This document shows, piece by piece, positions 1 through 64,000 of a stretch of 64,000 nt of DNA. The notes under the pieces are model-generated. The model did not search any database and was not told the DNA's origin. It saw only the letters and a list, made by a program, of their open reading frames with translations. The position numbers and the translations under genes are program-made. The stretch is from Nannobrachium achirus (Eukaryota > Chordata > Actinopteri > Myctophiformes > Myctophidae), in the NCBI GenBank assembly GCA_963921795.1, contig OY997645.1, positions 34,866,582-34,930,581 on the forward strand. Reading direction: 5' to 3'. The number at the start of each line of letters is the position of its first letter. Positions within the stretch are counted from its first letter, which is position 1.

Positions 1-509
1 ATGTGGAAAGGGTGCCATTTGTTCCTTGAACTAGTGCGAATGTGTACTGATTTGTGTGATCTTTGGATAAAATCTGAAGGAGTAAAATCCAAAAATGTAT
101 TTTACATAAGTCGGCCTCCTGTTGGTGCTATAAAAGGCAGATGTGAAAAATGCAGGGCAAAGATTTCCCCTTGGCCCCTAGGGAGTGTGCACTGTGCATA
201 CAAAGTTTTACACTGATCAGTTCAACAAATCGGCCTGTTATAGTGCCACCATGAGGCTGATTAGAACATTTTTGGAAAGTGGAATTTCTTCCTATTGGAA
301 TTACTATTACTGCCTATTGGGAATGTGCGTGCACAATTTCACCAAAATTTTTGTGCAAAAATTGGCCTCATGGTGGTGCTAGAACAAGTCCATGTGAAAA
401 ATGTGGAGGTTCTGAATTGCGCCTGTTAGCTGGTAACAGACAGACGCACGCACGGACACACGCAGGGTGCAAAGCAGTCTCCCCTTGCCTTCGGGCCTGG
501 CGGAGACAA
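1..509 (+). repeat. Repeat family A copy, cut by the window edge
   Basis: It shows the family A modules: CTGTTGGTGCTATAAAAGGC, CAGGGCAAAGATTTCCCCTT, GGGAATGTGCGTGCACAATT, and the right end GGCCTGGCGGAGACAA. The left part lies outside the window. Confidence 0.7.
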
Positions 510-874
510 CAAAAAAGGTTTGTGATTGTGCACGCGTGTCTGCACATGTGTGTCTGTGTGTGTGTATATGCAGACATAGGGCTACATTATATGGTAGAAG
601 CAAGTGGAGAGGCTTGATTCATTAGGCTGGCCCTCAATCTATGTTTAAAATTACTGAGTGAAGACGAGTTGGCAATAAGTACGTGTGTATTCCAGAGTAA
701 AGAACCTTTGTGTTTAATAGAGAACTGGCTATGACTGTTACGGCTGAAGGGAGGATGGCGATTATAAGATTGTCTAGTATTATAATCATGAACTTCCGAG
801 TTGTTCATAAAATATACTTTGAAAGGTGTAGGTAGCATATTTGAAAGGTTAGTGCATTTATAATATGAAAGAGC

Positions 875-975
875 AGGTTCTACCTTGGCCTACTGGGAAT
901 GTGCATGCAAAGTTTCACGCCGATTGGTCCAGCTTTTCCGAGATTAGCTGTTCACAGACCGATAAATGGAAAGGC
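875..975 (+). repeat. Repeat family A fragment
   Basis: It contains CTTGGCCTACTGGGAATGTG and AAAGTTTCACGCCGATTGG, as in the family A middle module. Confidence 0.4.
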
Positions 976-1467
976 CATTCTGCCATGTATTATTCCCTAG
1001 CGGGGCTAATAAACTTTTGATCTAGAGTGTGCGGCAGTATTCATCTTTTTGTTTTGTACCCACTACCCAGGGTTGCCATAATAGACTAAATGAGTCTGAT
1101 GGGATGCCTTTGTTGTCAGCTTATGCATACATTTGCTTCGAACTCTTGCCATCTAGAAACTGACTACATAGGAAGCCTTTCTACTTATGCAGATGTTAAT
1201 TTCCCTACATACTTCTTTTCCAATGCCTCCAGTGGACAGATTTAACTATTACAGATTTAATGAATTTCAGAGCGTGCAGCAACATGGACATAAAATAAAT
1301 GTTTAAAGAACGCTAGAAAGTCAGTGGCAGGAATTAGCTGAATTGATGTGGCTTTTTATAATGGCTGACCTTATATAGACATATAGACGGTATATACTGT
1401 ACTTATATATCCACCTCTTTCCGTGAGAGTTTACTGGAGATTATTTGGACCACACTTCCGGTTTAAC

Positions 1468-1533
1468 AGCAGACATACAAGCTCACGTCGCGTCGCAGAT
1501 GCAGCCCGTTGTGAGCTTGTAAATCACGTCTGC
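1468..1533. repeat. Degenerate hairpin of the same type
   Basis: GCAGACATACAAGCTCAC on the left pairs imperfectly with GTGAGCTTGTAAATCACG TCTGC on the right. A 4-base indel breaks the stem. Confidence 0.5.
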
Positions 1534-2332
1534 GCAATGCACTTTGGGGTGTTGGAAAGCCGTGGATAGACACTTCATATTCATCAATTAGATGAACACC
1601 TCCAAATTACCGTGATGCTGTAACCAGACTAACCACTGTTGGCAATACTCACGTCCCACACCTGACTCGGTTTGAATTTATGGCTTGGTCAACTTCTCTC
1701 TAAGCTCTCTGAAGCTTTGGTGTGGAATGGTTGTTAGTCTAGAGAAAGTCATAAATCAAAACATGTTTCGGTTTGCCATTATCTATTAATACTCTGCAGC
1801 TCCTGCTGTAGAGTTCTGGAAACTGCAGGAACTGGCATGCTTTCCCTCTCCCCAAAGACTGAGAGACTTCCTCTGTAAGATGGAGGTGAAAAGACAATGC
1901 TTCAAAGTTGCCTGGGTTGTGATTGATTTACTCATCCCTCTATGGTCTGCTGCCTGCACTGACAGTGACAGCTGTGGAGGTGGAACTGTGCTCAATGCCT
2001 TAATTGAGCCGAGTGCTCAGGGCTTAAATGCCACAGGCACAAAACCCACACAATTAGGACCGCCTAATGACATGGAGTATTAAGCATTATTTTTCTAAAT
2101 AACCCAGTGGGGTTTAATTCTGCAAAAGACTATATGAGTGACTTGTAAAACAAAATGGGCCTAGATTTTCTATTTTATGATGTCATGCAAATCCATTTCA
2201 AACGGTTTGCACGCCAGCTATTGATGCCAAAGAGGTGGATGTACTGTAACATATGTAGGCCATTCTGTGAACATGTATAATACTTTTTTTGTTACCTTGA
2301 TTGATACAAAATTACTCTGTCTGGCTTTTCAG

Positions 2333-2372
2333 AATCAAGACGATATGCACGCCATCTATGACAGTCAACTGG
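2333..2372 (+). CDS. b3glct: b3glct exon 3 (40 nt)
   Basis: The acceptor is ctggcttttcag and the donor gtaagt. Translation is [13 protein letters not shown] plus the first base of Asp. The poorly conserved N-terminal linker cannot prove homology alone. The exon is accepted because its length is the 40 nt expected from human residue 41 onward, and its final G joins AC of the next exon to give [10 protein letters not shown] in phase. Confidence 0.8.
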
Positions 2373-5300
2373 GTAAGTCTATTTTTTTTGTAAAAAAATA
2401 ATTCATGTAAGAGTAAGGTTTTAACACATTGCTTATGATAACATTAAGCTCAGCCCTTAGACATAATTTATTTTAATTGGAAGCATTAATTTATGTGGGT
2501 GACATTATGTTACAGTCTGTTACAGTTCTGTTTAATATTCACATGCACCAGAACAAATTTGTCTAATCCAGAAGCACATCCTACAGAAATAGGAATTACC
2601 TTACACTGTACCCATCAGTCATCCAAAATATCTAAATCAAAACCAAAACCTTTGTTTCTTTTTTAGCTTGAAATAACACCACAGTTGCACTTTTCCCCAA
2701 TAACAATGATTTTCTGGAGCTTGCAGAGGAGTTTGAAGCAATACATTGTTCATTGAATTGGGTCACAATGGAAGCAAAGGCATATAAAAGCTTAATGCTC
2801 TCATTTGGCGCCTCAACAAAGACAGGAAACAATCTGAGTAAATGGGGCTACACTACAATAGTTATGCCATATTATTTGCTATGTTTTTATTGGTGAAAAG
2901 GCTACGCAGTTGCTTATTCACAGCATGTTGCTTGTTGGGATAAAAGCATCAAGGCTGGTCTTCTTTTTTTTTTTTACTTGATTTGTATTTGCAGTTCGTT
3001 ACATGGACAAAACATTTGCAGGGTCAACATCATTACATCGTTTTAGTGATCACATTTTAATCCATGTCAGCTATTCATTTTGTTGGGTTATGTTTTCAGT
3101 CCATTTCTCCCATTTCTCAAGGAACAGTTCTTCTTGTATCCTGAGTTTGTGTGTAAATCTCTCCATCACATATATTTCCTCCACAATGCACAGCTTCTGC
3201 TCAAAAGTTGGAGGGTCACTTTTATACCACAGTCTTGTTATTGCTTTTTTGCTGGCTGCCAGCAGCAAGGCAGGTGTTTCCTTTGTTAAGACAATGTTGT
3301 GAGCGGGGGCACGGTAGCACAGTGGTTAGCGCTTCGCCTCACAGCTAGAAGGTCCTGGGTTCGATTCCCGCCGGGGGACGCTGTGGGTGCTGGTGGCGTA
3401 TTCCTCCCTCTGCGTCATCAGCGCCCACACCCTAGGTGGGGTTGGCGATAGGGCCTTTCTGTGTGGAGTTTGCATGTTCTCCCCGTGTCTCCTAGGGTTG
3501 ATACCCTCACAAAAACATGCAGTAATCCTGGTCTCAATAATACCTCCCCCTGGCCAGCCAGGGCGCCTGATGGAGGGGAAAGGAACTGGTTGGAATAACG
3601 TGTTCCTTCCACGCGCTACGTCCAAACCAGGTAAATTTCCACTGTCAGGTGAAAAGAAGCAACTTGGACTCCTCATGTATAGAAGGAAGCATGAGGTCAG
3701 TCCGTTGTCTCCCCAGGCGCAACAGAGGGAGAGCAGAGCCCAGGATTACATAGGCAATTGGCACTGGGTGAAAATGTTCATGTTGTGGCATGTTCATTTA
3801 CTGTGTACAAGCATCATATAATGTATATACTGTAACAGGCTCGGGCTAGTTGAGAGAGCTTTGTGGGTGCAGTGACACAAACACAGGATTTCAAGTCCCC
3901 TCTGGCAAGTGGCCAGGGCATTTATTAACACAAAAAGTCACTCAGCAAAAGTCAACTCAAAGTCTCTGTCCCTCTCTGGGAAATAAACACTTCTCTTTGT
4001 TTGGGGAGCACGCCTGCTCTCCTCACACTCCTCACACACTCTGGCCTCCCCACACTCTGAGGCCTTGATTTTCCCCTCAGCCAGGTGTGTGCTAGATCGG
4101 CATTGGTTGGAGCCAACGAGCTGGAATGTAGGTGGCCCCTATCACCATGCCCCTCACTCTGTCCCTGTCCCTCACCCCATTACACACCCCCCTCCCCAGT
4201 GTGCGCCTAGTCGGAGGGGCGAACGATGTCCAGAGGGCGTCCCTCCGGGACAGGGCATCCGCATTCCCATGTTTGGCTCCAGACCTGTGAATGACAGAAA
4301 AGTCAAAATCCTGCAGAGTGAGAAACCATCTAGCTACTCTGGCATTTGTGTCCTTTTTCTTGGTCATCCATACGAGGGGAGCATGGTCAGTTACCAGCGT
4401 GAACCTGCGACCCATGAGGTAGTATTGGAGCTGTTCTAGTGCCCACTTAATGGCAAGACCTTCTTTTTCCACAGTGGCAAATGCCTTTTCCCGGGCATCC
4501 AGTTTCCTGCTGACATAAAGTATGGGATGCTCCTCACCTTGAAACTCCTGTGCCAGTACTGCCCCGACCCCCACCTCCGAGGCATCCGTTTGCACAATAA
4601 ATTCTTTGCTAAAGTCCGGGGTCATCAGGACTGGCTGCGTACAGAGGGCATCTTTCAGGCGTTGAAAGGCACTTTCTATTTCCTCCGTCCAAGTCACCAT
4701 GTGAGGCCGAGATTTCTTCGTCAGGTCTGACAGGGGGGCAGCTATTGTGGAGTAATTGGAAATAAAGCGAGAATAATAAGAAGCAAGACCCAAGAAACTT
4801 TTTACCTGGGCCTTGTTGACAGGTCGGGGCCACTCTTGGATCGCCTGGACTTTGCGTTCCTGTGGTTTCACATTTCCTCGTCCTATTGTGAAACCAAGGT
4901 ACTCTGACTCTTCAAGACCCAGCTTACACTTTTTGGGGTTGGCTGTTAGGCCGGCCTGACGAAGAGCCTCCACCACTGCTCCGAGCCGCAGGAGATGGTC
5001 CTCCCAGGTCATGCTCTGTATAACGACATCATCCAAATATGCAGCAGCATACTCACGGTGGGGTTTCAGAACTCTGTCCATCAGTCTCTGGAACGTGGCA
5101 GGGGCCCCGTGCAGACCAAAAGGCAGAACAGTGTAATGGTAGAGTCCAGAGGGTGCTGTGAACGCTGTCTTCTCCTTCGAGTCCGCTGCCAGGGGCACCT
5201 GCCAGTATCCCTTGGTGAGGTCCAGAGTGCTGATGTACCGGGCATCTCCAAGGCGGTCAATGAGTTCATCCACCCTGGGCATAGGATATGCATCAAATTT

Positions 5301-8300
5301 TGAAACGTCATTCAATTTCCTAAAATCATTGCAAAACCTTTTCGTTGAGTCAGGCTTGGGTACCAGGACCACTGGGCTTGCCCATTCACTGAACGACTCC
5401 TCGATCACGCCCAATTTCAACATCTTTTGGACCTCCTCCTCAATAATGGCTCGTCTGGCTTCTGGGATCCTGTAGGGTCTGATTTTTACCTTTTTGCCGG
5501 GTTCTGTCCAGATGTGATGCTGTATGACCTTAGTACGGCCAGGTTTAGGTGAGAAGACATCTGTGTTCTGTTGCACCAACTCTTTCATTTGTTGGGTCTG
5601 AATTTTGGACAGCCCTGGGCCATAGGTCACCTCTTCGACTGCATTTCCTGTAGGGGGAGACAAGGGCACTTGCGGGGACACAGATATTAAAGCCTCCCTA
5701 GAATGCCATCTCTTCAACAAATTCACATGGTAAATTTGTGCCTTTTTCCGACGGCCTGGCTGGCTGACTTTATAATTTACGGGTCCCACCTTTTCTATGA
5801 CCTCATAGGGCCCTTTCCAGGTGGCTAGAAACTTATGCTCAGTTGTGGGTATCAACACCAGCACTTTATCGCCCACCTGGAATTCTCTGGTTTGCGCCCC
5901 TCTGTTGTAGGCCTTCCTCTATGCCTCTTGCGCCTGAGCCATGTGTTCCCTCACTATCGGCCATAACACCTTCATGCGCTCCCTCAGTACCTCTACATGT
6001 TCCACCAGGCTGCGGTGGGGGCTTGGTTGCTCCTCCCAGGCCTCCTTAGCAATGTCCAACAGTCCACGAGGTTGTCTCCCATACAGGAGCTCAAAGGGGC
6101 TGAATCCTGTGGAGGCCTGTGGGACTTCTCTGATCGAAAACATTAGTAAGGGCAACAGCTGGTCCCAGTTCTTGCCATCTTTATCCATAACCTTCTTTAA
6201 CATGCCTTTTAAAGATTTTATAAACCTCTCAGAGAGGCCATCAGACTGGGGATGAAAGACAGAAGTACGGAGTTGTTTTACCTGCAGCAGCTGGCACAGA
6301 TGTTTCATGATATTCGACATGAACGGAGTCCCTTGGTCTGTCAAAATTTCCTTGGGAATTCCCACTCGACTGAACAGCTGTAACAGTTCACGAGCAATCC
6401 CTTTTGCCACCATCGTTCTCAATGGGATGGCCTCTGGATACCTGGTGGCATAATCGACAACAACCAAAATGTACCTATAGCCCTTTGCGGATTTCACCAG
6501 GGGCCCCACCAGGTCCATACCAATCCTTTCAAAGGGAACATCAATAATGGGGAGAGGAATCAAGGGATTTCGAAAATGGGGTTTTGGTGCCACCATCTGG
6601 CATTCAGGGCAAGTGCGGCAGTAGTCTTCCACTGCTCTTACCATACCAGGCCAATGGAACCTCTTTGAAATCAGGACATGACTGTGAGCTAGATGCAGGA
6701 CATTGGAAACATACGATCTGGGCACCACCAACAGTTCTCGGACTTGACCGTCAACCTGGCGAGCATAATACAGCAGTTTATTTTTTATCTTAAACCGGGG
6801 AAACACCAGTTCACTCACCCCGGGGGCTTTCTGCCCCTCGATCTCCGTGACATTGCTCCTGGCAGGTATCAGGTTTGGGTCTTCTAGCTGTGCCGTACCA
6901 AATTGTCCCCTGAGACTGAGGCAACAGCAACTCTCCACCCTCTGCCTCATCTGAGCTATTACTAGCTGGGAAGGCCTGGAAAGGGTTCTCTACATCATCA
7001 TCGGACGTCGGCTCCGCTGAGCTGCTTTCATCTCCCCCTGGGGCGGCACAGCCGAGCTTGGACTGGTCCTTTGGGGAAGAAGGCTGAGGGGAGGTTAACT
7101 TAGGTCTACAGTTTAATTTGACTGAGCAATTTTGTTTTTTCCCACTCACCTTCTTCCTCTCTCTCAGCTTAGAGTACAAGGGGCAGTCACGGCCCAGTAG
7201 GACTGGCACAGGAAGATTGGCGACCACACCTACTTGCATGGTGCAGCGGCCCCGTCCTGTGGTGAGATGTATGACATTGGTTGGATAATGTTTAGTATCA
7301 CCATGCACACAGGAGACAGGCACTAACTTCCCAGGACGCTGACGCTCCAATAGCTGAGGTTGGATGAGGGACACCACGCTCCCGGAGTCCACCAGGGCCT
7401 GTGTCATTTTACCATTTATCTGGACTGGAACCAAGGGAAGAGAATTTTCATCCTTCACCCAACAGGAGTAATTCATATGGCAAGGCTTCCCGGAGGACAC
7501 TTCAGTGGGCATCTCTTCATCCCTGGAGGGGCAATCCCAGGCGAGATGACCGAGCTCTCCACATTCGAAGCACCTCCTTCTGTCCGCCCCAAATGGTTGG
7601 CGTCTCCGTCGTACCACTTCTTCTCCTTGCGACGACCCCCTTCCCTCAGGGGCGGGCTTCTCTGTTGTTCTCTTTGGCCGGGTGATTTCGGGCCGGTCCA
7701 TCCTTCCCGCTTTCAACACACCTGCTGTGACTTGATGACTTTCCACCAGGTTCAGAAGTTCATCAGTACTCATAGGATTTCCATGGCTCACCATTTTCCT
7801 TGCGTCGTAGGGCAGCGCTCTGATGAACTTATCCATGACCACCCTCTCCAGGACGCTCAGCTTCTCTGCTTCATGAGTGAGCCAGGCCCTGGCCAGCCTG
7901 GAGAGGTCATACAGTTGGGCTCTGGGCGACGCCTCTGCGTTGTATTTCCACTCATAAAACCTCTGGGCTGGCCCGGTGAGGAATGGACCTACCAGCTCTG
8001 ACCACTCAGTTCCTGGCCAGCCCTCCCGCATAGCAGTGCGCTCAAAAGACACAAGATAGGCCTCCACATCATCACTGTCCGTCATCTTCGGCAGGAACCG
8101 ACTGGGGCTAGGCTGGTTAGGCTGGTGGGGGCCAGGCTGAGAAGGTCTCCCTGCTACTGCGGTCGCCATTTTCTGGACCTCAGCATGGAGGAGGCCATTT
8201 TGCCTTTGTTGTTCAGCCAGCATTTCCCGTGACAAAGCTTGCTGCTCTAGAGAGATCCTCACCAACTCATGCAATACCGTATCCATTCTGTCGATATTGT

Positions 8301-11300
8301 GCTGTCACTACACCTGCTCTCTACCCGGATTCTCCACCAGTGTAACAGGCTCGGGCTAGTTGAGAGAGCTTTGTGGGTGCAGTGACACAAACACAGGATT
8401 TCAAGTCCCCTCTGGCAAGTGGCCACTGGCCAGGGCATTTATTAACACAAAAAGTCACTCAGCAAAAGTCAACTCAAAGTCTCTGTCCCTCTCTGGGAAA
8501 TAAACACTTCTCTTTGTTTGGGGAGCACGCCTGCTCTCCTCACACTCCTCACACACTCTGGCCTCCCCACACTCTGAGGCCTTGATTTTCCCCTCAGCCA
8601 GGTGTGTGCTAGATCGGCATTGGTTGGAGCCAACGAGCTGGAATGTAGGTGGCCCCTATCACCATGCCCCTCACTCTGTCCCTGTCCCTCACCCCATTAC
8701 AATACATTATTAAGAAGTTCAACTATATGGCTCAAAGAATGGTTAGAGAATTTCAATTCTGTTAAGCCCAAAATGTACTTATGATGATCGACATAAATTA
8801 ATTAAATTAAGTTTACTGAGATTAGAGTTGCTCTGGAATACCACAGAAGAACATTTTAAAAGCATTTAAAACTTTGTGAAAGTAGTGTTATCCTAAATAA
8901 TAATACTTAATATTACTGTAACAATCTCTGTATTGGTGGGAAAACCCCAATTATTCCTTTTTTTTGTTTGTTTTAAGTTTGACTCTCTTCCCCTGAATTG
9001 GTATTATATGAAATCCATACATTATTATCAACCTTCAGCAACATTTCTTTTGAATTAAAGTAAAGCCAAACACCCTCTATTCAGTTCATGTTGATATAGA
9101 CTTTTTTTTAAATCGGATCAAAACTGAAATGTGCTCTGAAAAGAAAATCCCCAGAGCACTGTGTCCCATAATTAGTGTAAACCTCTCCCAAGGCATTTAA
9201 CAGAATATGTGCTTTGGTTAAATAATAGTTTCCCAGAAAATTAGCTGTTTTTCTTTTAAGATCTGGAATTACACTTAGGTTTGTGAAGAATTAGAGTTAT
9301 TAGGGAGAATTATCCCTATAGACTTTATCTGTTCTGAGATATAATTATATTTGAAAGACTAGGGGCCTAAGGGGATATAATATCAGTCACTATAAGTATA
9401 ATTGATAAATATAACCAGTTGATAATGATGGCATTAAATTTAGATGTAGAGGTTATTCAACATTGTTTATGGAAATGGAGGTTAATGGCCTTCTTAATTC
9501 CAGGGCTAAAACCTTTTAGCAAGATTGTTTACATTTAAGTAGAACTATTGTAGATGATATTTTTATTAGTAACATACTGTAAAAATACAGGAAGAACCCC
9601 AAATTTTGGCAAGCAGAGCTGCTTGCCAATCCCTGCTTTTCAAAGATAAGCATTTAGATGAGGCAGCCTTGATTAGGATCAAGCTTGCTATTCACCCAGT
9701 CGACAAAATCAGTAATGTAAATTGCCACTGAAGAGCATGATTGTAGAATGAGATATCGTCACCTTCTCTAACAAAATGAAAGGCATTAAAGTACTCATGA
9801 CTCGTACAGTGAATTAGAAACCTAGAAAAAGTGCTCCTCGTAGCACAGGTCTCCGCTAAATCAGGTAGGTTATTGTGGCCTCCTGGTGGCGTTATAATAG
9901 GCCAATGTGAAAAGGGTGGCATTTCTTCCTCTGCCTTTCATGGCAATCGGACAATGTGTTCATGATTTGAGGCATTTTATTCGAAAACAATATTTTTGCC
10001 AAATCAGCCTGCTGGTGGCGCTATAACAGGCCAATGTGAAAATGATGGCATTTCGTCCTCGGCCTAGTGGGAATGTCAGTCCAAAGTTTCACGGCAATCG
10101 CATGCTGTGTTCATGATTTGAGGCATTTTATTCAAAACAAGCCACTTGTGCAAACTTCAGTTGGCAACTGTAGCCATTCAGGGTGGAATATGAAAAATCA
10201 AACCGATATACTGTATACCGATTTGCGTGATGTGTGGACAAAATCTGAAAGAGTTATGTCAAAATGTGTTTTGTAAAAATCTGCCTGCTGGTGGTGCTAT
10301 AACAGGCCGATCTGAAAAACTGGGGCAGAGGTTCTGCTCTGGCATCCAGGGAGTGTGTGTGTGCACAGTTTCGCTGCGATCGGGCCAACTGTGCCGGATA
10401 TTTTGTTGCTCGCAGTCGGACACACGCACGCATAGGCGGACAGGGTGCCTTCGGCCTGGCGACGACGATTAATTGTTATGTATTGTCCGACTTAGCTTTG
10501 TTTGTGTTTGTTTATGTGCTAAAGAAGTGACTTTGAGAGCTTTTTCATCGTACAATGAAGGTCAATGAGATGGTATTTTAAATTGTTATAATTAATTTCT
10601 AATCAACTGCACCAATTCGACTGCTACATCATGACAAGGTAACTACTACACAACCTAAACCTCTACCAAAGAGTCTTATTGCTTTGAAGGCCGGGCCAGG
10701 TATCATTATTTCTTCATATATATATTTATATATGTATTTATTTTTATTTTATGCATCAAGCTCAAGCAGTGAGTCTTGGCTAATGGGGTCAGCTAACAAA
10801 GACATTGTGTGACAACACAATAAGCATGTAACCATGCACAACAGAATGCACCATTGCACCAATGTTCTCAATCTCATATATTACAGATGCTGTTTCTCTC
10901 ACCATCTGATGCTGACTTGGAACTATTTCATTTGTGGACGAAATGCCAATGTGTATCAATAGCAATACGCACTGAAAACACTGGCATCGTTCGACTAATT
11001 ATTTTCAAAATACAGAGTGACAAAATATTATTATATAGTTCTATTAATTGGTCATTGCAGATGTGTCAAGTTGGAACGCAAGACAGTAGAGCATTGTTTT
11101 GGTGCTAGTATCCAGTGAGCGCTAAGGATCATGCTAATGAGTCCACATGCCTTGCAGAGGCATGCATTTATAGTCAAGCAATGGGAGTAAGCATTTGGAA
11201 TCTGTTAAAACTTGATTACCTCTGGGCCTTGAATTATTGATGCAAAGCGGGGGTTTAAGGCTGCCTTCAACTCTCATTAGTCTTTACCAGAGTTGTCCGT

Positions 11301-14300
11301 GGAGTCATGAACTCCAGCCTCTATAATGAGTGTCATTAAACTACTGCAGACCTTCTTTCTGAACTTCAGGTATTGAATCTAGTGTGTGAATGTGCAGTTG
11401 TGGGGGGTGTGCTCACTTGGATAGAATTGTGATGAGGTAATTTTTACAAGAGAGAGCCATCTCTCTGATGGCCTTCTCCGCCTGCCCCAGTCCCCCCCAC
11501 CCCCCTTTCTCTGTCTTCCTTTGGCTCTCTTGTGCCCTCGCCCCTGAGTCTTTCTTGTATTCACATTCTCCATTCTGAGTACATATCTCTGCCTCTCTTC
11601 CCTTGATTTACCTCCTCGCTTCGCTCCCGATCTGTCCTGTTCCTCTGATAGTTCTTTTTCTCATCATACTGAGATCAATTTATGATGCTGACCTTTCCAG
11701 CAATAAGCTGCAAGTTAAACATACCATGCGTTCTACTGATCCTCATGAGGGTAATTAAAAAACTCTACACTTTAAAATCCTGAGTGTCAGTTTAACTCTT
11801 TAGTGGACCCTTACGGATCCAATTCATACCCTCAGAGTTAAATTAACACTGAGGAAGTGTTATAGTCTTATGAGAAGGAAGCTGATAGGAAATATTTCCA
11901 CTTGCTGCATCACAGAAAGGAGATTGCAGACAGAGAATATAAATTATTTCTATTTCACTACATCTTTCCAACCCTAAAAGTTGGTTACATTCTACTTGTG
12001 CTTTCAGATGGAATATCATCTTCATTTCTGCACATTGGTTATTGAATTCTGGCGCTGTCTGGTGTGACGGTCATGGTTAGTTTTGTCAGGACACTGCATC
12101 CCAATTCTCTCCACCTCTGAGATACAATGTTTGGACGGGGAAGGGGGAGATGGAGTGGATTTTTATGGAAAAGGATGATTGGAGGCCAGCTTGTCTTCGG
12201 GAGCCCGTTGAAATTGAGTCATCGAAGCGTCACAGGTTTTACACCAACGCAATCAGCTCCGAGACGAGGATGCAGGTCCGTCGCTATGGAAATGTGCTAT
12301 TATACTGCACATGCTCCCGTCTCTTCCTGATCACCTGCAAGGAGATGAAAAGCTCCGGATCTGTCATGACAGTTTCATTGTTCCCCCCTGGGTGCCTCCT
12401 TGTGGAGTTGCAAATGATTCAAATTTTTATCAACAAAAACCGAAAAAAACAAAAACAAAACAAGCACGACGACACCAACACCAACAACAGCCCCCCCCCC
12501 CCCCTGTTGTTGGTGTTGGTGTCATCGTCCTTGTTTTTTTTTTCTTTCTTTTTTTTCGGTTGTTTCTGTTTGTGTTTTTTTTTTTTTTTTGGTCATGGCA
12601 GTTTGTTGTTTGAAATAAATAAAATGTAAAAAATAAAATAAATAAATAATATTTAAAATAATTATGGGATATAATAATAGGATAATGGGTGGGGGGCACT
12701 ATTTACTCTATACAAATACCATTCTTCCCAACGTTTTTCATGTCTCTGCTTTGGTCCTCAGGTTATACGCAATTCTTTCCAACCAATGTTCCTCGCTAGG
12801 AGGATCCTCTTTCAACCACCTGAAGTTATTGATTTTATTGAATAGATTTTTGGTGAAATAAAAAAGCCCAGTACATTTTTCCACCCGAATTCCCTCCAAC
12901 CTTTAGAACTAGTTGAAGATCCAGGAAACAGACGGTTTGGGTTGGCCAATCAGGGAAGCCGATGCATAGAATCTCCCAAACACTCTGAGAATTCCTCCCT
13001 CTTTCTCGGACCTGTGGGCCTTCGGATCAGATTTTGGTCAGATTTTTCGGTTCTCAGAAACAGTCCATCTGAACAGGGACGTGCAGAATGTTAGAGAGGC
13101 AGGGGCTTAAATTTCTAAAAGGGCCTTTTGGTGGAAATATCGAAAATAGCAGACCTCCAAGCTCGCAACGCGTCGCAGCGTTGGGAGCTTGGAGGTCAGC
13201 TATTTTCGGTACTTGAAACCACATTAAACTAAGTATAATCAAGTTAATACTGTAACGGCATGTATTTCTACACAGAGAGGGCAATTCTTTCAACATAAGA
13301 TGCTGCATTCAAGTTCATGAGAGTTTGGACAAGGTAATTCTCTTAAATACTGCCTTCAGGTATGGCTTGGAAAGGGGGCATTTGCATTTCTTTCACCATA
13401 GTAAAAACTGCATTCATGGTCTGGAGAGGGCACTTTTTACAGACCGATATAAGGGCATGGCCTCAAGACCCCTTTGATGTCTATGTGTGCACGTGCCTGC
13501 ATCTGAATTGCCATTCGGCTCGACACACCTCTGCCCTCTCGGTCATATGAGACACACAATTCAATTCAAAGGGCTTTATTGGCATGAGATACACACACAC
13601 CCAGTTTGAGACTGAAAGGTCTGATGCTGTCCGAGCAAACCAGGGATGCGTATTTGCGTGGCACAGACAGACACACGCAGAGATTCTGTGAATTATAGTA
13701 TAATTATTAGAACTGCAGATTTTTTTACATCTGAAAATGTTGCCTGTATCATGTTCTGTTTAAAATCAGAATTCTCCACCAGACTCAACCTGCCTCTGTC
13801 ACCCAGGGAGTTGCACCTTTTCTTATTTCAATTATTTTCACCTCAGTTGTGTTACTATATATGTCTGTTTATCTAACTAGTGGGATATAAATTCCCCAGG
13901 CTGAGATGAAAAATACTGTGACCGTTATAGCGATTCCACGCACCTGCTCTGGCGACACTAATGGAGATGACGGAGCTGCAGGTGTGCCCATAGGGTCAGT
14001 GGGCCGCTCTGCCACACGGCACTGTCTGCAACCCTGCTTTAAGGAGCTGTCATCATTGATTTGTGTCAATTTGGTGACAGCACTACAGGGCCAGGCCACC
14101 TCATTCACTCACAAAACTGTACCGCATCCATGTGGAATATCCCTTCTGCATGCTGTACAGTACACAAATGTATTGCTTGCTTTTTACATTTTATTTATCT
14201 GGGGTAGATTTGCACAAATGCTCTCTGCTTCACAATCACACATTATAATGTGGGAACTGCACAGTAAAAGCACATTCTACTGTGTTGGTTACTGAGCATC

Positions 14301-17300
14301 ACTGGAGCAGTTGGAGATTCAGTGCCTTTCTCAAGGGCGCTTCAACTTTGTTGAGGGAGGGGCAAGTGTTTGTCATTCACTTAATAATAATGTCATCATT
14401 TATTTATTAGTCAGACACATTGCTGTAATTTGAAATTTGTACTCCGCCCTTGACCCATCTCTTGGAGCGGTGAGCTGCAACCGTGCTGCGCTCGGGAATC
14501 AGCAATGGTGATCAACCCTCCAATCCAAACCTTGATGCTGAGTGCCAAGCAGGGAGCCATTGGGTCCCATTATTATTACAGTCTTTGGTATGACCCGGGG
14601 AATCGAACCCCCGACCTCCCAGTCTCAGGGTGGATACTCTAACCACAAGGCCACTGATTTATTCTGCTGGTCTGGGGAATCGAAACCGGGAACCTTTCAG
14701 CCACAAGTATGTTCCTCTAACCTTTCATATTGGATCTCCCCTTCTCTCTAAGAGTTGGAGACATGTAACCAGTCTAGATTCAAACCCAAGACTTCTGGGA
14801 GCCCAAGCATCTGCCGCTTAGCTAAATGGCTCCATGCGCTGAGAAAAGCGTCAGAACAAAGAGAGACAAAAATTCTCCAGTGTCTCATTTTATCCAATAT
14901 ATTTCAAGGCTGATGCTGTCTTTTTATCTATGGAGCGGCTCCGGGTTGAATACTAAATGTGTGAGAGGAGATAAACGAACTGTAGGCTCATGCTTTGTAG
15001 CTCCATGATCAGACAACAGGCCAGCAAAATAAATCATGTATTGCCGGGTTGACCAGAATCCCAGGCCCCTGGGATTATCTCTCCCCAGCCACCTTTCATT
15101 TCATTCACTCTGCTTATAGGCGTCTCAGCCAAGAGACGTCATGGGGCTAATCTCCATTTGTCATTGAAAGGTGCTTTGCTGCATTTTTGGCACCAGAGGT
15201 GCTGTTTCAATTCTTTGCTCTATAATTCAATAGATATATTGATTTCATACTTTCAATGGGAGGGCCAGCACTGAGTGGTGATGCAATGTAGAAAAGTGAT
15301 TGTGACTGGAAAGGAGATAGGACAGCGGAATGATGGAGATGAGAGAACACAGACTGTAACAGGATTCCTCCCTTTCCTCTCTTCTTTCCATCGTCTGATG
15401 ATTAATCGAAACCCATTAATGGGATCCGAGGCCAGTGAATTCAGTCTTAATTAGTTTCTTTTTTTACCCCTCGCTCTCCTTTGCCTTGACAGAGGGTATG
15501 CATTATCTACACAATGAGGGATTGGCAAACCGCTTATCTGATTCTTCCGCTGGTCACAAGCGCTTGTTATTATTATTGCTGCACTTTGCAGGATCAGGAG
15601 GCTTGAACCTCACCTGGGACTTGAAAACCCTCTGCTTTATGTCAGACAAAATGCACACTCACGTATTCGTTCACTACCAAGCACATTCAGCAGATTCAGC
15701 AGCAGGACATTTAGAGGTGATATAGGGGTGTGAGAGACATACCTTCTGGTCCTTCTCAAAGCTCAGTCTTCAGTTGAGGTTAATCTTTTGGGAGACGGGT
15801 ATGTTGGGGTTTAGTGAGTAAATCCCCTTTCACCAAGGCATCAGGATCAGTGGGGGCTTTGTAATGTGGGGAGCAAGGGGGAGAAACATACCAACACTAA
15901 ATTAAAAATGATATGACACTGATACAGTGTTTACCCCTGACCTCAGTGATAATAATTCAACCGGGGGTGGAGATGAGTTCAAGTAGTGTAATGGAAGAGC
16001 AGGCAATGCATCTCATCGTGTCATCGTGCACTCCCCTTTCGTCTCCTTGTACAGTATTGGTTTAGCACGACTATTCCAAAGGGAACATTATAGACCTGTC
16101 AGCAGGGGCCGCTTCTTATTTATATTTTTTGAAATACTGAGAAAAAAAATCTTAGTCAGCACAATTTTAAAAGCTTCCACAGAAAAAAAAGAGAAAAAAA
16201 AACATCTTCTCGTCATCATAATTTATGACAAGCAGTATATTCTTTATGACTACATTCTGTGCAAATACTTAAGCGGGCTAATTAAAATGTCTGGAGCTTG
16301 TGAGAATGTGAGAATGGCTTGGCAGAAGTTGGCACCGTGCCCTTGTGTTTGTTTGAGCCCAGATTAATGGGGGAGTATATCCAAGACGAAGACGGCTTGC
16401 ACAACTCATTAGAGGGAGTGTTTTAGTCACTTATCATAGCAGGGAAACTTTGGCTTCAGTTCCACTTAATCCTCAACTTTCTTCAAACGCGTATGACCTG
16501 ACACCTTTCTGCTTCAAAGTTTTGCCTAATAAGAGATCCTTGCTGTCACAAGTATCCCAGCTAGTAACTGTATCTACCGTAGGCATTATCTTAGTGTGGA
16601 CAACTTTTTGAAGATGATGTGAGATCTATCTAGAATTCTATATAACAGTGAGAAAGACAAAGTTGCACTGAAATTTCATTTGACCCGTAGGTATGTCAAC
16701 AACATTGCTATCACATATTCACAGGATTTCCAAAGAACTTCATTAGCAAGGCCTGTAATATTGGTCTATAAAGATGATTAAAAATTGTATGTAAACATGA
16801 TCCTAACACTTTGGCAGCTTCACTGCGAAATGGACACTTAAACTGACAGCTTTGAGCTACTGTACCTCACCACACGAGCAAGTGGCTTCCTGTTAACCTT
16901 AGTCTCAATATGGAGTAAGGGTACTCAGTAATATTTACAGCGCAACACTGTTGCTGTGCCAGAAGTGGACAGCTGGCCTATTTGCTACGCAAGCATTTTG
17001 AGGGTGTTCGATTGCCACTGTACCCGACGATAATCATTTAATTAAGTAACACAGTCTGGGCTGTGACATTTACACACCCTGTCCCAATACCAATTAAGCT
17101 CTCTTATGTGCTAGTAATTATCACCAAACCAGTGACAGAGATCAGAAGAATAATCTGTGCAGATGTGACTTCATTTATACAGACTGTCCCTCTTATCTGG
17201 TTATGTTCAGAGAAGGTCATCGATTGCCATGATCCTTTTTCAACACTACAGTGTGTGCGAGTGTGGTCTCTGATCTGTGTCCTTTGTGTTCTGTCAGACC

Positions 17301-17411
17301 TGAGGGAGATAGTGTTTGTCATCCAGAGCCAAAGCAACTCCTTCCATACAACACAGGCAGAAAGGCGGAGAGCAGAACTGCTCAAGCAGGCAGAGAGTCT
17401 TACAAAGGTAA

Positions 17412-17490
<79 letters not shown>

Positions 17491-18088
17491 CCCTTTATCA
17501 GGCATAGATAATATGCCTGTTGTGTGTTTAACCTACCCCATATCCGTTCTTTAGCTATCCATAATAACTTAGTGAGTCCAGTTTATGAACAGAGTGGCAC
17601 AAATCACAATGTGTTGTTCCGTGAACATTGTCTTCTCCGCTTTGACAAACTGGTTTCTTGTGAGCATGTAAACTAGTGTTGTGAAGGTCTGAGTTAATGG
17701 ATACATTCTGTAAACAACAACGCCTTGTTTCTTATTCCCATATGAAACAAAATAATTGATCACAAAGAATTAAGACAGGAGAGTGAATCAAAATGTATAT
17801 TTAGAGAGGAATCAGACAAAAGGTAAACAGTACAGAAATAATGGTTCAAAGGTTCATGCTCTCTCTGACAAATGATGTTTTGACATGGGTATATGTACCG
17901 GTATGGTCAGTCCATGGTTGACGTTTAACCAGTTCATAGGATGTTTCCGAGAATGACAAGACTGTGTCACTTATTCCACATGTGGGGTCCATATTAGTGT
18001 CGATATATCGGCACCGATATGGCCTTATTTGGTCATATCGGATCATATCGTTATCGGTGAACTGTCTCCCCAATAGAAATAGAAATAG

Positions 18089-18136
<48 letters not shown>

Positions 18137-21100
18137 ATATCAACACAACATGTGTGAAGGCTTGTAACAAGCCTAGCTTGTCCTCACAGTCATTATCCCA
18201 CACACTACAGGCAGTTGGACATACTGACTGACGAGTAAAAAAAAGTCAAGTCTTTAATAAAGACATTGGTTTAAGAAAGCACCTGTCTGTAGTACTACTG
18301 TCACTGTACCTTTGCATAATCATATTGGGGCAAAATCTTTGCACAAGGCCTGTTTTCATTATGCTGTACATATATCGGTTGCATATCGGTTATCGGTGAC
18401 TGTCCCCTCTCTCACATAGGGTCGAGGGAACATAGGCATGACCCCGAATCGGTTATCGTGTCGAACACAAAAAAAAGCCTATCGGTCGGACACTAGTCCA
18501 TATACGTGGCAAAGAGTTCATTGTAATCCATGGGGGGAATGTTGTTCGCTCGTGTCTGCAAGACACCAGATTTCCCCAGCCAAGCCTTATAAACCAAAAC
18601 AATTCTCATTGTTTAGGGGCAGGCTCCAGACAGTTGATAAGGCAGAGAGTTCAGTTCCACCAGACAGTGGCACTGGCCTTGTGGGCGCTTTGCACAGAAT
18701 TCCACAGAGTCAAGGTTGTAATCTGGACATGGTATTAGCATGGCAACAGTGAAACACAGTCACAAGTTCCATATTTATTGATAAAACAACAATTAACTAC
18801 TGTATAAACATCAACATTATCTATCATGATTCATGGGTCTCCTTTGGCCAAATAGAAATGTCAATCATTATAATTACTTCAACCATAACTATGTTATGGT
18901 TAAGTACAAAAATTACAATAGGTTTTTACATGCATAGATTATCAATTACTTTCACCTACAGTATAGTATATCCGGATGTGGCTCTCATTCATGTCGTCTT
19001 GCACAATCAGCTTTTGAGGGGACAGACATACTTATGGTATGATACGTGTGTTTATTAATAACATAAAAATACATGATTGCATTATTTCCATTTTATTATT
19101 GCATTACATCATTATAAATGATTTACTTTTTAGAAATTCAGATTACATAATGATCTGCTTACTGTAGGTTTAAGTGCAAAGCAATGAGGCTACAGTATAT
19201 AACAAGGCAGTAGCATGGCTGTTCCACCTAGGCAATCGGTAGGGATGAAACATCCTCCAAAGTAAATCAAATCCCCATAAACAAACCACCCAACATAGAA
19301 CCCACATATAGCCCATAATAGTTTCTGATTTAAAGTCTGGGCCGCACTTCAGATTGTGCAATCAATTTGTCATCTAGACACAGCCGACTCTGCCATCTGA
19401 CACCAGAATGTCAAGCAGAGCATGAACTATCCAGGAAAACAATGATCACATTTAAGCAATATACATGATGGTATGCAGAGAGAGCAAGGAGCAAACCCGC
19501 TTCGGTGGAATTGAAGCTCATCTTTCTTTCTTTTTTTTTTCTTTTTTTTTTACACAATTTTATTACCTTAGTAAACCTTTTCATAAACAATCGCTAATTT
19601 AAAGTATAGTGTAAATAATCATTAATTACATTAATGATAAAGTAGAATATGTTTCTAGGGTTTCTACTGGTTATACAGAGTGAAGACCCGCCCTCGCTGT
19701 GTTTGCAGCCAATAGCATTCATTTCCGTTAGCATTTTGGACCGGATATAGAAAGATGGTGGATTTGAAATCACTAAAAAAATAGGCTTCATTTACGGTCT
19801 GTAGAAACCAATGGCGTCACATTGTCCATTAATTAATGATGGTCTATGATGAGAGAGGGAGAGAAAGAGAGAGCATTGTCCTCTGTCGAATCTACGCAGT
19901 CTAAAAAAGGTTTAAGTCATTGGGAGGAGTCTGTACGAATATTACATCATAGGCAGAGGTCAAGTTATAAAAACTATTTTTCTAGTTTGAGGTCTGTAGA
20001 CTGGTGCACTATGAAATATGCCATCAGCGCTGAGAATAGTGTTTGTGAAAAAGAACATTTATATTATCATTGTGGTATTTGGCAAATATTTTTGCACATA
20101 TTTTTCCTCCAGTCTTTATTCTGTAAAACCCCAAATACGGAATGAAAAGTTTTAAATGGGAACCAACATTCTACGCTGGTGGGCGGTGTGATGTAGCCAA
20201 CAGCACTGTGAAGAGTTTCTTCATTTAAATTGGCATGTTGATCTGAAATGTAGTCCAAAGATCAATATTCTGTTATTTTCGTCTCCACCAGCCGAAAGGC
20301 TTGGGGAGAGACTATGTTTTCGCCTCGGTCCGCCCGTCCGTCCGTCCGTCCGTCCGTCCGTGCGTGTGTGCGTGCATGTGTGTGTCTGTCCATCCAGTTT
20401 GTTACCAGCTAATCTCCAGCGCTGTTGGCCTGTTCAGAACCTCTGCCCCAATTTTTTCACATGGTTTGTTGCTCTGACATCATGGTCTGATTTTTATCCC
20501 ACAATTTTTTTTGTAACCCATTTTTCACCCGGTGTCAATTATCTAATGTGATCCTGGGCGCTACACTCCCTCTGCCAACCTGGGGAGACAACACCTCATG
20601 CTTCCTTCTATGCATGAGGAGTCAAAGTTGCTTCTTTTCACCTGACGGGGGAGTTCCCCGGGTTGGACGTAGCGCGTGGAAGGAACATGTTATTCCAACC
20701 AGTTCCATTCCCTCCATCAGGCGCCCCGGCTGATGTCATGAATATTAAGCCCATATCTAACAGGACTTCATATGGGAATGCCCATATATTATGGAGACCA
20801 TATCGGCCACACTAACAGAATTAATCCATATATGGCCAAGACAGCCCATATCTGTGTGGTTGGTTCTACAGACAGGGATCTCCATGTATGGGCATAAAAG
20901 GGTATGATGTCAGATGTCATAGACATCATAGGACTTTCACATAACGAATACAGTAACCGAGTAAGCGTGTTTGGGCTCTCACAGCATATCTCCATATACA
21001 GTACATGGATCTCCATATATGGGTACCAGGGGTCTCCATATATGGGTAACTGGTCTGATATACATCACTAGCCAGATGGCCAAGAATTTGTCGCATGTCG

Positions 21101-23735
21101 CCCTGAGGCGTCTTACTCGAGTTCTTGTCATTAGGAGAACACACACCCCTCAGTTCTTCTGTATTTCTTATCCACTGTGCACACCAAACAAGACGTGAAG
21201 TGCCAGTGTGTTGAATGCACTTGTAGCAGTCTGCTGGTATGTCATCCAGTACATCGTAGCTTTGGTGCATTTGGCAGGATGAAACAGGATGCCAAGCCAC
21301 TGAGGTGGGAAGAGAATATTTTGCAGTCTTTGATCTTGGCAGTTCTCTGTGACATGGCAAGATTGAGACTGTGTGCATATTAAGGAAAGTGCCTCAGGAG
21401 TGTTCTCGTTTACATTTGCTTGCACGCCACTCAGCCACTGAGTTACCACTCTGGTTTTTAGAGGAGTATGGCTGCACACACACACAAAGGACATGGCTAT
21501 CATTTGCATCTTCATATCTAAAAAAATAAAATAAAAAAATACAATGTTGCAGTCTTTCCTCTCTATAATACTGTACTGACCAGGACTGCTAGAGTATTTT
21601 TGGAAGTGGAAAGAACATTTGCTCAGAATAACAGTGGTTCAAATTGTGATTGTGGCATTTTTTGATGTCCCCAACCAACCTGTTGGTTTTGATATATTTT
21701 TAGGGATTTTAGGCTGTTTTGAAAGGTTTCTTATTTTGTAAGTTCATGTGACATGCTGTGTGCTATGTATAAATTTACTGGTGCTATGTTTATTCTGACT
21801 ATTTATATTTATCTTTATTTATGTTGCAGGGCCACCTTGAGTTTTGTCCTGGGTTTGAGTTGTATTGTGATTATTTTACCAAAATCAAATCAAATCAAAT
21901 AAATCACTAGTCCTGTTGTCTCGCTTAGCCAGACAACTATTCCACGATCTCCGAATGCTATATAGGGTCTGGAACTACACAAAATCCAAGGCAGGAAGCT
22001 GTCATCCGTTAAAAAATATATATATTTCCATTTCTGCTAAGCAGCAAGCTATATACAGTATGCTTAATTAGTTGAGTTTGATATATATTAGGATAAATTA
22101 GGCCGTAAAGACGAAGCGGAAGCGTTGAGTAGGCGTCACATCCACTTTATCACTTGATCATTTTTAGAGCTTCTGTGCTCCAGACGGTATGATGGAAGCA
22201 TTTGAAACTTGTGGGAGGCAGCAGTCTGGCTTGTGAGTGCAGTGACAGAAAACACCCTCCACTGCCACCTTCCCACACAATAAACTGTTCTGTTTATTGG
22301 ATCCTCGGACAACCTGAAGCAACTGTGGAGGAATCAAATCCTAGTCTGCACAATGGTAGGCAGAAACTTTACCCCTGCGCCACCCAAAGGCCTTCAGGAC
22401 AATTTTCTGAAAACATGCAAACAGGGTTTTTGTTATGAATGTTTGCTTATTTTTGTCTCCGTCATGCCGTAGAGCGTAGACTATGTTTGTGCCCTTGTCC
22501 CTCCGTCCGTCCCTGTGTCAGCGTGTCTGTGAGCAGCTAATATCTGGCAGCGTTAGACCGATCGGCACAAAAAATCCCAGTAGGCCAAGCAAGAACCTCC
22601 ATCCCAAATCTTTCAAATTGGCCTCATGGCGGCACTACAACAGCCTATTTTACATTTTGGCCTTTAACCTGGGCTCCCCCAGAGTTAGTGTCGAAGTGTC
22701 CTTGAGCAAGACAAAATCAGTTCTGCACGTGTCTGATTTTGACAACCCACGCCCGCCCCACCTGTCATTAATCAGATCTGTGGACGGCCTGTCAAAAAAC
22801 TGAACCGTTGCCCGCCCGTCTACGCGCTATTACATGCAGTAAAGTAAATAGCCTACAGCTGTGTGTGCGTGCTTCCAAATGGCATCGCACTTGATCGTCC
22901 CCGCACGCTGTCCTCGGTGCCACTCTTAATTCTTTTAGATTGCCTTTTAAACCACCCTTGCTATGATGAGAACAAGAGCTAACGCAATTCATGCAGCAGT
23001 GAAGAACATCTGTGTTTGCAACTTCGTTTACTTTAGCGTATTGCATGCTGTGGTTGTGTCTGTGTGTTGTGTGTGTCCTACTGCTCACTGTGTGCGCTCC
23101 AGTGATGTGACATTGTTTAGGCGAAAACAGTGCTGTATGCATGCCGTGGTTGTGTCCTGCTGCTCACTGTGTGCGCTCCTGTGACGTTGTCTAGGCGGAA
23201 ACAGTTGTCTGATTTTCACAATAAAATTACGCCCGCTTGTGTTTAGTCCCGCACCGCCCGTCCCCGTACCCTCGAATTTATAATGGTATATATTCCGCCC
23301 GTTTTCACCCGTCAAACCCGGGTACCCAGCCCGTTGCAGGACTCTGCTCTGTTGCTCCCAATTTGCAGGTTGGTGCCTTGAATGATTTCCTCCGCCATCG
23401 GTGTGTGTTTGATCAAGATGTATCACTCAGGTTCCATTCCAATTGGCTATGACTGCATTCCAAATATTGCAGCCCTGGGTATTTTCATTTCTTTAATGAC
23501 AATTTGTTTTTTAAATATAATTCCCTCCAGACATCATGGCCTCATAAAAATCAAACAAAAAACACAGCAATTAATAAAGCAATGTTTTACAATGGCTGAG
23601 GGATGTAGTAGCCTCCGAACCTCTCAGCCATTATAAAACGGAGGTCAACTGAGACCTTGCGTGGCTTATTGCTTTTCTAAAGCAGTTACAAATACGGCAA
23701 CATGAAAATGTCCCAATTAAAACGTATTATTATAC

Positions 23736-23780
<45 letters not shown>

Positions 23781-26700
23781 CCCAGATATCAGTAAGAGCA
23801 ACCTCCTCCCGACAGAGACTATTGCCTGTTTACTCAGCAGTGTTTTAAGCTTTTCCCAAACAAACGCATAGAAAAACAAAACTTGACTGTTAGCTCAATC
23901 TCATTGCAATATATTCAATAGAAATGGGTATTTTTTAAGCCAGATTTAGCCACTCCGTCTGTAGTAGCTAAATACTTTTACTGTGTAAAGTCTCTAAACT
24001 GTTAGCCTAGCTACTTAGCCTTGCAGCCGAGAATCCAGCACAGATGTTTTGTGAGGGATGGGGAGCCTGCTCAAAGCCCCTCAGTCACCCGCCGTCCCAC
24101 ATGGGTGGTGCTTGGAAGCCCTGCGTGGCTGGAGCTTGTAAGGAAAACAAGCGCTCTCCTTCCTTCGTTCAGCTACAGATACCCTGGATCGCTGTATAAA
24201 CAAATAACTCACCTGTGATTGATATAAGATGATCTAAGGAGTAGATTAAAGTCTGTTTTTATCACATCTACTAAACGGAAACCAGCCAATCAGAATCAAG
24301 GAATGGGACTAGCCATTTGAGAATCATTATTATTACCCTCTTCATTGTCACCAACTGTCAAAACAACCCATAGGCTACGTCATCATCAATCACTTGTCAA
24401 GAGTGCTGTTACGTATGCTACTTGAATGAATGGAGTGCAGTGAACATGAATATCCATTCATGTAAACAGCTCAATGATAGAAAGGGGAAAATCAGAACAA
24501 GTTAGACATGTATTTTGTTCTTTACTTTGTTATTTATGTCTCCATCAGTCACCGTCACAATCCCTAGCACTCATTTATCAAATGTATAACTAATCAGAAA
24601 CTAGAAGCAGTGTTTTTCCGAGCACAGGTCTCTGCCACGTCAGGTATGTTATTGTGGCCTCCTGGCGGTGCTATAATAGGGCAATGTGAAAAGGGTGGCG
24701 TGTCTTCTTCTGCCTTTCACGGCGATCGGACGCTGCATGCATGATTTGAGGCATTTTATTATAAAAATTAGTTTAGCTAAAGTTGACCTGCTGGTGGCGC
24801 TATAACAGGCTAATGTGAAAAGGGGTAGCATTTGTTCCTTGGTCTAGTGGAAATGGGCGAGCAAAATTTCACGGAAATCGCAAGCTGCGTTCATGATTTC
24901 AGGCATTTTGTTCAAAACGGACCAATCTTGCAAACTTTGGAAGCCAATATTAGCCAATTAGGATGGAATATGAAGTATTGGACAGATCCGTCTTGATCAC
25001 ATGACTATAGAGATACTGTGTACGGATTTGCGTGTTTTTTTTTGTTGAAAATCTGAAGGAGTTATAACCAAAAATATCTTTTACATAAGTCCGCACTCCT
25101 CCTGTGAGAGAGGAACTATGTTGTTGTGCGCTCGCCCCCCCCCCACCCTCAAGAAGGAAGACACTGTGAAGGAAGCCTTTCCCACCCTCACCCAACTCAT
25201 GTCTACTCCCACCACGAACACCTGGTGTTTTGACTTTCAGGCTGGGGCTGGGCCAAGGACGTCTACATAGATATCGCATTGACACCAGCGAAAAGACATT
25301 TTGACCTAGCTACTATCTGGAAGCTTACAACCGGACTAACGCTAACACAAACACAATCGCAGACTTACACGCATGCACACACACAACCATTCACCTGCCT
25401 TCATCCACACCCCCCCCCCCCCCCCCCCCCCCAATGTCTTGTCAGGGCTTCTTTTTTCTTTCTCCCAGGCAGTTCCTCAAATTAGTGGAACTGTATGGAA
25501 GCAATGTTTTTTTTAATAGCCCAAGCCTGCAACCCCCCATCACCCAAACGCAAAGCTTGTACTCCCCACTCCCAAATCTTTTTCTTTTTTTCAGCAAGAA
25601 AGGGCTATATTGGCAGCGCCGTGGAATGGCAGCAGCCGTGCTCCCTTAAATGCACAAATACATTTCGTTGTACTGTGAATGTACTTGTATGTGTACTGTT
25701 CTTTGTAAATGAGTTGATCGTTGACAAATGAAACTGTGCCTGCTGTACCTGTACTGTATTGTTACAATGACAAATAAACTCTAATCTCTAATCTCTGGTG
25801 GCGCTATAAAAGGCAGATGTGAAAATTGCAGGGCAAAGGTTTTTCCTTGGCCTCTAGGAAGTGCGCGTACAAAGTTTGACACTGATCGGTGGAGTTGCTT
25901 CCTCTGCCTAGTGGGAACTGGGAATGTGTGTGCACAATTTCACCAAAATTGCACACTGCGTGCATGAATTGAGGCATTTTGTTCAAAACGGACCAATCCT
26001 GCAAACTTTGGAAGCCAATCTTAGCTAATCAAAATCTGTAGGAGTGCATGTGCAAAAATTAGTTTAGCAAAAATTGGCCTCATGGTGGAGCTAGAACAGG
26101 CCCATGTCTGTGTGAGTGTATGCACAGTTTGGCCGCGACCGGGCCAACGGCGCCGGAGATTAGCTGGTAACAGACAGACGGATGGACACGCGGGCGGATG
26201 GACAGGGTGTAAAACATAGTCTCCTTAAGAGTCCCTATGCCTTCGGCCTGGCGGAGACAACTATCTGAGGAGCACAAGGGGACAGAATAGACTGAGTGGA
26301 TTGACTATGTCATCGACTGAAAACTTGATGAAGAATTTGGACACATACATATGGGGCACATACTATGTGCTTTTTGGATGACTTTGCAGAGCACAAGGCT
26401 CGCCAAATGCATTTCAAATATTGGTGAGTAGTTGATGAACTGACAGGCTGCTGTGCCAATTTTTCTATTTACATTAGGTATCGCTCAATTAGTCAAAGGC
26501 AAGCAGGTTCCAAAATGACATATCGTTGCAGTGGTGTTGAACTTGGTGTGCGTGCTGTTTGTGCTGTGCAGCCAGGCATGCACAGTGTTGTTTTGTTTCT
26601 CATTGGTCTGTTGTAACTAATCAGTCATCAACATTAAGTAAGACCTCTAAATAGGCAATCCAAAATGGTCTAAATAGGGATTACTTAACTTGGCTTTGGA

Positions 26701-27197
26701 TGTCCTGTCCGCCCCTGCTGTGCAGTGGTCATCTGCATGTTTTGCCATGATTTCTTTAAGGGTTTGATGGTAAGACTTTATCATAATGTGCTCATTCATA
26801 CATGTAATAATGGTTTAGTTAAGGATTTATTATTGATTGATACACTAATTCATCATGAATTCATCATTATTACTGATAATTAATGAGAAAGTCACTATTA
26901 GTTAACCGAAGTCAATATATCATTATATTAGTTAAGGGCCACACTTTGTGGTTTGTAGATCTGCTTTTTTCGTTGTCTTCTATTCCTAGGATGAGTGCGA
27001 GTAGAAGTATTGAGGAGAGTCGTACTCTGGTCGTAGTTGTTCCAGCGCATGTGGAGTGTTGCTGTGTGTTAGGCTGACAGGGGTCTCCCAAGTTGGACTG
27101 GCTCACTGGATAGACCCTCATGGTTTTCATCATGAAATAATCATTACTTAAGCCTCACCCTCAAATGTCCGGTAAATTGTAATCATTCCGGATGGAG

Positions 27198-27259
<62 letters not shown>

Positions 27260-28193
27260 AGCTACTCTTCTTCCCAGCTAAGTCTTGCCCCATGCAAGAT
27301 CTCACTATTTCCATAGATAATGCATTGGTGACTTCAGTTCCGACTGCTAGAAACCTTGGTGTGGTCCTGGACACCCAGCTATCATTTAAGGCACATATTG
27401 CATCAGTCACCCGGTCCTGTAGGTTCACACTCTATAACATCCGTAAAATCAGACCGTTCCTCACCCAGGAGGCAGCGCAGCTCCTCATTCAGACATCTGT
27501 CATATCAAAACTCGACTATTGTAACTCTCTCCTCACTGGTCTCCCGGCATGTGCACTTAAACCTCTCCAACTGATCCAAAATGCCGCGGCACGACTGGTC
27601 TTCAACCAGCCTAAGTTCTCACATGTCTCTCCCCTTCTCCGCAGCCTCCACTGGCTCCCGGTTGCGGCCCGCATGGAATACAAAACACTGATGCTGACCT
27701 TCAAAGCAGCCAAAGGTATGGCTCCTCCATACCTCCAAAAGCTGATCAACCCCTACACCCCCACTCGTTCACTTAGATCAGCCAACACAGGGATGCTGAC
27801 CGAACCCTCGCTAAAAACTCCAGGGCAAAAATCCACTCGTCCGAGACAGTTTGCCCTCTTGGCTCCCAAGTTGTGGAATAAACTCCCTGTCGCACTTAGA
27901 ACAACGGACTCACTCGCTACCTTTTGCCGTGGACTGAAAACTCACCTTTTCAGACTCCACCTAAACCCTTAGCACTACAGTAAAATCAATGACCATACAT
28001 GAAGCATTTGTTTGTTAGGTTTCTTTAGAACTTGATTATATTGTGTTTTTCTCTAGATAGATATCCATTTACATTGTTATATTGCTGTTAATGTACTGAC
28101 CTATTATCTTGTTTATTATTGCGATGTTGTATCTGCTTATTGTAAGTCGCTTTGGATTAAAAGCGTCTGCTAAATGCCTAAACTGTAAACTGT

Positions 28194-28279
<86 letters not shown>

Positions 28280-30812
28280 AAATACACACACACACACACC
28301 ACACGCCATAATGCAATTTGTAAAGCTTCAGTGATCATATCAGCATCATGTTATGGCAAGACCACATTTCAGGTCAATGTATGTCTTCTGTCCTGTCTCT
28401 AGTCATTAACCTCTATTTTATGACAGTTTAAATCTGGAGTAAACCATTATTATTTTCCATCTGGTTGAATAGTGAATGTACCATACCTAATTGTTTTCTT
28501 AATTTAACTCCATGAGTGGATTAACACTCAGCTCTGTACGCATTTTGATTTATATTTTGATATTTTGTTAAAAGTTTTGTGTTGTTATAGTTTGTATGCC
28601 CCGATACTGTACAATATGTTGTATGTGTTTGACTGCCTCAGGGCTGTACTGTAGTTACTAGTTTTATATTCAAGGAGAAATGTCTCATTGCCAGATTTCC
28701 ATGGTCTCTGACCTTGCCACAGACTCAAATCTGTTTTACCAGTGTTGTCCCTCTCCATCCCAACCACTGTTGGGTGTGAATAATTGTACAGTATATGCTT
28801 ATTTTACCTTCTTATTTAAGAGACAAGAAAACTTTAGCTTAGCCTTCCAGTTTATCATCAGAAGTAATAGTATATCTCACATTTAAAAAGGTAAATGCAT
28901 AAGACTTCCACAGGCAGAACACACAAGCACTTCAGCCAGTGCACCCGTAGTTTGGCTGTATCGCGTGAACAGCTCATTATGGGGATTGTGAGTGCTGCAA
29001 TGATGCTGTTTGCAGATACATCCAATCTTTACATGAACTTCAACATTCTCATTGCATCATTATATGCAACTTGCACAATACTAGATTGTTTTTATAACAT
29101 GACCACAGGTGAGCATAAATCCTCCTCTTTTGCACCTACTATTGTGACAGTAGTATCTGAAATGTACCATCTAGTACTCAATGACACTGTCAACCTTGAC
29201 ACAAGGTTATCTCGAATTATGTCAAACCTGAGGAACTTGCAGTGAGGAGTGAGGACACACAAAGGGATCCTTCGCAGAGGTTATATGTCGGAACGAGTGA
29301 CTTACTGTATGAATCAAAATCTGTTTAGTTATTGGATACTGCAGCCGACGGTCTCCACAGGCTACATTATGTTAACTAAGCCTTACCCCCTCTGGGAGAT
29401 GGGATCCAAAACACAGAATACGAATGGATGAGCCAACCAAACTTTCAGGTGTTGCTTTTAATAACGTTGATGTTTATTTTAAGTCAATTGATAAATGGCC
29501 AAAAGTAAGGGTAATGGTAAGGGTAATGCTTTACACTGTTTACTCTGAATCTTGTTTACTGAATCTCCCGAATGTCACAGTCAGCAGTCACATGTTCACT
29601 TCACAACAGAACACTTGGTAAGTCTTCTGTGGAAAGCCAAAATAATTTAATTTCACATGCCCTCCGTGATGAAGCGGGTCCATTTGGTTATTTGTACACT
29701 CTTGAGTATAATTACTGTGCACTTTATAGGAATCACTTTTTGTTTTTCAGGATTGAAAATGATAATAATTGGTAGCAGGCAAGGCCTGTAACGTTGATTA
29801 ATTTTGTTTTGCAAATATAAATCGTACTTTATAAATAAAAATAGTTAAAATATAGAATCGAATCGTTAATGGTTGAATCGTGATTGGATGAAATCTTGAG
29901 GCCAATGAAGAATCACATATGTCATATCCTACCCGAGATTCGAACCTGTGTACCCCGCGCAAGTGCTGGTATTTTTACCATTCGGCTAATACAGTACTTA
30001 CTCCGGGGAAATATCATTTTGACTTTCAGGCAGTACTACTTGTCAACCATTAGTGCCCACCACAGGCTCAACATTTGTCAATAGAAGAGTAGCAACTACA
30101 ACCACCACAGTTTGTGTTAGTTATATCTATCTATAAATGCACATATATTGTGTGTTTGCCTTTCTCACGCATCCAAGGGTGTGTTGTGCCTAGTAGGAAT
30201 TCAAAGGGATCAGTGGTTGTCCTTACATAAATGTTTTTAGCTTCAAAAATCACTATTGATCATTCTCTCTGAGTTTCACATGATAAATGACCTGTTCTGG
30301 CTGCTGGGAGAGCTGTTGAGGGAATTTTCATTTAAGGCACCTGTTGTGTGTGAAAGGGCAACTCCGGACATTCTCCATACCTGATTCTCTGGACATTGTC
30401 TGGAGTTCATATGTGAAACGGGTACTGCATAGAGCTGGATATTACGTTTTTCTTGATTTAGGATTGTTCAAATTCCACTCACACCCTTTAGAAATGCACT
30501 TGCCTCTAATTCCAAGATTTTAGATGGCTTTGGGCTATTTGCTATTGCACAAATAATTAGTATGGCATCCCTAAATAATGCAAGGTAGCTTTAATCAATT
30601 CCATCTCAAGCTGACTTGTATTATTTAGATTATTCTTTTTAGTAGTAAAATGGGTGGGTCCCCGTCGTTGACGGCTGTTTGCGCGTAACGATTTTGACCG
30701 CTACGGTGATTACGTCATAGCAGCCGTAGTCCCGCCTCGCTTAGCGGGTGTAGAAACAGGCAGCTTAAACTGCCTACTAAAGGCATAAAAGCCCCAAAAT
30801 AAATCTTAATAA

Positions 30813-30891
<79 letters not shown>

Positions 30892-33800
30892 TTCTGATGA
30901 TGAAAGGGAACTTTGGTAACGTGCTGCATGGGCTAAAGGCGCTTTTTTGAACAGTTCCAATGATATCAGAATGTGTACCATTAGGGATAAGTACTGTAAG
31001 TAGTGTCAAGTCTAGCAGCAGTAAGTAAAGAGCGGTAAGAGTGAAGAACTGTGTTCACATAAACACATTAGTTTTATGGCCATTGTAAGCAGATCTTAGG
31101 CTATTGATTAATGCAGCACTTCCCTGTGTTGTATGCATATGTATGCATATAAACAACCTTCTCTACGTCTGGGGAAATAACAAGGCTTCCAAATATGGTA
31201 AATAATTAATTCAGTGATAATCAACAGACATATAGAAGAGTGTTTCAAACCAGGAGGGGGAGGTGTGGGTGGGGGAAGGGGGCTGATAACCACAGCACCA
31301 CTGGTTATCAATCCAAACAAACCCCTTCTGAGAACCTTTGTGCTGCGTTGAAGATGGGCATGTCAGTCCGTCCACCACTACTCCAAAACAAGATTACATT
31401 AAAACTCCTGGCAGGATTGCCATCCTTTGGCCAACTAGCGGGACTTTGACTCTTGTTGTCTTGTTGAAACCAGCAGGCTGGCTTGTAAAAGCAATGTAGA
31501 TACAGTAGCCTCTGTAGATGCATTACAGTGTGTCTCTCTGTTAATTACGAAACATGCACTCAGGTTGAGAAAAGTACTCAATGCTTATGATGCATAATGT
31601 TTAAATAACAATGTTTAATAGTTTAACTTGGATCTAAAATATATTTGTTTGTTTAGGTATTGACAATAGTTCAAATTAGTAGCTCATATTATACTGTAGG
31701 AATTAAGGATTACATTATTAAATACAATATTAAATACAAATAACTCAAGGTCATTTTCAAAGCAAATACTACTGTAGTCTCTTTGAATTCCATCAGGGAC
31801 AGGGTTCAAACTTTGTGTCTAATCACATAAAAGAGGAGTTAAAATGCCACATCAGTGAGATTATGAATCTATGTTACTGTATAAAGACTGTTAATATATG
31901 GTAAATGTCCGTTAGCATAGCTACAATAAACCTGTCTCTAAGGACAGGTTGGCTTCACTACCTTAAATTGCACGACCCTTTGAAAATGGTGAGTAAGAGG
32001 AGACAGAGAGACACACTGCTGCAAGCATAAATTGGCCCAGGCCTTGTATTGACTTTCCTTTTCTCTCTGGCTCATCATTTGAGTGGTTTTGACAGTTTGT
32101 TGTTGGATCTACAGTACCAGTTTTGATGATGAAAAACTCTCTCTTTCCATTATAATAGAGTCTCTGTGACCGCAGACGTCTGTTGAGTCATTGTGCAATC
32201 ACGGTCCCATTTGTTGCTACTGTATCCACCGAAGAAGAACAGCATGGTTTCTTTAGATCAGGAGTAGACAGTGCATGGCAATGAAAGTGTCCCAGCTGAA
32301 TTAACCCGGTGCATATGACATTAATTATCTGAACAATCAGTACTCATTTCTAGGAATTTGCCTATATTGCACTTGGCAGTGAACACAGTCAGAGCTCATT
32401 AACTGTACTATAGTCAGCACATCCGATACAGGTATAGAATGTAAAACGTGGGTGAAGTACCCGTTTCTCATACTGTAGCATCGCTGGCACCCAAGCTTTG
32501 GTGTTCGCCATCTTTCATGGTTGGCTCTGATGTGAGACTGCTTTCACTCTTTAGGATAATTCAGGGTTTTCTTTTGCTACGGTAGCACTCTCAAACAGTC
32601 TTGCACAAAGGGTTTCCACCAAGCCAAATTTAGGCTGGTCCGGTGCATCTCAGGAATGGAACTGGAATAATGTAGAAGGAAGGCACTGGAGCAAACTCAG
32701 ACAATTAAAGCCAGTTTTATTCACATGGTGCAAATAACAGTGACGACATTTAGTTATCAATACATCTTCATCACGTCAGTCATGTGGTCTTATTGTCCCC
32801 ACTAAGCGACTGACCGGCTGCCTTCAATGCCCTTTCCCTGATATGACGTCAGTCAGGCAGCCCAGGTGACCTTGTCTGATCCGCCAACTAACCACCAAGA
32901 AGGAATTTGACCGTGACATAATACATCTCCCCTTAATGAAATTGTGATGTTCAACTTTTCAATCCGTTTTTTTATTCCTATTGTTGATAGGTGAAGCACA
33001 AGTAGTATTTCTGAAGCAGTCTGTTTTATGCTAAGAGTTTTTCTTCGGAATGCTGTAAACCAAGAGTTTATACAAATGAAGAAAAACATCCATGGTGTCA
33101 CCATGTCATCAGCAGATAAAGCTCATCTGAGATGAGTGCTAGCAAACCCCAGGTGATTAATAGTGTTTTCAAATTGCATGCAAGCTCAGGCCCATTGATT
33201 AAATCGGTGTTGCTGTTGCAGGAGGCTAGCTGTTTCTGTGAAAAATGTTCCCCTTGGCTTCCCGCATGATGAGTGAATCATGTAATAACGAACCACATGG
33301 TCTACTGCTTTGTTTTCATCACAGTGTGAAACATCCGCTTTTCACTGAAACCCCTTCACATGCCTTCTGCATTCCTCGCTGGAAAGTGGAAAGTTGATGA
33401 AGATTTTCAAGTTTTGCCAGTTGTTAACTTCTGTGCGCTGGATTAATTATTTGACTCAAGAATCTCAACTGGGTCACACGAGTTTCAAGAAGAATGTTGG
33501 AATGTTTTCTTTTGTCTCTTTCAGAATCCACCTCTGGTATTGCTTCTTCACAGTCTGTCAGATAATGAGGGAGACTGGAGTATTCTTCCTCTGCTGCCTT
33601 AGTAAGTGCTCCAAAACTCAGAGGTGTGAATGAGTTCATATTAGTCAGACTCCCTACAACATGGACAGAATAGAATAACAGAAACATCCACAAATAGTCT
33701 TCCAACAATGTATGGTGTGGGGTTTCTTTTATCAGTGAAGGGTGCATTTTAAGTCCATTGATCAATACTAAGTCACTAGAACGGATCGTTACTAACAATG

Positions 33801-36800
33801 TAAATCCTTCTTCCCATGATGCATGACGGTCCTCATGTGAGAGCGAGCCTATTGGTTAAGATCACCCAGTTTTTCACCCTGTAGTCCAAGCATTTACATT
33901 ATTGGCCAAGCTCTTATAAATAAGTCCATATCCAATTAATCATTTTGATCTGATTCCAAAATGGCATCTGAAACGGTTTTCCATCACTTTATGAAGTTGG
34001 AGCCACAGGTGATTTAAAAAAACACACACCAAAGCATTAAAGATACACACTCTGAGGCTATATAGCAGAGGTCTTCAACAGGGGGTCCGCGACCCCTAGG
34101 GGGTCCGAGGAGGTACTGCAGGGGGTCCACGAAACTGTTGATTAATTTTTTTTAAATGTCCATTTATCTTTAAATATTTTTAAAACATTTTCCACATTTA
34201 TGTTATAAATAAATCATGATTCTGTCCATTTTGAATAGATTGTATGCATGATTAGGCCTACCATACAATTGATAGATTGTTGATAGTGTTGACATTGGTT
34301 CTCAGTTAATAAGTAGTACGTTTAGAAATGGCAGTGGTACAGCCACCCTGCTCGCTGTACCTTGTACATCTATGTTTAAAATAAAATAAAAATGTTGTAA
34401 ATGTTGAATTCAGGATCTGAAGGCCTGTAGGGCCCTGAAATGCCATGACTGGGATGAGGAGAGTGTAGAAATCTGACATGGGAGAAACCCTCAAGGCGGC
34501 TGTTTGTAGCTATAGTGTAGTCAGTACTGCTGTATAGGGCCCAAACATGGACACCCACAGCACAGCAGGAAAGTGCCTGGGACAGAGTCTACACAAGAAT
34601 GCTACGAATGGCACTTGGTGTCACATGGGCGGTCCACATCAGAAACGAGGACCTCTAGGGGGACCTACCACGGGTCCCAGACAAGGTCAGAGAGAGAGAA
34701 GAATGAGGCTGGCAGGGCATGTGTCAGGCACCCGAAACTGGTGGCAAGCAAACAGACACTGTGGGAGCCAACCTAGAGCACAGCCAGGAAAGGAAAGAGG
34801 CGCACCACCTACGTAGATACACTGAACTCTCGTATCGCATTGCAACTTTATTTAATGGAACTGCAATTCATGGGATTCACAAAATAATCTCACCCACTCC
34901 TTTATATGTGGTGTAAAGTTCCGATGTGACAATTGAAGTTGATGTCTATTATAAAACAACATGCTTCTGTGCGTTCATCTATGTTCCATTAGTAGGTAAT
35001 TGATATTTGTTGTTTCCTTTGTTCTCCCCCAGCTTTTCTAAATCCTTTGGGCAAAACTCCTCCTGGATTATATTTCTTGAGGAAGAAACCAACGTAAAAA
35101 TGTCCAAACTGGTTGAGGTCCTCACAAAGTTTGACTGGAGAAAAGTGAGTATGCTCTCTAGCCTTCTCTGTCTCTGTCTCTCTCCCTCTCTCTCTAAGTC
35201 TATAGCGAAGTTGGAAGCTTTTGGAAGTAGCAAGTAATTGGCCCTATTAGAAGTATCATATTGGCTTTCACAGTTCATTCATTCAATGAGAATGAACTGT
35301 GAATTGAGGAAAATATCTCACACAAATCATTCCAATAATAATTCCTTCCTAAAAATCCCTATTTCATCAGAACTCATTTCAGTGCTCTCAGCAAAGGGTG
35401 TGGGGGGCAATGCTCTCAGCATGCTCCCCCAGCATTTCATGCAGCACTCGTAATTAAGGGATGTCCTGTTGTCATGGGGACAATAAAAATAGCAACTGAG
35501 ATACAAAGATATGGTGTCTGGGACAGTCCTGGGACAGTAGGAACTTTGTAATTGATTGAAATTAGAAATTTGTGAGATTGGAAAGGTCCTAATCTTACTC
35601 TACAGTCTACACTAGTACTATGTCGCCTATGTCACTAGAGTAGGCCTACTACATAAAACTGTGTGTAGCCTACACACAAAGACAGATTAAAAAAAAAACA
35701 GACCCAATGTCCACAGCATGGTTCGCCATGAAGATTTAAAATCACCCATAAACCACATTTTTTATTTATTTGTGCCCACTCCAGTCATTAAACCTGTCAA
35801 TGAGAAGAAAAAAGGGTTTGGGTGCTCGGAAGTTTTAAAAAAAATGTTTAGGGAAGGTGCTCTTTGGTAGGTGACTGAAAACTTGCAACATAGGAAAAAA
35901 CCAAGGCACTGTTCTGGTGAAAAAGGTTAAAAAGCCTTATTGGAATGGCTAGTAATAGGGCACATCAGTAGCCTCGTACCCGCCCTCTTCCGGAAACCAT
36001 CCTACTGGATTACGGAAGTTGGTTGTTTACTAGGCTAGCACATCAGTGGGCATGGTTTTCTGGTCCCACTAAAAAATCTGCCATTCATTTTTCCCCATAG
36101 AGATTACAAACTATTGATGTCAATTATTTTAAGCCTAGAATTGAGCCATCCAGGATCCTGGTGAATCATAACCATAAAACCTTTTAAAAAAATGAAAATG
36201 TAATTATATGATATACTACATTTAACACAGCGGGTGCCCAGAATTATTCAACTTTTAATTTGCTGGTGCCCATGGCAACCCGCCATTTTACCTACCTTTG
36301 AAGTACTGGCGAGAAAAGTAATCCGAGTAAATGTAATCCAAGCATGTCCTGTTTATTTCGCGAAAATCTTTTCTTTCAGTCAGGACAGTTTTTTATCAAT
36401 TCTAAGCCACAGTGTTTGTGTTACGGCCGGTAGAAGAGGCCACCGTTTTGAGAAAAAAAGAAAAAAGGAAAAGAATCCGGAGAAAACAGCATTTTTGTGC
36501 AGCCGCTAAACAGGAAGTCAACGAGACAGACAGCACGTCCGGGTGACGTAATTTCGCGCTGCATGTTGGGAAATAGAGTTTGTTTCATCACCGCGGTAGC
36601 CAAGTACAGTAGCTACAGTACAGTATAGTTTACTGTACAACACGTCAACGCGTCGTTGGGCACTCGTAAACATCAAAGAGATTGGCGCGTGGGCACCACG
36701 TGGGCGTTTAATGTGTTAATAAATACCCTGCGGTAAAAAAAGAAAAGAAAAAGATAATAACACTATTTCCATTTATTAGGAGTGGTTTCTTGGTAAGCCC

Positions 36801-39800
36801 CTCCATGATGAGGAATCAACAATCATCCATCACTATGCCTTTGCAGAGAATCCCTCTGTCTTCAAGTACCCTGATTTTGCTGCTGGTTGGGCCTTAAGTA
36901 TCCGCCTTGTTCAGCGGTGAGTACATAATCTCTGATGATTTCTTGATTTCCATATGGTTGTGTGTAGTTTTATTAATCTCCCCTAACGGTCATTGTTTGC
37001 TTTAGCTTTGCTGTACATTACATACGCATTACTTAATCAGGAATTGGTGCCAATCAGTGATTTGTTATTTCAGGCTTGCAAACAAAGTGCGTGATGAGCC
37101 ACTTAAATCTGACTTTACCATTGACCTGAAACACGAGGTAAGATAATATGTGCGTGAAGCAATTGCCTCTAGGCCCTGCCTTGTTTTGAACGTCTTGATA
37201 AAGCTTCAAGCTCTTCAATTAATTTCTCAAGCTATTTTCCCGTCTGTCACGTTTAAGCCAAGTCTAATTTATTCGTTCCATCAACAAGAGTATGATATTC
37301 ATCCAACCTTGAAGTGAAATCTCATTACTTCCTGCAATGGTCGTGTTGCAGCATACACTCTGTAGATGTTTTGAGTTCTTAAAGGGGAACACCACTAATA
37401 TGGGGTTTTACATGAAGTGCACTCAACAGGCTTTATCCTGTCTACTAGGCTTCAGTTTCCCTGAGGAAGAGGATTATTGTTATATTTACAATGAGGACAA
37501 AGACGTGTGTGTCCAGCTGAGCTTGTTATCATGGCATCATCAATTTCCATCCCTACAGGTTGCCTTGTATATTTGGGACAATGGGAAAGGGCCACATCTA
37601 ACTGCTGTCCCGGAGCTGTGCACTGAGCCAGAGGACTCTTCTAAAGCCCAGCACTGTGCTACAACTCTCAGCAGCCTTCCTCCACTGTGTGTGGGTACCA
37701 TAATGCTTTTTGCACTGTCAATGGAATAATAATAATAACATTTGTATAGTGGGCTTTATGGAATGAGAACACAATGGTAGCAGTATTCACAAGAACATCA
37801 TGACTTACGTAAAAAGAAGAAAATATAGTATATTCATTTAGTGTATATATCTATTATGCTCTCTGTTTTTTACATGTTTTTTATCATCTTAGATTTTAAT
37901 GATTAAGTGAAATGTCTAAAGATTAGGGGCCTTATCATCCGTTCCAGCTGTGAAGGCCATTTGAGAATATTTATCAGGCTTACCGCACCATGAAGGATAG
38001 GGCCAACATATTTTTTCACTCTACTTACTGTACCACGTCATTTTACTCCCTTAACCACTTTCAATGTGTTATTCCTATTTTGGGCATGTCATTATAGGTG
38101 AAGGTTTCCCAAAATGTCTACTGCAAAACATTTCTAAAATTGATCTACAAGCTCACAACATGTTGCAATAGCCTATAGAATGTAAATTTTTGCTATTTTA
38201 GAAAATAGTATAGTATAACTGTCATAGAGTGTATAAGTGGCAAGGTTTGTTGCTTTGCATATGGTATCCTGACATTTCTTGAGCAGGGTGCATGTGTTAT
38301 CTATTGACAGCACCTGTTGCTGATTTCTTCTCACATTCTAAGTAGAAAAAGCAAATCATTTCCTCAAATGGCAGATGCGTATTAAAGCATCCATTGCAAT
38401 TCTGTATGTTCTTGTGCAGTGTTTTCATCTTGTGTTTTAACCTCCCTCTGCTTTTTCATGAAGGGAGCCCCTGTTAACGAAGAAGATATTTTTGTGGCTG
38501 TGAAAACCTGCAAGAAATTTCACAGTGAGAGAAGTGAGTTCCAGTATAGACCCACTTTGACCAAAATATAGATTCACACATAGTGTTTGTTATTGTACAG
38601 GTCTATTTGGGTAATTTATTAATTAACACAAGATTCTATTGTGCATACTTTTTTTCTTTCTTTTTTTTTGTTGTTCTTGTGACTCTTTTTTGTAGCAGGA
38701 CATGCCTTATAAGGATGGAATCAAAAATGTGATTTAAGCGGAAGAAATTATGATGATTTCACACCAGCAGCAATCTTGCGCAGCCGCATGCTGAGAAAGT
38801 TTCAAATCATTAAGAGCTTTCTCCTCTGTGGTGGGTGGGAGCCAGTCAAATTTGGAGCGGCAAAGTTGAGAAAAACTCAAATTTGATTGCTTTGAGACAA
38901 ACTACTCCTTAATCTTCTTTGTCCCAAGTGGGACATAAGTCTTCGACGATCTGCCTTCATCGGGAACTGTCTTGTGCTGCATGTTGTGCCTCTTCCCATG
39001 TAAGGTTCGTCTCCGGGTGGTTTTGGGTCGATCTTGACTCTGCTGGTGACCATCTTAGTGCAATCTTTGGGATTAGATCCTGGGTCATTCGGAGCACATG
39101 TCTCAGCCATCGTAGACGGCAGCGTTTGATTTCCGACACAACATTGGAGCACCTGGTTATCCACGTATCTTTATTTGAGATCTTCTCAGGCCAGAAGATG
39201 CGGTAGATTTTACGGAGGCATCCATTGTGGAAGGCATTGGTCTTTTTCATATGAAGTGTTGTCACTGGAGTCATACTTCAGCAGTGATTTTACTTTAATT
39301 TTGTACAGTTGTTCTTAGGCTGTGGCTGTACTGCTTTGGCTCCCAGATAGGCTGGAGCCTTGCAAAAACAGAGTGCACCTTTCCTAGCCTTGCTCTGATG
39401 TCTTTTCGTGTTTAATCAGGAGAGTTCATGCTGTCAATGGGTTTGCTCACTGCTAGTCCACTGCTTTCTGTTTCCGTAAAATATGTTGTATTTTTGCGGG
39501 ATGAGGTCGTTGGCCCCACGCTCAACCCGCAACCTGGAGAACCAGGTGCTGATTTTTGTGCTCTGACATCACGCTCTGGCTTGATGTCCCTTTTATGCCC
39601 ATATATGGAGATCGCTGATGTCATCACGAGTCGCACTTGCAAATTAATTACGTCCTTGTCTGTTTTATGCCCATATATGGAGATCTCTGTCCCGATGTCA
39701 TCAATATTATATCTGGGAATGCCCATATTTGGTAATGCCCTTATACAGTATGGGCATGTTCTGACATCACATTGTTGACTATCATGCAAGGGTCTGGTGC

Positions 39801-42800
39801 AACTGGTCCGATATACATCACTGGCCAGATGGCCAAGAATTGGGCAAGGCCCTTTAGGGCGAGGTCGCGTGTCGCCCTGAGGCGTCTCACTAGTATACTA
39901 TATACACCACAGCAAAAGGTGTATGGGGTACTCACTGTATGGACGTAGAGAATATTAACTAGAAAGATGCAATTGGAAATTGAAAGTGTGGTTGCCATGA
40001 CTAGCAGTTGTAGTTGTAGTCGTGTAGCGAATAAATCCTTTACAAACAAGCTGCCAGAGACTGGCATCAAGTGTCTGTTCTCCTTCCTGTCTGTGAGCTC
40101 CCCAGCCAGGCACAGCTGCTCGCTTTGACCACTGGAGCTCTCACCAGAGTACAATCCGCTTATTTACAAGGGTGTCATAACCTCGGACATGCCCAATTTA
40201 TTGCATTTTATGAATGTTTTCTTTGTGAGCTGGTGTGAATTCAGCATTACAGCTGCATTGTGCCATATTTTGGATCATCAAGAGGCCTGAAAATAATGTG
40301 ATGTGTTAACGTTTCACAGAATGCTAGCCACCAACCAGTACTACTTTTATCTATATGGTTCTTTTTGTTTATTTTGTAAGGGGAAAAATTGCTCTATTAT
40401 TCTCTTATATGACAAAATATTTCTCAGCTAAAGCAGCAATATTTTCATTGATTCACTAATGCGAGCAAACCAGTCGACAATAGGTGCATTCGTGCAGATT
40501 TATATTATGCTTCCTTGACAGAAAAATATGTGAGAATTCACATTATCATGTGACTTCTGCAGACCATTCTGGAATGGCTGTTTTGCAGAAACACCCAAAA
40601 AGTGGAAGAGCCAATCGGCGTCTTGCACTCAGGGCCATGTGATTGACAGACGCCGATTGGCTCCACTTTAACTTTTTGGTTTCTGCAAACGTGGCCCGCC
40701 CATCGCTTGGGGCCAGACCTTTCTGCACAAGACACATGGCAATGTGACTTCACGCAACCTGGATGGTCATTTACATTCCTTCCCTCATTCGTGTTCCCTG
40801 TCTGGCCCTGTACAAACATAATTGATACAGGGCATTACCCATGCATCCTTTGTCGTAGCCTTTCGCCACAACGTTAAAACAATGTCATCACATGCACCAC
40901 ACAGACACAACGATGGAGGGAGAATTGTGCTCCACTGAGCGTCCCTTTCTAGTTAATATGATGACAAATAGATTTCATCATTCATGATGCAAATATACTT
41001 AAGATATAACATTAACACTATTCTTCAAATATCAAAGCATCCTTGTTTGCCATTTAAAATTAGCGTTATTTATAATTATCCTAATTGATTCTTCTCTTTT
41101 GGAAGCACTGGGTAATACATTTCCGCTAAATGAGAATGTATATTGGAGGCTGTAGCTCAGAGGAATGTAAGAATTATCACCAAATGTAAATTTAATGTTT
41201 ATAACTAATGGCAGTGATTATCTGGTATCTAGATTTGAATCTTGAACTGTCATCTTGAACATTCATTGGTATCGTAGTATATCGTGTTAAACATAATTCT
41301 CATTAATTGTACTCTAGCATTCCAACTAATTTATGTCCATTGATGTTCCTTTATGTACTCACTGATTAGTACATCTAGTTTGCGCTGACTCTTTGGTTTA
41401 TCTGTTGTTCAAGTTTTGCCTTTACTTTTTGCTGTGCTGTAGTACCAGTGGTGAAGAAGACCTGGGAGAAAGATGCCACTTTTTTGGAGTACTACAGTGA
41501 CCATGCTGATTCCTCTATACCAACCATAAACTTGGGAATACCTAATACAGAAAGAGGTAATTGATCTCATTGTTGCACCCTACCCACAAGCACTGTACAT
41601 GCCATGTTTCACTGAACAGGCAATATGGGATAATCAACAGGGAGCTGGTCATTATTGAGAAATAAACCCCTTCAGGGTGATATAGACCCCTCCACTTCAC
41701 GTCGGGGTCCATGTCAGCCTGTCTGGGTTTATTTCTCAATAATGATCAGCTCCCCATTGATTATCCCGCTTATTACACAGTTGCCTAATACAAAAATGAA
41801 TAAATTGACCAAGAAGTTACAAAAAAGGATTTAATTTCTTACGCTAATAAATGAAAGTAGTCCATTAATTTATGCCAGGTGCATCCGGTGCAACGCGGTT
41901 AACTTGGAAAACACTGGTAGCAGCACATAACAGTGCTTTTTAAGTGCTGTCAATATACTGTAATGGCCGGTGGTTGCACCCCTCTCATCCAACCTGTGTA
42001 TGCTAATACAGTAGATATTATTTATAACTGTGTCCCTGTTTGCCATTGCTGTTGTTTGACACTGAACACTGACAAGTGACATACAAGAATGAAACATGAG
42101 GATCTTGCTCTGTTTTCACACCAAACAAATATTTGGTCTAAGAAAATAATATTAAGGAGAATTACATAATGGCACTCTTCTAATCACTGTTATATCTGGC
42201 AAGCATGTGTTGTGACTATGTCGTGGCTGAACATATTTGGGTATCATGATCATTATCATTCATCAATTATCATTTTTAGCTCATCTATTCTATCCCCATA
42301 GACAATTGTAGTGCTAAATGATTGTATTGTTTCTAGCCAAGGCTTGCTCTAGAATTCAGGAATAATCAGTGGCTCAGTAGGGAGAGAAGCTCTCTGGGAA
42401 TCAGAAGGTCCCCAGTTTGTTGCCTGGCTCATCCAGGCTTTGTATCAAATATCCCTGAGCAAGACACTTAAGCCCTAACGGCTCCCCTGTGCACTCACAT
42501 GAGCAGCATACTGCTTGGTCAAACACAGAAAAAATAATTCCCCCCTCAGAGTATCAGTAAATACCATAGAATTCTATAAAAACTAGTGCGCGGATGACCC
42601 CACCCGACCTATTCCTTTCAATGAAAGTTGCTCACCAGCGCATGAAGCCAAGGAAATACACTCTACATTCGCATTTGGGCATTTTGTGCCCGCTTTAAGA
42701 TTTGAGCATTGAGCATGCACATTACGTTTCAGATGATGGAAGCATGCGCAGTAGCGTTCTAAATGTGGAATTCTACCACTTTTTCTAGTCACGTGTTCAA

Positions 42801-45800
42801 ATACTGGATTGTGATTGGCTTAAAACAGTAATAAATGAGGCCACAATAGCCGGAATGTGTGAAATGCCCGGATGTACATGCAAATGAGGCACATTTCCGA
42901 GATCAATACGCGATGAACGCATCCGGGGACTTCAGGAGGGAGTCGGAACCCTATGGTCGGAACACCTTTCCCCCCACCAACAAATGACGGTCGCAGCGGT
43001 CCTTTGTTTACTAACGTGCGTACTATCGTCGCCGATTTATTTGGATCCAATGCAATCCGCCAACTTTAAAGCCCCTTTTCTCTGAACCTATGCCTTTCTG
43101 GAAGCGAACAGCCTCTATTTACGGCCGGAACGGTGCTTTTAACTGACGTTAGCTTAGCTGTAAGCTAGGCGACCGAGTATTTCCCGGTGAATCTGTGCGC
43201 AAAGGTGGGGGCTTGGGAGTGTGGGGGTCTGGGGGACACGCACCACCACTGACTATTGCTGATGATGGAGAGGTTCTATAGCTTAGCCTTTATGTATTGA
43301 AAATGAGAGGCACTCTTGCCGATTTAGTAGAGACTCGTCTCCAATTGCAAGATATTTAAAAGTTATTTGGGGCCATGATGATGATGATATCCTTTTCTTC
43401 CCACAACTAGACTAAGGATTTTATATTGTCTGTGTTATTGTTTACAACCACTGTACCACAATTATTCACGTGTGGCAAGATTCACTCGTTTTTAGTAGGC
43501 TATATAGTGTAGGCTTAGAAGAAGCCTTTTCAGAAGTTAATTTAATGATTTCCATTTAATGATTTCATTTATCCTCATCTAATGCACCGTATGCACGCTG
43601 TTTAAAGGCCGTGTAGGCTTTTCAGAAGTTAATTGAATGTTTTCCATTTGCGCTAATGCACGCAACTGTTTTCGCCAGGTTTTAAGGTCTTATTTTAGTT
43701 GTTTCTCATAAGCTCGCAACCCTCCTTGCCCATCGGCCCCCACCTTTGCGCACAGATTCACCGGGAAATACTCGGTCGCGTAAGCTAGACATCTGTCTCA
43801 GCATGGAGTTGGCGCCATCTGGTGGTGAGTAGAAGATGTTGTTTGTGGCACTATTTGTTGTTATGGCGGAAGTTTTATAGGCAATAATGATTGTAACTTA
43901 AGATCCTTGCAAGTTACAACTATGTGTTTTCTTTCATGTATATGGGAAAAAGTGGTAGAAAAGCTATTTACCACTCGGGGTCGGACATTATGCTCTGATA
44001 ATGTCCTGTGTTAGGGGGTTATCGGACTCGGCTTCGCCTCGTCCGATCACCCCCTAACACAGGACATTATCAGAGCATAATGTCCTCTCACTCGGGGTAA
44101 ATTGCTTACGTCTTGGATAGGAAGCTTACCCTTTATTTTACACTTTATTAGCAGCCTCATGGAGCTTCAATCGTCTTAATTTTCCATCCTGATTGACTAA
44201 GATTTGCTTCCAAAGTTTGCACAACTTTGCAGGAGTGCTCCGTTTTGAACGAAATGCCTCAAATCATGAATGCTATAACAGGCCAATTCGTGTTTTTAAC
44301 CTATAATTGCACCGATCTGTGCAAAACTTTGTATGCACACTCCATAGAGACCATGGAAAAACCTGCAGTATTTTTCACATCTGCCTTTTATAGCACCCTG
44401 GCCAATTCTGAACTTTGCTGGCCCACAATAACCTACTTGACCTGGTGGAGACCTATGCTCTGAGGCAAAACCTCAGATAGAACTAGAATAATCTAGACAA
44501 TTTGAGGAAGTGAGGAAAGGGTGATGCAAGAACTAGAAATGGGATGCCAGCAGGTGTTTTATACCATATTGTTAAATAGTCCATGGGTGAACTTTGAAGT
44601 AACCCTATCTGCAATTCTGGGGAAACTCGTAATGGTGTAAAAGTGATCTTATCCTGACTTGTGATGTTTTATTCTATTAAATGAAAATTCAGCATGTGTC
44701 AGGGCCAGAAAAGATAGCCAATAATTCTGGTCCAAATAGCTCATTTGTACTGTATGTGATAAACTGATAAACTCGATTACAATTAATTAACGTGTGGCAT
44801 CATGCCGATAGATACTATTCGTTGATTTAGAAAGAGATTTGTTCATGACGATTTGTTGATGATATATAAGAAATACTGATTAATTGATTAACCATAATGA
44901 GCAAGTTTCAGTCGGTTATTGGTTCTAAATATAGGTTTTGATATATTTTCGGTTAATTGCCCAGCCCTAGAATAGAAATTATGAATGGGGTCTACGTTAC
45001 TTATCATAAGTTATACATCAATTATATCTATCTTAATGTGGAAGGTCCCAAGACCCATCATTTAGCCAAAAGCTTTCAGTCATTTGGATGAGAGATGCTG
45101 TTTTTGAGCTGCTGACTCCTCCCATCCTATTAGCATCCCCAAGTAACCTACAGTATTGCAATTCAAAATAATAGTGCAGAACTAGTCTGATGTGCCTCTA
45201 AAAAGTATGTATATTTTTTTATTCCTGTCAGCATTTCAAGGTGTCCTAACTTATTTCGTATTCACATTCTGAGAAAAACACCTTGAGGTGCCTTATAAAT
45301 AAAACAGTAAGCCTCAGCATTCTTTGTGATGGTTGCCACCAGGGATTTCCATGTCTTAGCTCCTAGCTGAGTGGTGTCTGGATATTTGGATTCTGATGGG
45401 TACCTTTCCCTCCGTCGCTTGTACTTGTTGAGGAGTTTCCACCCTACTGCTGTTCATTGCAGGCTGGTGGCGGAACATTTTGTTCAGTCTGGCCCAGCAT
45501 GCCACACATACTTTAATAGTTCTTTGCTCTTCCCGGGCCCAGCATGCCGTACATACCTTATTAGTTCTCCAAGATGTCATATCAAGGGTGGTGCCTGGTG
45601 GCTCAGCCAGTTAGTGCCCAGACTTAAGAACATTGTCCTAGTGAGCACGAGGACCCGGGTTGAAAACCGACCCCCAACTAGTCTCCAACATCTCTCCTCC
45701 TTTTTTTTGGTTTGCATGTCTAGAAATGTATTTTGTTTGATTTGATTAATTTACCATGAGAAATGTTGCAGCTTGTCTCCGTCTGTCTGTGTCAGTCAGT

Positions 45801-47517
45801 CAGTACATGGGTTGGTCACCTGTGAAATCATGGGTTGGTCACCTGTAACATCACCTACCGGTATGTAAAAGTCCATGGGTTGGTCACCTGTGACATCACC
45901 TATGTAAAAGTCCATATATAGGTATTCCCCAGGATCGCTTTTATGCCCATATATGAAGATCCCTGATGTCATCGATATATATCACTGGCCAGATGGCCAA
46001 GACATGGCCATCTGGCCGGGTCGCTTATCTCCCGATTAGGGAGTCTTACTGGAACATTATTAAGCAGTGAAATAAACAAACAAATGGATAAATAAATAAC
46101 TAGAAAGATGCAATCTGAGGAAATTGCAAGTGTGGTTGACATTTTTGCATTTTCCCATTCAAGCCAATGGGGAAATTAATTAACTATTAAGTTATCTCAA
46201 CGTACGGTACCTCTTAGCAAAATGCAAGCACACGATTCCTGATTAAGCCAGTCGATTAACTGGCTTCATCGGGAATCGTGTGCTTGCATTTTGAGTGTGT
46301 GCCCCCAAAACTTTGCAACTAAGTAGCCCGGCAAACTTTTGGGGTTACTCTATAAAGAATAAAGTTGGACAAGTACTATAGTCTGGTTGCTAGGGCACGC
46401 TAAATTAGCAGCATATTTCAAAAAAATAATATATTACTATTTACAATTTACCAATATTCAATTACTCAAGGACTGAATTTTTGTCTGACAAGTTACTGGA
46501 CTCGTTTGAAGATGGGGATGGGGAGTCGGTTAGTTAAGAATTCAGAATCTCAACAAAAGTCAATGCAGGGGGAAATGGAGCAATGCCTGCATATGATATT
46601 TTGAGAGACATATGGTCAAACTGAGGGGGCCTGGCAGCCATGACATTTATGGCCTTCATGAAATTCCTGTCCTACATAATCTGTGATAAAACACAGATAC
46701 TCTCCTCTTAAGAAAAGCCATTATATAATAGCTTCTCTAATTTTCTCAATGAAGCTATTACAGCAGCACATAAATCAGCAAAGTCCTTGATCAGTTCAGT
46801 GTGGGGTTAAAGTCTAATTAATGAGTAAATTGGCTTGTTTTCCGTGTTTCCCTGTACCTCTTCTTTAGAGGTGTGCCTTGTACTTATTAGGATTTTAACT
46901 CTGAGCCATTATGAATGCCTTCACCTTATTTGACTTATTGATATAGCGTTATTTTATACAGTATATCAATACTTTGTGCAAGGTCTGCTAGTATTTCACT
47001 TTTACTTATGAAGATGATTTATCTTCATAAAATACAATACATGATTTGGTCAATATGCGTTTCATTCCAACAAGGCATTCTGTTGAAATCATATCTCCTT
47101 TTGCAGGACACTGTGGGAAAACCTTTGCAATCCTAAAGCGATACGTTACCGACGCTGTCCCAAAGACCAGCTGGCTGCTTATTGTGGACGATGACACACT
47201 CATCAGGTTTCTTACATGCTATAATATATGACCAGTTTGCCAAGGCATTTGTATCTTAAGCTAAGTGGTCCTTACCAACTATCCTCATGTAGTTTTCTTG
47301 ACAGTTATGTTAAAAAGTCAAACAAAGATCCTTTTAGACAGAAAATATATTTTTGGTGAAATGTCACCATTCTGTAAAATATGTGAAATCCAAGGGATAT
47401 AGATTTATTGGATGTTTCACATATCTAACATTTCCCTTTATCTCTAGCAGATTGCTTTTCCATGTGACAGTGGATTTGTGATAGTGCCATGAGGGATTGT
47501 CATTGTGTCGTTGTACA

Positions 47518-47573
<56 letters not shown>

Positions 47574-50500
47574 GCGTGCGCGCGTGCGTGCGTGCGCGCG
47601 CGTGTACACGTTTGTGCCTCTGTGTCTGTACAGGCATCACTGAATGATGAGTTTATGATGAGTTTGATATGTGCTTCTTGCAGCCTTCCCAGACTACGAG
47701 TCCTGCTAAGCTGTTATGAACCCTCAGAGCCTGTGTGTCTAGGGGAAAAATACGGCTATGGGCTGAGCCAGGGGGGCTACAGTTACATCACAGGAGGTGG
47801 AGGGTGAGTTACATGGCTCAGCCACTCTGGGATTATATCAATGAAAGAGGGAGAGGGACTGCAAGGCTGGTGATGAAAAATTGCCCTGTGAATGAAGTTT
47901 CATTCATAATTGGCAGAACTAGATTAAGATGCATGCTCCAAAATTTAAATGTAACTGTCAGAATGTTAATGTCAAAGCAATATTGGACCCGATTTTCCAT
48001 GCAGGAAGTATTGCTGAATGTCTGTTTTCCTTTTAAGTGCGTCTGTAGGCTGCAGATTCTTTTCTGACTACCTTTGAGAGTAACATCAATTACTCTTGAC
48101 ATTTTACACCACTTCAGGTTTCCATTTTTATTAAAGCATTCTCCTGTGGAAAAAGGATACCCTTTCACTTTGAGTGACATGTACAGTATTTTCTGCCAGC
48201 CCGAAGATTGTATTCTCTGGCGTAATTACCTCCCTTCTTTACGAGATGCTCCGCATCAACATTCATCCTTGTGCAAAACTGCACAGTATTACTAGTCTGA
48301 AACAACGCTTTCCTCTCAGCTTGACTCCTATCATGTCACTCTCACTTTCTCATTTTGTTCCCTCCTCAGTTGTTCCCTGAAAATCAATAGCCAATAAAAG
48401 CAATATAGAAGAATATACAGCACAATACGTACAGTATGACAGTGGTTCTCAAACTCTTTGTGCCAAAGGCACACCAATGGGGACACTGGAAATAGGGACA
48501 GCAGGTTGAAAGTGCTTAAAGAAAATCTATATATAGTTTGGGGTTTAGAATTGGCCTCTGTATTGGAAAATATACTCAAATTGTAAATAAAAAAAAATAT
48601 TCATAACCTTTCATATAGTTGTATATATTGCACAAATAATGTGTGGTTGTCACACGATTCCCTGGACTTGTCTCATGGCACACCGTTTGGGAATCATCGC
48701 AGTATGACTAGGGCTGTCACGATATGACATTTTACATGACGATTAATTGTCACTCAAATAATTGGCGATTAACGATTTCATTGTCTATTCGTCGTTGATA
48801 ATTACATTTCTGTTTGGCTTTTAGGCTTTGAAGTTGCATATGGTAGATATGACACATGACCTAAATATACAAATACATTACTGACATATTTGACAACTTA
48901 GTACTTAAAAAATAACATCGATTGTGGAAATAGCCGATCTGCTATTTCCACTATTTCTGACATTTTTCAACATTCACGATTATGACGATTATGACAAAAT
49001 AATTGCGATAATGTCAAATAATCACGATTAGACGATTATGTAATAATTGTGACAGCCCTAAGTATGACGCACACAATACATACTGAGGGGCAGCAGTACT
49101 GTAGCTCAGGAGGTAAGAAGCAGCTCTCTGTGAGCCGGAAAGTTTCTGGTTCAATCCCTGGCCAAGGCCATGTGTGGAAGTGTCCTTGATCAAAACACGT
49201 TGTGTGCCTTGCATTGTGTCATCAACAAACAACAGTTTGTGAATGTGTACTACTGCATGAATATACTGTGTCATTTGTAGCGATGTATCTCTCTACCTTT
49301 GCAGTGTGTGAGAATGGGTAAATGTGTTGTATTGTAAAGCGCTTTGAATGGTGGGAAAGGCAGGAAAGACGCTATAGAAATACTCAATAACACAATAAAG
49401 TGCATCCCCAAAAATCGATGTAAAAAGAGCTGAATTAAAGAAGATATTGTTTTCGGGTCACCATGAAGCCTGCTCCCAAGACGACAATGAAAATTAAATC
49501 CCCTGACTTTTCATCTATATTTAAATGTTTAACCCATTTAGGCCTAGGATTATTGACTGCTTTAACTATTGAAAAATAGCAGATATACAAGCTCACAGCG
49601 CGGCACCGAGTGCCGCGCTGCGAGCTTGTAGATCTGCTATTTTTGAAAAATCATGATAATTCTTTGCAAGTCTTTGAATATATCTATTTAAAAGCGAACA
49701 TTTGTAACTCAAATATTTGCTTCAGGGTGGTCCCTGGAACAACATATTTTGAGATGGGGGTCCGTGGCCAGGTACCTGTAATTTTGGGGGTTCTTGACAT
49801 GAAAAAGTTTGAGAACAACATGATTTAGAAGAAGGATTTAGAAGTCGGGTCAAAGATCGGGTCAAAGATATTCAAAGACTTGCACACATTTTCACGGTTT
49901 TTCAAAAATAGCAGATCTACAAGCTCGCAGCGCGGCACTCGGTGCCGCGCTGTGAGCTTGTATATCTGCTATTTTTCAATAGTTAAAGCATAAAATAATG
50001 GTTAAAGTGGTTCAAATCTAACGCGACTCAGGCGTGTTCCAGGTATTTGAGAGTTTAATGTCCTTCTGCCTGTATTCTTGCAGCATGGTGTTCAGCAGGG
50101 AGGCGGCGGTCCGACTACTAAATAGTGGCTGTAAGTGCTATAGCAATGATGCTCCTGATGACATGGTGTTGGGAATGTGCCTCAATGCCCTTGGACTTCC
50201 TGTCACACACAGCCCCCTCTTTCACCAGGTTATTACGCCGCCAGTCTTCAGATCTGCACGCTGTCTGTGTCTATCTCTGTGGCATGCATGTCTGTTTCAT
50301 CCCTGTCAAGTTGACAAGACTAGAGTTGCCAGTGCTCAGTTTAAAACAATTGGTGTAAACGTTACAGAAGATAATATTCCTCCGTGAGTGTTTCTTTATA
50401 TAGCGCTGTTGTCTCACTGTGCAACACACCTGCTTGCGATTGATTGCAATTAAAACCTTTTTCTTATTTTACAGGCACGACCAGAGGATTATGCCAGAGA

Positions 50501-50642
50501 CTTCTTAGCTCACCAGGTGCCAATCTCCTTCCACAAGCACTGGAATATCGACCCTATTGCTGTTTTCAACAAATGGCTAAAGAACGACTTGAAAGCAACA
50601 GGCTCTGATGGACTTGATAAGAGCGCCAAGACAGAGTTATAA
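2333..50642 (+). CDS. b3glct: Beta-1,3-glucosyltransferase (O-fucose-specific), exons 3-15
   Basis: This gene encodes the ER-lumen enzyme that transfers glucose from UDP-glucose to O-linked fucose on thrombospondin type 1 repeats; human loss causes Peters-plus syndrome (family knowledge). Thirteen exons, all with GT-AG borders, join in perfect phase to 1389 nt (462 codons plus stop). The N-terminal half contains [12 protein letters not shown] and EWFLGK. The GT31 catalytic half contains [10 protein letters not shown], the metal-binding DDD of IVDDDTLI (47187-47195), [17 protein letters not shown] and [11 protein letters not shown]. The protein ends in KTEL, an ER-retrieval signal (human REEL). 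Human protein is 498 residues, so about 36-40 residues (signal peptide and short linker, exons 1-2) are missing from what I can identify. Exon 8 ends after the DLKHE codons, as in human, which fixes the numbering. Introns total about 47 kb and are full of transposons. No frameshift or stop is seen, so the gene is probably functional. Confidence 0.96.
3302..3779 (+). mobile_element. tRNA-derived SINE-like element
   Basis: The head GTAGCACAGTGGTTAGCG (A box) and GGTTCGATTCC (B box) is a tRNA-like Pol III promoter. The body has the TGTGTGGAGTTTGCATGTTC segment common in fish SINE-like repeats. Direct repeats of ATGTTGTG at 3294-3301 and 3780-3787 fit a target duplication. The 3' half is homologous to 20519-20737 on the other strand. 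Confidence 0.75.
3831..4184 (-). repeat. 3' LTR of the Gmr1-like element (354 bp)
   Basis: In element orientation this is the downstream LTR. It is nearly identical to 8341-8701. The RT reading frame runs about 93 bp into it before stopping at 4092. Confidence 0.96.
4092..5876 (-). pseudogene. Integrase tail, reverse transcriptase and RNase H
   Basis: This ORF is in the same frame as the upstream integrase, separated from it only by one stop. Residues 1-55 are the integrase C-terminal GPY/F module ([18 protein letters not shown]). RT follows, with [29 protein letters not shown] and the catalytic YLDD at 280-283. RNase H has its acidic residues in TDASEVG (431), KEGLAIKW (E472) and TDHAPL (497), and ends near [10 protein letters not shown]. 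No integrase follows, confirming the rearranged order. The final residues run into the 3' LTR. RT and RNase H look intact but would not be made from this copy without bypassing the stop. Confidence 0.93.
4185..4201 (-). other. Polypurine tract
   Basis: Read on the minus strand, GGGGAGGGGGGTG directly precedes the 3' LTR. This is the usual position and composition of the plus-strand DNA primer of LTR elements. Confidence 0.75.
5919..6950 (-). pseudogene. Integrase part of Gmr1-like pol, interrupted
   Basis: This 343-codon ORF carries a DDE integrase core: D146 in GMDLVGP, D205 in LTDQGTPF and E241 in [10 protein letters not shown], with 35 residues between the last two. Before it lies a zinc-binding region with CRTCPEC. 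The His part is short: after LHLAHSHVL the sequence jumps directly to [10 protein letters not shown], so roughly ten residues and one expected His appear missing. The frame is shifted relative to Gag-protease. It stops at an amber codon (5919-5921), after which the same frame continues open into the RT ORF. I read this as a disabled integrase. Confidence 0.9.
6811..8286 (-). CDS. Gag with SCAN-like capsid, zinc knuckle and protease
   Basis: This 491-codon ORF starts 54 bp after the 5' LTR. Residues about 68-190 look like the SCAN-related capsid: [16 protein letters not shown], a [12 protein letters not shown] helix, then [13 protein letters not shown] and [13 protein letters not shown] domains of vertebrate transcription factors are thought to derive from Gmr1-like capsids (established literature). 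Residues 239-252 form a CX2CX4HX4C zinc knuckle ([14 protein letters not shown]) for RNA binding. An aspartic protease core follows, with DSG at residues 300-302 and a later LLGRD. Past the protease the frame drifts out of register with integrase and ends about 60 residues later. Gag and protease share one ORF. Confidence 0.92.
   Translation of the reverse strand: MDTVLHELVRISLEQQALSREMLAEQQRQNGLLHAEVQKMATAVAGRPSQPGPHQPNQPSPSRFLPKMTDSDDVEAYLVSFERTAMREGWPGTEWSELVGPFLTGPAQRFYEWKYNAEASPRAQLYDLSRLARAWLTHEAEKLSVLERVVMDKFIRALPYDARKMVSHGNPMSTDELLNLVESHQVTAGVLKAGRMDRPEITRPKRTTEKPAPEGRGSSQGEEVVRRRRQPFGADRRRCFECGELGHLAWDCPSRDEEMPTEVSSGKPCHMNYSCWVKDENSLPLVPVQINGKMTQALVDSGSVVSLIQPQLLERQRPGKLVPVSCVHGDTKHYPTNVIHLTTGRGRCTMQVGVVANLPVPVLLGRDCPLYSKLRERKKVSGKKQNCSVKLNCRPKLTSPQPSSPKDQSKLGCAAPGGDESSSAEPTSDDDVENPFQAFPASNSSDEAEGGELLLPQSQGTIWYGTARRPKPDTCQEQCHGDRGAESPRGE
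8318..8340 (-). other. Putative tRNA primer-binding site
   Basis: Read on the minus strand, one base after the LTR comes TGGTGGAGAATCCGGGT. A TGG start is expected for pairing with the CCA end of a tRNA. I could not assign the tRNA species with confidence. Confidence 0.6.
8341..8701 (-). repeat. 5' LTR of the Gmr1-like element (361 bp)
   Basis: In element orientation this is the upstream LTR, next to the Gag start. It matches 3831-4184 throughout except for an extra actggcc (7 bp), a tandem duplication of the adjoining sequence. It should contain the element promoter; I did not pick out a certain TATA box. Confidence 0.96.
8702..9806. other. Intron 3, AT-rich unique-looking DNA
   Basis: No coding exon, RNA gene or repeat structure recognised. 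Confidence 0.5.
9807..10468 (+). repeat. Repeat family A copy, near full length
   Basis: It starts near AGTGCTCCTCGTAGCACAGG and ends CCTTCGGCCTGGCGACGAC. Inside, the GGTGGCGCTATAACAGGCC module recurs three times with CATGATTTGAGGCATTTTAT between. The class is not recognised. Confidence 0.75.
10469..12431. other. Intron 3, no recognised feature
   Basis: It holds a short T/A-rich tract near 10720 and a CT-rich stretch at about 11460-11640. No conserved ORF is seen. Confidence 0.5.
12432..12570. repeat. Hairpin with a C14 loop and A/T-rich outer arms
   Basis: The stems 12461-12490 and 12505-12534 (GACACCAACACCAACAACAG and its complement) pair with two mismatches around a pure C loop. Outside them, A-rich sequence on the left faces T-rich sequence on the right, extending the foldback. 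Confidence 0.65.
13141..13208. repeat. Hairpin of the AGCAGAC/CAAGCTC type
   Basis: The stems 13141-13170 and 13179-13208 (starting CGAAAATAGC) pair with two mismatches around an 8-base loop. The motif resembles the hairpins at 49572 and 49904. Confidence 0.7.
14395..14658 (-). mobile_element. tRNA-derived SINE, minus strand
   Basis: The tRNA-like head lies at 14588-14658 on the minus strand: a GTGGTTAGAGTATCC A-box region and GGGGGTTCGATTCCC B box. Its body runs leftward through a GGGACCCAATGGCTCC segment. A second, weaker tRNA-like stretch (TGGGGAATCGAAACC) lies just to the right at about 14670. Confidence 0.65.
14830..17297. other. Intron 3, no recognised feature
   Basis: ORFs here are short and have no family signature. 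A polypyrimidine-rich segment precedes exon 4. Confidence 0.5.
17298..17407 (+). CDS. b3glct: b3glct exon 4 (110 nt)
   Basis: The acceptor is tctgtcag and the donor gtaagt. It encodes [16 protein letters not shown] followed by [20 protein letters not shown]; the [13 protein letters not shown] stretch is the hallmark start of the conserved B3GLCT N-terminal domain. A (CT)n tract begins about five bases after the donor consensus. Confidence 0.96.
17413..17490 (+). repeat. (CT)n then (CA)n microsatellite beside the exon 4 donor
   Basis: The pure pyrimidine (TC)n run of about 63 bp starts right after GTAAGTG of intron 4 and passes into (CA)n. Confidence 0.95.
17995..18495. mobile_element. hAT-like MITE, 501 bp, 8-bp TSD
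   Basis: Perfect 8-bp direct repeats GTCCATAT (17987-17994 and 18496-18503) flank an element with imperfect TAGTGTC ends and many ATATCGG/ATCGGT motifs near both termini. It encloses an (AT)n tract at 18090-18131. The 8-bp duplication and TAG-type TIR point to the hAT superfamily. There is no coding capacity. Confidence 0.75.
18090..18131. repeat. (AT)n microsatellite
   Basis: About 21 AT units, inside the 501-bp hAT-like MITE. Confidence 0.95.
18504..20280. other. Intron 4, no recognised feature
   Basis: AT-rich with poly(T) at 19528-19550. Nothing identifiable. Confidence 0.5.
20281..20475 (-). repeat. Repeat family A end, minus strand
   Basis: GTCTCCACCAGCCGAAAGGC is the inverted right end. 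It is followed by a (TCCG)n stretch (20334-20362), then CAGCTAATCTCCAGCGC and CCCCAATTTTTTCACATGG in family A order. Confidence 0.65.
20519..20737 (-). mobile_element. Truncated copy of the 3302-3779 SINE-like element
   Basis: The reverse complement matches about 3545-3773, including the parts around GGAACTGGTTGGAATAAC and GGTGAAAAGAAGCAACTT. The tRNA head is absent. Confidence 0.7.
20740..21119 (+). mobile_element. Helitron-like non-autonomous element, copy 1 (3' end)
   Basis: It has several CCATATATGG-type motifs and CACTAGCCAGATGGCCAAGA. It ends in a hairpin CGCC-CTGA-GGCG followed five bases later by CTCG. See the finding on the terminal hairpin. Confidence 0.5.
21830..21905 (+). mobile_element. 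Possible retroelement 3' tail with (AAATC)n
   Basis: A sequence ending TTTTACCAAAATC followed by AAATC tandem repeats (about 21886-21903) looks like the tail of a non-LTR element. The clade is not assignable. Confidence 0.35.
22455..22650 (-). repeat. Repeat family A end, minus strand
   Basis: It begins GTCTCCGTCATGCCG, then CGTCCGTCC, GCAGCTAATATCTGGCAG and a GGCCTCATGGCGGCACTA module. Confidence 0.6.
23044..23204 (+). repeat. Imperfect tandem duplication, about 75-85 bp
   Basis: GCTCACTGTGTGCGCTCC and TAGGCG(A/G)AAACAG each occur twice in the same order, preceded in both units by GCATGC(T/C)GTGGTTGTGTC. Confidence 0.65.
23743..23777. repeat. (AT)n microsatellite
   Basis: About 17 TA units in intron 4. 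Confidence 0.95.
25092..25796 (+). mobile_element. Retroelement-like insertion inside a family A repeat
   Basis: This block interrupts repeat family A exactly where other copies read straight through TCGGCCTCCTGGTGGCGC. It contains a C-rich tract (25410-25432) and ends with GACAATGACAAATAAACTC and CTAATCT repeats, typical of a LINE 3' tail. No RT motif is visible. Confidence 0.6.
25410..25432. repeat. Poly(C) tract
   Basis: 23 C in a row in the insertion within family A. Confidence 0.9.
27199..27257. repeat. (GT)n microsatellite at the LINE left edge
   Basis: About 29 TG units directly before the L2-like fragment. Confidence 0.95.
27258..28199 (+). mobile_element. 5'-truncated L2-like LINE (RT C terminus and 3' tail)
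   Basis: The open frame from about 27283 to 27972 encodes the end of a non-LTR reverse transcriptase: [40 protein letters not shown] and [13 protein letters not shown]. The 3' end GTCGCTTTGGATTAAAAGCG TCTGCTAAATG plus short CTGTAAA repeats is typical of the fish L2 group. The element is framed by two (GT)n microsatellites. The frame is intact to its stop, so it is young, but most of the element is missing. Confidence 0.85.
28199..28277. repeat. (GT)n microsatellite at the LINE right edge
   Basis: About 39 TG units growing out of the CTGTAAACTGT tail of the LINE, with a short (CA)n stretch just after. Confidence 0.95.
28290..30816. other. Intron 4, no recognised feature
   Basis: A longish ORF at 28895-29245 has no family motif and no splice support. 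I see no gene. Confidence 0.5.
30817..30889. repeat. Two adjoining (AT)n tracts
   Basis: The TA repeats are broken once by CAGTA. Confidence 0.95.
30890..33524. other. Intron 4, no recognised feature
   Basis: Mostly AT-rich unique-looking DNA leading to the exon 5 acceptor. Confidence 0.5.
33525..33601 (+). CDS. b3glct: b3glct exon 5 (77 nt)
   Basis: The acceptor is tgtctctttcag and the donor gtaagt. It encodes [18 protein letters not shown] then SILPLLP, matching human ELPSVLLLHQLAKQEGAW then TILPLLP. It ends two bases into a Tyr codon completed by exon 6. It follows a 16-kb intron. Confidence 0.95.
34075..34140 (+). repeat. Possible hAT end (CAGGGGGTCCGCGACC)
   Basis: CAACAGGGGGTCCGCGACCC is like hAT-type termini seen as common fish repeats. 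I could not find the matching right end. Confidence 0.3.
34500..34830 (+). mobile_element. Decayed non-LTR retrotransposon RT C terminus
   Basis: Split over frames I see [17 protein letters not shown] followed by a stop, then [11 protein letters not shown] and a CSRKGR-like basic end. This resembles the RT C-terminal tail found in several LINE clades (RERRLRLAGHCVRHPE type). Frameshifts and a stop make it a relic. Confidence 0.6.
35033..35144 (+). CDS. b3glct: b3glct exon 6 (112 nt)
   Basis: The acceptor is gttctcccccag and the donor gtgagt. It encodes [19 protein letters not shown] then [22 protein letters not shown] carries a possible N-glycosylation sequon and aligns with human RNSSWIFFCEEET. 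The phase is complete at the 3' end. Confidence 0.97.
35268..35304. repeat. Short perfect hairpin
   Basis: TTCACAGTTCATTC and GAATGAACTGTGAA are perfect complements around a 9-base loop, about 120 bp after exon 6. Confidence 0.6.
36226..36715. mobile_element. Possible TTAA-flanked DNA element upstream of exon 7
   Basis: TTAA-CACA at the left (TTAA 36222-36225) and TGTG-TTAA at the right (36716-36719) bracket 490 bp. Both ends contain GGTGCCCA or its complement. TTAA duplications are used by piggyBac and Kolobok, but the TIRs match only in part. Confidence 0.35.
36780..36916 (+). CDS. b3glct: b3glct exon 7 (137 nt)
   Basis: The acceptor is tttattag and the donor gtgagt. It encodes [20 protein letters not shown] and continues through [20 protein letters not shown], one of the most conserved N-domain stretches. 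It begins only about 60 bp after the right edge of a possible TTAA-flanked element. Confidence 0.98.
37074..37137 (+). CDS. b3glct: b3glct exon 8 (64 nt)
   Basis: The acceptor is ttgttatttcag and the donor gtaaga. It encodes [18 protein letters not shown] then KHE. The donor corresponds to the human exon 8 splice site that is the recurrent Peters-plus mutation position (established knowledge), which fixes the exon numbering used here. The preceding intron is only 157 bp. Confidence 0.97.
37559..37690 (+). CDS. b3glct: b3glct exon 9 (132 nt)
   Basis: The acceptor is tccatccctacag. It encodes [20 protein letters not shown] followed by [20 protein letters not shown] and PPLC, aligned to human [20 protein letters not shown]. 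Three overlapping GT candidates occur at the 3' end. Only gtgggt at 37691 keeps phase with exon 10, so that donor is chosen. Confidence 0.94.
38464..38533 (+). CDS. b3glct: b3glct exon 10 (70 nt)
   Basis: The acceptor is tttttcatgaag and the donor gtgagt. It encodes [20 protein letters not shown] then SER, matching human [19 protein letters not shown]. This is the start of the GT31 domain. It ends one base into an Ile codon. Confidence 0.97.
38877..39290 (-). mobile_element. Non-LTR retrotransposon RT C-terminal relic
   Basis: The minus-strand frame reads [34 protein letters not shown] and [15 protein letters not shown], the usual tail of RTE-like or similar LINEs (RRLRWLGHVLRM type). The end near 38900 reads LCPTW-like followed by a stop. 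It lies about 350 bp after b3glct exon 10. Confidence 0.65.
39555..39893 (+). mobile_element. Helitron-like non-autonomous element, copy 2 (3' end)
   Basis: It has GCCCATATATGGAGATC twice, CATCACTGGCCAGATGGCC, then the terminal hairpin CGCC-CTGA-GGCG, TCTCA and CTAG, followed by T, the Helitron 3' rule. Confidence 0.55.
40581..40689. repeat. Inverted repeat, about 42-bp arms
   Basis: AGCCAATCGGCGTCT in the left arm pairs with AGACGCCGATTGGCT in the right, and TTGCAGAAAC pairs with GTTTCTGCAA. Small indels interrupt the arms. Confidence 0.65.
41443..41556 (+). CDS. b3glct: b3glct exon 11 (114 nt)
   Basis: The acceptor is gtgctgtag and the donor gtaatt. It encodes [20 protein letters not shown] and [17 protein letters not shown]. 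The PNTERG segment leads directly into the GHCGKT motif of the next exon. A 43-bp-arm foldback begins about 70 bp downstream in intron 11. Confidence 0.97.
41627..41767. repeat. Inverted repeat, 43-bp arms
   Basis: The arms 41627-41669 and 41725-41767 (starting GGGATAATCAA) match with three mismatches around a 55-bp centre. The centre itself has GACCCC/GGGGTC pairing. It starts 71 bp after b3glct exon 11. Confidence 0.7.
42370..42520 (+). mobile_element. Degenerate tRNA-derived SINE fragment
   Basis: It has a GTGGCTCAGTAGGGAG head, then GAATCAGAAGGTCCCCAG in the B-box position and CCTGAGCAAGACACTTAA, a motif common in fish SINE bodies. It is diverged. Confidence 0.45.
43169..43779. mobile_element. 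DNA transposon MITE: perfect 44-bp TIRs, 9-bp TSD
   Basis: The arms 43169-43212 and 43736-43779 are exact reverse complements, starting GCGACCGAGTATTTCCCGG. Perfect 9-bp direct repeats GTAAGCTAG lie at 43160-43168 and 43780-43788. Long TIRs with 9-bp duplications are typical of Mutator-like elements, which is the best guess. The 520-bp interior has an imperfect internal duplication (TTTTCAGAAGTTAATT at about 43529 and 43619) and no ORF. Zero mismatches in the TIRs suggests recent mobility. Confidence 0.85.
43982..44088. repeat. Foldback with 45-bp arms between direct repeats
   Basis: The arms 43983-44027 and 44041-44085 are reverse complements with one mismatch, separated by 13 bases. Each arm contains a smaller near-palindrome GGACATTAT...ATAATGTCC. 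CACTCGGGGT occurs directly on both sides (43972 and 44089), a possible 9-10-bp target duplication. Confidence 0.75.
44180..44465 (-). repeat. Repeat family A left end, minus strand
   Basis: Read on the minus strand it starts with CTCAGAGCATAGGTCTCCAC CAGGTCAAGTAGG and ends in the CCAAAGTTTGCAC module. Both boundaries fit family A with an internal deletion. Confidence 0.65.
45585..45720 (+). mobile_element. tRNA-derived SINE fragment
   Basis: CTGGTGGCTCAGCCAGTTAG followed by GGACCCGGGTTGAAAACC resembles tRNA A and B boxes spaced about 50 bp apart. A T-rich tract follows. Confidence 0.4.
45806..45922 (+). repeat. Short tandem array of a roughly 35-60-bp unit
   Basis: CATGGGTTGGTCACCTGT occurs three times, followed by ACATCACCTA and TATGTAAAAGTCCAT twice. 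It leads directly into the Helitron-like copy 3. Confidence 0.65.
45925..46052 (+). mobile_element. Helitron-like non-autonomous element, copy 3 (3' end)
   Basis: It has GCCCATATATGAAGATCCC, ATCACTGGCCAGATGGCCAA, then a different terminal hairpin CTCCC-GATTA-GGGAG, TCTTA and CTGG. The base after is A rather than T. Confidence 0.5.
46218..46293. repeat. Hairpin with 35-bp stems
   Basis: The stems 46218-46252 and 46259-46293 (starting CAAAATGCAAGCACACGATT) pair with two mismatches around a 6-base loop. It lies in intron 11. Confidence 0.75.
47107..47206 (+). CDS. b3glct: b3glct exon 12 with DDD motif (100 nt)
   Basis: The acceptor is tctccttttgcag and the donor is gtttct, weaker than its neighbours but the only in-phase one. 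It encodes [20 protein letters not shown] then [13 protein letters not shown]. The DDD triplet (47187-47195) is the divalent-metal and UDP-sugar binding motif of GT31 enzymes and is intact. Confidence 0.97.
47519..47606. repeat. (GT)n passing into GTGC repeats
   Basis: TG units degrade into GTGCGTGCGCGC in intron 12, about 80 bp before exon 13. Confidence 0.95.
47684..47803 (+). CDS. b3glct: b3glct exon 13 (120 nt)
   Basis: The acceptor is gcttcttgcag and the donor gtgagt. It encodes [20 protein letters not shown] then [19 protein letters not shown], the glycine-rich GYSYITGGG segment of the catalytic domain. Confidence 0.98.
48440..48699. mobile_element. hAT (Charlie/Tip100-like) MITE, 260 bp
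   Basis: The ends CAGTGGTTCTCAAAC and GTTTGGGAATCATCG are imperfect TIRs like those of Charlie/Tip100-type hAT elements. They are flanked by CAGTATGA direct repeats (48432-48439, 48700-48707). Non-coding. Confidence 0.75.
48709..49060. mobile_element. hAT-like MITE with TAGGGCTGTCAC ends, 352 bp
   Basis: TAGGGCTGTCACGAT at the left and GTGACAGCCCTA at the right are inverted repeats, flanked by perfect 8-bp AGTATGAC duplications (48701-48708, 49061-49068). Inside is an AT-rich body with CGATTA motifs and a small hairpin GTGGAAATAGC/GCTATTTCCAC near 48926. Confidence 0.85.
49088..49400 (+). mobile_element. tRNA-derived SINE with AAGCGCTTTG tail
   Basis: GTAGCTCAGGAGGTAAGA and CTGGTTCAATCCCTGGC are A and B boxes. 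The end carries TGTAAAGCGCTTTGAATGG and GACGCTATAGAAATA, a tail shared by many teleost SINEs. It follows the hAT MITE pair directly. Confidence 0.6.
49558..49990. mobile_element. Inverted-repeat element whose arms are hairpins
   Basis: The outer arms (about 49558-49680 and 49865-49990) are inverted copies. Each contains a 73-bp hairpin (49572-49644 and 49904-49976) with 35-bp stems and a 3-base loop. The two hairpins are exact reverse complements of one another. The stem starts AAAAATAGCAGAT and reaches a GC core GCGCGGCAC. No ORF and no certain target duplication were found. Confidence 0.75.
50084..50228 (+). CDS. b3glct: b3glct exon 14 (145 nt)
   Basis: The acceptor is tattcttgcag and the donor gttatt. 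It encodes [20 protein letters not shown] then [20 protein letters not shown] and THSPLFHQ. The DDM segment resembles the EDD-type catalytic region of GT31 enzymes. Confidence 0.98.
50475..50642 (+). CDS. b3glct: b3glct terminal coding exon 15
   Basis: The acceptor is tcttattttacag. It encodes [20 protein letters not shown] then [14 protein letters not shown] and a variable lysine-rich tail ending SAKTEL and TAA (50640-50642). KTEL is a KDEL-like ER retention signal, as expected for a soluble lumenal enzyme. A 95-bp (GT)n tract starts 14 bp after the stop, inside the presumed 3' UTR. I did not find a convincing AATAAA close behind. Confidence 0.98.
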
Positions 50643-50654
50643 TCATGTAAGCAC

Positions 50655-50757
<103 letters not shown>

Positions 50758-51555
50758 GTGTGTTATGAAGTCATTGATGGACTTGTAAAGAATGGATGGA
50801 CTTGTAAAGAATGTTGTAAGGATGTATCCTACATTGATGATTTTTTTTGTATTGTGAATCTTCAAGAATGAGAAAATAAGGACCGTTTAAGTGTGTGTCC
50901 ATTACTTGATATTTGGGTACATTCATGACTGTGAGATTTCATTCAGTTGCATGTGTTGAGGTTATTGGTATGTTTGGAAATATGAATTTCATATTATATG
51001 GGTGTATTTATATCAAAATGTTCATCTACAGTAATGCTTATTGTGTTGAATTTAGGAGCTCCTCTTCTGAAGGATGTAACTTTCAACAGTTACTAATGCT
51101 GTATATTGTGCTACATAATTTTTGACATAAAATTATCCATATTTGGGAACGCGTTGTCTCGTGGAATGTGTTGTCTTGTGGAGAGTAATATAAAATCCTA
51201 TTTTAGATTTAGATTTGTTCACTAGCCATAAATAGCTGAGACCAAGAGACTGAGCAGATTCTAATGATTATTATTATTATTATTATTTTGTGTCATGTTC
51301 TATACGGGTTCTATATTACTCAGCAAAAATGATGTATTTGCAACTGAAAAAGGGGTCATCAGATAAGGCCATGTCATTTTTGGAAGGTTGCTTACAAAAT
51401 GCAGTCTATTGTAGGATGATCCAAAAGTGAAATGCTGCATTATCATTATTACTAAAGGGCACTGGTCTACTTGGGGACCACTCAAATTTGGGAACAAGTT
51501 CGAAATGCATGCCACACCCAGTTATGCAATATGCGTTGTGCCTGTTGTCAGAGTA

Positions 51556-52137
51556 CTTACAGTTTACAGTTTAGGCATTCAGCAGACGATTAGAATCCAT
51601 AGCGATTTACAATAAGCAGGTAATACACATCACTATAATAAGCACAAGATAATGTCAGTACATTAACAACAATATAACAAATGCATAGGAATATCTATCT
51701 AGAAAAAACAATAACATAGGTAGACCATGCACCTAATTAGTAAAAAACTTCTAAAACCTAAAAATAAATGCTATCTAGCTTCATGTATGGTCATTGATGG
51801 TCATAGAGGGAAGGGGGAGTGTTACAGTAGTGCTATGGTTTTTTTTTAGGTGTAGTCTGAAGAGGTGAGTCTTCAGTCCACGGCGGAAGCTAGGGAGTGA
51901 GTCTGTAGTTCAAAGTGCAACAGGGAGTTTATTCCACAGTTTAGGGGCCAGGAGGTCAAACTGTCTAGGACGAGTGGATTTTTGTCCTGGGGATTTTAGC
52001 GAGTTTTCTGCCAGCATCCCTGTGTTGGCTGATCTAAGTGAACGGATGGGGGTGTAGGGGTTGATCAGGTTTTGGAGGTATGGAGGAGCCATACCTTTGG
52101 CTGCTTTGAAGGTCAGCATCAGTACTTGCTGATTCTG
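51556..52137 (-). mobile_element. Second copy of the L2-like LINE 3' end
   Basis: On the minus strand it encodes [26 protein letters not shown] and [16 protein letters not shown]. It is very close to the 27258-28199 copy and ends in the same GCTGAATGCCTAAACTGTAA tail at 51556. It lies 0.9 kb downstream of the b3glct stop, facing the gene. Confidence 0.85.
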
Positions 52138-52627
52138 TACTTGCTGTACCCATTGTACAGTACGGTACCCATTACTACAATAATATAACGTTAGGAGTTT
52201 ATTATACAATCAACAAATGATTTATAAATTGGCACCGGCTTACTTGGGAATGACGCAAGTTGGGAATGCATGTCGCACCCGTTCTTGTAATAGCTGTTGT
52301 ACTTGTCAGTGTACCCGTTGCATTGTACCCGTTGTCAGAGATCCCAGTGCTGTACCCACTATCAGAGAATCCCTGATATTGTGAGAAACTGCTGATGCCA
52401 TGTTGATTGACATACAAGGGAATAAGACAGACCGAGCCGCTGAGTTTGTTTTTACTGTACATATTACCACATACCGGTATACAGCACAAACATGATGCAA
52501 AGATCAACCAAACTAATTGTGCTACAACTTTCTAAGTGCATGGAATTAGTACTTATTAACAATTTGCAATTTGTATGGTTTACAATGATTGTTAAAAAGA
52601 TAAGACAAAAAGCCCTAAAGACCTGGG

Positions 52628-52850
52628 GGTCCCTGGGGGACCCCCAGATGTAAAAAATGACCAAATGTGCTCACACGTCACACGTCACACTTTTTCCCTG
52701 CTTATATCTCCGCACCCGTTGACCCGATCCATGCCAGATTTTACACACACACTCCTTGCCTGCCAAACTACGACCTCCAAGGACCCCCGGAGGCCCAGGG
52801 ACCCCCAGGTCCCTGGGGGACCCCCAGATGTAAAAAATGACCAAATGTGC
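52628..52850. repeat. Exact 43-bp direct repeats 180 bp apart
   Basis: The copies 52628-52670 and 52808-52850 (starting GGTCCCTGGGGGACCCCCAG) are identical. The start is itself palindromic. They lie in a GC-rich repeat that runs to the Helitron-like end at 53304. Confidence 0.7.
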
Positions 52851-53254
52851 AAAAATGACCAAATGACCACCCCAACGGGGCTGCTCACGGGGAATTCCCG
52901 GGGACCACCGACTCCTGGTGCTCCAGAACGGATGCAAAAGTGCTGGCGCCCCCAGTGGAGGACCCCCTGCCACTGCAGCGCACATAAAATGCCGTAACTC
53001 GGGCTAGGAGCGTCCGGGAGAGCCGGGGCCGGTACCTATTCGTCCGCCAAGGCAACGCGGAGACCCCACCCCTCATTTCTCACATGGCCCTATTCTAGCG
53101 CCACCTTCAGGCCGATTTTTAAAACACATTTTTGGACACTGCTCCTACAGTTTTCGCCCTAAAATCACGAATATCACTACACAGCATGTCTACACTCATG
53201 TCATCAACATGGATCAGGAAGATTTTGGAAAAACACATTTTTGCCCTATTTGTG

Positions 53255-53304
53255 GAGATAAGCCACCTACGGTCGCTTATCTCCCGATTAGGGAGTCTTA
53301 CTGG
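53255..53304 (+). mobile_element. Helitron-like 3' end, copy 4
   Basis: The last 33 bases (53272-53304) are identical to 46020-46052, including the CTCCC/GGGAG hairpin and CTGG, here followed by T. Confidence 0.5.
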
Positions 53305-53469
53305 TATATACTATACATAATATACTAACTGCATAACAGAATCTGTGAATGAAAAAAACTTTATGTAAATTGAGAATCTGTCATAAGGTATTCGTAAACA
53401 ACATGCATACTGTATAATAACTAGCACCTACAGGTAAATTGTCAACAAGGGCAGAGTGCAGACACAGCC

Positions 53470-54201
53470 TAAACTAGAAGCAGTGCTCTTCTGAGCACAG
53501 GTCTCCACCAGGTCAGGCATGTAATGTGTTTTACATAAGTCGGCCTCCTGATGGCGCTATAAAAGGCTGATGTAAAAAATGCAGGGAAAAGGTTTTACCT
53601 TGGCCTCTAAGGAGTGCGCATACAAAGTTTGACACTAATCGGTGGAGTTATAGGTGAAAACATGAATCGGCCTGTTTCGACCATGAGGCTGATTTGATTT
53701 TTCTTAAGTGGCATTTATTCCTCTGCCTATTGGGAATGTGCATGCACAATTTCACCAAAATCGCACACTGCGTTCAGGATTTCAGGCATTTTATTCAAAA
53801 CTGACCGATCCTGCAAACTTTGAAAGCCAGTTTTAGCCAATCAGGATGGAATATGGAAAATCTGACACATCCATGTCGATCACATGACTGTAGAGATACT
53901 GTCTACTGATTTACGTGATTTTTGGACAAAATCTGTAGGAGTACTGGCAAAAGTTAGTTTTGCAAAAGTCGGCCTCCTGGTGGCGCTAGAACAGGCCCAT
54001 GTGAAATATGGGCCAGAGGTTCTGAATTGGTGTCGAGGGAGTGTGTGTGCACAGTTTGGCAGCGACCGGGCCAACGGCGCCGGAGATTAGCTGGTAACGG
54101 ACAAACGGACGGACGGACGCACGGACAGACGCACGCACGCACGGACGGACGGACGGAGGGGAAAACATACTCTCCCTCAGCCTTCGGCTGGTGGAGACAA
54201 T
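53470..54201 (+). repeat. Repeat family A copy, the most complete
   Basis: It runs from CTAGAAGCAGTGCTCTTCTG to CCTTCGGCTGGTGGAGACAA (about 730 bp). It shows four diverged modules, each with CTCCTGGTGGCGCT or a variant, and a final run of ACGG/ACGC repeats. The left end has a GTGCTC/GAGCAC hairpin. Confidence 0.8.
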
Positions 54202-55992
54202 AAGGAGTTATAGGGGAGTCTGAAGAGATGAGTTTTCAGATTGCAGCGGAAAATAAGGAGTGAGTGGCCTACTGACTTGGGGGGATTGTCTGGAGTGTTG
54301 GACAGGAAGTAATGGGAGAGACAGATTGAAGTGTGCCGGAAGGGTTGTAGGCTAGTTGGGGACCAGGTTCATTTGGGGGGTGGGATAGATAAGCAGATCT
54401 ATAAGCTAATGAGCTTATGCTATTTTTAACAGATTTAAATCTGAAAGATTCTGAAAGTTTTCTCAAAAGAGGGACACCAGAGTTAGTGTAGTTGACTTAC
54501 ATTTTTAATTAAATTGTAAAATTGTGATATAATCAAAGAAATAACAAACAAACTCTCTATTTTATTAAGTCTGATCAGACACAGGGATGAACCACTCCCA
54601 CTGGCCAAAATGAATGACCAGAGGGGAGTGTATCAAAAGTGGAGGCATGGATTTCCTCCCTTAGGCTACTTCCCAGAAAATCTAACCATTGTTAGGAAGT
54701 TGCCATGCATGACAGGTCATCAACAGACCAGCGTTTTAAATTGGATGTGAGCAACAACTTGGAACCAGTGGAGTGAGCAGAGATAGAGAGTAGTTGTAGT
54801 AGTAGTCACCTGGAGATGACTGAAACTTTTAGGAGCTGGGCAGACCGACTCCTTGTCGAGGAAGGGTCTCGTATCCCATGATGATGTAAAATACAAACCT
54901 ACAGAATCAAGTGATCGCTGCAATGTGTGCCTTGAAGCACATCCGACTGTCCAGGATCTCTCCCAGTCAAGTTGTTGGCAGTTTGAGGAAGAGTCACCAC
55001 CAGGGTGTTGATGGAATTGAAAAGATTCCGCAGGAGGCAAGACTTCCTAGGCAAGAAGAGAGGCTCTGTTCTGTCTACGTAAACTTGAGTGGGTGGGAAG
55101 ACATCTGCTGTGAGATGCCATTCAGACATGCTGAGGTGTGCAGTGATAGAGCAGAGTTGACAGAACTAAGGGATCTAGTGTAGAATGAAAAGAGGAGAAG
55201 ACAATGCACTGCATGGTTACTAATTTATATCTATCTTTATAAGATATACAGAAGATTAAAGATTAAAAGTTGTCTGAAAAGACCACATATTTGACTAAGA
55301 ACATTAGTAGTTCCTAGCTACCTGACCCAACCTTTTATATAGTATAAATCAAGTTTGGCTTCGGAGGGGGGAGCATTGTCGGCAAACATGCAAGAACAAC
55401 AGTATCTATGACACAATCAACGGGTGATATGTATTTTAAAACATGTTTTAACATTTGTTGAAAATCCTGTATGATTAATTACATTAATTAAACGTTCAGA
55501 AAAACTGGTTAAAAATAATGAACAATTCCATTTTTAGTAAATTTGATGGAGAGGTAACTAGCAACATTCTCGATTGTTCTCAGAGGTTTATGATTTTTGA
55601 CTGCGAGTAAGCTCAAACACATTAGTAAGCTTAAAAGTCTTGGGTTTATAGTAAAAGATACAGATATTCTTCTATACATAATCAACTCTAATATGAGAAA
55701 AGCATGTTAGAATTTCTATCAACTAAATGTTCTGTATGTAAAACAACCATTGAGGAATCTCCAAAACTGCCTGCTCCACTCCTCAGATTTCAGTGTAGGC
55801 CTATTACAGTACAAGGACTTACAGTATTGACAAAGAATTCCAAACAAGAAAAGAAAGAAATAGGTTTAAATAGTGGTGGAACAAACCATGTAGAGCTACT
55901 ATGTCTGTGAACAACAAATTCATTACGTAATTATTTAAAGAGCTCTCCCCACATTAATAAAATGATGCCATAACTAGGAAAGTACACTTCTA
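54202..55992. other. 3' flank, possible repeat debris
   Basis: The start (GAGTCTGAAGAGATGAG) resembles the LINE-associated segment at 51856. The rest is unidentified, with no convincing ORF. Confidence 0.4.
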
Positions 55993-56335
55993 TGTGCGCA
56001 GGTCCGCCAAATCTGACTAATACATCTTGATCACATTGACTCCAGAGATATTTTTACCAATTTGCATGAGTTTTGGATAAAATGTGTATGAGTAGTAGCA
56101 CTATGGAGAGTTGCATCGTGATCCAAGGATCCAGAGGCTTTTGATAGTATGACCTACGGTTTATAGGACAAAACATAAAGTGGGCTCTTATCCCATCACC
56201 ATGAAGGCTGATTTGAAAAATTTGAGGTGGCCCTGCTTCTTCCTTGGCATGTGGGAATGTGCATGAAGGTTTCATGGCAATTGAACACTGTATGCATGAT
56301 TTGTAGAATTTCTTTTGCAAAGGTGGCCACACTTG
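55993..56335 (+). repeat. Repeat family A fragment
   Basis: It contains ATCTTGATCACATTGAC, GAGTTTTGGATAAAATGTG and CATGTGGGAATGTGCATG, all in family A order. Confidence 0.5.
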
Positions 56336-56854
56336 AGATTTGCTGCTCAGACAGAATTATAATGGACGCAAACATAGACAGCACATCAGTGACACTCATC
56401 CCTCTCTGCATCTGTAAGGAAATGAAGAACATTTATATTTTCCGTAATATATATATTTTTACTTATTTATGAAAGGTCATTCACTTTGAGCATTTCCATA
56501 TTAAGTTATTAATCTTTAACACACCTTATAACTGTTAGAAACAAAAGGAGAGGACTGATGAAAGAAAGATGGAGTTGATTTATACTCAAATCCATCTAAA
56601 TTAAAGATTTAATAATGTATGACCATTTTGAGTAGCCAAGTTGGTTGAAATTAGTTTTGGTGTGTGCTCTGGGTAGACAAAACAATACAATACATATGCA
56701 ATGGCATTAATAAACATAAACAAAATCAATAAAACAAGAGACTGCTGCATACCTAATGGTTTGAATTGATGATGACGAGTTAAGGAGCCTAACTACCTCA
56801 GGATATGTGCTTTAATGGAATATTAAGTAAAGGCCACGCTTATAGGTTTGGCAG

Positions 56855-57000
56855 GCAAGGAGTGTGTGTGTGCAAAGTTTGGCAGGGATCGGGGCAACGG
56901 TTACGGAGATATGAGCAGGGCAAAAGTATGACGTGTGACAGACTGGACAGACAGACTGACTGACAGACGGACAGCTGGTCGAGGTTTTGATAGTAAGTGC
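56855..57000 (+). repeat. Relative of the family A right end
   Basis: It contains GTGTGTGCAAAGTTTGGCAG, CGGGGCAACGGTTACGGAG and a GACAGACAGACTGACTGACA tract, as at family A 3' ends, but leads into unrelated sequence. Confidence 0.45.
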
Positions 57001-60000
57001 GACCTGACGGTCGCAATTAAGAACACCCGTTGATTTTATGACAACCCTGCTGCTCGAGAAGTTATATCCCTTTATCCTGGCGGTTAGTGTTACTGATCAT
57101 AATCCAAAGTATTTACTGCTGATTGCCAATCAGGATACAAACTTACAAAGTTGGTAGAAATCCATATTTCCTGCCTTCAGTCTTTGCTTCTCCTTTTTGT
57201 TACACATTTAAATAATCAAAATGTTATCTTAAAAATGAAGGCTATATTCAATTTTAGCAATAGCGTGAAAATGTTTTGTTGAAATGTTGTTATTGGGTCA
57301 TTGCTAATATCAGTTAAAAAAGTAAAAATGTTGACTTCAACATACACATTACTTTACATATTTATTCTGTTGCTTCCTGTGTACATCAAGTGAAATAATT
57401 CATATTGATTTATCTAACCAGAGCCCAGATGAGTTTCTGTTATCACATAAGTGGGTTCAAACATAATGAAATTAAGCATTCAATTAAGGACCATCTGTAA
57501 ATCAGCTTCAGTGTACTGTACGGTGTTCTTCACAAGCAGTCTCTTGAATGCTTTGTTTGAATATAGACAACATTGTAGTACTGTAAGGTGGGGTCTGTCA
57601 TTCAGTATGTTCATAGCACATACTGTACAGTATATGGACAGTGTCCATTGGACACCAAAACAAGTTTTCAACCATGGACAACATACAAGATAATTTCATG
57701 CCAACAGCAGTCTGTGTATGCGTTTATCTGAACTTCTGTCACAAAACTCAGTCCTTTGGCAATTATCTGTTTTCATAGTGAAAGTCCAGAATGAAAAATA
57801 TCTGACATTTTACCTCATGGACCTTTTAACTGCCTTTATAATTGCTTGTTATACCTGGATTGAAATGCTTCCCTTTTGAGACGCAGACATTTCAAAGTCA
57901 ATATTCATAAGAAACAACTTGAAAGGAGACCAGGCATAGCACCTTGGAGCATGGTGCGCATTTACAATCTGCTGAAACGCATTGGCATAGAAACAATAAA
58001 CCTTCTACTTTCTTGTGACACTTTTCCCACCCATCGAGTGTGTCTTCTACCTGGATAAAAGGCTCTTTCAATCTTTCTCCTTGGCCATCTCATAACTGGT
58101 GCTTTTTACCAGGTCAGTGAAAATTGGTTTCAACCACCTTTCATGAACTCTGAATGTATTGTTTGTTATGAACCGCCACCTGATTACTGTATATGGGCAG
58201 CCAAATAACATTGTACTGCAAGTTGTAAATCAAAGAGATTGTTCATCAAATTCTTATCTACACTTCCCTAAGCGTCCACAGTACTTCACACAAGTTATTG
58301 TGATTCTCTTCCCTTCTGACTTTTCTTGTTTTGTTTAGGTTTCGGTTAGTGCACTGCAGCTGCACTACCTATGTTGGGAGTTACCTGTAAATGAATTGTT
58401 TATTTATATTGGGAGTTCAGTTCCCAGTGTGTTCACCAAATGTCTTGTGCTATTATCACTATGCTGTCCTTTTGGAGTCCAGACTGATTGTTGCAGTGCT
58501 TACAGCTTTCAACATGTCAGCACAAAAAGTGGAAGGAGGTAATCAAGCATGCTGGTTGAATAAAGCTTCATTGTTGTATCTTTGTATCGAGACTTTGATG
58601 GTAGTGAGATGAGATCCAGACTCCACTTTCCTTTTGATGTGGTTATCTCATACGGCTGAATAGAATATGCATTTGTAATGCTGAGCTATTTAATTGAACT
58701 CAAAGCTGAATCTGCTCATTTATTTACATCTTCAGACCAAGTGCAATGAAAAAGGAGTTTTCTTAAAATCCAGGAGTTTAATTTAATCTTCTATATTGCT
58801 TGTGTTAACCTTCCCACCCAAACATGATTGCTTTTGCAATGCCGTAATTAGTTTTCATTGTATTGCAGTTATATCTGTAAAAGGATACGTAGCTTTGATT
58901 CCTTGTTTAATGATGGCTCTCATCATTACCAGTTAGTGTAGGTGCAATGCAAGCATCACATATTTAATTAGCAATTAAGATTATACTGTAAAGATAACAG
59001 AAAATGGCTTTGTTAATGAGACAACAGATTTCACATTGGTGCGGATAAAAAGCAAGTCTTAATGCACACCTACAGTACAAAGGCGACAGTTGCATAGGAG
59101 AAGACCAGAGGAGGGCCTCAATACTTATAGTAAAACCTTCCAAACACTGTCTTCAAATGCTTGGGAGTAAAGAAAAAAAAGGATTACAGGGATTAACAAT
59201 GTTTTGCTATGCTTTATCATCAACTGATGAAGGTCTAATAAACCGAAACATTGTTATTCAGATTAAACTTTTTTTCTTGCATTTGAAGACAGTGTGCAGG
59301 AGTTTTTTTCATCGGTGCAGCGTATTTTTTCATGCTGGATATAATAAAATGGAATTTCACGCAATGTTTATGTGAAATTGTAGTACGCCTACACTCAACT
59401 GTGTATAAGACTGTGTCAATATTGTCTGCATTTTCTTTTTTGCAGAACCATATGGCGTAGCTCAATCTCTTCATTCATTTTGTTACAGCTTTTATTGAAT
59501 TTGCCATCCATACAAGATTTAATGTAACTGATAACATCTTTGATTGAACTTGACAAATATCGTTATGTGAGGAAAATCTGTGTAAAAGTTAAAGAGCCCA
59601 TACATATTCCCATGGTAAGTGCAGGTTTGATTTCAATGTCATCCAGCCTTGCAGATCACAGCATGTCAATAAATTAAAAGACTGCCAGGCTCATAGGAGA
59701 TTTTCCTTTCCTTCCACATTTTAGCAGAGCTGACCAGCTTTAGACCGCAGTTTACAATCCCAAAGACTTACTGATGAATGATACTGAAAATGTAATCTGC
59801 CAGTCAGTAAAATCACTGTACTTCTGTTTATGTTCTCATGATGCACAATTATATTGAAATGATCTCTTATTTTTTTCCTTTCTTTTTTTTTTTTTAACAC
59901 ACCAGTGTTTTATTCTTCACTTGTCTGTTTGTGTGGTGTGTCTCACATCATTTTCGTTGACTAAAACTATGACGAAAAATGTTCGACGAAATAGCAGTTC

Positions 60001-63000
60001 TACAAGATCACCTGTGAGCTTGTCGTAGATCGTCTATTGTCAGCATTCAACCAAGTGTAAAATCAGCCATTAAGGCAGCCAAAATACATTTTAGTAGGCT
60101 AAATCTATATTTGATTTAGTCGACTAAAATGTATTTTAAAACTAGACTAAAACTAAACCATTTCAGATGACTAAAATGTGACTAAAACTAAATCAAAATT
60201 TGCTGTCAAAAATTCAACACTGTATAATGAGGTGGTAATTTAACCCAGGCCCTTTGGATCACCTGTAGCAGCTTCAATCTGTGAGTAGATCTGAAGTCTC
60301 AATTAGTTAGTCCAACAAGAGCCCTCATGCACGGTACCTTTGATTGGCCCATCTGTCGGCCCTGTTTCCATTTGCAATTTTAAGAGGTATTCTTTACACA
60401 GGCCTTGTGACATGAATTATAGTGTTTGTCCTGTGGTGGTGTGTTATTATTTCTGGGGGAAACAGATTGTTGATAAAGGCTAAGGCAAACAAACAGCCAT
60501 CTTGCACGCATCTGTGCCAAGTCCAGCTTTCTAGCCCTCTGAGGGGAGATTAGAAGGTAAGGGAGATTGAAACAAGACAGAGAGGGAATGATGAATTGGT
60601 GCATCAGCTCTCAGATAATGATACGCATGGTGCTTAACTTTGGTTTCCCTTAGGGTCCTGGCACTGAGACTACAGCTATTGTGCAGATGTTCCAGACACA
60701 TTCTGGCGGTCATATCCTTGTTCCCTCGTTCCATTCTCTACACTTGCGTGCTCCATACAATAGCCTACTGCATAGTTTCAAATAATTGTTCCTCAAGGAT
60801 AACAGAATGTTACATTGTAACCCAGGTTCTCTGAGTGGAGAGGCTATCTCGCTACTCTCGCTACATTATGGATTATGTTGGGTAGAGAGTCTTGACATAA
60901 TAGAGAACAATTGAGTCGATTTTTTTTGTGAAATATTGCATCTACAAGCTCACTACATAATAAATATATATATTAAGTGATTAAAAACTATCCTGCAAAA
61001 AGATATCAAGTTCAGGAATCATGCTGTAAATAGTCTAGACTCTACTGAGATAGAGATGTGCTTATTGTATCATGGATTTTATTTTTGGCAACTTACTGTA
61101 ACAGTTGCAGAAAGTGACATGCAAACAATAGCTCAATCTCCTTGAGGAAGGATTGTCAAGGCAGTCCAGCATACAGAATGCATTCCTGATGGCTTGCTTT
61201 TCTGCTGAAATTGTGCACTGAGCCTTACCCACCCTACTGACATTACTAGCCACTTTGACAAGCCTGCCAGGCTGTTCTTGTTGAATTCTGGGATTCCCAA
61301 ATCCATCCACCAAAAACTTTAAAGTTTAAAGTAACACATTCAATGAAATTCATCGTAGAACAGAGTCAGCAATTGATTTACACACACGAGAGGAATTAAT
61401 CATTGTCTTGAGGACTAGCCTTGCGTTACACCCTTTTGCATATGGCATCAATGTTGGCAGAAAACAGATTATTACGAGTGACAGTAACTGATTCAACCTC
61501 CTCTGAATGATTATCTTACCCTCTGATGAAATCATGCACCATATGCTCATGGTCTTTTCCAGTCCCCAGCAGAATGCCAACAATAGCAGTGTCATCATAA
61601 CAGCTATGTCAACATCCGCTGTTATGTGATATTCCAGTTTGCATAATTGTAAAGATAGTTTGCTCGCAAGATATAGAGAAGAGCTGAAATAACCTGTCCC
61701 TCGGCCTAGGCGCTGCCACTGTGATGCCAATGTAAAACATAATCCCACATGCATCCTATCAGTCAACAATTCCGGTATTCAACAAGATACTGAAAGCTAA
61801 TTAAAATGTTTAAGGAGCTGACAGCATAGTCCAAGGAAAAAAGCAATGACTATTCTTCATTGAGAGCAAGACCCCTTAATGGTGCTTACACAAAACAGAT
61901 CAGAGGTCTGCGCCTCTACTACACCCCACGTGGCATTGTATGCAAATTATAAAATATCGATACACTTGTCCAGCAGTTGCATCAACCATTGTTTGTTTGA
62001 GGTAAACCCTCCAGAATAACTTCTGTCACCACTCACCACACTATTGTTTATAAGTTCCATGTCATTCCAACCAGCTTTATGTTTTTCTTTCAATGTAAGT
62101 CAATATAATGCAACTCCTCATACATTAACATTAACATTGACAAAGATTATTATTGCTTCATTTCAAAGCCCCCCTCACTGCACTAATAATACCATCACCC
62201 AATCCTTTTACACAGCAGCCATCTTACGTTTTATGCAGAAGATGCATCATTAGATTTTTGGTACGAATCTATATGAAATATGATACCGGGAATATCATTA
62301 ATATTTGCACATAGACAGTTTCTTTCCTGGGTTAGGTGGTGTTTTCTTTCCTTACAGGGTGATATGAAATGATGATTGATGGATCCATAGACTAAAGGAG
62401 CCCAATTCAAATTCATATTATACACTCATAAAGTATAATGATTTGAGACTGCTATTATACTCATTCTATCATTTTGTATCCCATGCCGTGTCTGTTGAAC
62501 CAAAACATCAACCGACAGCAGCGGCTCCAGAGAATTTTGTCTGGGGGAGCTGGCATTTTTAGAGCAGGGGCTAATTAATTTAGGCAACAAACAATAATGA
62601 ATAGTACTAATATATATGACAAACGAGATTCTCACGCTTAGGGTATGGATAACTGAACAGACCAGATCATTGGCAATTTCCAGCTCCAAATCTGAGGACT
62701 GTAGGTGATCGGGCAGGGTTTTTGTAAGGCTGAAGATGCTTTCCATCATAAAAAGTATGATTTTAGTATGGTCAGTCAGTCATTGTCTTTCACATATTCA
62801 TGTATATTTTATTTATTTATTCCTTAAATATTTTTCATCACAATTGGGTTTGTCAGGTGTGGGGCTTTGGGGGTGCTAAGCCTTCACCAGGGGGGGCTAA
62901 AGCCCCCCTCTAGCCCCCTCTAGCCCCCCCTGGTCAACCGATTTCACCTTGGTCGAATGCTAATTGGGCCCACAGCACATTTGCTGTGTTCTACATCTAT

Positions 63001-63274
63001 AAGTTCATCAATACTAATGGAGGACTCCTGAAACAAAACTAGATGTGTTTAGTTGAAGTAACCCTGCAAGACATTGAGAACAACTATTGATCCAGTCTTT
63101 GACCCCGGCCCATGTTTGTTGCTGCATCAGTGGGTGGCTGTTACACTGTGCTGTTGGTCAAGTTACCAGAACGGAGCTGTAAGCTCCTTCAGGGGGTAGG
63201 TTCCGGGTCCTATCTATAGCATCATGTCTTGAACTGCATGGGTTACACATTGAGGGGAAACTGTGTTAATTAGC
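57001..63274. other. 3' flank, no recognised gene
   Basis: Long AT-rich stretch. In human the next gene downstream is RXFP2, but I found no LDL-A, leucine-rich repeat or seven-helix exon here. Confidence 0.5.
59989..60042. repeat. Degenerate hairpin of the same type
   Basis: AAATAGCAGTTCTACAAGAT lies opposite GTGAGCTTGTCGTAGATC. Several mismatches; clearly related by the AGCAG/ACAAG spacing. Confidence 0.4.
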
Positions 63275-63310
63275 CGGATGGATGGATGGATGGATGGATG
63301 GATGGATAGA
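63275..63310. repeat. (GGAT)n microsatellite
   Basis: GGAT units followed by imperfect GATA/ATTG repeats. A G20 tract lies just after, at about 63368-63387. Confidence 0.9.
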
Positions 63311-63589
63311 TATAGATTCATTGATTGATTCATTGATTGATGGATTCCAGACACTCAGGGTTTGCTGGGGGGGGGGGGGGGGGGGGATTCCTGCCTCTAC
63401 TTTTGATATCTCCCCTCTGGTCATTAATTATTATCGCAGACTGAATTAAATGAATGCTTTTCCTTTTCGGAAATGTAGACTGTCTGATAGTTTTGGATAA
63501 TATCACAATTTAACAATTTAATTAACAAAAATATATATGTGTTAACCATATTATGTGTCAAAATTTGAAAATCAACTTCTGTTCCTCTG

Positions 63590-63700
63590 TCACTCCAGCC
63601 TTCTCCTCTCTCACTGCACCAATAAACCTCCTCTTTGGCCTTCCAAAGCAAGCAGGTTTGCTGCCAGCATGCTGCATGCTCAAACCCAGCTTTGAGAATC
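63590..63700 (-). mobile_element. Possible LINE coding remnant
   Basis: On the minus strand one frame reads ACFGRPKRRFIGAVRE, like the basic RT tail of some LINEs. It is only about 35 residues, so support is weak. Confidence 0.25.
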
Positions 63701-64000
63701 TCTTTAATTGATTTATTATCTTAAATTTAATCCAAGCTTATGTACATATATGCTATCTGCTTCGAGCACTTAATTGACATGCATGAAAGCATATGCCTGT
63801 CTGCTCTGACACTGTCATCGTATTCAACATGTATTATCACAATATAATAAACAACACAAAAAATTCTAAATGGATATATTTCATATGGAATAGAAGTATT
63901 CTGTGAACCAGATGGGTAAAGGAACCAAATGTCCTTAGATCTCAGGCTGTTTTTGTTTTTATCTGAACAGTAAAGATATTTCACTCACATGCCTGAATGT

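What the first reader, a model, noticed from the sequence alone, without database searches (positions are those of the whole stretch)
3831..8701. Ty3/gypsy element with integrase ahead of reverse transcriptase
On the minus strand the order is Gag, protease, integrase (DDE core at about 6513-6230), then GPY/F module, RT (YLDD) and RNase H, with nothing after. This copia-like order in a gypsy-type pol is the mark of Gmr1-like elements. Having a full-length copy with almost identical LTRs in a b3glct intron is unusual and makes it a good reference copy.
Basis: partly seen in the sequence, partly recalled or inferred. Interest (0 to 1): 0.75.

Follow-up and report, generated by a model that had tools for sequence, protein, structure and literature searches.

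The report
Defective Gmr1-like retrotransposon in a fish
This is a recently inserted but damaged copy of a known kind of fish jumping gene (Gmr1-like) that carries its integrase before its reverse transcriptase; the arrangement is real but was described about two decades ago.

Summary
On the minus strand at 3831-8701 lies an LTR element: 5' LTR, primer site, Gag (SCAN-like capsid, CCHC), protease, integrase, RT, RNase H, purine tract, 3' LTR, with a 4-bp target duplication. No integrase follows RNase H. The RT is gypsy-type and groups with an integrase-first cod protein; order and clade fit Gmr1-like elements. Three corrections. (1) The copy is not intact: against sister copies it lacks 102 bp of gag and 36 bp of the integrase zinc finger, has a frame break between protease and integrase, and an in-frame stop after the integrase core. 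(2) It lies about 8.6 kb before the first b3glct exon that I could recognise, so 'in a b3glct intron' is not shown. (3) It is not rare in kind: five internal-bearing copies of this family were found, and related integrase-first families are abundant in the same genome. The tree held one canonical gypsy (Ty3) and no copia, because those searches did not complete. Verdict: a new, small, recently active family of a known kind; low interest.

The parts
8341..8701 (-). 5' LTR, 361 bp, TGTAATGG...CTGTTACA
3831..4184 (-). 3' LTR, 354 bp
8702..8705 (-). target-site duplication GTAT, upstream copy
3827..3830 (-). target-site duplication GTAT, downstream copy
8322..8339 (-). probable primer-binding site, one base after the 5' LTR; resembles the complement of a tRNA-Ala 3' end with mismatches, by recall only
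   Evidence: sequence; tRNA assignment recalled, search unanswered
6811..8304 (-). ORF for Gag and protease (497 aa; its last part is out of the integrase frame)
7732..7965 (-). SCAN-like capsid domain of Gag
   Evidence: PF02023, 3.7e-11; solved SCAN domains, best 1.5e-06
7525..7575 (-). CCHC zinc knuckle
   Evidence: PF00098, 3e-05
7183..7440 (-). aspartic protease
   Evidence: PF00077, 5.4e-06
5919..6989 (-). ORF with integrase zinc finger (damaged) and D,D35E core; ends at an in-frame TAG at 5919-5921
6249..6536 (-). integrase catalytic core
   Evidence: PF00665, 2.2e-11
6585..6674 (-). remaining half of the integrase H2C2 zinc finger; 36 bp are missing at about 6672 relative to three sister copies
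7963..7969 (-). junction of a deletion in gag (102 bp against copy C20a), at a short direct repeat
4092..5918 (-). ORF with integrase C-terminal domain, RT and RNase H; its last 31 codons, stop included, lie in the 3' LTR
5709..5813 (-). integrase C-terminal domain
   Evidence: PF22938, 3.7e-14
4884..5363 (-). reverse transcriptase (YLDD)
   Evidence: PF00078, 2.2e-31
4305..4616 (-). RNase H
   Evidence: PF17917, 3.6e-37
4187..4197 (-). polypurine tract before the 3' LTR

Best explanation
A recently inserted, now defective copy of a small Gmr1-like Ty3/gypsy retrotransposon family. It works as other LTR retrotransposons do: host transcription from the LTR, Gag particle, tRNA-primed reverse transcription, integration by the element's D,D35E integrase with a 4-bp staggered cut. 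Shown by sequence: the anatomy, domain order, target duplication, near-identical LTRs and lesions. Inferred: the steps of the life cycle, that the integrase is made from the middle of one Gag-Pol protein, and that the copy was either made by proteins of an intact relative or lost function at or soon after insertion.
For: Domain order and strength; same order in the sister copies for the domains that they keep; integrase core upstream of RT in 24 of 26 distinct genomic places, the other two having lost the core, and downstream in 0 of 26 (places counted by me from the coordinates of 37 loci); of 245 listed protein hits, 100 match both the window's IN core and RT pieces, 99 of them with IN first; best solved relative of the RT is Ty3 (9.3e-95), where RT (565-1019) precedes IN (1063-1326); the RT tree places the window in a 24-row group (SH-aLRT 86) with a Gadus morhua protein that is itself integrase-first. 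LTRs without substitutions, and a 4-bp duplication in 5 of 5 insertions of the family where it reads without ambiguity. In all 10 pairs of the five copies the synonymous share of single changes is 0.41-0.64 against a neutral share of 0.26 (pairs not independent), so the source lineages were probably coding until recently.
Against: Ty3, on a very long branch, is the only canonical gypsy in the tree and no copia was included, so the tree does not by itself prove the clade; the window's own place rests on support of 85-86 in a quick search without bootstrap. One of 100 proteins (P0144, a fragmentary model) has RT before IN. The window against C20a gives only 9 synonymous to 13 nonsynonymous changes. 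Hits are the listed best 120 of 2238 and of 2277, so the order of the rest is not known. No transcription or transposition was measured.
Confidence: 0.93

Rival explanations
1. A canonical gypsy element whose integrase was moved ahead of RT by a local rearrangement in this copy.
For: Single copies of LTR elements are often rearranged (general knowledge).
Against: The same order is in sister copies and in related families of this genome and of other vertebrates.
Confidence: 0.01
2. A copia element with a gypsy-like look.
For: Pol order is that of Ty1/copia.
Against: RT matches RVT_1 and the gypsy-type RNase H models; no copia RT model (RVT_2) appears at E up to 1; best solved relative is Ty3. 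A tree against copia could not be made.
Confidence: 0.01
3. The copy was defective already when it was mobilised: it moved in trans, using proteins of an intact relative, and its lesions come from its template or from errors in its last reverse transcription.
For: LTRs without substitutions alongside two deletions, a frame break and a stop that were not seen in the sister copies holding those regions (gag 2 of 2, zinc finger 3 of 3, stop 3 of 3; frame 3 of 3); the gag deletion ends in a short direct repeat, as expected of template jumping. C20b also has an LTR pair without differences and several frame breaks.
Against: Lesions after insertion are not excluded; short indels may partly be assembly errors; an identical LTR pair can also arise by gene conversion.
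Confidence: 0.4

Closest known systems
Gmr1 (Gadus morhua) and Gmr1-like elements (Butler 2001; Goodwin and Poulter 2002: seen only as entries of reference lists)
   Same: Gypsy-type pol with order PR-IN-RT-RH (stated for Gmr1 in PMC2582038, passages seen; for Gmr1-like elements in PMC3587641, passages seen)
   Different: A separate family: the cod protein P0015, not shown to be Gmr1 itself, is 65% identical in RT-RNase H; this copy is broken
Unnamed relatives in icefishes (Pseudochaenichthys georgianus P0012, Champsocephalus gunnari P0121)
   Same: Closest named hits: P0012 75% over 76% of the RT ORF; P0121 47% over 82% of the Gag ORF and 81% in the IN core
   Different: P0012 was too short for the tree; element structure in those species not examined
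Gmr families of Tetraodontiformes (PMC11117352, passages seen)
   Same: Gmr clade in fish, young insertions; there gag and pol are fused in one ORF
   Different: Those are 6.1-6.5 kb with LTRs of 337-518 bp; here 4.87 kb with LTRs of 354/361 bp, and the last ORF runs 31 codons (stop included) into the 3' LTR
SCAN domain of vertebrate zinc-finger proteins
   Same: Gag matches it; its origin from Gmr1-like Gag is reported (PMC3424704, passages seen), and over half of frog Gmr elements carry it (PMC4131045, passages seen)
   Different: Here it is still part of a retrotransposon Gag
Ty3 of yeast
   Same: RT-RNase H homology over about 455 residues
   Different: In Ty3 integrase follows RNase H

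Membership tests
Gmr1-like Ty3/gypsy | Integrase upstream of RT in pol | tested here: met
Gmr1-like Ty3/gypsy | RT of the Ty3/gypsy type | tested here: met
   RVT_1 and gypsy-type RNase H models; Ty3 best solved relative
Gmr1-like Ty3/gypsy | RT groups with integrase-first elements to the exclusion of canonical gypsy | tested here: inconclusive
   Groups with a Gadus integrase-first protein, but Ty3 is the only canonical element in the tree
Gmr1-like Ty3/gypsy | Gag and pol in one ORF | tested here: inconclusive
   Broken in this copy. In C20a, C20b and C1 the PR-IN linker and IN share one frame, though these copies have breaks elsewhere; open frames up to 1564 aa in related families of the genome
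Gmr1-like Ty3/gypsy | SCAN-like Gag (reported for over half of frog Gmr elements, so common but not universal) | tested here: met
Ty1/copia | Copia-type RT (RVT_2) | tested here: not met
   No RVT_2 match at E up to 1; no copia row could be put in the tree
Autonomous LTR retrotransposon | Intact gag-pol | tested here: not met

The most novel reading that the evidence does not exclude
This small family persists mainly as defective copies mobilised in trans by the abundant related Gmr1-like families of the same genome, and some Gmr1-like units (chromosome C22 array) multiply without their own integrase core while keeping an open frame.
Probability: 0.12. Interest if true: 0.4.

Novelty: new member of a known kind. 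Interest (0 to 1): 0.17.

Why it matters
It adds a SCAN-bearing, integrase-first gypsy family to those known in fish and corrects the claim that this copy is an intact reference. The general facts (order, clade, SCAN-like Gag) are already in print.

Tried and rejected
Rejected: local rearrangement (order shared by sister copies and other families); copia membership; an integrase downstream of RT (0 of 26 places); a longer 5' LTR as a systematic feature (the 7-bp and 8-bp extras of two copies differ in place and letters, so they look like independent slippage). Led nowhere: copia, gypsy and tRNA-primer searches of the own genome, never answered; the papers of Goodwin and Poulter 2002 and Emerson and Thomas 2011 are not held; ARAGORN found no tRNA in the window. 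Literature searches. I make no claim that this family is absent from print, and I searched no repeat library. No integrase tree was built.

Full report
What is there. The minus strand of 3831-8701 holds an LTR retrotransposon of 4,871 bp. Two direct repeats, 8341-8701 (361 bp) and 3831-4184 (354 bp), begin TG and end CA; aligned, they show 0 substitutions in 354 bases and one 7-bp indel. GTAT flanks both ends. A probable primer site lies one base inside the 5' LTR and a purine tract just before the 3' LTR. Three ORFs, 8304-6811, 6989-5919 and 5918-4092, carry in order SCAN-like capsid, CCHC, protease, integrase zinc finger and core, integrase C-terminal domain, RT and RNase H.

The order. Integrase stands before RT and nothing follows RNase H. 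It is not a quirk of this copy. tblastn of separate pieces shows the same order in sister copies C20a and C20b and, from the end of the SCAN-like region on, in C1; also in L067 and L068 of other families; C10 has lost protease and integrase. Over the 37 loci examined, which are 26 distinct places of the genome by my count from their coordinates, an integrase core lies upstream of RT in 24 and downstream in none; the two without it are the deleted copy on C10 and the C22 array. Of the 245 proteins listed match both pieces, 99 with integrase first; the exception is a fragmentary model, P0144. Ten relatives scanned with Pfam, eight from named vertebrates and one of these from cod, are all integrase-first. 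In Ty3 the order is the reverse.

Clade. The RT matches RVT_1 and gypsy-type RNase H, not the copia model, and its best solved relative is Ty3. In a quick tree of 114 rows the window falls in a 24-row group, SH-aLRT 86, with the cod protein P0015 and with other families of its own genome. Of the 120 hits only those aligned over more than 400 residues were used, with nine own-genome loci and Ty3; P0012 (Pseudochaenichthys, 75% over 76% of the query), the closest named relative, was thereby dropped. P0015 is a cod protein of the right kind; I did not show that it is Gmr1 itself. Ty3 was the only canonical element and no copia was included, because the genome searches for them did not complete.

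State of this copy. Outside indels the sister copies are about 96-99.8% identical to the window, piece by piece. Against them the window copy lacks 102 bp of gag (measured against C20a; C20b agrees within a base) and 36 bp of the integrase zinc finger (C20a, C20b, C1). The latter leaves only half of the H2C2 profile (29-58 of 59). Protease and integrase are in different frames, while in C20a, C20b and C1 the PR-IN linker and integrase share one frame. The in-frame TAG at 5919-5921 is absent from the three sisters that hold the region (C20a, C20b, C1). So it is complete by its ends, but not an intact element. C20b, C20a, C1 and C10 carry breaks of their own.

The family and its age. An RT-region DNA search found five places at 98-100% identity: window, C20a, C20b, C1, and C10 in two pieces. 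An LTR search gave 29 rows, 13 of them at 95% or more: two LTRs each for window, C20a, C20b and C10; two on C1 about 28 kb apart, probably one element interrupted by about 24 kb of later insertions; and single LTRs on C14 and C16 (two on C16, which share the same 3' flank and so look like one duplicated insertion). Counts are lower bounds, as the tool states. The 4-bp duplication is clear in window, C20a, C20b, C10 and one C16 LTR (5 of 5 that read without ambiguity); C14 and C1 lie in simple repeats, and the second C16 LTR is cut short. LTR pairs differ by 0 of 354, 0 of 354, 3 of 354, 4 of 348 and 4 of 333 substitutions for window, C20b, C20a, C10 and C1. Zero in 354 gives an upper 95% bound of about 0.0085; with an assumed rate of 3-10 in 10^9 per site and year (recalled) this is at most about 0.4-1.4 million years.

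Selection. Between window and C20b there are 25 synonymous and 18 nonsynonymous single-change codons; window against C20a gives 9 and 13; over all 10 pairs of the five copies the synonymous share is 0.41-0.64, against a neutral share of 0.26 (0-4 codons per pair with more than one change were set aside; pairs are not independent). The lineages were therefore probably under coding constraint until recently, and the lesions are late. Whether these came with the last reverse transcription, from the template, or after insertion is open.

Abundance of relatives. A protein search of the same genome scored 72 of 3,800 candidates; apart from the window and C1 rows, the other 70 are 62-66% identical, many with long open frames. 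Integrase-first gypsy elements are thus common in this genome (1.66 Gb, 564 contigs, unnamed; I infer a fish from the relatives).

Host site. tblastn with a recalled human B3GLCT found exons on the + strand from 17297 to 50579, and a Fringe-family search matched window 50085-50231 (coordinates converted). The first recognised exon starts at human residue 54, so one or more earlier exons are unplaced. The element may be in an early intron or upstream of the gene.

What is known. That Gmr1 or its kin have the copia order is stated in PMC2582038, PMC3587641 and PMC2774666; fish Gmr families with fused gag-pol are in PMC11117352; the SCAN domain's origin from Gmr1-like Gag is in PMC3424704; the Ty3 capsid paper PMC6525542 describes SCAN as a capsid fold likely taken from a retrotransposon. 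Of all these I saw passages only. I therefore rate this as a new member of a known kind with low interest.

Noticed in passing
L062 and L063 (own genome C22:26427500-26447300): At least four Gmr1-like units stand head to tail at 4,444-bp spacing, identical to two decimals in 200-base steps and joined through shared LTRs. Each lacks about 870 bp relative to L067 (most of the integrase zinc finger, the core, and the start of the C-terminal part), yet a frame of 1,174 aa stays open. Could be LTR-LTR recombination, concatemer insertion or an assembly artefact.
   Followed up: partly
own genome C1:88946305-88975089 (L069, L061): A copy of the same family seems to be split by about 24 kb of later insertions, with its LTRs about 28 kb apart.
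   Followed up: partly
own genome C16:9094531 and C16:8718858 (L071, L072): Two LTRs share the same 12-base 3' flank, which suggests a duplicated chromosome segment rather than two insertions.
   Followed up: no
own genome C18:17034984-17186035 (L042, L043, L045, L046): A cluster of LTR relatives at 78-82% identity; the two stretches examined (L064, L065) gave no coding match beyond the LTR-borne tail.
   Followed up: no
window 9878-10341: Short imperfect direct repeats (59 and 51 bp) beside the element.
   Followed up: no
window 17297-50642: b3glct exons on the + strand; the last ORF ends in KTEL.
   Followed up: partly
5' LTR of window and of C20a (L059): Two different short extra stretches, 7 and 8 bp, near the same place in the 5' LTR only; probably a slippage-prone site.
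   Followed up: no
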